A DNA stretch of 40,284 bases from a virus: positions 1 to 40,284 of IMG/VR virus record IMGVR_UViG_3300010935_000123; one strand, written 5' to 3'. The notes beneath the pieces are model-generated. The model was not told the origin of the DNA, searched no databases, and saw nothing but the letters and a program-made list of their open reading frames with translations. How positions within the stretch are numbered: the stretch's first letter is position 1; every line of letters starts with the position of its first letter. Shown in pieces: positions 1 through 40,284 of the stretch. The position numbers and the translations under genes were made by a program.

Positions 1-324
1 TTTTTTGAAAAATTTTTTGACATAACAACTATTATAGTACTACAGAAGTTATTGGAAGGTATAGATAAGTTAATAGGAGGAAATAAGAGAAAAATAGGGT
101 GGAATAGGAGGAAGGTAGGAGGAAATAGAGGAAATAAGGGTAATATAGGTTATTCATAGGAAGGTAAGGGGAGGGTAAGGTAGGATAGAGTAGGTAAGGG
201 ATAAGTACAATTGAGGGTAGTGTGTGGGGGGTGGGGGGGTTATAATAAATGAGATTCAAAAAGTTTTTCGGAGGAAAATAAAAAATGTTCAAAAAAATCC
301 CTCCACAGGAGATATAGACTAGCA
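1..324. other. Left-end non-coding leader, purine-rich and C-depleted
   Basis: No convincing long gene lies here. The first 60 bases are AT-rich, with T-runs and a TTGACA at 17-22, but I find no well-spaced -10 box for it. Positions 61-240 contain only two C residues on the + strand, many AGGAGG-like words, and a G6-T-G7 run at 226-239. A TATAAT word sits at 241-246 without a good -35. The only candidate coding element is a ten-codon ORF at 285-317. The region is the upstream leader of the early operon, and it may hold terminal packaging or promoter functions. Confidence 0.6.
285..317 (+). CDS. Possible ten-codon leader ORF
   Basis: ATG at 285 reads MFKKIPPQEI and stops at TAG 315-317, eight bases before the ATG of the first long gene. 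A GGAGG ribosome site lies at 270-274, ten bases upstream of the start. The downstream gene has only a distant AGGAG (307-311), inside this small ORF. Translational coupling or a leader-peptide role is therefore possible. This is inference from spacing only; the peptide is too short for any family assignment. Confidence 0.3.
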   Translation: MFKKIPPQEI

Positions 325-1110
325 ATGACAACATCACCAGCACCAGCACAACCAGAAGCGGTATTAGAAATAGTAGGATTGGATAGTGATATAAGAGAAT
401 TGGCTATAAGCTGTAAGAGTAGCATTAAGGAGGTTAAGCTTGAGGTAACAGATAAAGGGAAGAGGAGCCAGCAGTTAGCGCATGTTGGCAGTATTTACGG
501 ATTTACTTACAGAGGCGATGGTGGAAAGGAGGACAGGATTTTTAGGTTATCTAAGGCGTATATATTACAAGCTTTAGAAGGGATGGATGCGGTAGCGGCT
601 ACAGAGGAGGCTGGATTGGATAATCTGGCAAGTATAGACTATATAGCTGGAGTATTGGCGTATTTAGAGAGGTTAAGGGATAATGGAGGAGTAAGTGGTA
701 GCAGTGATATGTTATTAGTAGTGGATAATGTGTTTAGATATTTAAGTAATCATAAGATGGTTAGAAGATTACTGGCATTGAGAGAAGATGCCCTGTTTAA
801 ACTATTAAATGAGAATGGTTTTAAAAGTGGATTTGATGCAGGGGTAGCTAGGCTAAACTGGGCTGATTTGAATTGCCAATCCAAAGGGTTAAGCATGGTA
901 TATCATAAATCAGGGGAAGCGGTAGCGTATTTTAATGGTAGCATAGTTGGTATGCGGTTAGTAGATGGTAGGTATAGAATAGCTAGGAAAGGCTTAGCAG
1001 GTAGAACTACCCATGAGATAGAGAAAGGTTTCAAAAGCCTACAAGAAAGTGCAGAAGGCATGGGTGTTATGAGTAAGAAATTAGTGGAAACAGATAAGGA
1101 GGGGTTATGA
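325..1110 (+). CDS. Hypothetical protein, 261 aa, first early gene
   Basis: I do not recognise this family. The N-terminus is Ala/Pro/Thr-rich (MTTSPAPAQPEAV) and is followed by a mixed alpha/beta sequence without obvious catalytic motifs, membrane segments or a signal peptide. The start is supported only by a distant AGGAG at 307-311. The stop overlaps the next start as ATGA at 1107-1110, so the two genes are translationally coupled. The coding strand is very poor in C (three in positions 721-780), unlike genes after 1865. Its place as the first long gene suggests an early host-takeover role, but nothing in the sequence proves this. Confidence 0.75.
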   Translation: MTTSPAPAQPEAVLEIVGLDSDIRELAISCKSSIKEVKLEVTDKGKRSQQLAHVGSIYGFTYRGDGGKEDRIFRLSKAYILQALEGMDAVAATEEAGLDNLASIDYIAGVLAYLERLRDNGGVSGSSDMLLVVDNVFRYLSNHKMVRRLLALREDALFKLLNENGFKSGFDAGVARLNWADLNCQSKGLSMVYHKSGEAVAYFNGSIVGMRLVDGRYRIARKGLAGRTTHEIEKGFKSLQESAEGMGVMSKKLVETDKEGL

Positions 1111-1484
1111 AAGCCACCAATAAAAATGCTATGGATAGTCCGCTTGGTCAAATGATGCACACACTAGAGGAGGAGGATGTGTTTAGTGTAGTGGCTAAGT
1201 GGAGGCAGGAAGAAGAAGGATTAGCCGCGCTAGGAAATTGGATTATATTTAGGGACAGCACCTATGCCATAACTGTAGCGTATAAGAAAGAAGTAATAGG
1301 GCAGGGACATTGCCTTGGTGATGGTGAGATAGAATGGAAAGCTGGCGTGCCTGTAGGCGTGACTAGATATGGAGGGCAGGCGGTTAGGAATGAGATAATA
1401 GGGCTAAGAGTAGAGGACGCTTTTATACACATGTCTATCCCGTGCCCTTCTAGTGATGCTAAGACAGGAGGTTTAGACCAATGA
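1107..1484 (+). CDS. Hypothetical early protein, 125 aa
   Basis: This is a soluble, acidic small protein of unknown function and I recognise no family motif. A GGAGG (about 1098-1102) lies just before its ATG, which overlaps the upstream TGA. Its own stop overlaps the next start at 1481-1484. It shares the C-poor, G/A-rich coding strand of its neighbours. It is the second gene of the three-gene early operon 325-1690. Confidence 0.75.
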   Translation: MKATNKNAMDSPLGQMMHTLEEEDVFSVVAKWRQEEEGLAALGNWIIFRDSTYAITVAYKKEVIGQGHCLGDGEIEWKAGVPVGVTRYGGQAVRNEIIGLRVEDAFIHMSIPCPSSDAKTGGLDQ

Positions 1485-1690
1485 AAAAAGTAATCGTCCC
1501 TAAGACAGCGGAAGAACAGGCTATGGATACGGCACGGGCATTGGAAGTGAGGGCAGAGGCTAGAGCCATATTAAAGAATGCTAAGCTAGCTAAGTCTTTA
1601 CAGGAGGCTTGGGATAATAGCAGTGTAGAGAAAGAAGGAGAACAGGCTGTAAAGGGTATGTTATATGACAAAGGGTGCGGAATAGACTAG
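1481..1690 (+). CDS. Hypothetical early protein, 69 aa, helical
   Basis: This is a short, charged and probably all-helical protein, rich in Ala, Glu, Lys and Arg, with heptad-like spacing in the first 50 residues. GGAGG precedes the ATG and the start overlaps the previous stop (ATGA). It is the last gene before the regulatory gap 1691-1864 and ends at TAG 1688-1690. I assign no function. Confidence 0.7.
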   Translation: MKKVIVPKTAEEQAMDTARALEVRAEARAILKNAKLAKSLQEAWDNSSVEKEGEQAVKGMLYDKGCGID

Positions 1691-1695
1691 CACCC

Positions 1696-1728
1696 AATAT
1701 TTTTGCAATTCGGGGTTGTAAAAATATT
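1696..1728 (+). promoter_or_regulatory. Inverted repeat overlapping a promoter motif (operator or weak terminator)
   Basis: Arms AATATTTTTGCAA (1696-1708) and TTGTAAAAATATT (1716-1728) form a 13-position inverted repeat around a seven-base GGGG-containing loop. There is one T/C difference, which is a G-U pair in RNA. The right arm is also the -35-side half of the promoter motif at 1716-1741. That arrangement suggests a dimeric regulator site. No T-run follows, so a classical terminator for the upstream operon is less likely. Confidence 0.5.
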
Positions 1729-1741
1729 TCAAAGGTATAAT
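1716..1741 (+). promoter_or_regulatory. Early promoter motif, copy 1
   Basis: TTGTAAAAATAT, then eight bases, then TATAAT at 1736-1741. The same 12-base word with identical spacing to a TATAAA box occurs at 5896-5921, the other gene-start gap of the left arm. The TTG-to-TATAAT gap (14 bases after TTGTAA) is shorter than the usual 17, so this may be a phage-specific or activator-dependent promoter. Transcription would begin near 1748, right before the hairpin 1751-1796. Confidence 0.6.
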
Positions 1742-1750
1742 ATCGCGGAA

Positions 1751-1796
1751 GGGAAAAGATGACATTTGGTATTTTTGACTTTTTTCATCTTTTCCC
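1751..1796 (+). promoter_or_regulatory. Perfect 12-bp stem-loop at predicted mRNA 5' end
   Basis: GGGAAAAGATGA (1751-1762) and TCATCTTTTCCC (1785-1796) are perfectly complementary around a 22-base U-rich loop. The stem starts about ten bases after the TATAAT box, so it would sit at the very 5' end of the transcript. 5' hairpins of this kind protect mRNAs from decay. No T-run follows, so it is not a typical terminator. A dyad operator is an alternative. Confidence 0.6.
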
Positions 1797-1864
1797 CTGC
1801 AAATATTCTATCATTTATCTAGGCTAGCAAACAACACCTGCTAAGCACTAGAAAGGGGAACAAC

Positions 1865-2125
1865 ATGCCACAACCTACAACTAATATCATAGTTAGCATT
1901 ATCTCTAGCTTGAAGCTTACCACGTATGGTAAGTTTTCCCTACTAGAAACACCAAATACCATCATAGGCTATTCATACGATGAGTGCATAGGGGTGGTAT
2001 TCAAAGGGGAGGCTGAAAAGGGCAACAACTGGCTATACCCTGCGCATCTATCAACCCTAGCCACCAAAGCACATATTGAACGCTACAAAGCAATTGTCTT
2101 AGCCAAGACAGGGGCAGCATTATGA
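1865..2125 (+). CDS. Hypothetical protein, 86 aa
   Basis: This is the first gene behind the 1691-1864 leader. The start is supported by GAAAGGGGA just upstream. It is a soluble protein of unknown function in which I see no recognised motif. Base use changes sharply here: from this gene on the coding strand has normal C content, unlike 325-1690. It overlaps the next gene by ATGA at 2122-2125. Confidence 0.7.
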   Translation: MPQPTTNIIVSIISSLKLTTYGKFSLLETPNTIIGYSYDECIGVVFKGEAEKGNNWLYPAHLSTLATKAHIERYKAIVLAKTGAAL

Positions 2126-3114
2126 GTAAATCTGTCTGCCTTTCAACAGGGATTGTAACAACCTTTGATGATAGCCTTGCGCTAACATATAGGCTGGCAC
2201 ACCCCCTTTCTAACACCCAAACTATAAAAGAGCAATGGGCAGGCTTTAAAATAGCCTCCCTGCAAGATGCACATAAGCCGCTTTTAGCAGGGAGCCTTAT
2301 GGTATTAGTAACCAAACTAGGCTTATCACCAAAATTACACGATGCCAGCACGGCATTAGCAGTAAATGATGCGTTCTGTACCAGTGCCAAGGCACGGGAG
2401 TTACTAGAACTTACACAGCGCATTATAAGCAACTACGAAAAATTGCGGCTACTAGATAAAAACACTACGCCGAAGTTTAGTCTAGACACCGCCCTGAAAC
2501 AAGGGCTAGAGGATGAAAGCTTATCCGTTAAGTTCTATCCTTGCTTTACAAGATGGCTGAATGACTTAATCCCTATGTCTGAACAGCATATGGTTAAAAT
2601 AGTGGAGGGTAATTTATTGAACCTCTACAATTCGCCTATAACGATTGAAGCAGCAGAGGGCGTTCCTGCATTAGAAGCAAGCTATCTTCTAATAGAAGAC
2701 AGCGTATGTAAAACGGTCAAGAGAATGACCATCGAAGCCCTAGAAGCTAAAAGACGCTCCGTTATTTCTGCTTTTATCAAGGCAGATATTATATCAGAGG
2801 AGCAAGGCTTTAGCCTAAAAGCAGCTATAAAAAGAGGAGGTCTTGGCGATAAGCTAGCCAAGAAGGTTCAGGTGAAAGCACTGGCGGTGGCATATGCCTT
2901 TAGTAACGCAATCGCTACACTACCAAAAAGAAATAAACTATTTGAGCAAGCTGCCTATTTGGTGTTAATAGAAAGTGCACTTAAAGATAGACTAGGGGAA
3001 GGCTTTGATAGCTTTGATGCCTTTGAAATTAAGTCTAATCCTGATATGCCTGCTGTAAAACCATTAAGCATAAAAGAAAGGATTGCGGCGTTAAAAGCTG
3101 CAAAGGGGATATAG
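2122..3114 (+). CDS. Hypothetical protein, 330 aa, with C-terminal LSIKERIAALK motif
   Basis: The family is not recognised. The protein is mostly helical with a long charged stretch in the second half. Its C-terminus (about residues 315-330) reads PLSIKERIAALKAAKG. Near-copies of this peptide are at the N-terminus of the product of 3362-3712 (SLQERIAKMKAE) and the C-terminus of the product of 5438-5884 (MTLSERIASLRK). The shared motif suggests a common docking partner within this operon. The gene lies upstream of coiled-coil proteins and an SF1B helicase, so a replication accessory role is plausible but unproven. Confidence 0.75.
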   Translation: MSKSVCLSTGIVTTFDDSLALTYRLAHPLSNTQTIKEQWAGFKIASLQDAHKPLLAGSLMVLVTKLGLSPKLHDASTALAVNDAFCTSAKARELLELTQRIISNYEKLRLLDKNTTPKFSLDTALKQGLEDESLSVKFYPCFTRWLNDLIPMSEQHMVKIVEGNLLNLYNSPITIEAAEGVPALEASYLLIEDSVCKTVKRMTIEALEAKRRSVISAFIKADIISEEQGFSLKAAIKRGGLGDKLAKKVQVKALAVAYAFSNAIATLPKRNKLFEQAAYLVLIESALKDRLGEGFDSFDAFEIKSNPDMPAVKPLSIKERIAALKAAKGI

Positions 3115-3115
3115 G

Positions 3116-3358
3116 ATGACTGAATTAGAGAACCACTTAAAAGTACTGCTAAGGGATAGGCTACTGATAGAAATGTTAATAGATAAATCAGGGAAGGCAT
3201 TGATACAATCTAGAGTAGCACACAAAGAAAAGCCCTTAGATGCAAAGGTAACACGTGCTAGCTTAGCACATAGAAGCAACCTATATTTACTTAGACGGTT
3301 AGATGAGGAAATAAGGGATACTAGGGTGGCAATAGAAGTTGCCACAAAAGGAGTATAA
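3116..3358 (+). CDS. Small helical protein, 80 aa
   Basis: This is a highly charged small protein, predicted helical from its heptad-like Leu/Ile spacing (LENHLKVLLRDRLLIEMLI). The start lies one base after the upstream TAG, with AAAGGGG as ribosome site. No family is recognised. It is part of the 1865-5884 operon. Confidence 0.65.
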   Translation: MTELENHLKVLLRDRLLIEMLIDKSGKALIQSRVAHKEKPLDAKVTRASLAHRSNLYLLRRLDEEIRDTRVAIEVATKGV

Positions 3359-3361
3359 GAA

Positions 3362-3712
3362 ATGCGTATATCCTTACAAGAGAGAATAGCCAAGATGAAA
3401 GCGGAAGTAGCCGCTAGGAAAGCCAAGGAGACTACTGCAACCCCTACAGAAGAAAAGGTAGAGGATACAATAAAGCCTGAAGACATAGAAAAGCCTATGG
3501 AGCAAGCTGAACAAGCTGAACAGGCTATAGAGCAAGAGGAAAATGCTCAATTGATTGTTACTCTAAAGGCTAACATTTCTAATCTAGAAAATAAGTTAGC
3601 AGAAAAAGAAGCAGAGATAGCTACCCTAGAGAATAAGCTAGAGGGCTATCGTACGTTAAGCAAAGAGATTCTAGCCTTAGAAGGTAGAATTGCTGCCTTA
3701 GAGGGGGCATAA
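3362..3712 (+). CDS. Coiled-coil protein, 116 aa
   Basis: It begins with SLQERIAKMKAEV, a motif shared with two other proteins of the operon. An acidic Gln/Glu-rich middle follows (EQAEQAEQAIEQEE, residues about 44-60). A clear coiled coil occupies roughly residues 65-115, with Leu/Ile every third or fourth position (ISNLENKLAEKEAEI). AAGGAG lies before the start. It ends one base before the helicase ATG, so coupled translation and an adaptor or oligomerisation role beside the helicase are plausible. Confidence 0.7.
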   Translation: MRISLQERIAKMKAEVAARKAKETTATPTEEKVEDTIKPEDIEKPMEQAEQAEQAIEQEENAQLIVTLKANISNLENKLAEKEAEIATLENKLEGYRTLSKEILALEGRIAALEGA

Positions 3713-3713
3713 C

Positions 3714-5435
3714 ATGGATGTTAAACTAGCTCCCCTAGAAGAACTGAAAGAACTACAGCAGGGATTATATACCCTAGCAGTTAGAGTATCTAAAATAGAG
3801 AAAAAGAGGCTATTGCCTGCTTCAGCCCATACAGAAGAGAATAAAACAGAAGCCTTCGAGCTGAACAACAAACAGCAAGAAGCGTTAAACAAGGCTATCA
3901 TAGGTGACAGCTTTGTATTAACGGGAGCCGCTGGGACAGGCAAGACACTTACTGTCAACCGAATGGCACGGGCACTGCTATCGGAAGAATGCGGACTTGG
4001 AATGGCGACATTCCGTGACCCTAAGGGCAATACTTCTTGCCAAACCACTAAACCTGCTATTGCATTCGTAGCCTTCACTAACAGAGCCGTAAATAACATG
4101 GTGTCTAATCTTAGAGAATTCTCCCCTGATTTAGTGGATGAGCTAGAGGGAAATTTCATGAGCATCCATAAATTGCTGGAGTACGCTCCAGAGTACTACG
4201 TAAACGAAGACGGCAAAGACACCATGAGATTCTCTCCTAAGAGAGATGCGTTAAATCGTCTGCCTATTAAGACGCTTGTAATTGAAGAGGCGTCTATGCT
4301 AGGACTTGGGCTATGGAAGGAACTATATGCAGCCCTAGAGCCTAATGTTCAAATCATTCTGCTTGGTGACCTTAATCAGTTACCACCAGTATTTGGGGAC
4401 AGTATCTTAAACTACGGGCTACTACAACTACCAGTAATAGAGCTCACCCATGTGTATCGGCAGGCTTTAGACAGTCCAATAATCCGACAAGCACATAACC
4501 TATTGAAGGGTAAGGGATTAGAGACAGACGGGGATAACTTTATAATAGCTAGTGGTAAAAACACCCAGCCCATTGGGGCTGATAGAATGGGGATAGGAGC
4601 CGTAGGGCTACTAGCTAAGCTATTTGACAAGGGCGAATACGACCCTATGGAGGATGTGGTACTATCACCCTTCAATAAACATGGCAGTGGGACTACTAGA
4701 CTAAACCTGCTAATAACCACCTTTTTGGATGACCGTATGAGGGCTAATGGAAACCCCCGTGAAGTCTATGAGATAAAAGCCTCCATGCTTACCCATTACT
4801 TTGCAGTAGGGGATTTGGTCTATGATGACCAGTCTAAGTCCACAGGTGTAATATCTTCTATACACTCAAACGGTAACTATTATGGAAGGACGCCACAAAA
4901 GCCTTCTATACATTTGAACCGCTTTGGGATACTAGATACGCAAGACACCCAAGATGAACTAGCTACTTTTGACATTACTGCTAACTATGATGCGTTGGAT
5001 ATAAGGGCATTAGAGGGAACAGAGGCAGAGCAAAAGATATTAGCTGCCAGCCATTGCATCAGTATATTGCTAGATGATGGCACGGAAGTTGAAGCTTCTA
5101 CCGTAGGAGATGTGAACGCCCTATCCTTTGGGTATGCCATAACTTGTCATAAGGCACAAGGCTGTGAATGGCGCAAGGTTTTTGTAGTGTTGCATAATAG
5201 CCACACACTTGTGAACCGTGAATGGCTATACACGGCTATAACACGGGCTAAAGAGTCTTGTGTTATAATATGCAAGCAAGATACTCTAAGTAAAATGTCA
5301 GCTAGGCAGCGCATCAAGGGGGATAGTCTAGAAGCCAAGATTCATGGTTTTAATTATAAACTAGAAGCCAAGATGGACATAGCTTTTAAGCAGGGAACTC
5401 CGTTGCCTACAGTTAGCTTTGTAAAGGAGAGCTAG
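3714..5435 (+). CDS. RecD/Dda-like SF1B DNA helicase, 573 aa
   Basis: This is an ATP-driven DNA helicase. After a helical N-terminal extension (1-45) come a Q-motif-like NNKQQEAL (51-58), Walker A GAAGTGKT (71-78), motif II VIEEAS (189-194), motif III GDLNQLPPV (218-226), and a YRQ motif near 248. Motif V-like FGYAITCHKAQGCEW and motif VI LYTAITRAK (near 520) complete the core. This order is typical of RecD2 and phage Dda helicases. The length suits the family with a short accessory domain. It probably works with the polymerase and recombination genes of the same arm. The N-terminal extension could contact the coiled-coil protein encoded just upstream. Confidence 0.93.
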   Translation: MDVKLAPLEELKELQQGLYTLAVRVSKIEKKRLLPASAHTEENKTEAFELNNKQQEALNKAIIGDSFVLTGAAGTGKTLTVNRMARALLSEECGLGMATFRDPKGNTSCQTTKPAIAFVAFTNRAVNNMVSNLREFSPDLVDELEGNFMSIHKLLEYAPEYYVNEDGKDTMRFSPKRDALNRLPIKTLVIEEASMLGLGLWKELYAALEPNVQIILLGDLNQLPPVFGDSILNYGLLQLPVIELTHVYRQALDSPIIRQAHNLLKGKGLETDGDNFIIASGKNTQPIGADRMGIGAVGLLAKLFDKGEYDPMEDVVLSPFNKHGSGTTRLNLLITTFLDDRMRANGNPREVYEIKASMLTHYFAVGDLVYDDQSKSTGVISSIHSNGNYYGRTPQKPSIHLNRFGILDTQDTQDELATFDITANYDALDIRALEGTEAEQKILAASHCISILLDDGTEVEASTVGDVNALSFGYAITCHKAQGCEWRKVFVVLHNSHTLVNREWLYTAITRAKESCVIICKQDTLSKMSARQRIKGDSLEAKIHGFNYKLEAKMDIAFKQGTPLPTVSFVKES

Positions 5436-5437
5436 CC

Positions 5438-5884
5438 ATGCGTGCTAGGGTTAAACTTATAATCCAGTATGCCTATTGGGCGTTTGACCCGCCTAACAGG
5501 CAAGTAAAGTCTACGCATTATGGCATCTTTTCTGAAGAAGATAGGATATTAAGTGCCGCCACCTTTATAACCGCATCTATGCTAACCAAGCACATCCCTG
5601 TGGTCACTGCCTCCCTTGAGCCTAACCTAACGCGCCACCAGTTAATTTCATATAACTATGAGCGCAGGAAGCTACGGCAGTTCTGCTATGATTTAGTAGA
5701 CTGTCTAGTTTCCGATAGGATAGTAGATGAAATCATGCAAGAGGTAGAAAGGGAAGGCTTGCCGACTAGACAAAGAAAAGAGGTTAGTAACACAGACTGC
5801 CCTAATAAGCCAGCTATTAAGCCAGCTATTAAGCCACAAATGACACTAAGTGAGCGCATTGCTAGCCTACGAAAAAATAAATAA
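5438..5884 (+). CDS. Hypothetical protein, 148 aa, with C-terminal ERIASLRK motif
   Basis: AAAGGAG precedes the start. The family is unknown. The N-terminal half is aromatic and mixed, and the middle is helical and charged. A KPAIKPAIKP linker (about residues 123-132) is encoded by two copies of a 12-base direct repeat near 5810-5840. The tail MTLSERIASLRKNK matches the motif found in the 330-aa and 116-aa proteins of the same operon. The flexible linker followed by a helical peptide looks like a tethered interaction tail. It closes the operon, and the second promoter motif follows. Confidence 0.7.
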   Translation: MRARVKLIIQYAYWAFDPPNRQVKSTHYGIFSEEDRILSAATFITASMLTKHIPVVTASLEPNLTRHQLISYNYERRKLRQFCYDLVDCLVSDRIVDEIMQEVEREGLPTRQRKEVSNTDCPNKPAIKPAIKPQMTLSERIASLRKNK

Positions 5885-5895
5885 ATAATGCGAAC

Positions 5896-5935
5896 TTGTA
5901 AAAATATCAAAAAGTTATAAAATAACCTTATAAGG
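5896..5935 (+). promoter_or_regulatory. Early promoter motif, copy 2, with palindromic leader
   Basis: TTGTAAAAATAT (5896-5907), eight bases, then TATAAA (5916-5921) repeats the architecture at 1716-1741. A ten-base perfect palindrome CCTTATAAGG (5926-5935) follows at the expected transcript start and overlaps the AAGGAGG ribosome site of the next gene. The palindrome could be an operator or a small structure that limits ribosome access. Confidence 0.55.
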
Positions 5936-5945
5936 AGGAAACATA

Positions 5946-6227
5946 ATGACTACCGAAGATATATTAGAATACCTTGAAATCCACCGTAGCATCATCCTTA
6001 CCCTGGATGCCCTAGATGTGGACAAGGTGAAAAACAGGATTTCTAATAAAAGAAGTAAAGACAAGCAGTTTCTTCGAGAGGAAGATAACACACGGCTAGT
6101 CTTTAGACAACTACCCACAGCAAATACCTCAACTAAGGGTAATAAAGTCCGTTTACAGGTGACCATAGTATCTTATGCACTACCAGTTCTAGGTATGGAA
6201 GCCGCCCCTAAAGAGGAGGATTTTTAA
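5946..6227 (+). CDS. Small protein, 93 aa, acidic EEDF tail
   Basis: It is the first gene after the second promoter motif, with a strong AAGGAGG site. There is a helical N-terminus, a basic middle (KNRISNKRSKDK, about 30-41), a beta-rich stretch (RLVFRQLPT, VRLQVTIVSY), and an acidic C-terminus ending KEEDF. An acidic tail closed by Phe is characteristic of bacterial SSB and T7 gp2.5-like single-strand binding proteins. It sits upstream of nuclease, recombinase and SSB-like genes. A DNA-binding accessory role is my inference, and no family is recognised. Confidence 0.65.
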   Translation: MTTEDILEYLEIHRSIILTLDALDVDKVKNRISNKRSKDKQFLREEDNTRLVFRQLPTANTSTKGNKVRLQVTIVSYALPVLGMEAAPKEEDF

Positions 6228-6228
6228 G

Positions 6229-6537
6229 ATGGAAGAGTCACTACAACAGAATCTAGACAGGCTACGCACCACCTTAGAGCATTCAGAGATGGGAGAAGTG
6301 GAAACCCACTTACTTGTTTTACAAGAGCAGTTAAAGCAAGCCCCACACTTGGTAGATATGCTGCTACCAGAGGATATTGGACTATTAGTAAGTGCAGAGC
6401 GTAAAAGATGTGCTACGGATATGCTAACCGCTAGCATGCCAAAGGCACGGGTCAAAAGAGCGCCTGCTAAAGCTAAGACTAAACCTATGACAAGACAAGA
6501 AGTATTAAAAGAACTGGAAGGCTTAGATGACTTCTAA
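6229..6537 (+). CDS. Small protein, 102 aa, basic region and LDDF tail
   Basis: AGGAGG lies upstream of the ATG. The N-terminal 70 residues look helical. A strongly basic segment follows (KARVKRAPAKAKTK, about 75-88), then a short helix ending ELEGLDDF. The acidic, Phe-terminated tail resembles that of the preceding protein and of the late protein at 39571-40188. The gene overlaps the nuclease gene by 11 bases. It is probably nucleic-acid-associated, by inference only. Confidence 0.65.
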   Translation: MEESLQQNLDRLRTTLEHSEMGEVETHLLVLQEQLKQAPHLVDMLLPEDIGLLVSAERKRCATDMLTASMPKARVKRAPAKAKTKPMTRQEVLKELEGLDDF

Positions 6538-7468
6538 GGGCTTTACAGCTATTGACTCAGCTAAAGATTTGGTACTGTCTTATTCATCACTAGAAACCTT
6601 ACACTCCTGTCCACGTAAGTTTGAGCTATACAAGGTACACCCAATGGATGCGCCAAGGGAGACAAGCCCTGCACTAAGCCAAGGTTCCGCTGTAGGTAAC
6701 GGCTATGCCGCGCATCTAATGGGACTAGGCGAGGAGCAAACACGCTTCCAGACTTGGCTGAACTATTACCCCCCACTAGAGGATAATGTGCGCAGTATGA
6801 CTAAGGCGCAAGTTATAGTACAAGCCTTGATAGATACACCAATGAAAAAGGAAGGTACAGAAGACCCTATGGATTGGGAACTAGCCTATTTCGATGGTAT
6901 CCCTACGGCAGAACTTAGCTTTTGCATTAGATTGAATGAAACCATGGTATATGTAGGCTATCTTGATGCCGTCCTATACTCACCCTCTACTGGCAATTAC
7001 CGCCCACTGGAGCTGAAAACATCCAGCCTACCAGAGCAAAACTTAGAGGTGAATTTCTCAAACTCAGCGCAGGGCTTGGCTTATGCCCTTGTACTAGATA
7101 CTATCACAGGAGCACCACAAGAGACCTTTAACATACACTACCGTGTAGCACAAGTGCATAGAACTAAAGAGTTGCAATTTCGCCCTACTATACATGACTT
7201 TTTCTTTACTAAGACATTAGTAGATAGGTTAGAGTGGCTAATAGGCTTAAAAATGGACGTAGAGCGCATTCAAACAATGATAGATTTGGAAGTCTTTCCT
7301 AAGCATGGCAGTAGTTGCCTAGCTTGGCAGAGACCTTGCAGTTTCTACGGCTTGTGTGGGTTAACACGTAAAGATACCCCTAGGAAAGAAGATATAAAGG
7401 AGTATCAGTTCTATTGGGAATTGGATACATTGATTGAACAGGCACTAGCACTTTCAGGAGAGATATAA
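6527..7468 (+). CDS. Cas4/RecB-like PD-(D/E)XK nuclease, 313 aa
   Basis: The start motif SYSSLETLHSCPRKF (18-32) is typical of RecB/AddB/Cas4 nucleases. E129, D147 (GYLDAVLY) and E162-L-K164 form the PD-(D/E)XK core, and Q182-x3-Y186 is the usual QxxxY motif. Cys28 together with Cys264, Cys271 and Cys277 gives the one-plus-three pattern that binds an Fe-S cluster in Cas4/AddB-type enzymes. A 5'-to-3' or single-strand exonuclease role beside the Sak4-like recombinase is likely. No CRISPR locus is present, so this is a replication-recombination nuclease. Confidence 0.87.
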   Translation: MTSKGFTAIDSAKDLVLSYSSLETLHSCPRKFELYKVHPMDAPRETSPALSQGSAVGNGYAAHLMGLGEEQTRFQTWLNYYPPLEDNVRSMTKAQVIVQALIDTPMKKEGTEDPMDWELAYFDGIPTAELSFCIRLNETMVYVGYLDAVLYSPSTGNYRPLELKTSSLPEQNLEVNFSNSAQGLAYALVLDTITGAPQETFNIHYRVAQVHRTKELQFRPTIHDFFFTKTLVDRLEWLIGLKMDVERIQTMIDLEVFPKHGSSCLAWQRPCSFYGLCGLTRKDTPRKEDIKEYQFYWELDTLIEQALALSGEI

Positions 7469-7470
7469 AA

Positions 7471-8331
7471 ATGACGACATTAGCAGAAATAGCGCAGGCT
7501 AGGAAAGTAGCCCTAAGTTCTTTTGACTTAAAGAGAATTCTAATATATGCACAGCCTAAGGCTGGAAAGACATTATTAGCGGGTTCAGTAGCCAAAGTAG
7601 CAAACATAAAAAGAGTATTTTGGTTTGATTTAGAGAACGGGGCTGCTACGTTGTTAAACCCTGAACTAGGGCTTACTCAGGCAGAGATGAAAAAGGTTAC
7701 CTTATATAGTATCCCCGATACGCGTGAATCCCCTATAGGCATTGAAACTTGCTTAAAAGTAGTGAGTTCTCAAAAACCCTCCTATATTTGCGATACCCAT
7801 GGCAGGGTAAATTGTAGAGACTGCATGAAGGCTCCTGCCCCAAAACCTACGGTAGAGCTTCCAGAGATAGAGGGGAATACTATATTCCCTGGACTAGCTG
7901 CCCTAACCGCCTCAGATTGCGTGGTATTTGATAGCTTATCGCAGGTTGGGGACAGTGCATTTGAGGTAGGGAGTAGGGTGACAGCAGGTGATAAGAGTGC
8001 CTATGCTAAGTATGCAGAACAGGGTAGGATGCTATCAGATTTACTAGGTATGATACAGCAAATGCGTACCAATGTAATCTGCATTACCCATGTAACTACT
8101 AATGAAGCTGAAGATACCAAAAAGGAAACTGTTATCCCATTATGTGGGACTAGGAACTTTAGTCTAAAGGTAGCCAAGTACTTTTCTACTGTTATCTATT
8201 TATCTGTAGAGGTGAAAAAGTTCAAGGCAGGTAGTTCCCCTACCTACAAGCTGAACGTAATAGCAGGAGATAGGCTAGGGGTTAAACTAGAAGCTTCTAA
8301 TTCACCTAGTATGCTAGACATATTTAACTAA
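7471..8331 (+). CDS. Sak4-like RecA-family ATPase with zinc-type insertion, 286 aa
   Basis: The protein shows Walker A QPKAGKT (28-34), WFDLENG (51-57), Walker B CVVFDS (150-155), and an ITHVTTNE motif near 207-214. These fit the phage Sak4/AAA_24 recombinase group, which promotes single-strand annealing or strand exchange. Between them lies an insertion with Cys107, His110, Cys115 and Cys118 (C-x2-H-x4-C-x2-C), a likely zinc site. The next gene encodes an SSB-like protein, the usual partner, and the preceding gene a nuclease, so the three form a recombination module. The start is supported by AGGAGA. Confidence 0.87.
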   Translation: MTTLAEIAQARKVALSSFDLKRILIYAQPKAGKTLLAGSVAKVANIKRVFWFDLENGAATLLNPELGLTQAEMKKVTLYSIPDTRESPIGIETCLKVVSSQKPSYICDTHGRVNCRDCMKAPAPKPTVELPEIEGNTIFPGLAALTASDCVVFDSLSQVGDSAFEVGSRVTAGDKSAYAKYAEQGRMLSDLLGMIQQMRTNVICITHVTTNEAEDTKKETVIPLCGTRNFSLKVAKYFSTVIYLSVEVKKFKAGSSPTYKLNVIAGDRLGVKLEASNSPSMLDIFN

Positions 8332-8372
8332 AGAAGAAACACACGCAAGACTAGCAATGCGTATAAACTAGC

Positions 8373-8390
8373 ATAGGGAAGTAACCCTAT
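8373..8390 (+). repeat. Short inverted repeat between Sak4-like and SSB-like genes
   Basis: ATAGGG (8373-8378) and CCCTAT (8385-8390) surround AAGTAA. No T-run follows. The element lies in the 95-base gap 8332-8426, the largest gap inside the recombination module, and may tune expression of the SSB-like gene. Confidence 0.35.
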
Positions 8391-8426
8391 ACCATACCTA
8401 AGATAGAAAAAGAAAAGGAGTACAGA

Positions 8427-8885
8427 ATGAGCACAAGCCTAATGGACACACTACTAGAAGAATCTTTTGATGAGGTAGAAATCGCCCCGGAATTCGTAGA
8501 ATTCCCAAATGGGGAATATATCCTGGAGATTGTGAAGGCAGAGCCTAAAGAGTACGAGGCTAAGGGTAAACGGGAAGCGGGTGTGAGAGTATCGGTAACT
8601 TATAAGGCTATTGAAACCTTGGAGCTTTCTTTGCCTAATCAAAGCCCTGTAGCAGTAGGTTCACTGCAAAGTGAAAGCTTTAACCTAACCGCACAGGGGC
8701 TGCCTTACTTTAAGAGATACATCACTAACGTATTTGGTGATGCGGAAGGCGTTAGCTTAGGCGAGTCTATCCGTGCCTTAGAAGGTATGCAAATACGCTG
8801 CCTAGTAAGAACTAAGAATAGCGTAAATCCTACTACTGGAGATGCTTCATCCTTTATGAATACATCACGCCAAGAGCAAGTATAA
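8427..8885 (+). CDS. Single-strand DNA-binding-like protein (DUF669-type), 152 aa
   Basis: An acidic N-terminus is followed by a beta-rich domain (FPNGEYILEIVKAEPKEY, RVSVTYKAIETLEL) and a C-terminal piece with MQIRCLVRTK. This overall pattern is that of phage DUF669-like proteins that act as SSBs beside Sak/RecA-like ATPases. AAAAGGAG precedes the start. Its own leader and the hairpin that follows (8904-8947) suggest expression separate from the upstream genes. The assignment rests on context as much as on sequence. Confidence 0.65.
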   Translation: MSTSLMDTLLEESFDEVEIAPEFVEFPNGEYILEIVKAEPKEYEAKGKREAGVRVSVTYKAIETLELSLPNQSPVAVGSLQSESFNLTAQGLPYFKRYITNVFGDAEGVSLGESIRALEGMQIRCLVRTKNSVNPTTGDASSFMNTSRQEQV

Positions 8886-8903
8886 GCTAAGCTAGTTTAA
8901 TCA

Positions 8904-8947
8904 CAGAAGTCTCTTAGGGTATAGCAACACATCTTAGGAGGCTTCTG
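8904..8947 (+). promoter_or_regulatory. Long RNA-type hairpin, 15-bp stem
   Basis: CAGAAGTCTCTTAGG (8904-8918) pairs along its whole length with CTTAGGAGGCTTCTG (8933-8947) in RNA, using three G-U pairs, around a 14-base loop. The arms are not complementary enough at DNA level to be a simple palindrome, so selection for an RNA structure is likely. No T-run follows at once. It lies in the 135-base gap 8886-9020 before the small-gene block and includes an unused AGGAGG. Confidence 0.6.
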
Positions 8948-9020
8948 CATTACTTAAAGAAATTGAAGTAACAACTGGATGCGTGTAGTGCGCATTCTAG
9001 TAAAAAAAAGGAGATACACC

Positions 9021-9356
9021 ATGACTAAGTTGATGAACTACACACCCCACACGATAAACGTGCAAACCATAGACGGTTCAGTTACTAGCTACAAGAGTGA
9101 CGGGATAGCGAGAGTAAGCACAGTATGTACCCCAGTTGGGGACATAGACGGTATTCCTCTACAGGTAACACGTCTAGGAGAGGTCTGCGGTCTTCCTCCA
9201 GAGGAAGACGGAGTATTTATTATTGTATCAGGTATGGTGCTAGAAGCCGCCGACAGGAGGGATTTAGTAGCCCCAGCTACTGGACCAGATGACCAGTGTA
9301 TTAGAGATGGGGGTGGTAGAATAGTTGCCATCACTAAATTTAACACACGCTACTAA
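9021..9356 (+). CDS. Conserved phage-type 'TPHxI' protein, 111 aa
   Basis: I start the protein at ATG 9021, after AAAGGAG with normal spacing; an in-frame ATG at 8979 has no ribosome site. The sequence begins MTKLMNYTPHTINV and contains GIARVSTVCTPVG, IIVSGMVLEAA and a Gly/Asp-rich end. Small proteins with the same N-TPH-I, VSGMVL pattern are widespread in phages, but I know no established function for them. It heads the small accessory gene block and is probably a soluble beta-rich protein. Confidence 0.7.
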   Translation: MTKLMNYTPHTINVQTIDGSVTSYKSDGIARVSTVCTPVGDIDGIPLQVTRLGEVCGLPPEEDGVFIIVSGMVLEAADRRDLVAPATGPDDQCIRDGGGRIVAITKFNTRY

Positions 9357-9376
9357 GTTACAAAGGAGGCTTTATT

Positions 9377-9592
9377 ATGGAAATGAATACAGAATTATGC
9401 CTAGACGTAGCCGTGAAGTTTGACTGTTTCCCTGGACAGAGAGAGACACGCACAGACCCTGGATTTGAGGCTAGTATTGACATTGTGTCAGTATATGTGG
9501 GGGGTATTGATATTAGGGCAAGTCTGCCTGAAGATAAAATAGACTTACTAAAGATAGATGTTATGGCGCGTCTGGATGAACTTAAAGGATAG
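9377..9592 (+). CDS. Hypothetical protein, 71 aa
   Basis: A strong GGAGG (9364-9368) precedes the ATG. The acidic protein has a likely beta-hairpin core (IDIVSVYVGGIDIRASL) and a C-terminal helix. No known family is recognised. It belongs to the small-gene block after the SSB-like gene. Confidence 0.65.
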   Translation: MEMNTELCLDVAVKFDCFPGQRETRTDPGFEASIDIVSVYVGGIDIRASLPEDKIDLLKIDVMARLDELKG

Positions 9593-9622
9593 AGAATAGA
9601 GGGTATCTACTAGGAGGGTATA

Positions 9623-10084
9623 GTGAAAACATACCAAGACTTAAAAAACAAAATTAAAGAAATTGTAGCTGTGAATATAAAAGGCTTTGATAGCAACTGG
9701 GTATTAAGAGATTTTGCTCGTAAACAAGCCCTAATCAATATTACACTGATTAGACCCTATACAGATAAATATGAGTTGATTGTTAGATTTTTAGTTACTG
9801 GAGAAGAGTCAATACGAAAAGAAGTTATAAGGGCGGCTGCGGTTACTTATGATACTGCTTATACTGCTGAGGCTGCTTATATTGCTACTTATGCTGATGC
9901 CGCTTATGCAGCTTCTGCTTATACTAATTCTGCTGCTACTGCTGCTGCTGATGCTGCTCAGGCTGATGCTGCTTCTGGCTACACAAAAGCAATACAAATG
10001 CTTGATAGCATGGTAAATGAATACTTAGGCTTATTGCCGCAAGAACCGCTAGTAGCCATGGGTTACAGAGAAAAAGTGAATTAG
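9623..10084 (+). CDS. Ala/Tyr-rich low-complexity protein, 153 aa, GTG start
   Basis: The gene starts at GTG 9623 after AGGAGG. Residues about 1-70 are ordinary mixed sequence. Residues about 70-120 are a repeat-like run of Ala with spaced Tyr, Thr and Asp (AYTAEAAYIATYADAAYAASAY). It is encoded almost only by GCT for Ala, giving a GCT triplet-rich stretch at about 9830-9980. The rest of the window uses GCA, GCC and GCT more evenly. The run is probably a helix or structural spacer, perhaps grown by triplet expansion. Function unknown. Confidence 0.65.
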   Translation: MKTYQDLKNKIKEIVAVNIKGFDSNWVLRDFARKQALINITLIRPYTDKYELIVRFLVTGEESIRKEVIRAAAVTYDTAYTAEAAYIATYADAAYAASAYTNSAATAAADAAQADAASGYTKAIQMLDSMVNEYLGLLPQEPLVAMGYREKVN

Positions 10085-10096
10085 AAGGAGAATGAT

Positions 10097-10294
10097 ATGA
10101 GTGAGCAGACTGTAGATATGTTAGTGTGTAGGATAAAGCGGTTAGAAGCCCTTGTGAATGATTTACGCGAAGCCTTTATAGAACACAATGAAGATGATGA
10201 TGGCTACACTTGCCTAGCGTGCCACGCATCCGTGGATAACCCAGATATAGACTTTGTGCATGATACAGGATGCATTACGGAGCGTACAGTATGA
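10097..10294 (+). CDS. Small putative zinc-binding protein, 65 aa
   Basis: AAGGAG precedes the ATG. An N-terminal helix (VCRIKRLEALVNDLREAF) is followed by YTCLACHASV and HDTGC, giving a C-x2-C-H ... H-x3-C set suited to zinc binding. The gene overlaps the next by ATGA at 10291-10294. It may be an adaptor or nucleic-acid binder; the family is not recognised. Confidence 0.6.
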   Translation: MSEQTVDMLVCRIKRLEALVNDLREAFIEHNEDDDGYTCLACHASVDNPDIDFVHDTGCITERTV

Positions 10295-10614
10295 GTGCCG
10301 TAAAAAAAGCATATACGGAATGGAAGCTAGGGAGAAATATACTTGCTGGAACATGCTATGCAGAGGATTTTGCAAGGGCTGAATACGTTATCAAACACGC
10401 ATTCGCAGCAGGCTATGAAATGGGGATGAACACCACAAGCCCACAGTATAAAGTAGGTGATGAAGTGGAAGCATTGAACGCCCGACTAGAGGATATAGGT
10501 GTGTTTGATAATGCCAAAGATGCTTGGGTAAATTGTAGCGTCTTGGAAGACCAGCTAAAAGCCAAGGATGAAGAAATCAAGCAGTTGAAGGCACATATAT
10601 GTGCAATAACATAA
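10291..10614 (+). CDS. Hypothetical protein, 107 aa
   Basis: I choose ATG 10291, which overlaps the preceding TGA, over the upstream in-frame ATG 10270 inside the previous gene. The N-terminal half is helical and aromatic. The C-terminal half looks coiled-coil (LEDQLKAKDEEIKQLKAH). No recognised family. It overlaps the next gene by 16 bases. Confidence 0.6.
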   Translation: MSAVKKAYTEWKLGRNILAGTCYAEDFARAEYVIKHAFAAGYEMGMNTTSPQYKVGDEVEALNARLEDIGVFDNAKDAWVNCSVLEDQLKAKDEEIKQLKAHICAIT

Positions 10615-10913
10615 CAACAGAAGCACTAAAGCAGATTGCGGAATGGGCTTATCCAAAGGCACGCCTCATTAAGCAATGTGTTACTTTTCCAGATGAAATA
10701 TTAGTGTACTTTTCTGAAACCTCATGTACTACAATAGACACTGATGATTTATTACCAGAGGTAGAGCTTCACCTTATCCGTTGGTATAGGGAGTGGTTGA
10801 GTAAGCACTATATCAGTAAAGCAGGGTACGATTACAAAGGCACTTTCTTTGATGCCATAGAATCAAACACCACGCTACTAGAAGCAATCTATCGTGATTG
10901 TATTAAAGGCTAA
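10599..10913 (+). CDS. Hypothetical protein, 104 aa
   Basis: This is a soluble acidic protein with many aromatic residues (HLIRWYREWLSKHYISKAGYDYKG) and no motif I recognise. It starts inside the 3' end of the preceding gene, which suggests coupling. It is one of the small accessory genes of the 9.0-12.0 kb block. Confidence 0.6.
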   Translation: MCNNITTEALKQIAEWAYPKARLIKQCVTFPDEILVYFSETSCTTIDTDDLLPEVELHLIRWYREWLSKHYISKAGYDYKGTFFDAIESNTTLLEAIYRDCIKG

Positions 10914-10917
10914 TGCT

Positions 10918-11109
10918 ATGAGTTTTACTGCCGAAGAATCTAAAATGTTAGAACTTACAAAAGGTAATGCATTTATTGATAATATAGTAAAGCAAGGATG
11001 GATGTCGGCAAAGCAACACGCTGTAGTAGTTAATATTTATAAGCAAGTAATACTGGCTGATGATATGGACTATGGGTACGACGCTTATGCTGAACAAGAA
11101 ATAGAATAG
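10918..11109 (+). CDS. Hypothetical protein, 63 aa
   Basis: ATG 10918 follows AAAGG (10905-10909); an in-frame GTG at 10894 lies inside the previous gene. The protein is helical with an acidic, Tyr/Asp-rich C-terminus (DDMDYGYDAYAEQEIE). The segment KQGWMSAKQHAVVVNIYKQ resembles short helical segments common in small phage proteins. No function can be assigned. Confidence 0.6.
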   Translation: MSFTAEESKMLELTKGNAFIDNIVKQGWMSAKQHAVVVNIYKQVILADDMDYGYDAYAEQEIE

Positions 11110-11126
11110 AAGGAGCAAGACAAGAC

Positions 11127-11225
11127 ATGCATAACAAAACATATTTACCTGGAACTACCTACTTAGTAGTTGCCGTTGTAATAGAACTAATTATAGCTGC
11201 CCTATTACTATACCTATATGCCTAG
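11127..11225 (+). CDS. Membrane micropeptide, 32 aa
   Basis: The ORF runs from ATG 11127 to TAG 11225. A short polar N-terminus (MHNKTYLPGTT) precedes one strong membrane helix (YLVVAVVIELIIAALLLYL). AAGGAG lies about eleven bases upstream, somewhat far. The stop overlaps the start of the next ORF. Dense packing between genes on the same strand supports coding. It may act at the host membrane, but this is inference. Confidence 0.5.
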   Translation: MHNKTYLPGTTYLVVAVVIELIIAALLLYLYA

Positions 11226-11385
11226 GCTTAGGTATCAGGTTATATACCAAGGGCTTGAAGCGAACTTCAAGACACAAGAAGCCGCATTGCTATACCTATG
11301 GGAGCTAGGCACTCCACGCACAGCTACCCTAAGAGATGTAACAGATAGCATAAAATACAAGATACCTTATTTTATATGGAGGTAA
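11218..11385 (+). CDS. Small basic protein, 55 aa
   Basis: It starts at ATG 11218, overlapping the end of the upstream micropeptide by eight bases, and stops at TAA 11385. The sequence is basic, with a central helix (KTQEAALLYLWELGTPRTATLRD) reminiscent of small DNA-binding or 'EAALLYLWELG' type phage peptides. I recognise no family. Coupled translation with both neighbours is likely. Confidence 0.5.
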   Translation: MPRLRYQVIYQGLEANFKTQEAALLYLWELGTPRTATLRDVTDSIKYKIPYFIWR

Positions 11386-11389
11386 TAAT

Positions 11390-11494
11390 ATGTACCGTAT
11401 AGTATTTTTAATGTGGTTGCTAGGCTATATTATAATATCGTTTATGGCAGACCTACAAAGAAGGTGGAGGAGATGGAGATGGATATGGAAATGA
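11390..11494 (+). CDS. Membrane micropeptide with Trp/Arg-rich tail, 34 aa
   Basis: GGAGG (11379-11383) lies seven bases before ATG 11390, and the stop is TGA 11492-11494. The peptide has one hydrophobic helix (IVFLMWLLGYIIISFM) and ends RRWRRWRWIWK, a cationic Trp-rich tail like those of membrane-active antimicrobial peptides. The next gene starts inside it in another frame. Part of the tail coincides with the ribosome site and start codons of the next gene, which also constrains the bases (GGAG/ATGGAG repeats). It may attack or modify the host membrane, or act as a small holin-like factor. This is untested inference. Confidence 0.55.
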   Translation: MYRIVFLMWLLGYIIISFMADLQRRWRRWRWIWK

Positions 11495-11826
11495 CTAAAG
11501 ACAAGTGGATGCTAGTGCATCTATCACGACCTGCTGATGCAGATTTTGGCAGAGATAAGGTATATGTAGGTAATATACTAGAAGTTTACCCAGAACTAAT
11601 AGATTACATACGAGACCATACTATGTACCCTGAAGATGCGACAGAGAACCTAGTTCTAGACGCGCATATCTTAGACTATCCTAAAATAGCCAAAGCTTTA
11701 TTAGGAGATTGTAAGTTTACCATTGTGGGCTACGTTGACAGAACCCAGCAACCAGTAGAACGTAAGGCACACATAGAAAAGCTAATGAATTCAGTACGGG
11801 AGATAGCAGATGACAACACTAATTGA
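11479..11826 (+). CDS. Hypothetical protein, 115 aa
   Basis: Four in-frame ATGs follow each other at 11473, 11479, 11485 and 11491. GGAGG at 11466-11470 best fits 11479. The start region overlaps the preceding micropeptide in another frame. The protein is acidic and soluble (KDKWMLVHLSRPADADFG, YIRDHTMYPEDATENL). No known family. It overlaps the next gene by 17 bases. Confidence 0.6.
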   Translation: MDMEMTKDKWMLVHLSRPADADFGRDKVYVGNILEVYPELIDYIRDHTMYPEDATENLVLDAHILDYPKIAKALLGDCKFTIVGYVDRTQQPVERKAHIEKLMNSVREIADDNTN

Positions 11827-12004
11827 ACCTAAATACGCAGTAAAGTTAAACTGTGTATGCTGCGGCAAGCGTAAGAAAGGTGTCTTATACAACCCAACAG
11901 TTAGCATATGTATTGACTGCATGAAAAGTCAGGTGGCTTTGCTAGAGAATATACTACCTGCCCATGGTGTACCTGTAAGAACTATTAAAGACTTAGAGGC
12001 ATGA
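11810..12004 (+). CDS. Small zinc-finger protein, 64 aa
   Basis: The sequence holds CVCCGKRKKG and, about 17 residues on, CIDC, giving a C-x2-C ... C-x2-C zinc ribbon. The N-terminus is short and the C-terminus is helical. The stop overlaps the ATG of the DNA polymerase gene (12001-12004), so expression is coupled to replication. It may be a transcription or replication accessory factor, by inference. Confidence 0.65.
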   Translation: MTTLIEPKYAVKLNCVCCGKRKKGVLYNPTVSICIDCMKSQVALLENILPAHGVPVRTIKDLEA

Positions 12005-14214
12005 AATCAGTCTTAGTACTTCACAATTCCAGAGACGCTGGCTTTATAGGTATCCTAAGGCAGATGCTTGGGAAGCTAGGCATAGACCGTGTGCTAACCT
12101 CAGATACCGCTAAGTCCACTACCGCAATCAACCTACGCGCAGGGTTATATAAAGTAGATGCGGTACTTATTGCCTGCCCTACAGCTATGGCTAACTTGGC
12201 TGGCAATGAATTAACTAGAGCAAGGTCTATTGACCCCGAGATGTGGGCAGGTAGTGTATTCGGAGGAAGGGATGGACTAGAGTATCCAACCATGTTTATA
12301 CTACCCCTGCATTATCTACACACTAAGCCTTGGGGCAGTTTTGTAATGAATCAACATCTTACAAAATTCCTTAGCCCTAGTAATATTAAACCCCTAGAAG
12401 TAGGGGGAGAATATATTGCAGTAGATGATAGCAATACAGAGGAATGCCTAGCACATCTTACAGAGTGCCTCTTGATAGCTGTAGATATTGAAACCGTAAA
12501 CCATATTACAATGGATATGGTAGGGTATTGTGGAATAAAAGCCAATGGTGATATTGTAAGCTATATCGTAACACTAGGGCTACAAGCCACTGAAGCCAAA
12601 TTTGCTTTTATTAAAGCCGCTAATCTATCTAAACCTGTAAAGGTTATGCACAACGGAACCTATGATAACCAATTTTTCGCTAGGTACCAATGCCCTGTAA
12701 ACAATTACACCCTAGACACAGAGTATTTATTCTACTCCGCCTATGCTGAACTTCCTGCATCATTAGCATTCGTGTCTGCGTTCTACAATCCCATAGCTAG
12801 ATATTGGAAACAGATGGTAGATGTTGACCGTGCTAAGTATTGCGCATTGGACTGTTACAATACTCTTATTACAGCTAAACTAATGATGGAGCAACTACCT
12901 GAATATGCGTGGGAGAATTATAAACAACTCTTTCCACTAACTACTGTAGTTCTATACTTTGCTATGCACGGTTTTAAAGTAGATGAAAAGGTTTTAGGTA
13001 AGCTAAAGGAAGATGCAGAAGTAGAGTTAGAAGCTTGCACTAAAGACTTCCATAAGATGTGTGGGGGTACAGAGGTTAACTACTCCTCTCCTAAACAGAT
13101 TAAAGCCCTATTCTATGATGTGCTAAAGGCTAGACCCGTAAAGGTAAAGGGAACCTCTGGAGGAACAGACGCCACCACACTAGCAGCCCTATCCGAACAG
13201 CATCCCCTAATAAGCCGTTTCGTAGATACATTAACTCACCTACGTAAGACAAGAAAAGCTATTAGTACTTATTATACAGCTCCTCTATATCATGGGAGAC
13301 TGTTATACTCCTATCGCATAGACGGTACAGAGACAGGGAGGCTTTCCTGCTCCAAGTCTAACTTTGGTTGGGGTAATAAGAATACTGAAAGCTACGGAGC
13401 ACAAGCCCAGAATATCCCTTCATATATGAAAGCTGCCCTTATACCAGATACTGGATACATGTTAGGAGAGAGTGATAAAAGTCAGTCTGAGGCTAGATGC
13501 GTAGCATATATTGCGAAAGAGCCACTACTCATAGATGCACTAGAGTCAGAAGATGATTTCTATTTAATCTGTGGCAAGCTATTCTTTGGTATTTCTATGG
13601 AAAAGGCTAAAAGCATACGGCAGCTTATTAAGAAAATTATACATGGTTCTAACTATTGTATGGGTGCAGAGACTTTTATCGACTCTGTAAGGAAAGACTT
13701 TGGTGTGGGTATCTTACGAGATGGGCAGCTACTACTAGACAGAAGGAAAAGTGAAACTCTAGTTACTTTTGCCGCTTATCTACTCTCCTTATATAGGCAT
13801 ACATACAACCGCTTACCTAAGTGGTATGATGAAACCAAGATGACCCTGATAACAAAGGGAGAGTTAGTCTCCCCACTAGGCTGGACTAGAAGATTCTTTG
13901 GTGACCCCTATAGTAACAATACCCTTAGAGCGGCGATTGCCCACGCCCCGCAGAACCTTAGTGTAGCAATTATTAACAAATCCCTAGTTCGTGCATTCTG
14001 GCAGTTACAAGTCCCTTCTAATGGAGCCTTTATGTTAATATGTCAAGTGCATGATAGCTTAGTTTACCAAGCAAGAATAGATAAAGCCAACTACTATAAA
14101 GAAGCCTTAAACACTATAATGGATATAGCGATACCTTTTAAGTTTAGCCCTAAACATGATATGCGGATTCCCACAGAAGGAAATCTAGGTACTTGCTGGA
14201 AAGAGTGCCACTAA
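12001..14214 (+). CDS. Family A DNA polymerase with 3'-5' exonuclease, 737 aa
   Basis: Replicative T7-type polymerase. The exonuclease domain has VDIETVNH (D162, E164), a YDNQFF motif (D222) and YCALDCYNT (D284). The polymerase domain has TETGRLS (443-449), motif A SDKSQSEAR (D492), motif B R540-x3-K544-x7-Y552, and motif C VHDSL (D685). Three usual residues differ. The position equal to E. coli Pol I F762 is His548, the Gly after the motif B Tyr is Cys553, and motif C reads HDS rather than HDE. The N-terminal 150 residues match no domain I recognise. The start overlaps the zinc-ribbon gene by ATGA. Confidence 0.93.
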   Translation: MKSVLVLHNSRDAGFIGILRQMLGKLGIDRVLTSDTAKSTTAINLRAGLYKVDAVLIACPTAMANLAGNELTRARSIDPEMWAGSVFGGRDGLEYPTMFILPLHYLHTKPWGSFVMNQHLTKFLSPSNIKPLEVGGEYIAVDDSNTEECLAHLTECLLIAVDIETVNHITMDMVGYCGIKANGDIVSYIVTLGLQATEAKFAFIKAANLSKPVKVMHNGTYDNQFFARYQCPVNNYTLDTEYLFYSAYAELPASLAFVSAFYNPIARYWKQMVDVDRAKYCALDCYNTLITAKLMMEQLPEYAWENYKQLFPLTTVVLYFAMHGFKVDEKVLGKLKEDAEVELEACTKDFHKMCGGTEVNYSSPKQIKALFYDVLKARPVKVKGTSGGTDATTLAALSEQHPLISRFVDTLTHLRKTRKAISTYYTAPLYHGRLLYSYRIDGTETGRLSCSKSNFGWGNKNTESYGAQAQNIPSYMKAALIPDTGYMLGESDKSQSEARCVAYIAKEPLLIDALESEDDFYLICGKLFFGISMEKAKSIRQLIKKIIHGSNYCMGAETFIDSVRKDFGVGILRDGQLLLDRRKSETLVTFAAYLLSLYRHTYNRLPKWYDETKMTLITKGELVSPLGWTRRFFGDPYSNNTLRAAIAHAPQNLSVAIINKSLVRAFWQLQVPSNGAFMLICQVHDSLVYQARIDKANYYKEALNTIMDIAIPFKFSPKHDMRIPTEGNLGTCWKECH

Positions 14215-14225
14215 GGAGCCTACCC

Positions 14226-15491
14226 ATGGCAAGGGAGTTTTTCAATAATTACTTTGAATATATAGGGGATACTGAAAGCCCTGCTATATTTCATAGATGG
14301 AGCATACTATCGTGTGTAGCAGCGTGCTTAGGAAGGCGTTGCCATATTCCGCTAGGTCACTACAAAATCTATCCATCTATGTACACTATGCTAGTGGGGG
14401 TTAGTGGTACAAGGAAGTCCTCCGCAATTAGTAGGGCTTCCAAAGTATTACTAGCCTCTGGCTATGCCCACCTAGCCGCAGATAAGACATCCAAGGACAA
14501 GTTTTTACTTGACCTAATGGATAAGAACCACATAGTAGATAATCTAGCGGGCTTAGAAGATATGCTGATAATGGATACAGTTGCCCATGATGCAGAGGCG
14601 TTCATTCTATCAGAAGACTTCTTAGATTTTCTAGGAGCGAACAATCTAGACTTTATTTCCTTACTAGGAAGGCTATGGGAAGTAAAGGACTCCTATGAGT
14701 ACAGGATAAAGATGGGTATATCTGCAAAGATTGAGCACCCTGTAGTTAACATATTAAGTGTTACAACACCTACGGGATTGGGCATGACGTTTCCACCAGA
14801 GATACTAGGGCAAGGATTTATGTCTAAGCTTATGCTAATATACGGAGAGCCTACAGGTAAAAGGATTAGCTTTCCAAAAGCAGTTGACCCTTCTGTTCTA
14901 AGTAAAGTTACTAAGCCAATAAAGGCTATACTAGCTAGAGGGAAAATAGACTTAGATATTAGCGCATTGGCTAGGGATACCTTAGATACTATATACCAAG
15001 CCAATATAAAATTGCCAGACCCAAGATTTGTAGCGTATGAATCTCGCCGCCATGACCACTTGCTAAAGGTAGTCATGGTTATAGCTTTACTAAGGCAAGC
15101 AGAAGTTACTCACCCCATAGTATCAGTTGACGATGTGCTAATAGCAAATACTATCCTATCCTGTGCAGAGCATCAAATGCCACTAGCTTTAGGAGAGTTT
15201 GGTAAAGGCAAGTTCTCTGATATAGGTAATGCGCTAATGGAAGCACTACATAGAACTAAGAAGCCATTAAGCCTATTAGACCTATGGAAGGTAGTGGCAC
15301 AAGACTTGGGTAGTCAAAACGAGTTAATAGCTATTTTGAGAGGGCTACAGGTATTGGATAAGATACAAGCGGTAAGCATTGAAGGGCAAGACAAGTTCTT
15401 ACCAGTTGTGAAGCACACAAAGAGGGTGGATTCTAGCTTAATAGCTACAGATTTTCTAACCCCTGAAGAAAATGTTATAGGAGGATTATAA
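14226..15491 (+). CDS. DUF3987-like P-loop protein (probable replicative helicase/primase component), 421 aa
   Basis: I start at ATG 14226 after AAGGAG; the ORF can extend to 14193 inside the polymerase gene. The N-terminal FFNNYFEYIGDTESP and IFHRWSILSCVAACLGRR are followed by a Walker A-like GVSGTRKSS (58-66). Later come an acidic LSEDFLDFLG stretch and an NILSVTTPTGL segment, as in DUF3987-type phage proteins. These usually serve as helicases or helicase/primases in phage replication. No separate DnaB or primase is present, so this is the best replicative helicase candidate. No primase motif is obvious. Confidence 0.75.
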   Translation: MAREFFNNYFEYIGDTESPAIFHRWSILSCVAACLGRRCHIPLGHYKIYPSMYTMLVGVSGTRKSSAISRASKVLLASGYAHLAADKTSKDKFLLDLMDKNHIVDNLAGLEDMLIMDTVAHDAEAFILSEDFLDFLGANNLDFISLLGRLWEVKDSYEYRIKMGISAKIEHPVVNILSVTTPTGLGMTFPPEILGQGFMSKLMLIYGEPTGKRISFPKAVDPSVLSKVTKPIKAILARGKIDLDISALARDTLDTIYQANIKLPDPRFVAYESRRHDHLLKVVMVIALLRQAEVTHPIVSVDDVLIANTILSCAEHQMPLALGEFGKGKFSDIGNALMEALHRTKKPLSLLDLWKVVAQDLGSQNELIAILRGLQVLDKIQAVSIEGQDKFLPVVKHTKRVDSSLIATDFLTPEENVIGGL

Positions 15492-15492
15492 T

Positions 15493-15846
15493 ATGGTTAG
15501 AACCTATAGAGGATTTAATCACACGCTACAGAAGGATATGTATGGCGATGTCAGTGATGATGAAAAGCAGCTAACCCTTGGGATAAAGTTTGATAAGGAT
15601 AAGTTAGACTACACGCTAGTACCTTGGGAGTCTATGGAAGATGTAGTAAAAGTCTTAGAACATGGCGCGAAGAAGTATGCTAGGGAGAACTGGAAGCTAG
15701 TCTCACCAGAAAGATATAAGAAGGCAGCAGCTAGGCATATGGTAGCTTGGTTAGGAGGTGAAGATGCAGACCCAGAATCAGGGCTACCTCATACAGCCCA
15801 TGCTATTTGTTGTATGCTATTCTATCAGCACCTAACTAAACACTAA
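15493..15846 (+). CDS. MazZ/DUF5664-like nucleotide pyrophosphohydrolase, 117 aa
   Basis: The motifs KFDKDKLDYTLVPWESMEDV, LEHGAKKYARENW, AARHMVAWLGGEDADPESGLPHTAHA match the DUF5664 family (dATP/dGTP pyrophosphohydrolase, MazG-like all-alpha fold). In cyanophage S-2L the relative MazZ makes dGMP for 2-aminoadenine DNA, but this family is common in phages without that modification. Here no PurZ-like synthetase or DatZ-like HD enzyme is present, so nucleotide-pool adjustment is the safer call. It is the last gene of the + arm, followed by the terminator. Confidence 0.82.
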   Translation: MVRTYRGFNHTLQKDMYGDVSDDEKQLTLGIKFDKDKLDYTLVPWESMEDVVKVLEHGAKKYARENWKLVSPERYKKAAARHMVAWLGGEDADPESGLPHTAHAICCMLFYQHLTKH

Positions 15847-15861
15847 GCTAATACAACAAAA

Positions 15862-15893
15862 CCCTCCTAGTTTCCTAGGAGGGCTTCTTTTTG
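15862..15893. terminator. Bidirectional terminator between convergent arms
   Basis: CCCTCCTAG (15862-15870) and CTAGGAGGG (15875-15883) form a nine-bp stem with a TTTC loop. On the + strand CTTCTTTTTG follows. On the - strand the same stem is followed by TTTTGTTGTA. It sits 15 bases after the last + gene and 15 bases before the stop of the last - gene, so it can stop both arms. Confidence 0.9.
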
Positions 15894-15897
15894 CTTA

Positions 15898-18800
15898 TTA
15901 TCTAGGCAGTAAATCCATAGCTTCTTTTAATCTAGTAGTATCTAGGGAAGCAGTAGTGCCCTTTTCACTTTCTAGATATATCTTATTTACCGCTGCCCTA
16001 AACCCAGACCTGCTACCTCCCATAGCTATATACTTCCTTAAGGCATCCCCTAATGGAGCAGGGTTACCACCTTGTATATTAAGTCTTAGACTCTGCATTA
16101 AAGACTGGCTTGAATGACTATTAGCCGTATTATAGAAGCTAGTCTGATAGCCTAAGTCTCTATCAATCTGTTCTTGGAGAGGGCGGCTACCTAAAGCCCT
16201 AGCAAAGCTAGCCCATCCTGAAGCTTCATTAACCCCTGTATTTGGGTCAACCGTTGCAAACTTTCTATCTATACTATTACCTTGGGCTACATCTGCCGCC
16301 CTCGCAAATGGACGGCTAAGCGTCTGTAACTGTACAGCAGATAGAAAACTATCAGATAGGGTAGCCCCTTGTGAAATGCGTTCTATTGTATTCTGTGCCA
16401 TACCAAGGGCAGCCATAATAGGGGCAGTCCCTGCCAAGGATAATTTTAAGCTACCATCATCTTGTACAGTTAGGGGACTTCTAGCATCCAAAACGCCACG
16501 CGTCCAGAGTGAGGTATGAAACAGAGTACTAGGAGCCCCATATAACAAAGCCTCCGCTTGACTCTTACTCGCTACATTCTCATATATGCTAGAAGTTATA
16601 TCCGCATTATCTGTATTACCATAATGACTACCAATATAATGATTAGTAACATCATAACCTGGCAACGACCTTAGCCCAAACACTCCAGCTTGCACACCCA
16701 TAGTAGCAGCAAACGCCCCCTTATTACCAGTTTCTAAACTACGATATAGCAGTTGTCCCATAGTCCAGACATAGGTTTGAAATAAGCCAATAGCCGCGCC
16801 ACCCGTACCTTGAAACATAGCAGGGCGCATATTAGTATTATAGTTACCCATAGTACGCTTAGTGAATATATCAATGAAGGCTAAACCATCAGAGGATAGC
16901 CATTGACCTGCGCCATGCTGTGCATCATATAGACTACTAGCAGTAGCTGCTGCTACCCTACGGGCATTCTTTTCAGACCAGTCACTAGGGGCAGTTAATA
17001 ATCTAAATACCTTGTTATGCTCTAAGGTAGTAGCGATTTTAGGAGACGCTAGATTACTAGCAATAAAGTCAGTGGTTTCACTAACCTGTGAACTAATAAT
17101 TCCACGCTCCTCTAATATCCCCATATGTTTAGAGAATGCAGGAGAGTAAGCCCTTCTAACCCCTTCCATCATATGCTTCATGCCAGCATAGTTACCAGCG
17201 TGCATCATAGCTTCTGGTAGCGTTGTAATAGCTATAGATAGAGTAGTAATCAAAGGATGAGATAGTTCCAGAAAACGTAATGCTAATGTAGAGGTAAGGA
17301 AACTATTAACAGCTACTGCATCTTGTGCTCTATTCCCTAATTGCTTATAGGCATCTGTTTCAGCCAATGCTTGGTTCAGGCTATGCCAAGGCAACTGGTC
17401 AGCTAATCCCTTATCAGTAAACTCTTTCATTACACGCTCTGCTTGTATAACATCAGCCTTACTATTAGGAGTCTTACCTACTGCCGTTCTACCCTTATCC
17501 CATATCTTACTCATTACAGGTCCAGCTATGCTATCAAGTTTCTCTAGTACATAGTTCAAGCCACCCGTAAACATATCATTAGCCGCCGTTAGCTTATCAT
17601 GTCTAGCTAGTATATTACCGCCAAAGGCTGTCTTCTCTAAGTCAGAATATAAAGTAGACTCAACACCTTGTAGTTCATGCATCTGCCGTAGCAAACCAAT
17701 AGTTTCTGTATTCATTTGTCTAACAGCCTGTCTATTCAACCGCATTAGATGCTGGTTGTTAGCACTAATAAAAGATTCCATTTGTTCATTTCCAGGACTT
17801 ACAGCTTCAAACTGTGCACCAGTCTTAGCCTTATTAAAGTCTGCCACTGTTCTAATCCCTATGGCAGCATGGTCATGTATCTGATTAAACCTCTTAATAT
17901 CATTCTGCTCTGTGATGATAGTACGACTAGGATAAGCAATCTTAGCCTCATTCATTAAAGATTCTAAACCTTTATAGGTAGCAGCAGTTATTAGGCTTGT
18001 AGCCCCTGTCTTTTCATCAATAGCATAGGCAATATAAGCATCCATTAGGTTCTTAGGAGGTAGTACGATACCTTTATTAGCTACCTCACCAATGCCATTG
18101 ACTCCCCTATGAAAGTTAATCAGTTCCCTTGTTTCCATGCTTACAGATTTTTCAAACTCCTGCCAATAGGCAGCTACATTATCAGGCAATACGCCTAAAG
18201 GTTTCTGATTACTATCTAGGATTTGATGGATAGCACCATCCTTATCAATCTTTACCAACTCTTTACCTGAAACAGTTACCATTTCACCATCGCCAATTTG
18301 GGTACTTCTAAGGGCAGCCTCTGTTTTATTCCACGTAACACGCTCAATATCATCTAACTGTATCTTAGCTAGGATAACATTACCTGGATGCACAATATTT
18401 TTAATATTATCCTGTGCCTTCTTCTGCATATAGCCACCGAATGCTACAATCTGCTTAGCCATATCCCCTTGATGTCTTAAAGCCATCTCAGCCGATACAA
18501 ATACATTATCACTATATAGTGCAGGATTAAGGTTTCTTTGCTGTGCTCTAACCCCTTCACCCAACCCACTATTATTTATTGCAATAGAATCTCTTAGCAG
18601 GGTAGAGGTAGTTCCAGCTGCCTGTTGTGCTAGTATATCATTGTTAAGGTTACGTACAGCCATAGCATCCATAGCCGCACCCCGCTCAATGGTAGATTGC
18701 CCTAAAACTGCATCGCCTTTAATAACTGCTAATGCATGATAAGGCTTAATACCCTCAGCATTCAATGGATTTAAGAGTACATTATCTAGCTTAACCCCTG

Positions 18801-20493
18801 CACTTTTAAGCCCCATTTCTTCAATAGCTAACGGGTTAGCATGTAGTCGTAGGGAAACCTCCATAGCCCCCATACCACTACTACGCATCGCACTAGCCTC
18901 TCTTTTTAACCTAGCATCAAAATACGCATCAAATTCCTTAGCTTGTATAGGGGCTTTATTCGACCACTTACCATTATCCAGCCCAGTTTTGTAGTGTAGT
19001 ACTTCAGTGAACGTCTTAGCATCTAATTCCTGTGCACTTCCTATGCCTTTACCCATACTATTAGGGTAAGCTATCAGGGCTTTATGTATCGCATCAAAGT
19101 TATTATGTTGAATTTGTGCAGCCAGTGCAGTATGGTCACTATTATAAGTCTTAGTAATCTTGTTGATACCAGCATCTAGTGACGTAGCTAACTGCCTAGC
19201 TTGGTCTAATCCATAAAGCATACCTGTTCTAGCATCTATCATGCTGGTATTCATAGTGGTATGTAGCATATCTACCACCTGCATCGTAGTTCCTAACTCT
19301 TTAGCTAAATGTCCTGCAGAGGTCTTATCCCATCCAATAGATTGCTCCCTCTTAACAGCCATTACTACCTTACCTACATCCTTAATACCATTACGTAAGG
19401 CTTGTTCTTCTAGTACACTAGCCCCAGCAAAGGAGGCTAAATGGGAGTCAGGATTAAAAGGTGATATGTTCTTAGCCCCTGCTAGTACTGGAGCATCCCC
19501 AATCTTATCTTTAATATGGTTAGCTAAGTCACGCTTAAAGTCATAGCCTACTTTAGCAGCTTCCCCTTGCACTACCTTCAAATCTGCATGGGTTGCCGCA
19601 TCTATTAGCTCTAACTGCCTAGCCTCCTTAACCCTATCCATCTGCTGTCCCCATTGTTGCATACGAGGGTTATCAATACCCTTTAGGTATTCAGCAGCAG
19701 CTTTACGTTGCCCAGATAAGGTAGCCGCTTCCCCTAATGTACCACGTACATCAAAGGGTATATAAGCATGGATATTGCTAACCACTTCATTCTCAACGCT
19801 AGCTACATCCGCAGTAGCCGTTTTATTAGCAGCCAAAGCCCTAGCGATACCAGTAAGTCCCATGTTAGCTACACCCCCAACCGCCATACCTAATGCCAAG
19901 TCTGTGTTAGTGGTATCCTGCAAGGCATAGGATTGGCTCATGACCATATCACTAACTAGGACATTACCCGCCCCTAGAATCCCCATATCTGTGTAGTTAC
20001 TGCGCTTATAATCTTTAAGGGCAGTCTTGTAGGCTTCACTAGCTACACCAGCTTCTTGAGCTACCACTTCCATATGTTGCTTTCTAGCAAGAGTCTTAGC
20101 TAATACATCACCTGTTTCTGTAGCCATAATCTCACCACGACCAAGTAACTTAGCCACAGAGTTAGCCCCCATGGCGCCTAGCTTCCAGCCACCTGCTACC
20201 ATACCTATTAACTGTGTAGCCTGAGGGTGTTTGTGGTAATAATCTGCTGCACTATTAAGCCCCATATCTCCTAGATGCTTAACAAGGTCATCCTCCGACA
20301 TGCTATCATAAGCACCTGTTAGTGACCCTAGGTTATAAAAACTCGCTCCAATATCAGCCGCTACTGCTTCTACGGCTCCTAGCATATTATTTCCTGGTAG
20401 CGCATCAGTTAGAAAATTATTGCTAGTATCTTTACTAGCTTGCCCTTCTAACTGAATCGCACTTAATAGAGTATCTTCATTTGGTATAGCCAT
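15898..20493 (-). CDS. Large internal virion/ejection protein, 1531 aa
   Basis: The largest gene of the window and the last of the late operon. The product is long, helical and rich in Ala, Asn and Gln. Hydrophobic stretches lie in the C-terminal third (LSHPLITTLSIAITTLPEAMMHAG near 1120 and IGLFQTYVWTMGQLLYR near 1280). Its size, position after two other Ala-rich virion proteins and late-operon location fit a T7 gp16-like ejectosome protein that spans the host envelope. I do not see a clear lytic transglycosylase motif at the N-terminus, which T7 gp16 has. AAGGAG precedes the start. Confidence 0.7.
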   Translation of the reverse strand: MAIPNEDTLLSAIQLEGQASKDTSNNFLTDALPGNNMLGAVEAVAADIGASFYNLGSLTGAYDSMSEDDLVKHLGDMGLNSAADYYHKHPQATQLIGMVAGGWKLGAMGANSVAKLLGRGEIMATETGDVLAKTLARKQHMEVVAQEAGVASEAYKTALKDYKRSNYTDMGILGAGNVLVSDMVMSQSYALQDTTNTDLALGMAVGGVANMGLTGIARALAANKTATADVASVENEVVSNIHAYIPFDVRGTLGEAATLSGQRKAAAEYLKGIDNPRMQQWGQQMDRVKEARQLELIDAATHADLKVVQGEAAKVGYDFKRDLANHIKDKIGDAPVLAGAKNISPFNPDSHLASFAGASVLEEQALRNGIKDVGKVVMAVKREQSIGWDKTSAGHLAKELGTTMQVVDMLHTTMNTSMIDARTGMLYGLDQARQLATSLDAGINKITKTYNSDHTALAAQIQHNNFDAIHKALIAYPNSMGKGIGSAQELDAKTFTEVLHYKTGLDNGKWSNKAPIQAKEFDAYFDARLKREASAMRSSGMGAMEVSLRLHANPLAIEEMGLKSAGVKLDNVLLNPLNAEGIKPYHALAVIKGDAVLGQSTIERGAAMDAMAVRNLNNDILAQQAAGTTSTLLRDSIAINNSGLGEGVRAQQRNLNPALYSDNVFVSAEMALRHQGDMAKQIVAFGGYMQKKAQDNIKNIVHPGNVILAKIQLDDIERVTWNKTEAALRSTQIGDGEMVTVSGKELVKIDKDGAIHQILDSNQKPLGVLPDNVAAYWQEFEKSVSMETRELINFHRGVNGIGEVANKGIVLPPKNLMDAYIAYAIDEKTGATSLITAATYKGLESLMNEAKIAYPSRTIITEQNDIKRFNQIHDHAAIGIRTVADFNKAKTGAQFEAVSPGNEQMESFISANNQHLMRLNRQAVRQMNTETIGLLRQMHELQGVESTLYSDLEKTAFGGNILARHDKLTAANDMFTGGLNYVLEKLDSIAGPVMSKIWDKGRTAVGKTPNSKADVIQAERVMKEFTDKGLADQLPWHSLNQALAETDAYKQLGNRAQDAVAVNSFLTSTLALRFLELSHPLITTLSIAITTLPEAMMHAGNYAGMKHMMEGVRRAYSPAFSKHMGILEERGIISSQVSETTDFIASNLASPKIATTLEHNKVFRLLTAPSDWSEKNARRVAAATASSLYDAQHGAGQWLSSDGLAFIDIFTKRTMGNYNTNMRPAMFQGTGGAAIGLFQTYVWTMGQLLYRSLETGNKGAFAATMGVQAGVFGLRSLPGYDVTNHYIGSHYGNTDNADITSSIYENVASKSQAEALLYGAPSTLFHTSLWTRGVLDARSPLTVQDDGSLKLSLAGTAPIMAALGMAQNTIERISQGATLSDSFLSAVQLQTLSRPFARAADVAQGNSIDRKFATVDPNTGVNEASGWASFARALGSRPLQEQIDRDLGYQTSFYNTANSHSSQSLMQSLRLNIQGGNPAPLGDALRKYIAMGGSRSGFRAAVNKIYLESEKGTTASLDTTRLKEAMDLLPR

Positions 20494-20505
20494 GTGCTTA
20501 TCTCC

Positions 20506-22707
20506 TTACTTAGCTAGATTGTTATTATTAGGGGTGTCGCCCATACCAGTAGGAGGATTATATGCACCTCCGATAGCACTAGTTACATCCATAATGCCTC
20601 TACCAATAGTACCTGGGATATCTCCTATGCTATTAGATAAGTTACGTATAGTATCCATAGAGGATTCTGGAAATAGTTTAGCCATTTGCAGTTTTGTATT
20701 AGCTTGCAATACATCTGCAGTTATGCCCATAGATTTTGCTATTCCATTAGGCTCTAGGTTAGCCCATATGGTTTTTAGTTGTGCCCTTGCTTCATCCCTA
20801 GTAAGCCCCTGCGCCTTAAGCTGTGCATCCACAGTAGTAGGGTCAAGCATAAGACTTTTATAATTAGGAGGAACTGCCTTTAGCATAGCTCCTAATATTA
20901 ACCTGCGTGAAGCCCCATCTACATAGTTTGCTTGCATATTATAAGGCTCAGTTACGGCTAAGTCTTTTGGACGCATATTGGCTAATACAGCACCTTCTGT
21001 AGCCTTACTATATTCTTCTTTTATAATGCCAAGTTGTTGTTGTATATAAGCCACCCCTGCAGGGTCTTGACTAACCTTAGCAGCTTCTTGATTCTTCCAA
21101 GCAGCTATATTAAGGTACATATAAGTAGCCCCTCTAGGGATGGCTAAGCTAGATAATCTGCCATTACTCATCTTTATATCCTGCTCAAATGCATTAACAG
21201 CCGCCTTCGCTATAGGATTAGCAGCATGATTCGCCAGACTATACACAGTATCATAAGGTAAGCCAGTAACCCTAGCTACATTATCTGTTACCCTTACCGC
21301 TGGGGCAGCCTCACTATTAGCCTTAGCCGCTAGTTCCTCTGCCTTAGTAGTAGCAGCTAGGTCTACTTTTAGACTATTAAGTCCAGCGTTATTATTTATA
21401 GCCTCAGCAGTAATCTTATCAGCATGAATCCTATCTGCTTCTATTTCCTTAGTCAAAGCCCTAAGCTCTTTCTTACCTGCGGCATCACCACTATAAGCTA
21501 GAGACTCTGCAACCTTTAGCCTATTCTGCTTGGCAAGCATAGTGGGAGTATTCATGTAAGCAGCTACCCCAGCATCTAAAGATTTGCTAGTAAGGTTTAT
21601 AAGGGCTTTTGTCTGCTCCATAGCAGTACCTTTGCCAACTTTTGGAATAGCTATTGGATTAACTAGGCTAGGAGAGATAGCTTCTGTAGGAGTATCTCCA
21701 GGAAGATTAAAACCCGTGAGAGGGTTTAAGCCTAACCGCTTAGCGGCTTCAGGGCGTATAGTGTAGACAGTCTGCCCTGATATTGGGGACTTAATAACTG
21801 CCTGTATATCACTCACGGTAAGCCCTGCTAATATACTATTAGGGTCATGTTGCTTCTCTGTAAGAGCCTTCTGGGTAGCATTGGCAGTACCCTTCTCTGG
21901 TTTGGCAAATAGGCTAGGTAAGTCAGGAATACCATTTAGATGTTTAGCTATAGCCTCTTGGTGTACTGCTTCTTCTGGAGTAGGTTTAGCAGTACTATCA
22001 GGACTAGCAAATATCTTAGGACCACCTGTATCAGGCTTATCTTTAGCAGACACTAAATCAGCTGTCATAGGGTTAATACTACCACTTGGAGTAGCAAGGT
22101 CTCCTATCACCTTATTTGCAACTACTGCTCCTCCTACTAATCCTCCTGTAACTGCCGCACCTTTCGCATATAACTTAGCCTTACTTAATACTTTATCATA
22201 CGTAGCTGCAGCATCTGCCTTATCCAAAGCCTGATTAGCCTTCATTTGTTCTTGAATTGAAGCTTCATGCCTTGCTAGTTGCGCCTTATTAAGCAGACTA
22301 TTATCTATAGGAGCAGATAATTCTGCAGCTGTAGCGTTCTGATGCATTCTAGTAAGTAAGGGACTAGTAGCATCAAGTGCAGTTTTAGCCTGTGCATCGG
22401 CGGTAGTCTTACCAATATTATCCCCTCTTGCTAGTAATTCAGCCTCTGTCTGTGCTTTTTGTACTTCAGTAGCTGTAGCCTTAGCCAAACGACTACTCGC
22501 CACGTACGCATTATACTGGTCAGTTAGTTGCTTCTCAGCCTCCGCTGCCCTAGCAGTAGCTAATGATTGCACTAAACTATTATTATCCTGTATATCCGTA
22601 GCCACTGCTTTCTTTTCAGTGGTCTGTTTTAGGGCATCAAGCAAGGTGCGTTGAGCCTGTGTTCTACCAGAGGATACACCCTCTTCTATTAGCTTTAGTA
22701 TGCTCAT
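20506..22707 (-). CDS. Internal virion protein, 733 aa
   Basis: Helical, Ala/Lys-rich protein with long coiled-coil-like N-terminal half and a Gly-rich hydrophobic segment (GAAVTGGLVGGAVVANKVIG, near 180). The start overlaps the upstream stop as TAATG and has TAGGAG before it. The gene lies between two other ejection-type genes, matching the gp14-gp15-gp16 order of T7-like phages. The assignment comes from order, length and composition. Confidence 0.6.
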   Translation of the reverse strand: MSILKLIEEGVSSGRTQAQRTLLDALKQTTEKKAVATDIQDNNSLVQSLATARAAEAEKQLTDQYNAYVASSRLAKATATEVQKAQTEAELLARGDNIGKTTADAQAKTALDATSPLLTRMHQNATAAELSAPIDNSLLNKAQLARHEASIQEQMKANQALDKADAAATYDKVLSKAKLYAKGAAVTGGLVGGAVVANKVIGDLATPSGSINPMTADLVSAKDKPDTGGPKIFASPDSTAKPTPEEAVHQEAIAKHLNGIPDLPSLFAKPEKGTANATQKALTEKQHDPNSILAGLTVSDIQAVIKSPISGQTVYTIRPEAAKRLGLNPLTGFNLPGDTPTEAISPSLVNPIAIPKVGKGTAMEQTKALINLTSKSLDAGVAAYMNTPTMLAKQNRLKVAESLAYSGDAAGKKELRALTKEIEADRIHADKITAEAINNNAGLNSLKVDLAATTKAEELAAKANSEAAPAVRVTDNVARVTGLPYDTVYSLANHAANPIAKAAVNAFEQDIKMSNGRLSSLAIPRGATYMYLNIAAWKNQEAAKVSQDPAGVAYIQQQLGIIKEEYSKATEGAVLANMRPKDLAVTEPYNMQANYVDGASRRLILGAMLKAVPPNYKSLMLDPTTVDAQLKAQGLTRDEARAQLKTIWANLEPNGIAKSMGITADVLQANTKLQMAKLFPESSMDTIRNLSNSIGDIPGTIGRGIMDVTSAIGGAYNPPTGMGDTPNNNNLAK

Positions 22708-23756
22708 TATCTAGCTCCTAATGGATTAGACGGACTCCATAAACCATACTGATTAGGTACAACAGCTGTACCTGTATTATTAAGGCTAACACCATACTGG
22801 TTAGCTAACTGGTTTATATCAGTAGGTTGGACAGCCCATCCTGCCGTATTATTTTGCTGGTTAGCCTGTGCTTGTTGTAGAAGTTGATTAAGGACTCCAT
22901 TACCAGACGCGTTAAGAACTCCCTGATTTTTAAGTTTCTGAACCTCTAGGTTATTAGTATTAGTAGCCCCTGCCATAGCCTGTGCAATAACATCATGGGC
23001 TGCTGCTACAGCGGCTGCAGACTGGTCTGACCTAGCTTGCTGTGCTAGCCTCAGTTGTTCAAGCTGCAACTGTGAAGCATTATTAGATTGTGTATTAGCT
23101 ACATTAGTAGCATTAACACCTGCCTGTAATGTCGCTTGGGCTGCATCATGCTGCTGTGCCCTAGTAGCCTGTCCTGCATTATTAGCCATAGCAATAGCCA
23201 ATCTATTAGCTACATCATTCTGGTTTATCTGTAGGCTATTAGCTAACTGGGCTATTACATCCTTCGATTGGCTAGCATCGTGTGCCGCTGAACGCGCATT
23301 ATTAGCTTGGTTGGTACTAAAGGTATTAGCTATACTAGTCTGGTTATTAGCTGCATTCATTAAAAATTGATTAGCCTGATTTGCAAGATTAGTATCGCGA
23401 TTGGTAACAGTCTGGTTAAGATTGTTTAGGCTACTTAGCTGAGACGCCATAAAATTCGCTCTAGTAGATTCCGCTTGATTAGCTAACTGCCCTTGGGATA
23501 GGGCTGCATTAGCTGCGGCATTATCTGCTCCATTCTGTACTAGCAGCGCTTGCATAGCACTACCACTTGTACCTGCATTATGTGATGCAGCGGTAAGTTG
23601 AGGGAGTGTAGCCTGCATAAACTGCCTAGAGGCTGCTTGATTTCTCTGCAGATTATTAGCATCAGATGTAGCTGCATCTTGTCCTAGGGCAGCAGTAGAC
23701 AACTGCGTGATTAAAGCCTCTAAAGGGTTCCCGGTTGTTGTACCTAGAATAGCCAT
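22707..23756 (-). CDS. Ala/Asn/Gln-rich internal virion protein, 349 aa
   Basis: More than half of the sequence is Ala, Asn, Gln, Ser and Thr (for example NQANQFLMNAANNQT), with periodic small and polar residues expected of long helices. No signal peptide or enzyme motif is seen. It starts with TAATG overlap and AGGAGGT. The composition and place before two large virion proteins fit a gp14-like ejection protein that forms a pore in the outer membrane. This is inference from context. Confidence 0.6.
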   Translation of the reverse strand: MAILGTTTGNPLEALITQLSTAALGQDAATSDANNLQRNQAASRQFMQATLPQLTAASHNAGTSGSAMQALLVQNGADNAAANAALSQGQLANQAESTRANFMASQLSSLNNLNQTVTNRDTNLANQANQFLMNAANNQTSIANTFSTNQANNARSAAHDASQSKDVIAQLANSLQINQNDVANRLAIAMANNAGQATRAQQHDAAQATLQAGVNATNVANTQSNNASQLQLEQLRLAQQARSDQSAAAVAAAHDVIAQAMAGATNTNNLEVQKLKNQGVLNASGNGVLNQLLQQAQANQQNNTAGWAVQPTDINQLANQYGVSLNNTGTAVVPNQYGLWSPSNPLGAR

Positions 23757-26700
23757 TATCTTTTACCTCCTGATTCACCTGAAAACTCTAGGTGTTTAAG
23801 CTCAAACTCTCCTACTAATCTAATCCTGAACCACTTACCTGTCAAGGTCTTAAATAAGTGACATATAGCATTTTGACTAGCTATACTGGCAGTCATAGGT
23901 AAGTACAAAGTAGTACCATCTAAACTACCATATACCTCTAATAGAGTACCAGAGTCCTGTGTAAAGGTTGCTTTAACTTCCAATAACCTTGTTATTCCCG
24001 ACCTATTGAACCCTAAATCTCCATACTCTACAAAGGAAGTTGGATTAACTTTAGTACATATAGCTAACACACCAGAGGCGTTTACTATACCTATAGTGGA
24101 GGCTAGATTCTTAAAGGAATATAAGGTGTTAATATCCCCTGTGATAGGGTTAATTGCTCTAGCATTTATGGGTGAAAAGTCAAATAGGGCTAAGAAGGGC
24201 TGGTCACAGCTGCCCCAAGACTGTAGTCTTTCATCATACACTATAGCCCTTGAATACACAGGAGCATAAGGGCTTATTGAGCCTGATGCCGCAATAAAAC
24301 TACTCGCAGGTATAACAAGACTAGGAACAGCTGGTACTCCTGCTCTGCCAGGAATAAATATATCGGGTACTGTATAGCCTGGGACTGTGTACTTAACTGT
24401 ACTACCCGGGATTATAATTCCAGGGATTGTATAGCCTGGGATGCTACCATTTATAATCTTTACTGCTGGTACTGTATAGCCTGGAATTAGAAATCCAGGA
24501 ATAGCAGTCACAGCTGCTATGGTGTATCCAGGTATTGTATAGCCTGGGATTGTAAACCCTGGGAGAACCTCTGTAGTAGGAGCAGGAGCCGTTTGTGTAA
24601 TATTTATAGTAGAATTAGTAGCAGCATGCCCTGTACCTGTACCAATCTGTGCAGTGGTATTAAAATCTGTAGGAAGTAGTACTCTACTACCATCCATTAA
24701 GATAATATAAAAGGCTACTGTAGCCCAGATACTACTACCCGCAACTGCGTACTGAAACTGTAAGGTTCCTTGACCACCTCCGTCTGCGGGTACGTATGTT
24801 AGCATATTATCCATAACGTACTTAGCTAGGTAAGCCTTCTTAATAGCGGTCATAACCTGCATAGTCATGGCTCTTAAGCTAGAGGTATCATTAGAATACA
24901 TTTGTGTAGTGTTTATAATGCTTGCAGTAGGAAACATATTCCCTGTTGAGGTTGGCAGCGCATCCTGCATAACATAATAGTTTACTCTAGGCATCAGCTG
25001 ATTACCAAAAAGGTTATCATAGTTAGGCTTAATATACGCTAAGGTAGTATAGCTTATGTTTACCCTTCCATTTGCTTCGGTAGCATTTGCAAATCCGCCA
25101 CTGCTATAACTTAATAAGGCTCCTCCAGGATACCCCTCTGATTCCCAATTACCAATAGCTTTCCAGTAGGTTGCTATAGTAGATGAGGCTATATCTAGCC
25201 CTGCTTTTAACCCTGTGGCTACTGTGCTTACTGTTTGCCCTGTTGTATATAGGTCTGGTGTAGGGTCTCCTATTACACTGTCACTGCTCCACTTCCAGGT
25301 ACCTCCTATTTCTTTAAGTTCAGAATAGCGTAAAGCTCCTATTACTACCCAGCCGGGGTTCTTAAGTATGTCTCCCTTATGCGGTACTATTACGTAGGAT
25401 TGGCTAACATTATAGGTGGTAGGTTGTATTCCCCTTGGGGCTGCTGAAGTAGCTGTCACTGCTTGAGCGGCTGCCTCAGACTGCGTAGTATAACCATGCT
25501 CTAAATAGTTCCCAGATATTTCGGCTACATAATAAGTACCTCCGATAGCAAGCCCATAATACCACGTAGCATAGGCTCCACGCTGTATCGCATACATGGC
25601 AGGATTATAATACAAGGGAAAGCTAGCTTCTACATTAGTAGGAGCCACTATATTTATATGTGGAGTATTGGCTACCCATAATACTTGACTAGGAGGAACA
25701 GGAGGTACAGGGGTCTGTGGCTGTTTAGTAGGAGGTATGGGGATTGTTACAGGAGGTACGATAATATCTGGTATAATAGTATCAGGTACTGTGTAGGAGG
25801 AGCCTCCTGGAATATCTGGAACCCATAGGTCAGGTACAACTACAGGAGGAATATTGATAGAGGCTAAGCTATAACCTGGGATATTGATAGGAGGAATATT
25901 TATAGGAGGTATGCTATTGCTATAAATCTTATCAGGTACTGTAAATCCTTTAATAGTTCTAGACGCGGTACCAGGAATAGCAGGTATTCCAGGCAAACTA
26001 GTAGCTACTCCTGGATTTAAGTTAGACGACCCCATACTAGCTATGCTAGGAGTAAAAGATATAGCTAAATACCTATTCTGTAAATAGTCTAATCTAGGAA
26101 ATAGCGTAGAAGCTTGTATATATCTACTTAACCTTGGGTCGATTTCTGTTAGCTTACCACCCCTTATTAGATAAACTCCGTCTCCTGTTATAACATATTG
26201 GTCTCCTGTAGCCATAGCTGTGCAAGATAGCGGACTTAATACCCCCTGCATATCTGATACAGTAAGATACCTAAATACCTCTGAGCCACCTGTATATACT
26301 GCTTCTAATATACTAGATGTTGCATATATAACAAAACCTTCTGGCTTTCCTAAGATGCTAATAATTCTGCCTTGTAAAGCTGTAGGAGTTACAACATTAG
26401 CTAGAGTACTAACACTAGGGGTAAAGTCCATAGGGTCAATATCACTAGATGTATAAATAGCCCCAGCTATATCCCAAAGCCCTAATCTCCCACGAGCGGC
26501 AAATATACCCGCTACGTTAGTGATAGTTACAAAATTAGGTACTAGCAATTCCCAAGTAAGTCCATCTAGGCTCATACGCAGAATGTGACTAGCCCCCTCC
26601 CTTCCTATATATAATCTACGGTCTAGCACACACCAAGACCATGCGGCTTTTACAGGAAGGGGTATATTAGCTATGGGCTGTTCTACATAAGTAGCATCAA

Positions 26701-27340
26701 TAGTTGTAGCCGTTGTAGCAATGGTCAGGTTATGGGTTATAGTCTTATATACATATGAGATAGTGGCTGTATAAGCAGCAGGTAGTGGAGTCAGAGGGTC
26801 TGCAGTAAGTAGTAGAGATAGGCTTACAGTATCTACGATAGTTGCACCAATATGCATTGGTAGTGATACAGGTATAGTATCTGCAACAAGCGTAGCTGTA
26901 TCTGTGATAGTTAAAATAGCAGGTAGATACCCTACTAAAGTCTCTGTTAACCTATCCGCCATAGTTAGTTTATATATCCCACCCACTATAGCATTGCTTG
27001 GCAAGGTAGCCTGAGTAGTATCCCAAGTGACTCCATCTAAACTAAATAAGGCTCCATCATTCCCAAGGGCTATTAGTGTATTGTTATTACTCTGGTCTCT
27101 AAAGATAAAAGCATGCTCTATAGAGTATCCTAGTGGAGGAAGGTTAAGGGGATTTGCACCAAAAAAAGATGCCATACCCTCTGGAGTAGGAATGGCATTA
27201 GCTAGGTCTATGACCTGAATAGCATTATTCATATTACTATATATGCCATCGCCTAAAGGGTCAGCTTTATTATCTACATACTCTTGTCCAAATGGAAAAG
27301 TAGTCTTATGTAAGTCTACGACATATGTACGCTTTGCCAT
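23756..27340 (-). CDS. Giant nozzle-like tail protein with IPGYT repeats, 1194 aa
   Basis: The N-terminal 450 residues carry propeller-like repeats (LIALGNDGALFSLDGVTWD, RLYIGREGASHILRMSLDGLTWE, YVITGDGVYLIRGG) like those of podoviral tail-nozzle proteins (T7 gp12/P22 gp10 analogues). Two proline-rich repeat blocks interrupt the rest. Block 1 (about 460-553) has IPPINIPPINIPG. Block 2 (about 927-1013) has repeated IPGYT and VPGYT. The C-terminal 170 residues look like a beta domain. It is larger than T7 gp12 (about 790 aa), mainly through these insertions. It starts at TAATG with AGGAGA. Confidence 0.7.
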   Translation of the reverse strand: MAKRTYVVDLHKTTFPFGQEYVDNKADPLGDGIYSNMNNAIQVIDLANAIPTPEGMASFFGANPLNLPPLGYSIEHAFIFRDQSNNNTLIALGNDGALFSLDGVTWDTTQATLPSNAIVGGIYKLTMADRLTETLVGYLPAILTITDTATLVADTIPVSLPMHIGATIVDTVSLSLLLTADPLTPLPAAYTATISYVYKTITHNLTIATTATTIDATYVEQPIANIPLPVKAAWSWCVLDRRLYIGREGASHILRMSLDGLTWELLVPNFVTITNVAGIFAARGRLGLWDIAGAIYTSSDIDPMDFTPSVSTLANVVTPTALQGRIISILGKPEGFVIYATSSILEAVYTGGSEVFRYLTVSDMQGVLSPLSCTAMATGDQYVITGDGVYLIRGGKLTEIDPRLSRYIQASTLFPRLDYLQNRYLAISFTPSIASMGSSNLNPGVATSLPGIPAIPGTASRTIKGFTVPDKIYSNSIPPINIPPINIPGYSLASINIPPVVVPDLWVPDIPGGSSYTVPDTIIPDIIVPPVTIPIPPTKQPQTPVPPVPPSQVLWVANTPHINIVAPTNVEASFPLYYNPAMYAIQRGAYATWYYGLAIGGTYYVAEISGNYLEHGYTTQSEAAAQAVTATSAAPRGIQPTTYNVSQSYVIVPHKGDILKNPGWVVIGALRYSELKEIGGTWKWSSDSVIGDPTPDLYTTGQTVSTVATGLKAGLDIASSTIATYWKAIGNWESEGYPGGALLSYSSGGFANATEANGRVNISYTTLAYIKPNYDNLFGNQLMPRVNYYVMQDALPTSTGNMFPTASIINTTQMYSNDTSSLRAMTMQVMTAIKKAYLAKYVMDNMLTYVPADGGGQGTLQFQYAVAGSSIWATVAFYIILMDGSRVLLPTDFNTTAQIGTGTGHAATNSTINITQTAPAPTTEVLPGFTIPGYTIPGYTIAAVTAIPGFLIPGYTVPAVKIINGSIPGYTIPGIIIPGSTVKYTVPGYTVPDIFIPGRAGVPAVPSLVIPASSFIAASGSISPYAPVYSRAIVYDERLQSWGSCDQPFLALFDFSPINARAINPITGDINTLYSFKNLASTIGIVNASGVLAICTKVNPTSFVEYGDLGFNRSGITRLLEVKATFTQDSGTLLEVYGSLDGTTLYLPMTASIASQNAICHLFKTLTGKWFRIRLVGEFELKHLEFSGESGGKR

Positions 27341-27726
27341 TATACTCTCCTAGTGGATGCAGGGTTAGCCAAGCCAGCCCATGTTACGATTTCTTGTATG
27401 TATAGAGTTCCAGCAACTGTTACTCCTAAGGCAGACAAGCCAATTAAGCTCATATTAGGAGAGATAGTTATATATGTATTCTTTGGTAGGAATAGATTAT
27501 TCCCTGAAGCTACTGCTGCTACAGGAGCAGCCCCAAAACCTAGCATGCAATCCTGCGTAGCATATAGCTGATATACTTTATCTATAGCAAGAGACGTAGT
27601 ATCTATAGCTGTCATAGCAGATAGCGTAAATGGGAACACTACTAGATGAACAGGCTTGATAATGTCTGGTCTAATCTGCACTCCCTGCTGTGTAGCAAAT
27701 GGATAGGAATCAAATGGGGCTGCCAT
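27340..27726 (-). CDS. Small virion-type beta protein, 128 aa (paralogue of 31114-31437)
   Basis: The product shares a pattern with the 107-aa product of 31114-31437: Y-x3-T-x-DC, a Gly/Ala turn, then LPKN. Here this reads YQLYATQDCMLGFG and LFLPKNTYITIS. The other has YEFVSTADCYIALG and YWLPKNGIVSAIS. This suggests a duplicated structural fold. No ribosome site is seen before the ATG, so coupling to the upstream gene is likely. Probably a tail or head adaptor or decoration protein, by inference. Confidence 0.6.
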   Translation of the reverse strand: MAAPFDSYPFATQQGVQIRPDIIKPVHLVVFPFTLSAMTAIDTTSLAIDKVYQLYATQDCMLGFGAAPVAAVASGNNLFLPKNTYITISPNMSLIGLSALGVTVAGTLYIQEIVTWAGLANPASTRRV

Positions 27727-27729
27727 GGT

Positions 27730-27948
27730 TTAACTATTATCAGCTACAGTTAATTTCTTACCCTTTAACTGGTCTACAATATCCTGTACAGTATTATCTA
27801 CTACATCATTAGTAGACATATCTTTTAACTTTAATAAGCCATAGATAACTAGGCGTGTCATAAAACGCTCAGAGATTGCCTTGAAAGCTAGCTTACCTAC
27901 CATAGCCATTAGTGATTCTTTTAAGATATTTAGAATAATCCCAATCAT
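27730..27948 (-). CDS. Holin-like small membrane-active protein, 72 aa
   Basis: I start at ATG 27948, which follows AAGGAG with eight-base spacing. The N-terminus (MIGIILNILKESLMAMVGKLAFKAI) is hydrophobic or amphipathic, and a charged C-terminal half follows. It overlaps the DUF5675-like gene by a few bases. Location in the lysis cassette and the hydrophobic helix suggest a holin, but a soluble regulator is possible. No family is recognised. Confidence 0.5.
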   Translation of the reverse strand: MIGIILNILKESLMAMVGKLAFKAISERFMTRLVIYGLLKLKDMSTNDVVDNTVQDIVDQLKGKKLTVADNS

Positions 27949-28367
27949 GCTGTAGCTCCTTGCCCCGTACAATCTTCTATATATAGATGAAATCTAGGTG
28001 TTTCTTCCGCCTTATTCATCAACTCATTAAAGCCTTTTCTACTACTTAATACAGCTAACTTACCATAGAGAGGCTCAAACTGCTCCCCTACTAATATGCA
28101 GCCTTCACTATCCTTCATAGGAATATTACCCCTATGCATTAGGATATTAGTACGTCCATCTACATCATCCAACTTAACACACTTACCCTTACTAGGAGAA
28201 TCATGCACTTGACATATATATCTTCCAATAGGTATGCAACTAATATTAGCTTTATTGGCTAAGTCTGGACGTTCTGCGGTAAGTGCAAAAGGTACCCCCT
28301 CATTGTCAATAAGTACCCCAAATACTCCAGTCTTTAGCTTAGCTATTCGTTTCAAGGTTATAATCAT
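27945..28367 (-). CDS. DUF5675-like lysis-cassette protein, 140 aa
   Basis: The motifs TLKRIAKLKTGVFGVL, IPIGRYICQVHDSPSKGKC and NILMHRGNIPMKDSEGCILVG match the DUF5675 family of phage proteins. The H-x-G-N ... D-S-x-G-C arrangement recalls peptidoglycan-cutting or L,D-transpeptidase-like folds. It lies between a membrane coiled-coil protein and a holin-like protein and is the best endolysin candidate in the window. No classical lysozyme or amidase is seen. The biochemical activity of the family is uncertain. Confidence 0.65.
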   Translation of the reverse strand: MIITLKRIAKLKTGVFGVLIDNEGVPFALTAERPDLANKANISCIPIGRYICQVHDSPSKGKCVKLDDVDGRTNILMHRGNIPMKDSEGCILVGEQFEPLYGKLAVLSSRKGFNELMNKAEETPRFHLYIEDCTGQGATA

Positions 28368-28651
28368 TTCCTCTCCTTTGCCTGCTCTATCATGAACTTA
28401 TTTAAGTCCCTTCGTACTCCATGTAAGGATTCAAGTATCTTAGCAGACGTAAGCTCCTGCCTCTTTTGCATAGCAGTGGTTTGTACCGTATATAAAGCAA
28501 GCCTTTGTTTTGTTAATTCAAGGTCATTACGTAGAGAGTCTACCCAAGTTATCCCACTAACTATTGCTAGTAGTATAACTACTATAGTGCCTAAGGTAAC
28601 CTCCTTTTTCATATGCCAAGGGATATCAAGTGACTGCACTTCAGTATTCAT
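28364..28651 (-). CDS. Single-TM coiled-coil protein (spanin- or holin-like), 95 aa
   Basis: I start at ATG 28651, after GGGAG; the ORF can extend to a TTG at 28663. One membrane helix (VTLGTIVVILLAIVSGITWV, about residues 18-37) precedes a long charged helical region with heptad spacing. This N-in, coiled-coil-out layout is that of an i-spanin or similar lysis protein. It overlaps the DUF5675-like gene by ATGA. No o-spanin with a lipobox is seen. Confidence 0.6.
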   Translation of the reverse strand: MNTEVQSLDIPWHMKKEVTLGTIVVILLAIVSGITWVDSLRNDLELTKQRLALYTVQTTAMQKRQELTSAKILESLHGVRRDLNKFMIEQAKERK

Positions 28652-29142
28652 ACTAACTCCCAATCAGCCTGCTCTAGGGCTTTAGGGAGTGTAACTACGC
28701 TTGCCTTAGTACGTCCTGTCTCTTGCATTGCAGCATTATGAGTAACAATATCAGGCATGAAAGGTAATACATCTGCTACAGTGCCTTGTTTATATACAAT
28801 AGCTTTTACAGGTGCAGGCTTGGCTACGGGAGCCATAGGGTCAACCTGCATAGGTGGTGTAGGCTGCACAGCAAAAGCATCTTGCGCATGTAGTACAACA
28901 AGTGGCAACTTAAACTGCAGTATCATAGCCTCAATCTGCGCTAGCGATTGGGAGCGTGTGCCTACTACAAATAAAGTACTTGCCCCGTTTACTCCTACTC
29001 CTTGCCACTGTGCATCAATAGACACTAGGGCTGTATGTAAAATTTCCTGCTGAGGCGTTGCAGTAGGGTTACCTTTTGCATCAGGAGGTGGTAAGTCTAG
29101 CTTTAGCCCAGTTGGGGCAGTAATTAACAGGACAATATTCAT
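28648..29142 (-). CDS. Hypothetical late protein, 164 aa
   Basis: The N-terminus is hydrophobic (MNIVLLITAPTGLKL), the centre is a beta-alpha mix, a Pro/Ala-rich linker lies near residues 95-115 (QPTPPMQVDPMAPVAKPAP), and a C-terminal domain follows. No strong ribosome site is visible; the start overlaps the fibre gene stop as ATGA. It lies between the fibre-like gene and the lysis genes and may be a tail-fibre assembly or minor virion protein. The family is not recognised. Confidence 0.55.
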   Translation of the reverse strand: MNIVLLITAPTGLKLDLPPPDAKGNPTATPQQEILHTALVSIDAQWQGVGVNGASTLFVVGTRSQSLAQIEAMILQFKLPLVVLHAQDAFAVQPTPPMQVDPMAPVAKPAPVKAIVYKQGTVADVLPFMPDIVTHNAAMQETGRTKASVVTLPKALEQADWELV

Positions 29143-31109
29143 AGAGTAATAAACCCATCCATTTCTATATTTGATACTACTTTATCCAAGACTAAGTTGT
29201 TACGAACTGCGAAGCCTAAGCCACTTCCACCAAGGCTAGAGAATAGTTGATAGAAGCCTGTATCAGTAAATGCTCCGCTATAAACTACCCATGGGCTATA
29301 TACCCATGGGGTTCCTGTAGAAGCATTACGATACCCTAGGCGCATACGATTAGGGAATGTCTCCCATTGGGCACAATACTGTAGAGTGTCTCCTAGCAAA
29401 TAAGAGGGCTGTGTTATAGTTGCTTGTGTCTGTGTATCCTTTAAGGCTAAATCAGTCAACCAAGCTTGTAATAGTAGTGTAGAATTGTCTGCAAGTGTAG
29501 TTATTGGGTCATTAGTATTACCATGCTGTGATAGGTCATGCTCTGCAACAAGGGATATAAATAGAGTACCCTCAGCTTGAGGAAAAAAGCTAGAAGGGTA
29601 CTTAACCATACCACGTTCTTCATAGCGTGTGCCTACTCCGAAAGATGATGCAGCTGTGCCAGGCTCAATACTAAAGCCTGTAACAATAACAGTGCCTAAG
29701 GTTTGCGGAGGTAGTCCAATCTCATCCGTTTCCTTTCCTAAGTGCATATGTATCTGCCCAGAGGGAGGAGCTATAAAAGGTATTGTGACTCTAGTGAACC
29801 TTGTAGTGGATAGGGTAGTTAGATTCCTACGTGTTGATACAGGCATCGTATTAGTGTTAGTCGTGTCATTTATACATACTACAAGATTTGTAGCCGTACC
29901 TAGTTTTGCATAAAAAGATATAACATAGGGTGCCCCAATAGTAAGACTAGCATATTTCCTAAAGGTGTCCCAGAGTGTGGTATTACCAAAGGATATAGTA
30001 GTAGCTGTTAAGGCTCCATCTAAACCTATGGCACTATTATGTGCTACCGTAGTTGGGCTATTTACGAGAGTTACTGGCAACTGTAGAGGTGAAACAATTG
30101 GGTTAGTAAAAGCCCTCTCTATTATATGTCCATAATGTGGGTTATATAAGCCTTGGTCAATCCAATCAGTAACACCTATATCTGTTAGCAGTGTAGTCCC
30201 ATTAGTTGTACCTCCAAGTGCGCTAGTGTACCAACGCCCTCCATCCTCACGGCTTCCCCCAGAGGCTATTACTTGTCCTGTTGCATAACGCTGTACATCT
30301 CGTAGTAGCTTCTCATTGAATAGGCTATAGCTTGGATGGAGGGGGTTGCCTTTTATAGCTTTAGCTGCACAGAACTTCACATTCTCTAAGGACGCCCCTG
30401 TATCATAAAATGAGGTATCTAGGAAAAGTGTTAAGCCTGCTGGGACTTGAGTAGTATATACAATAATATCATTGTAATAGTAGTTTACTGTTGTCCCTAT
30501 ATACTCAATAGCTATAGTATCTCCAGGCTGCGCGGCGTCTAGTGTAGCTATGTAACTCCCAAGTTCCAATACCTTTAAGATACCTAGCTCACGGTAGATA
30601 GCGTAATCTAAAGATGTATAGGAAGCATCAGTGAGGGGGTCGGTATTTAGGGCTAACATATGATATGCTTGGATACCTATAGTAACTTCAACATAGGCAC
30701 CACCTGTAAAGCTATTACTTGAATAAGCACTAGCATTCCAATTAGCACCACCTGCTATCTTAGTAATAGTATCACCTACGATAGAGATATTTGCAGGGGT
30801 TAAGGCTACAAGAGATAGTGGAGGAGTAGAGGCATTGTCATCGTCCTGCCAGTTGCCTGTATAGCGTCCTCCAGCTACACGATGCACATCCGCAGGAACA
30901 CTTTTAAGCAAGCCCTTCCAGTCAAAATAGCTAGCTCCGAACTGCCGGATAGTAGGACTAGCTACGTTACCATGGGTATCAAATAGTTTAAGGATATTAT
31001 GAAAAAACAGTACCTTAGCTGCCTGTGTAATAGTGCCTAGATTTACCTGTGTAATAGTACCTAGACGTACCTTACCAAGTTGCCCTAATTCTAATAGATT
31101 AAGTAGCAT
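29139..31109 (-). CDS. Tail fibre/receptor-binding-like protein, 656 aa
   Basis: The N-terminal 60 residues begin with short LGxITQ repeats that may attach to the virion. The middle has lectin-like beta sequence (FTGGAYVEVTIGIQAYHMLAL, IDYIGTTVNYYYND-type). The SIEPGTAASSF motif near residue 490 matches the common 'E-x-G-x2-A-T-S-[FY]' signature of phage fibre domains with a concanavalin A-like fold. This makes host recognition its likely role. No pectate-lyase or sialidase motif is evident. There is no clear ribosome site, so translation is probably coupled to the gene upstream. Confidence 0.68.
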   Translation of the reverse strand: MLLNLLELGQLGKVRLGTITQVNLGTITQAAKVLFFHNILKLFDTHGNVASPTIRQFGASYFDWKGLLKSVPADVHRVAGGRYTGNWQDDDNASTPPLSLVALTPANISIVGDTITKIAGGANWNASAYSSNSFTGGAYVEVTIGIQAYHMLALNTDPLTDASYTSLDYAIYRELGILKVLELGSYIATLDAAQPGDTIAIEYIGTTVNYYYNDIIVYTTQVPAGLTLFLDTSFYDTGASLENVKFCAAKAIKGNPLHPSYSLFNEKLLRDVQRYATGQVIASGGSREDGGRWYTSALGGTTNGTTLLTDIGVTDWIDQGLYNPHYGHIIERAFTNPIVSPLQLPVTLVNSPTTVAHNSAIGLDGALTATTISFGNTTLWDTFRKYASLTIGAPYVISFYAKLGTATNLVVCINDTTNTNTMPVSTRRNLTTLSTTRFTRVTIPFIAPPSGQIHMHLGKETDEIGLPPQTLGTVIVTGFSIEPGTAASSFGVGTRYEERGMVKYPSSFFPQAEGTLFISLVAEHDLSQHGNTNDPITTLADNSTLLLQAWLTDLALKDTQTQATITQPSYLLGDTLQYCAQWETFPNRMRLGYRNASTGTPWVYSPWVVYSGAFTDTGFYQLFSSLGGSGLGFAVRNNLVLDKVVSNIEMDGFITL

Positions 31110-31113
31110 AAGT

Positions 31114-31437
31114 TTACACGGCTGTTAGGAACAGCTGGAAAGCATTTGTGCTAATGGCACTCACAATACCGTTCTTTGGAAGCCAGTATGCTTTAGCTAC
31201 ACCAGCCTTTAGAGGCAATCCACCAGGCATGCCTGCTACAGGTACGGTAGCTGCTCCTGTGCCTAGTGCAATATAGCAATCAGCGGTACTTACAAATTCA
31301 TAAAATCCGCTTTCTATTGCAGGGGTAGCATTAACTATAGCCCCTGTAGCACTAATAATAGTTTCTGTATTACCATTAGCTGGTAGCTTAAAACCAGGAA
31401 GTAGTTCACCTGTTAAGTTGTCATTACCCTGCGCCAT
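31114..31437 (-). CDS. Small virion-type beta protein, 107 aa (paralogue of 27340-27726)
   Basis: Contains YEFVSTADCYIALG and YWLPKNGIVSAIS, the same pattern as the product of 27340-27726. It is Gly/Ala-rich and probably an Ig-like or beta-sandwich domain. AGGGG precedes the ATG, which overlaps the end of the connector-like gene by 14 bases. The position between connector and fibre suggests a decoration or adaptor protein. Confidence 0.6.
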   Translation of the reverse strand: MAQGNDNLTGELLPGFKLPANGNTETIISATGAIVNATPAIESGFYEFVSTADCYIALGTGAATVPVAGMPGGLPLKAGVAKAYWLPKNGIVSAISTNAFQLFLTAV

Positions 31438-32020
31438 TTGAAACCCCTATTACACCATTATCTATACTACCATCGTTTATAATCTCTTGCATTCTAATAG
31501 CCGTACCACGTTCTAGAGCTATTGCACTGTTTTCATCACCTGTAATACGAAATACCTTAGCAGCTAGTAAATCAATAACTACATCTTGGTAGTTGTCTAA
31601 TACCCAATTAGTCTCTGCATCACCTACTAAAGTGGCTGGATGTGCATAATAACCATAAGCTAATGTAGTTGTGATATGGGCTACTTGAATCCTAACTACT
31701 AAGTTATTGCCACTTCTATAGAAGCAATTTACTACCTCTCGTCCATTAAGCATAGCCCGTTTTGGGTTAAGTTCTGTTAGAAAGGCAAATACATTAGAAG
31801 GTCTTAGGTAAGCCACCTTACGGAAATCAGTGGCTAGAGGTATCAGATAGGCTGTAGCTGTTCCTGATACCGTTAAAGGTAGCTCAACTAAGGTTTCTGG
31901 AAAGTCTCTAAGTGACGCAATAGAGCGAATAATAGAGTTGGCTGTAGCCCTAATATAAGACTCTTTATCCACACGAGCTGTTATATCTATTACTGTATAT
32001 ACTACGTCACCTAGAGCCAT
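31424..32020 (-). CDS. Head-tail adaptor / tail tubular protein A-like, 198 aa
   Basis: It has an N-terminal helix, a central beta region, and a C-terminal helical part (NWVLDNYQDVVIDLLAAKVFRITGDENSAIALERGTAI). Length and order (capsid, small gene, this, tail) match podoviral gp11/gp4-type adaptors that seal the portal and bind the nozzle. TAGGAG precedes the start. The call is based on layout and general sequence character rather than a diagnostic motif. Confidence 0.65.
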   Translation of the reverse strand: MALGDVVYTVIDITARVDKESYIRATANSIIRSIASLRDFPETLVELPLTVSGTATAYLIPLATDFRKVAYLRPSNVFAFLTELNPKRAMLNGREVVNCFYRSGNNLVVRIQVAHITTTLAYGYYAHPATLVGDAETNWVLDNYQDVVIDLLAAKVFRITGDENSAIALERGTAIRMQEIINDGSIDNGVIGVSNGAG

Positions 32021-32023
32021 TTG

Positions 32024-32365
32024 CTATACTCCTACGGTTTCATCTACCAATCTAGTATGCTCAGCGAACTCCCGCAACCATTCAATTTCACTAGGCTTGC
32101 TAGTCAAATATGGCAAGGTGACTTCTTTACCGTTTGGAAGGCTAGTAGTAATCAAGGACTCTGGATGCTTAGCCTCGAACAACACTTCTCCTTTAGTAGG
32201 TTTAAGTTGGGCAGGTGCTGGTGTAGTATCTACCCCTACAATAGCCACTTGCGCAGTCTCCTGTGCAATCTTTACCACATCTGCTTCTTCCGTAATAGCC
32301 GCAGGATTACCCCTAGCTAGCCGAGCTGTAATAGACATATCTACGGGCTTGGTTGTATCAGTCAT
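32024..32365 (-). CDS. Hypothetical virion-region protein, 113 aa
   Basis: Starts with TAGGAG at good spacing, directly downstream of the capsid terminator. Its N-terminal half is Ala/Thr-rich and acidic, and the second half contains KPTKGEVLFEAKHPESLI and LPNGKEVTLPYLTSKPSEIEWLREFAEH. The family is not recognised. A role as a head decoration or connector accessory is inferred from its place between capsid and adaptor genes. Confidence 0.6.
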   Translation of the reverse strand: MTDTTKPVDMSITARLARGNPAAITEEADVVKIAQETAQVAIVGVDTTPAPAQLKPTKGEVLFEAKHPESLITTSLPNGKEVTLPYLTSKPSEIEWLREFAEHTRLVDETVGV

Positions 32366-32385
32366 ATCAATTTCTCCTAAAGTTA

Positions 32386-32422
32386 TAAATAAAAAGGGCA
32401 GGAAGGGGTCAACTACCTGCCC
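32386..32422 (-). terminator. Rho-independent terminator after the major capsid gene
   Basis: On the - strand GGGCAGG and CCTGCCC (32416-32422 and 32396-32402 in + coordinates) form a seven-bp GC stem with a 13-base loop. TTTTTATTT follows. It starts eight bases after the capsid stop. Partial termination here would raise capsid mRNA over downstream tail mRNA, as after T7 gene 10. Confidence 0.82.
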
Positions 32423-32429
32423 AGCTTAA

Positions 32430-33638
32430 TCAGCCTGCGATACCCGCAGTTAGTCCAGTAATTACACCACATGAGGCTGGGTTAATAACCTCACAAGCAA
32501 ATTCACTGGTCAAGCTTCCGCCTAAAGCATCCTGTCCTAGCAACGCATTCTTGCCACCAATGCCATATTCTTCTAACTTAGCATCACGACCTTCCATATA
32601 AGCTAGTCGAATGGCTGGTAGGTCTACCACAACCATAGTGCCTACTAGTGCAGGAGAATCATTAAACATTGGATGCTCGATTAAGCGAATAGTTCCCTTA
32701 TAGAACTTAATGGTAGTGAAGGATAACCCAAAGGTAGTCTCAGAAGACATGATTTCGACTACGCCATTCAAGCGACCAATATCATTCAAGACACGCATAG
32801 ACTGGGCATCTACGAAAGCTACACGAGATTTAGTATTGCCCATGTCAGAGGAGTACTTAAACATAGTTTCTAGCATGGCTACCAATTGGGTATAGCTAGT
32901 AGTGGCTCCAGCTAGTTTAATATTTGTAGGGGCATACTGATATACAGAATCAATCAAACCCTGCGTAGCATGTTCTAACTGCCCAGATACCCCAATTACT
33001 GGGGCTAAGGGTTGCCCAAAGAATAAGGCAGATTCCATATCACCTGCGTGCATTAGCATACAGTCCTTACGTGATTCAGATACGTTACCATAGCCCGCTT
33101 CTGTAAGGCTAGCACGAGCAGTATCCGCTACTGCCCAAGCATTACGAAAGATTTGGGTATAATTAGGTACGTATGTAGAGGTAATAGCACGAGCCGTAGG
33201 ACGGTTAGACCCTTCAGCGTGAGCATTACCTACTCCTGCTAATACATCAGTAGCACCAATGGCGCCTGCTAAGATACGACCATATGCACGAGCCACTGTA
33301 ATAGTAGTAGCGCTATTTACAGTAGTAACACGAATAATCTCACGTGTAATAGGTACTTGGAAAAGCATACCTGGTACAATACCAGCTGAAGATACTACCG
33401 TAAGGACGGTTGCAGCCGCTACTGCCCCTGCAGCCATAGTAACTACAGGAAATGTAAAGGTCTTAGTAAAGTACCCATGAGTAGCAGATACAGCACGACC
33501 TTTCTTAGTCTGTGCGGTAAGTGCGAACAGAGGTGCAGTACCGTTAGGGAATAGGCGTAGAATCGCTTGATTAAAACTACGCGTGTTAAGTTGAGCGGGG
33601 TTGAAGCTGGCGTTAAAGACACCTGTTACTGCTGGCAT
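32430..33638 (-). CDS. Major capsid protein, 402 aa
   Basis: The product follows the scaffold gene. It has the length and layout of an HK97-fold shell protein. The N-terminal arm (PAQLNTRSFNQAILRLFPNG) and the central segment ending FRNAWAVADTARASL are as in podoviral or SU10-like shells. The C-terminal domain has VAFVDAQSMRVLNDIGRL and MVVVDLPAIRLAYMEG. A stand-alone terminator follows the gene, as expected for the most abundant virion protein. The start is supported by AGGAGA. The fold assignment is inference; the call as shell protein is strong from context. Confidence 0.85.
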   Translation of the reverse strand: MPAVTGVFNASFNPAQLNTRSFNQAILRLFPNGTAPLFALTAQTKKGRAVSATHGYFTKTFTFPVVTMAAGAVAAATVLTVVSSAGIVPGMLFQVPITREIIRVTTVNSATTITVARAYGRILAGAIGATDVLAGVGNAHAEGSNRPTARAITSTYVPNYTQIFRNAWAVADTARASLTEAGYGNVSESRKDCMLMHAGDMESALFFGQPLAPVIGVSGQLEHATQGLIDSVYQYAPTNIKLAGATTSYTQLVAMLETMFKYSSDMGNTKSRVAFVDAQSMRVLNDIGRLNGVVEIMSSETTFGLSFTTIKFYKGTIRLIEHPMFNDSPALVGTMVVVDLPAIRLAYMEGRDAKLEEYGIGGKNALLGQDALGGSLTSEFACEVINPASCGVITGLTAGIAG

Positions 33639-33653
33639 AATAGTCTCCTAGAC

Positions 33654-34373
33654 TTAGTTATCTTGATTTAATAAGTCCGCAAAATCTACCGATTCTGGTA
33701 GTTTCGGTTGCTGGGCTTGTGTAGTTCCAGACAGTTGACTGCCTAAGTCTTTAAGGTAGCTATTAGCTTGTTTAGCAACCCAAGCAGCATCTGCTGTAGG
33801 GTATTGTTTACGAAGAGCCGTAGAGACTCTATCTAGTTCTGCCCGTATTACGGGATGGTCTGCATTGGGTAGTCTACCTACCTCTTGTGAGGTCAGCTTA
33901 GCATCAACGCTAGCTGCAATTGTAGGCTGGTAGCTATCAAAGCGTTGGTCTAAATTCTGGTTCATTAAGGCTGCGTTATGCTGCATAGCTGTACGGTAAC
34001 TGTTACCTGCTACTTGTTGCATAGCTGCAATTATACTTTTAGGGTCACCAGAGGCTATGCCTTGCTGAACTTCAGGAGATAAGCCTGCCATGAAATCAAT
34101 GCTAGGTATTACCTTATCCAGTAGTTCATTAGTCATTTGCATGTGTTGGCTGCCTGGGGTCTTTGTAGCATCTGCCTTTTCATCTATCTTATATAAGTCT
34201 TTGAAAGCGTCAAGTGGGTTAGTAGGGGATTTTGAGGCATCAGGATTTGAGGGGTCTGCTACTCCACTAGCTGCTGGGTCTGCTGGACTCATACCATCAG
34301 GTTTAATCTGGTCTTTGGCTGTGGCAGCCTCAGGCTGTGCCTGTGCAGGCGCGTTAAATAGTTTCTTAAACAT
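33654..34373 (-). CDS. Scaffolding protein, 239 aa
   Basis: The sequence is acidic and Pro/Asp/Ala-rich at the N-terminus and helical after about residue 75, with no enzymatic motif. It directly precedes the capsid gene and is the usual length for a podoviral scaffold. AAAGGAGA precedes the ATG. Scaffold C-termini usually have a basic helix-turn-helix, but here the end is DFADLLNQDN, so the capsid-binding site may lie elsewhere. Confidence 0.75.
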   Translation of the reverse strand: MFKKLFNAPAQAQPEAATAKDQIKPDGMSPADPAASGVADPSNPDASKSPTNPLDAFKDLYKIDEKADATKTPGSQHMQMTNELLDKVIPSIDFMAGLSPEVQQGIASGDPKSIIAAMQQVAGNSYRTAMQHNAALMNQNLDQRFDSYQPTIAASVDAKLTSQEVGRLPNADHPVIRAELDRVSTALRKQYPTADAAWVAKQANSYLKDLGSQLSGTTQAQQPKLPESVDFADLLNQDN

Positions 34374-34375
34374 TG

Positions 34376-34642
34376 TTACTCTCCTTTAGAGTGTGGGATA
34401 TAAACATCAGTAGATAGTAAACTATCTAGTATATACTCTTGTCCAGCTACATAGGCATTAGAAGCTATTAAGTCATTAGCTGTAGTACCTAATGGTTCAA
34501 GAGTAGAATTTGTTAAAGCCATATGCTTTAGTGATTGTAGGTAGGAAACTACCATGGGCTGTCCTAACATGCCCCTTATAATAGCTTGTTCTTCTTTAGT
34601 AAATAGCCATGGTATAGCCGCTACACTATCATCAACCTTCAT
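34376..34642 (-). CDS. Hypothetical protein, 88 aa
   Basis: It has a strong AAGGAGG ribosome site and overlaps the next gene by four bases. The protein is mostly helical, with SVAAIPWLFTKEEQAIIRGMLG near the N-terminus. No recognised family. It sits between the conserved 95-aa protein and the scaffold and may be a minor head or regulatory protein. Confidence 0.6.
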   Translation of the reverse strand: MKVDDSVAAIPWLFTKEEQAIIRGMLGQPMVVSYLQSLKHMALTNSTLEPLGTTANDLIASNAYVAGQEYILDSLLSTDVYIPHSKGE

Positions 34643-34926
34643 ACTTCCACCTCCTTATCATAAGTAGCCTTGAATATATCAAGCTTGCATGGATATATTT
34701 CTCCCTGTATGCCTGTTATTAGCATATCTCCTTTATGGAACTCCATTCTCCCTTCTAGGGTAGGTATAGAGTAGCAGTCCTTGCCATCCCGTAGTATAAG
34801 CTGATTAGCATACTTGAAGGCATGAGGCAGCCCATTTATCAGTAAAGGCTTAGATTTCATACCATGGGCTACTAATTCATCGAAGGTGATAGCCTCTATA
34901 GTTACGGGCTTCTTTGTATATCTCAT
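34639..34926 (-). CDS. Conserved phage protein of the 'RYxKKPVxIEA' type, 95 aa
   Basis: RYTKKPVTIEAITFDEL, then IPTLEGRMEFHKGDMLITGIQGEIYPCKLDIFKATY, is the well-known pattern of a small protein found in very many phages, with an acidic middle and a conserved GD ... G-E-x-YPCK-x-DIF end. No accepted function is known to me. AAGGAG precedes the start, which follows the GC-rich gap 34927-35152. Confidence 0.72.
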   Translation of the reverse strand: MRYTKKPVTIEAITFDELVAHGMKSKPLLINGLPHAFKYANQLILRDGKDCYSIPTLEGRMEFHKGDMLITGIQGEIYPCKLDIFKATYDKEVEV

Positions 34927-35152
34927 ATCATCTCCTTATTGTTTAATTCCATTACGCCTCTTATTGCCCCTGCTACCCCTAATGCTCTCATAGCCGTTAT
35001 GTTCGTAAAGGGGTCGTATCAGCCCATAAAATGCTAGCGCATTTTCTAGCAGACACTCAGCAAGCTGCCCCCTTGACTAACCTAACTAGCTATGATTTCG
35101 CAGGGGCAGCCGAAGCATGGCGAGGCTCCATTGCCGTGTACGGGGGCGTTTT
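34927..35152. other. GC-rich intergenic gap in late operon
   Basis: This 226-base gap between portal and small genes has no ORF with a ribosome site and is visibly GC-richer than its surroundings, especially 35060-35150. It holds an AAAATGC-TAGC-GCATTTT stem (35028-35045), a long-range CTGCCCC/GGGGCAG pair (35065-35071 with 35103-35109), and a CCGTGTACGG dyad followed on the + strand by GGGCG and a T6 run near 35150. It may be a structured RNA or a regulatory element. Confidence 0.5.
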
Positions 35153-37111
35153 TTATCCGCTAGGCTGGTCATTCGGCGCGCCCCCTTGTTGTGCCTGTTG
35201 TGCCTGAACCTGTTTAATCATATCCCCTAGAAAGGGCATGGCGGCAGCTATGATAGCTTCCTTAGAGGCAGGGTCATACTGGTATTGCTGTAGATTCCTA
35301 ACGCCTATTAAGCTCATTAGGTGTGCAAACATATCAGGCATATTGTAGCCCGCAGATATAGCAGGTATCTGCTGTAAGGTTTGAAAGGCTACCTGTAGTT
35401 GATTAGAGTCTGCTAACTTACTCTTAGGAGTCTCTCCATCAGCTATCTTAAACTCTAGTATAGCATCTACAAAGTCTGAAGGTTTTACAGTATGTAAGTC
35501 ACCTGTATTAAAGCTAAGGGCGGTAATGCTATCCTTATTAGCTAGTATGTTAAGCTTAATAACATCCTTAAGAGGTAGGAAGATATGCACCTCCATCATC
35601 ATAGCTACTAGCCTAGAACGACTACTACTATTATTATCAATGGATTGGAACTCTCCTAATGTACGGTTACCCTTAACAGTCTGCCCCTGCTTAAAGGGGT
35701 TAACCCCAAATAGCATGTTAGATAGTTGCATAGTCTGCTGTAGGTCTTGCATAGCCCCTACGGTAGAACCATCCTGAAATGGGATAGGTATATAAGCATC
35801 TCGTAAGGTTTTGCCCATTTTTAGATTACGTACAGGTATCTTAGCAGCTGGAACAGTAGAGTTAATATCCCCTTCATCGATTAGATTAGAGTCATAGATG
35901 CCTCTATCATTGATAGCCCGTTTTGCTCCACTTATCCGTACATTATATAAGTCACTGCCTGCTTGTTGAAAGGGAATCTGGGCTTCGCCTATACTTCTAG
36001 TCTGATAACTCAAACCATCTTCAATAGCTTGCCCTAATAGGATAGGTAGGCGGTCATGAGGCGTCTGCTCTGGTTGTGCATATATTAGAACCTGCTCATT
36101 CACTACCTGTAGCCGCCAAATTTGAGGAGTATTAGGCTTAGGGGAGATTATGCCATGTTCTTTAGGGATGATTCTAGCATAGATTGTGGCAACTTCATAC
36201 ATGTTACTATATCCAGGATATACACCCATGTCTCCTTTTTGCCCTTCTAGCCACTCTAACCAAGTTCCACCAGTCTGATAAGCTGTAGAGTTGATATAGG
36301 GGCTAATTTGTGGGGGTTCTACGTAGGTAATAGGCTTACCAGACACTGCACTAATGCCAGTCTCATTCTGTATAGCTTCCTTGATATTAAGTCCTATACC
36401 TTCTGCACTATACTTATTTAGTAACCGCTTCAAGGCTATTCTACCCATTAACTCTACATAGCCTGTATATTCTCCATCATCTGCTACACGACTAGGCTCT
36501 ACTCGGTAATCCCATATTAGATTATAAGGGTTAATGCGCTTAGTTGTGGTTAGCTTTTGAGGTTTAGCCAACTCCCCGTCATCAAAGGTTCCTGCGAATA
36601 GAGGGCTAAACTCTGACATTGACCCCCATCTAGCCTCTATAGCGCATAGATTATACTTAGCTGCATCTCGAAAGATGAGCTGCATCTCTCTACTATATCT
36701 ACCTTTTACAGCGTGGTTATCTACAATAGCCTCGAACTTCTCACTAAGCTCTTTATTTTTGGAAGACGCTACTACAGGGAACATAGGATACCCTGATAGG
36801 TACACGTCTGCTAGATGTGCCACTACAGAATCTACTTGACTAGCAATAATAGGAATCTGTACATCCTTAATAGGTAGCTTCTTTAGTAGGTCTACCCCAT
36901 CCATAGGTTGTGCGTCTTTGATTGGGATGGCTTTATAACAAGCATAGGCTACATCTACAGCGGTTAGTTTATCTGTGAATTGTATGAATCTACGCTTAGC
37001 TTCTAGCACAGCTGCTGCGTATTTAATTAGGCTCCCTGTAGCCGCAGCACTAAGTCTTAGTGCATTTCCTTCCTTTTTAGCCGGTACTACTGGTGGTTCT
37101 GTTATTGCCAT
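35153..37111 (-). CDS. Portal protein, 652 aa
   Basis: The gene follows TerL and has the length of a podoviral portal. The sequence is helical with a typical central region (RGIYDSNLIDEGDINSTVPAAK) and a Gln-rich C-terminus (MIKQVQAQQAQQGGAPNDQPSG) resembling portal barrel tails. Twelve subunits form the DNA entry ring that binds terminase and tail. TAGGAG precedes the ATG; the gap to TerL is ten bases. The Ala-rich N-terminus lacks any other known domain. Confidence 0.83.
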   Translation of the reverse strand: MAITEPPVVPAKKEGNALRLSAAATGSLIKYAAAVLEAKRRFIQFTDKLTAVDVAYACYKAIPIKDAQPMDGVDLLKKLPIKDVQIPIIASQVDSVVAHLADVYLSGYPMFPVVASSKNKELSEKFEAIVDNHAVKGRYSREMQLIFRDAAKYNLCAIEARWGSMSEFSPLFAGTFDDGELAKPQKLTTTKRINPYNLIWDYRVEPSRVADDGEYTGYVELMGRIALKRLLNKYSAEGIGLNIKEAIQNETGISAVSGKPITYVEPPQISPYINSTAYQTGGTWLEWLEGQKGDMGVYPGYSNMYEVATIYARIIPKEHGIISPKPNTPQIWRLQVVNEQVLIYAQPEQTPHDRLPILLGQAIEDGLSYQTRSIGEAQIPFQQAGSDLYNVRISGAKRAINDRGIYDSNLIDEGDINSTVPAAKIPVRNLKMGKTLRDAYIPIPFQDGSTVGAMQDLQQTMQLSNMLFGVNPFKQGQTVKGNRTLGEFQSIDNNSSSRSRLVAMMMEVHIFLPLKDVIKLNILANKDSITALSFNTGDLHTVKPSDFVDAILEFKIADGETPKSKLADSNQLQVAFQTLQQIPAISAGYNMPDMFAHLMSLIGVRNLQQYQYDPASKEAIIAAAMPFLGDMIKQVQAQQAQQGGAPNDQPSG

Positions 37112-37121
37112 GTTGGCACTC

Positions 37122-38684
37122 CTAGTCTAAAAAGCTATTATTATCTCTAACTTGCGCTTTAGCACCTGATAAGCTTTCTACCGTTGCCTGCCCTTGCATC
37201 CAAGCATCTAGTATAATAGTATCATAGTCACGCCTTACATCTACCCCATAGGCACATACGTCTAAAATATCATCTCTGTTATCGGTTCGTTCTAGCTTAA
37301 ACCCTAATGCCTGATACATGATGGAAGCTCTAGCGTCTGCATGGATACTATAACTGCTCTCTAATACATCCTTCATCCATACTCGTATCCTAGCCGTCTT
37401 ATTACGCCGCCCTGTTTTAAGTTCTAGGACTGTAATATCTAGCTTCTCATACTCAGGCTGCTTCGCAGTCTCCTCTATATGCCAGATTAAGGTCTGTTGA
37501 TAGGCTACGCTCTCTACACAGATATGCCAGATATTGTACTTTATAGCTAACCTAAATACCTCTTTAATACATTCCCCTGGATTCATTACACTAGCAGAGA
37601 TTTCCCTAACCTGGTAATGCATAGGGGGATATATCAAGTGAACGGCTATCCCTGTATCATCACTATCTTTTCGGTACCCTGCGGGGTCTACTGTAATAAA
37701 CCCTCCTATAGGGTCTTCCATATCTAGGATAGGGGTTAGTGGAAGCTTACCCTCAGGTAATAGACTTAGCTTTCCTCCAGTAGGGATATTCATAACCTCA
37801 CTAAACCATACATCTCCTAAGCCTAGCTTGTTATCATGCTGGAACTCTAATAATAGCTTATCTATAGTAAACAACTCCGGCCATAAAGGCTTCCAGTCCT
37901 CTAATATAGCCCCAGTAATAAAGCTCTGCCATTGACTATGTAGTTTTAGCTGATTTAATATACAGTCTTCATTATACATGTTGCCTATATAAACTACTAA
38001 AGCTTTCTTAGCATCTCTAGCTTTAAGTAACGTGCCCGTCATCCACTCTAGTAATGCATCATTCTCTGTCTTGCTTTTGGCACATTCTTTAGTCTGGATG
38101 TCATCCATGATAATCACGTCAGGGCGGGTATTTAAGATGTTAAGCCCACGTACGGAAGTACCAGACCCTAGTGCAGCTAGTACAACTTCCTTACCATTAT
38201 ACTTGCCACGCTTTAAGCCTTTAGTATCCCGTACTAACCCAGCCTTCCAGTTGCCCCATATCTGTCTAACGTTTCTTTCTGATAGCATATAATCTACATC
38301 ATCCATCATATTGTGACTATGTGGCTCTGTACTACATACCATTAGGATAAAGTTAGCTTTATTATATAATACTAGATAGCAGATGAGTAGTTTAATAAAG
38401 GTGGTTTTTGCATGTCCACGTGGCAAGCCTAGTGCAAATCTGAACACACTTTCTATTCCTACTTCTAAGGTAGTAAATAGTTGCCATAGCATATGATAGT
38501 AAGCGGGAAATGCACAAGTAGCTACGCTAGGCATTAGGATAGCGGCTAGCATATCTAAATCAGTTGCGCACCTTTCCCGTATATCTTGGGCACTTAGGGT
38601 TACTTGGCTAGATTCTTGAGCTTCCCTGCCAGTGCTTGGATTCGTGTCTTGGTTGATTGTGTCATCTTCGTCTCCTTTCATCAT
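37122..38684 (-). CDS. terL: Terminase large subunit, 520 aa
   Basis: The packaging motor ATPase has Walker A-like GLPRGHAKT (86-94), Walker B VIIMDD (190-195) and, after a linker, a nuclease domain starting ITVDPAG (D333) with a late DDILDVCAY motif near 490. These are the signatures of TerL proteins. The start overlaps the TerS stop as TAATG, and no strong ribosome site is seen, so translation is probably coupled. It cuts and pumps the genome into the prohead via the portal encoded next. Confidence 0.95.
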   Translation of the reverse strand: MMKGDEDDTINQDTNPSTGREAQESSQVTLSAQDIRERCATDLDMLAAILMPSVATCAFPAYYHMLWQLFTTLEVGIESVFRFALGLPRGHAKTTFIKLLICYLVLYNKANFILMVCSTEPHSHNMMDDVDYMLSERNVRQIWGNWKAGLVRDTKGLKRGKYNGKEVVLAALGSGTSVRGLNILNTRPDVIIMDDIQTKECAKSKTENDALLEWMTGTLLKARDAKKALVVYIGNMYNEDCILNQLKLHSQWQSFITGAILEDWKPLWPELFTIDKLLLEFQHDNKLGLGDVWFSEVMNIPTGGKLSLLPEGKLPLTPILDMEDPIGGFITVDPAGYRKDSDDTGIAVHLIYPPMHYQVREISASVMNPGECIKEVFRLAIKYNIWHICVESVAYQQTLIWHIEETAKQPEYEKLDITVLELKTGRRNKTARIRVWMKDVLESSYSIHADARASIMYQALGFKLERTDNRDDILDVCAYGVDVRRDYDTIILDAWMQGQATVESLSGAKAQVRDNNSFLD

Positions 38685-39196
38685 TAGAACTCGCTTGGCT
38701 TATATGTGTTTAGTTTAGTTTGTAATTCCTTGTGTGTCAAGGGTAATAAACTCTGTCCTCCTGCTTCGACTACTTCATTCCTACTATTGGTAACTAAGTT
38801 TAAGGGTTGCAATATATGCGCTGGTAGGTTCAATGTTACGCTAATACCACCTGCCGCCCCTTCTCCATTAGCCCCCATAACCCCCTTACCTCTCCTAGGG
38901 TTATTCCTAGCTACCACATCTAAAGCCCTACTCAACTCACTCATATCCCCTAAAGCTACTCTCGCTTTGATGCCACCAAGTAAGGCACTCTCTAGCCCAT
39001 CATAGGCATCCTGCCTAGCTATCTCATCTTCTACTCTTACGCTTTTTAACTCTGCTAGGGCTGCTCTGAATTCTGTAGATTTACTAAGTTGGCTAATGTA
39101 CCCGTCACTATATCCAGTAGCTGCCTTAACCTCAGCTATGCTACATCCGGCAGCTAATAATTCTGCTACTCTCTCTTGTTGTGGGCTTATGTTCAT
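38684..39196 (-). CDS. terS: Terminase small subunit, 170 aa
   Basis: The N-terminus shows a helix-turn-helix (QQERVAELLAAGCSIAEVKAATGYSDGYISQLS, written here as its first 33 residues in two parts: QQERVAELLAAGC and SIAEVKAATGYSDGYISQLS), typical of TerS DNA-binding domains. A helical oligomerisation region and a Gly-rich linker (KGVMGANGEGAAGG) follow. It lies just upstream of TerL. GGAGG precedes the start. The repeat cluster at 39359-39434 lies close upstream and could be its target. Confidence 0.83.
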   Translation of the reverse strand: MNISPQQERVAELLAAGCSIAEVKAATGYSDGYISQLSKSTEFRAALAELKSVRVEDEIARQDAYDGLESALLGGIKARVALGDMSELSRALDVVARNNPRRGKGVMGANGEGAAGGISVTLNLPAHILQPLNLVTNSRNEVVEAGGQSLLPLTHKELQTKLNTYKPSEF

Positions 39197-39505
39197 TATG
39201 CCTCCAAGGTAACATAGACTACGCTTCGAGCCTAGTAAATAATGTCAGGATTTTTTAGAAATTTTTTATAGCCTACTTTAATAAGCGCGAGTTGCTAGGA
39301 TTAAAAAGGCTTCCTACCCCTACGGTGTGGAACGATTAGGGAATGTAAATAGAAAAGGATGCGAAGCATTCTATTCATGCTTTTATCTAAGGTCGAATGC
39401 GAAGCATTCTATCTAACCTATTCGGAACGAATAGAAATTTTTGCAGCTGGTATTGGGTTGGTTAGGGTAAGGGGTGAAAGATGCAAGGGCAGGATAGGAA
39501 GGGGC
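39197..39505. other. Gap upstream of terS with repeat/hairpin cluster
   Basis: No gene is supported on the - strand here. AT-rich sequence with TATAAA-like words lies at 39240-39290, but I find no well-spaced promoter. The middle holds the repeat cluster 39359-39434. The rest is purine-rich on the + strand (39440-39510). The gap likely contains the late promoter for the terminase operon or a packaging site. Confidence 0.5.
39359..39434. repeat. Direct repeat and three GAA-loop hairpins before terS
   Basis: The 16-base word ATGCGAAGCATTCTAT occurs at 39359-39374 and 39397-39412. Each copy contains an ATGC-GAA-GCAT dyad, and the second extends to GAATGC-GAA-GCATTC. A third dyad, CTATTCG-GAA-CGAATAG, lies at 39418-39434. 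All three have the same three-base centre and similar stems, so they look like repeated sites for one protein, possibly TerS or a regulator. Confidence 0.7.
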
Positions 39506-39536
39506 AAAAAGAAACCCCCCACGGTTAGGTGGGGGG
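39506..39536 (-). terminator. Rho-independent terminator after first late gene
   Basis: Arms CCCCCCAC (39515-39522) and GTGGGGGG (39529-39536) form an eight-bp GC stem, with TTTCTTTTT following on the - strand. It lies downstream of the stop of the 39571-40188 gene, so that gene has its own transcription unit. Confidence 0.88.
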
Positions 39537-39570
39537 CTAGTGTTGTGGTTGTTGCTGTTAGGCTATTGGA

Positions 39571-40188
39571 TTAAAAATCGTCTTCTTCCTCGCTGCCTGC
39601 TGGCACTCCTTCACATGCTACCAAAATGCGGTCTAGGTAGGTCTCATATGCTTCAAGGTCTTCGACTGTTGCTGTAGCTACATAGGCATTAACCAATTCT
39701 TGTACGCGTGTGCGGTGTTTAGCTGTCGCATACATTAACAAAGTGGAATCGCTGATAAGCTTTTTAAGGATACCGCATCCTTTGGCTGATAACCCTGTAC
39801 TTGCAGCGTATGCAATCACTGCAGCTTGTACTTCACGGTACACAGTTAGTCCGCCGCTATTGCCTCGATTTGCTGCCGCGTCCATCTGTGCTGCTAGCGT
39901 AGTTTGATACGTAATTGCTACGCCTTGAGCGAGGCGACCACTCACCAAGTGGTTTCTAGCTTTACCCATCACACCAAGGCTGGCACATTCTTGGATGAAT
40001 TCTTGGAGGGCTGCGTTGGCATCTGTTACTAGCGAGACGAATGCCTCGCGTGTAGTAGGTAGTGCCAACGGTGCTTCAAAATGCTTGTATGTTTTATCTG
40101 GCTGTACCGCTTTTGTTTTAAGCATCTCCACCTTGGATTCTGTGGCTTCTGTTGTTACTTCTGGCGTTGCTTCTGTTGAATCTGTCAT
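39571..40188 (-). CDS. First late protein, 205 aa, acidic DDF tail; own promoter and terminator
   Basis: I do not recognise the family. The N-terminus is Thr/Glu-rich and flexible (TEATPEVTTEATES). The centre (about 40-190) is largely helical. The end, GSEEEDDF, is an acidic Phe-terminated tail like that of SSB and T7 gp2.5. The gene is GC-richer than its neighbours. It lies between a sigma70-like promoter and its own terminator, so strong expression is likely. Possible roles include a DNA-binding or packaging-linked protein, but this is inference only. AGGGG precedes the ATG. Confidence 0.75.
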   Translation of the reverse strand: MTDSTEATPEVTTEATESKVEMLKTKAVQPDKTYKHFEAPLALPTTREAFVSLVTDANAALQEFIQECASLGVMGKARNHLVSGRLAQGVAITYQTTLAAQMDAAANRGNSGGLTVYREVQAAVIAYAASTGLSAKGCGILKKLISDSTLLMYATAKHRTRVQELVNAYVATATVEDLEAYETYLDRILVACEGVPAGSEEEDDF

Positions 40189-40212
40189 GATTGACCCCTA
40201 TTGGTTTTTATT

Positions 40213-40231
40213 CATGCCCTCGCTGGGCATG
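40213..40231. repeat. Stem-loop in the leader of the first late gene
   Basis: CATGCCC (40213-40219) and GGGCATG (40225-40231) form a seven-bp stem with loop TCGCT. It lies between the late promoter and the ATG at 40188, about 25 bases before it, without a T-run. It is likely a 5' mRNA stabiliser or a protein-binding dyad. Confidence 0.6.
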
Positions 40232-40236
40232 GGTTT

Positions 40237-40265
40237 ATTATATATATAATGAAACGTTATCGCAA
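40237..40265 (-). promoter_or_regulatory. Sigma70-like late promoter
   Basis: On the - strand TTGCGA (40260-40265) is followed by a 17-base spacer and TATAAT (40237-40242). Transcription would start near 40230 and run into the 40188 gene. The match to the consensus (four of six and six of six) with ideal spacing makes it the strongest promoter of the window. It supports use of host RNA polymerase. Confidence 0.8.
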
Positions 40266-40284
40266 GCTAATAACTGCTTTTTGC

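Follow-up and report, generated by a model that had tools for sequence, protein, structure and literature searches.

Intergenic small open reading frames (ORFs) of Enterobacteriaceae encode mainly hydrophobic, potentially transmembrane microproteins (PMC11188072), and hydrophobic peptides of de novo origin can integrate into the membrane of E. coli, where they reduce the membrane potential (PMC6550523). Two short ORFs described here, ORF1 and ORF3, share with the single-helix microproteins of phages and bacteria (PMC11188072) a length of 20–60 aa, a hydrophobic helix, a Shine–Dalgarno (SD) sequence and a position packed between longer genes, as well as little or no conservation and a liability to be missed by ordinary gene finders. 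Both are intergenic, shorter than 60 aa and provided with one predicted helix and their own translation signal, and by this analogy the general kind to which they would belong is already known. ORF3 differs from these microproteins in an unusual Trp/Arg tail, encoded by a hexamer repeat that at the same time provides ORF4, the gene that follows, with its start region. With the random-library de novo peptides Arp1–3 (PMC6550523) it shares a short hydrophobic helix, the lack of ancestry and a plausible insertion in the inner membrane, although ORF3 is natural and no sequence relation to Arp1–3 is claimed.

The window, that is, the whole stretch of DNA analyzed, is a virus record of 40,284 bases from a podovirus-like phage, with two convergent gene blocks. 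Genes for the head and for packaging lie in the minus-strand block. The plus-strand block encodes a Dda-like helicase (3714–5435), an exonuclease (6527–7468), a Sak4-like protein (7471–8331), a protein that we read as SSB-like and whose PHROG match is a family of unknown function (8427–8885), and, downstream of the ORFs considered here and leading the replication genes located there, a family A DNA polymerase (12001–14214), a primase (14193–15491) and a protein with a dATP/dGTP diphosphohydrolase N-terminal domain (15493–15846). The last of these is a 117-aa protein in which this domain stands alone (PF18909, E 8e-28); some PHROGs with the same region are labeled ‘endolysin; inhibits RNA polymerase’, probably from fused proteins. 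EBPR podovirus 3, Polaromonas phage Tiera and Pseudomonas phages 119X (Fredfastierviridae) and PaP2 share this plan of small early genes, a polymerase and then replication and nucleotide-metabolism genes, and Tiera and 119X also have convergent late genes. They differ in that their polymerases are only ∼28–32% identical to that of the window, and no homologue of ORF1–ORF3 was found in them. Closer polymerase relatives were detected in IMG/VR, comprising one contig at 78% identity (L001), in which the SSB-like protein is 72% identical to that of the window, and four at 59% (L002, L003, L004, and L014); no polymerase relative was detected in bacterial genomes.

Between the SSB-like gene and ORF1 lies a series of small plus-strand genes (8979–11109) that matches none of ∼80 related loci. 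By this comparison it is a lineage-specific accessory stretch, and since its genes match no relative the micro-ORFs are placed at the edge of a variable region. One of its products, a 153-aa protein (9623–10084), contains an Ala/Tyr-rich quasi-repetitive stretch (AYTAEAAYIATYADAAYAASAYT) and has PHROG matches to families of unknown function.

A preliminary description of this DNA had reported three overlapping or nearly touching ORFs of 32, 55, and 34 codons with plausible starts, the first and third each with one membrane helix, and all of this is borne out on the plus strand at 11127–11225 (ORF1), 11218–11385 (ORF2) and 11390–11494 (ORF3), each with an ATG start. Taking the maximum 19-residue Kyte–Doolittle mean as the helix measure, ORF1 reaches 2.76 (MHNKTYLPGTTYLVVAVVIELIIAALLLYLYA) and ORF3 2.19, while ORF2 does not exceed 0.24 and has no membrane helix. 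ORF1 is preceded by an SD-like AAGGAG (11110–11115) at the long spacing of 11, and its stop overlaps the start of ORF2 by 8 nt (ATGCCTAG; 11218–11225). No SD was found upstream of ORF2, and because ORF2 is without one of its own, its translation would probably depend on coupling to ORF1. The end of ORF2 contains the ideal SD GGAGGT (11378–11383), which lies at a spacing of 6 from ORF3, and ORF3, which begins after a gap of 4 nt, in turn overlaps the 111-codon ORF4 by ATGA, an overlap absent from the preliminary description. Among the 108 ATG ORFs of 25–60 aa on both strands of the window, an SD of at least five matches was found in five, and three of these also have a helix, namely ORF1, ORF3 and an ORF inside the major capsid gene, leaving ORF1 and ORF3 as the sole intergenic micro-ORFs in which a strong SD accompanies a membrane helix. 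The view that closely packed short ORFs, with credible signals for translation, had been overlooked is therefore supported, and the three are probably real genes, yet not one unit. Near the ORFs, neither structured RNA (z 0.14) nor an Rfam match was detected, and the count of promoters and terminators was not above that of shuffles.

ORF2 encodes a soluble protein of 55 aa with the motif FKTxxAAxLYLWELGTP and a predicted beta-beta-alpha-beta-beta arrangement, and its codon score lies within the gene range. Its counterpart in L001 is 42% identical (E 1e-13), and for more distant homologues in L014 and L002 the sequence evidence by itself is weak (E 0.046 and 0.14, respectively), but synteny supports them. 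These four proteins constitute a family, defined here by a motif resembling FxxxxxAxLYxWexGT and a length of about 55–61 aa, whose genes are found between an SSB-like gene on one side and ORF4 on the other. The structural model of ORF2 (pLDDT 73.6) resembles many small uncharacterized phage proteins (best E 0.017, TM 0.74), and fold searches with ORF2 and ORF4 gave no significant PDB match. ORF2 is, in our reading, a small soluble protein of the early region, and it is conserved. The proposal that the three ORFs form a single ‘cassette’ does not fit its distribution, since ORF2 is kept without ORF3 in L001 and without an adjoining membrane ORF in two more distant relatives. A further conserved, strongly basic protein of 58–68 aa, not noticed in the window, is encoded 3′ of the ORF2 homologue in L002 (2569–2775) and L014 (2992–3168), with the sequence NYRRSHNYxLALxYPFKVELYNRKTYRKIPLVKWNRLFR.

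The codon model places ORF1 on the gene side, with a score exceeding those of all 31 decoys. No homologue of ORF1 was found in relatives, nor any PHROG match or Pfam match above cut-off, and the same holds for ORF3, so that conservation of the reading frames in related phages, whose absence the preliminary description gave among its grounds for refutation, applies to ORF2 and, within this search, not to its two neighbors. The positional counterpart of ORF1 in L001 (5155–5247) gives a local alignment score not above that of shuffles (P 0.18–0.26); an end-anchored comparison gives P 0.017, a procedure chosen post hoc. This counterpart is the first of two overlapping helix micro-ORFs (5155–5323; 30 and 27 aa, at 5155–5247 and 5240–5323) located ahead of the L001 ORF2 homologue, and it ends in Y/F-A-stop with an 8-nt overlap, as does ORF1. 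The early regions of related phages repeatedly contain SD-bearing single-helix micro-ORFs of unrelated sequence, and 16 of 18 lie on the polymerase strand, a count made without ORF3, as an upstream extension of ORF4 was taken as the gene. In EBPR podovirus 3, an unannotated 32-aa helix micro-ORF (L008 2353–2451; MILALIEVVATVLLIFGLLVIGTILLVSRRKR) ends in SRRKR, overlaps the preceding gene by ATGA and touches the next, which encodes a Sak4-like ATPase.

At the ORF2–ORF4 junction of L001, the ORF2 stop (5490) and the ORF4 ATG (5494) are separated by three bases, leaving no room for ORF3, and the ORF4 SD sits within the end of ORF2, at a site homologous to the window SD that precedes ORF3. Relative to L001, ORF3 thus corresponds to an insertion of ∼91 bases. 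The ORF4 start of L001 aligns with window position 11491, the homologous start of the 111-aa ORF4 (11491–11826, plus strand), which is conserved in five relatives. An ORF3-like ORF before ORF4 is also absent in the relatives at 59% identity. By this comparison, within the collections searched, ORF3 is lineage-specific, although a single close relative does not establish with certainty whether it was gained in the window or lost in L001. Two candidate similarities were rejected: the ORF3 helix pattern FLMWLLGY matches six stretches in IMG/VR, all in unrelated frames, and the ORF3 helix compared with the second L001 micro-ORF (5240–5323) gives P 0.11. The codon score of ORF3 is ambiguous, falling in the zone where the two distributions overlap (6th percentile of gene segments, 84th of decoys). 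When its helix segment is shuffled, the frame remains open in 14% of cases and open with a helix in 2.9%; random sequence matched to the composition of the window gives the latter combination in 0.6%.

ORF3 ends, exactly as reported earlier, in RRWRRWRWIWK (codons 11459–11491), and with five Arg, one Lys and four Trp in 11 residues this tail has the composition of a short cationic Trp/Arg-rich peptide. Its codons lie in a purine-rich tract without C (11459–11491, plus strand) that also contains the ORF4 SD (AGGTGGAGGAG) and a stack of ATGs at 11473, 11479, 11485, and 11491, and Tandem Repeats Finder detects a (GGAGAT)4.2 repeat at 11469–11493. ORF4 starts inside AGGTGGAGGAGATGGAGATGGATATGGAAATGA. 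The repeat reads MEMDMEM in the ORF4 frame and WRWIWK in that of ORF3, where the preceding SD tract reads RRWRR. Nine of the final 12 residues of ORF3 are Arg or Trp, against at most 3 of 12 at the 73 ATGA-overlapped gene ends in relatives, and it is therefore the repeat, rather than gene overlap in general, that makes the tail; ordinary SD overlap as its sole cause was rejected, the overlapped ends in relatives being enriched mostly for Glu and Lys. In IMG/VR, RRWRRWRW was found in at least 120 stretches, in 16 of them within 15 residues of the C-terminus, with no credible helix micro-ORF among the matches listed, and no membrane micro-ORF with a Trp/Arg tail was found in relatives. The likeness to antimicrobial peptides put forward in the preliminary description is undercut by this shifted-frame reading of a repeat that holds the ORF4 SD and starts. 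As the composition is explained at the DNA level, antimicrobial selection is not needed, and a tail that is absent in L001 and has no homologue does not have the distribution of a membrane-active peptide kept by selection.

We consider it fairly probable that this locus represents the variable edge of an early/replication operon, at which the conserved ORF2 is flanked by membrane microproteins, ORF1 and ORF3, that turn over fast and have perhaps newly arisen. Both are probably translated, and ORF3 may perhaps be of de novo origin. In the proposed order of events, ORF2 would have been followed directly by ORF4 in the ancestor, as in L001, and ∼91 bases would have been inserted at this junction in the window lineage. 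The former ORF4 ribosome-binding site would now drive ORF3, while a GGAGAT repeat would have built a new ORF4 SD and start region that is at the same time the 3′ end of ORF3 and, in the ORF3 frame, would be read as the Trp/Arg tail. If made, ORF3 would be expected to reside in the inner membrane, and the positive-inside rule would put the strongly basic tail in the cytoplasm. It would most likely have an accessory action, through a membrane partner from host or phage or through the properties of the membrane itself, or else serve only to couple translation to ORF4; action as a secreted antimicrobial peptide is less likely. A role of the ORFs in host takeover or superinfection, as had been suggested, is possible but gains no support from these results; ORF1 and ORF3 have no PHROG match, and no Pfam match above cut-off, that would relate them to a superinfection-exclusion family. 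Nor do they resemble holin or lysis genes, having no family match, early/replication neighbors and no adjoining endolysin.

A more specific proposal is that ORF3 is a selected membrane-active effector, anchored by its helix and binding anionic lipid headgroups of the inner leaflet through the Trp/Arg tail, and that it would disturb the membrane of the host in takeover, superinfection exclusion or help with lysis. Its ideal SD, its helix and a strongly basic, Trp-rich tail whose Arg/Trp density far exceeds that of gene ends in relatives are consistent with such a role, as is the finding that no holin or endolysin was recognized among the window proteins scanned, but ORF3 is not conserved, the DNA repeat accounts for its tail, no like tail occurs on membrane micro-ORFs in relatives or in the listed IMG/VR RRWRRWRW stretches, and the tail would be cytoplasmic, unlike that of a secreted antimicrobial peptide. 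We regard this proposal as unlikely. A version in which ORF3 is a membrane gene at its birth, the insertion having captured the ORF4 ribosome-binding site and GGAGAT slippage having given both a replacement start region for ORF4 and a basic, membrane-active Trp/Arg tail with which the new peptide would now attack the membrane of the host, appears very doubtful.

The same junction could be taken to mean that ORF3 is a translated leader that serves solely to bring ribosomes to ORF4, since it ends in ATGA on the ORF4 start, its 3′ end contains the ORF4 SD and stacked ATGs, the homologous SD in L001 serves ORF4 directly and its codon score is ambiguous. A strong SD already lies directly before ORF4, however, making coupling unneeded, and a leader would not need a membrane helix, the combination of helix and open frame being rare in shuffles (2.9%); a role as leader only is accordingly given a low probability. 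That ambiguous codon score, together with the absence of homologues and the 14% of helix-segment shuffles that stay open, would also suit a chance open frame in an inserted spacer that is no gene at all, perhaps with ORF1 in the same position. This we judge highly improbable, because SD plus helix is nearly confined to ORF1 and ORF3 among intergenic ORFs, ORF1 outscores all decoys, and the genome is densely coding with no other gene held in the gaps. The reading as a variable operon edge with fast-turnover membrane microproteins is preferred.

ORF5, located between ORF4 and the polymerase gene (11810–12004, plus strand), encodes a zinc-ribbon-like protein of 64 aa in which the four cysteines (CxxC…CxxC) are kept in all six sequences, and ORF2, ORF4, and ORF5, which are conserved in the early region and belong to no known family, merit a systematic look. 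The tail of ORF3 illustrates that a look-alike of an antimicrobial peptide can arise where a repeat-built ribosome-binding and start region overlaps the upstream frame, which calls for caution in the mining of phages for such peptides. Together, the window and L001 provide a clean with/without pair for the entry of tiny membrane genes into compact phage operons.
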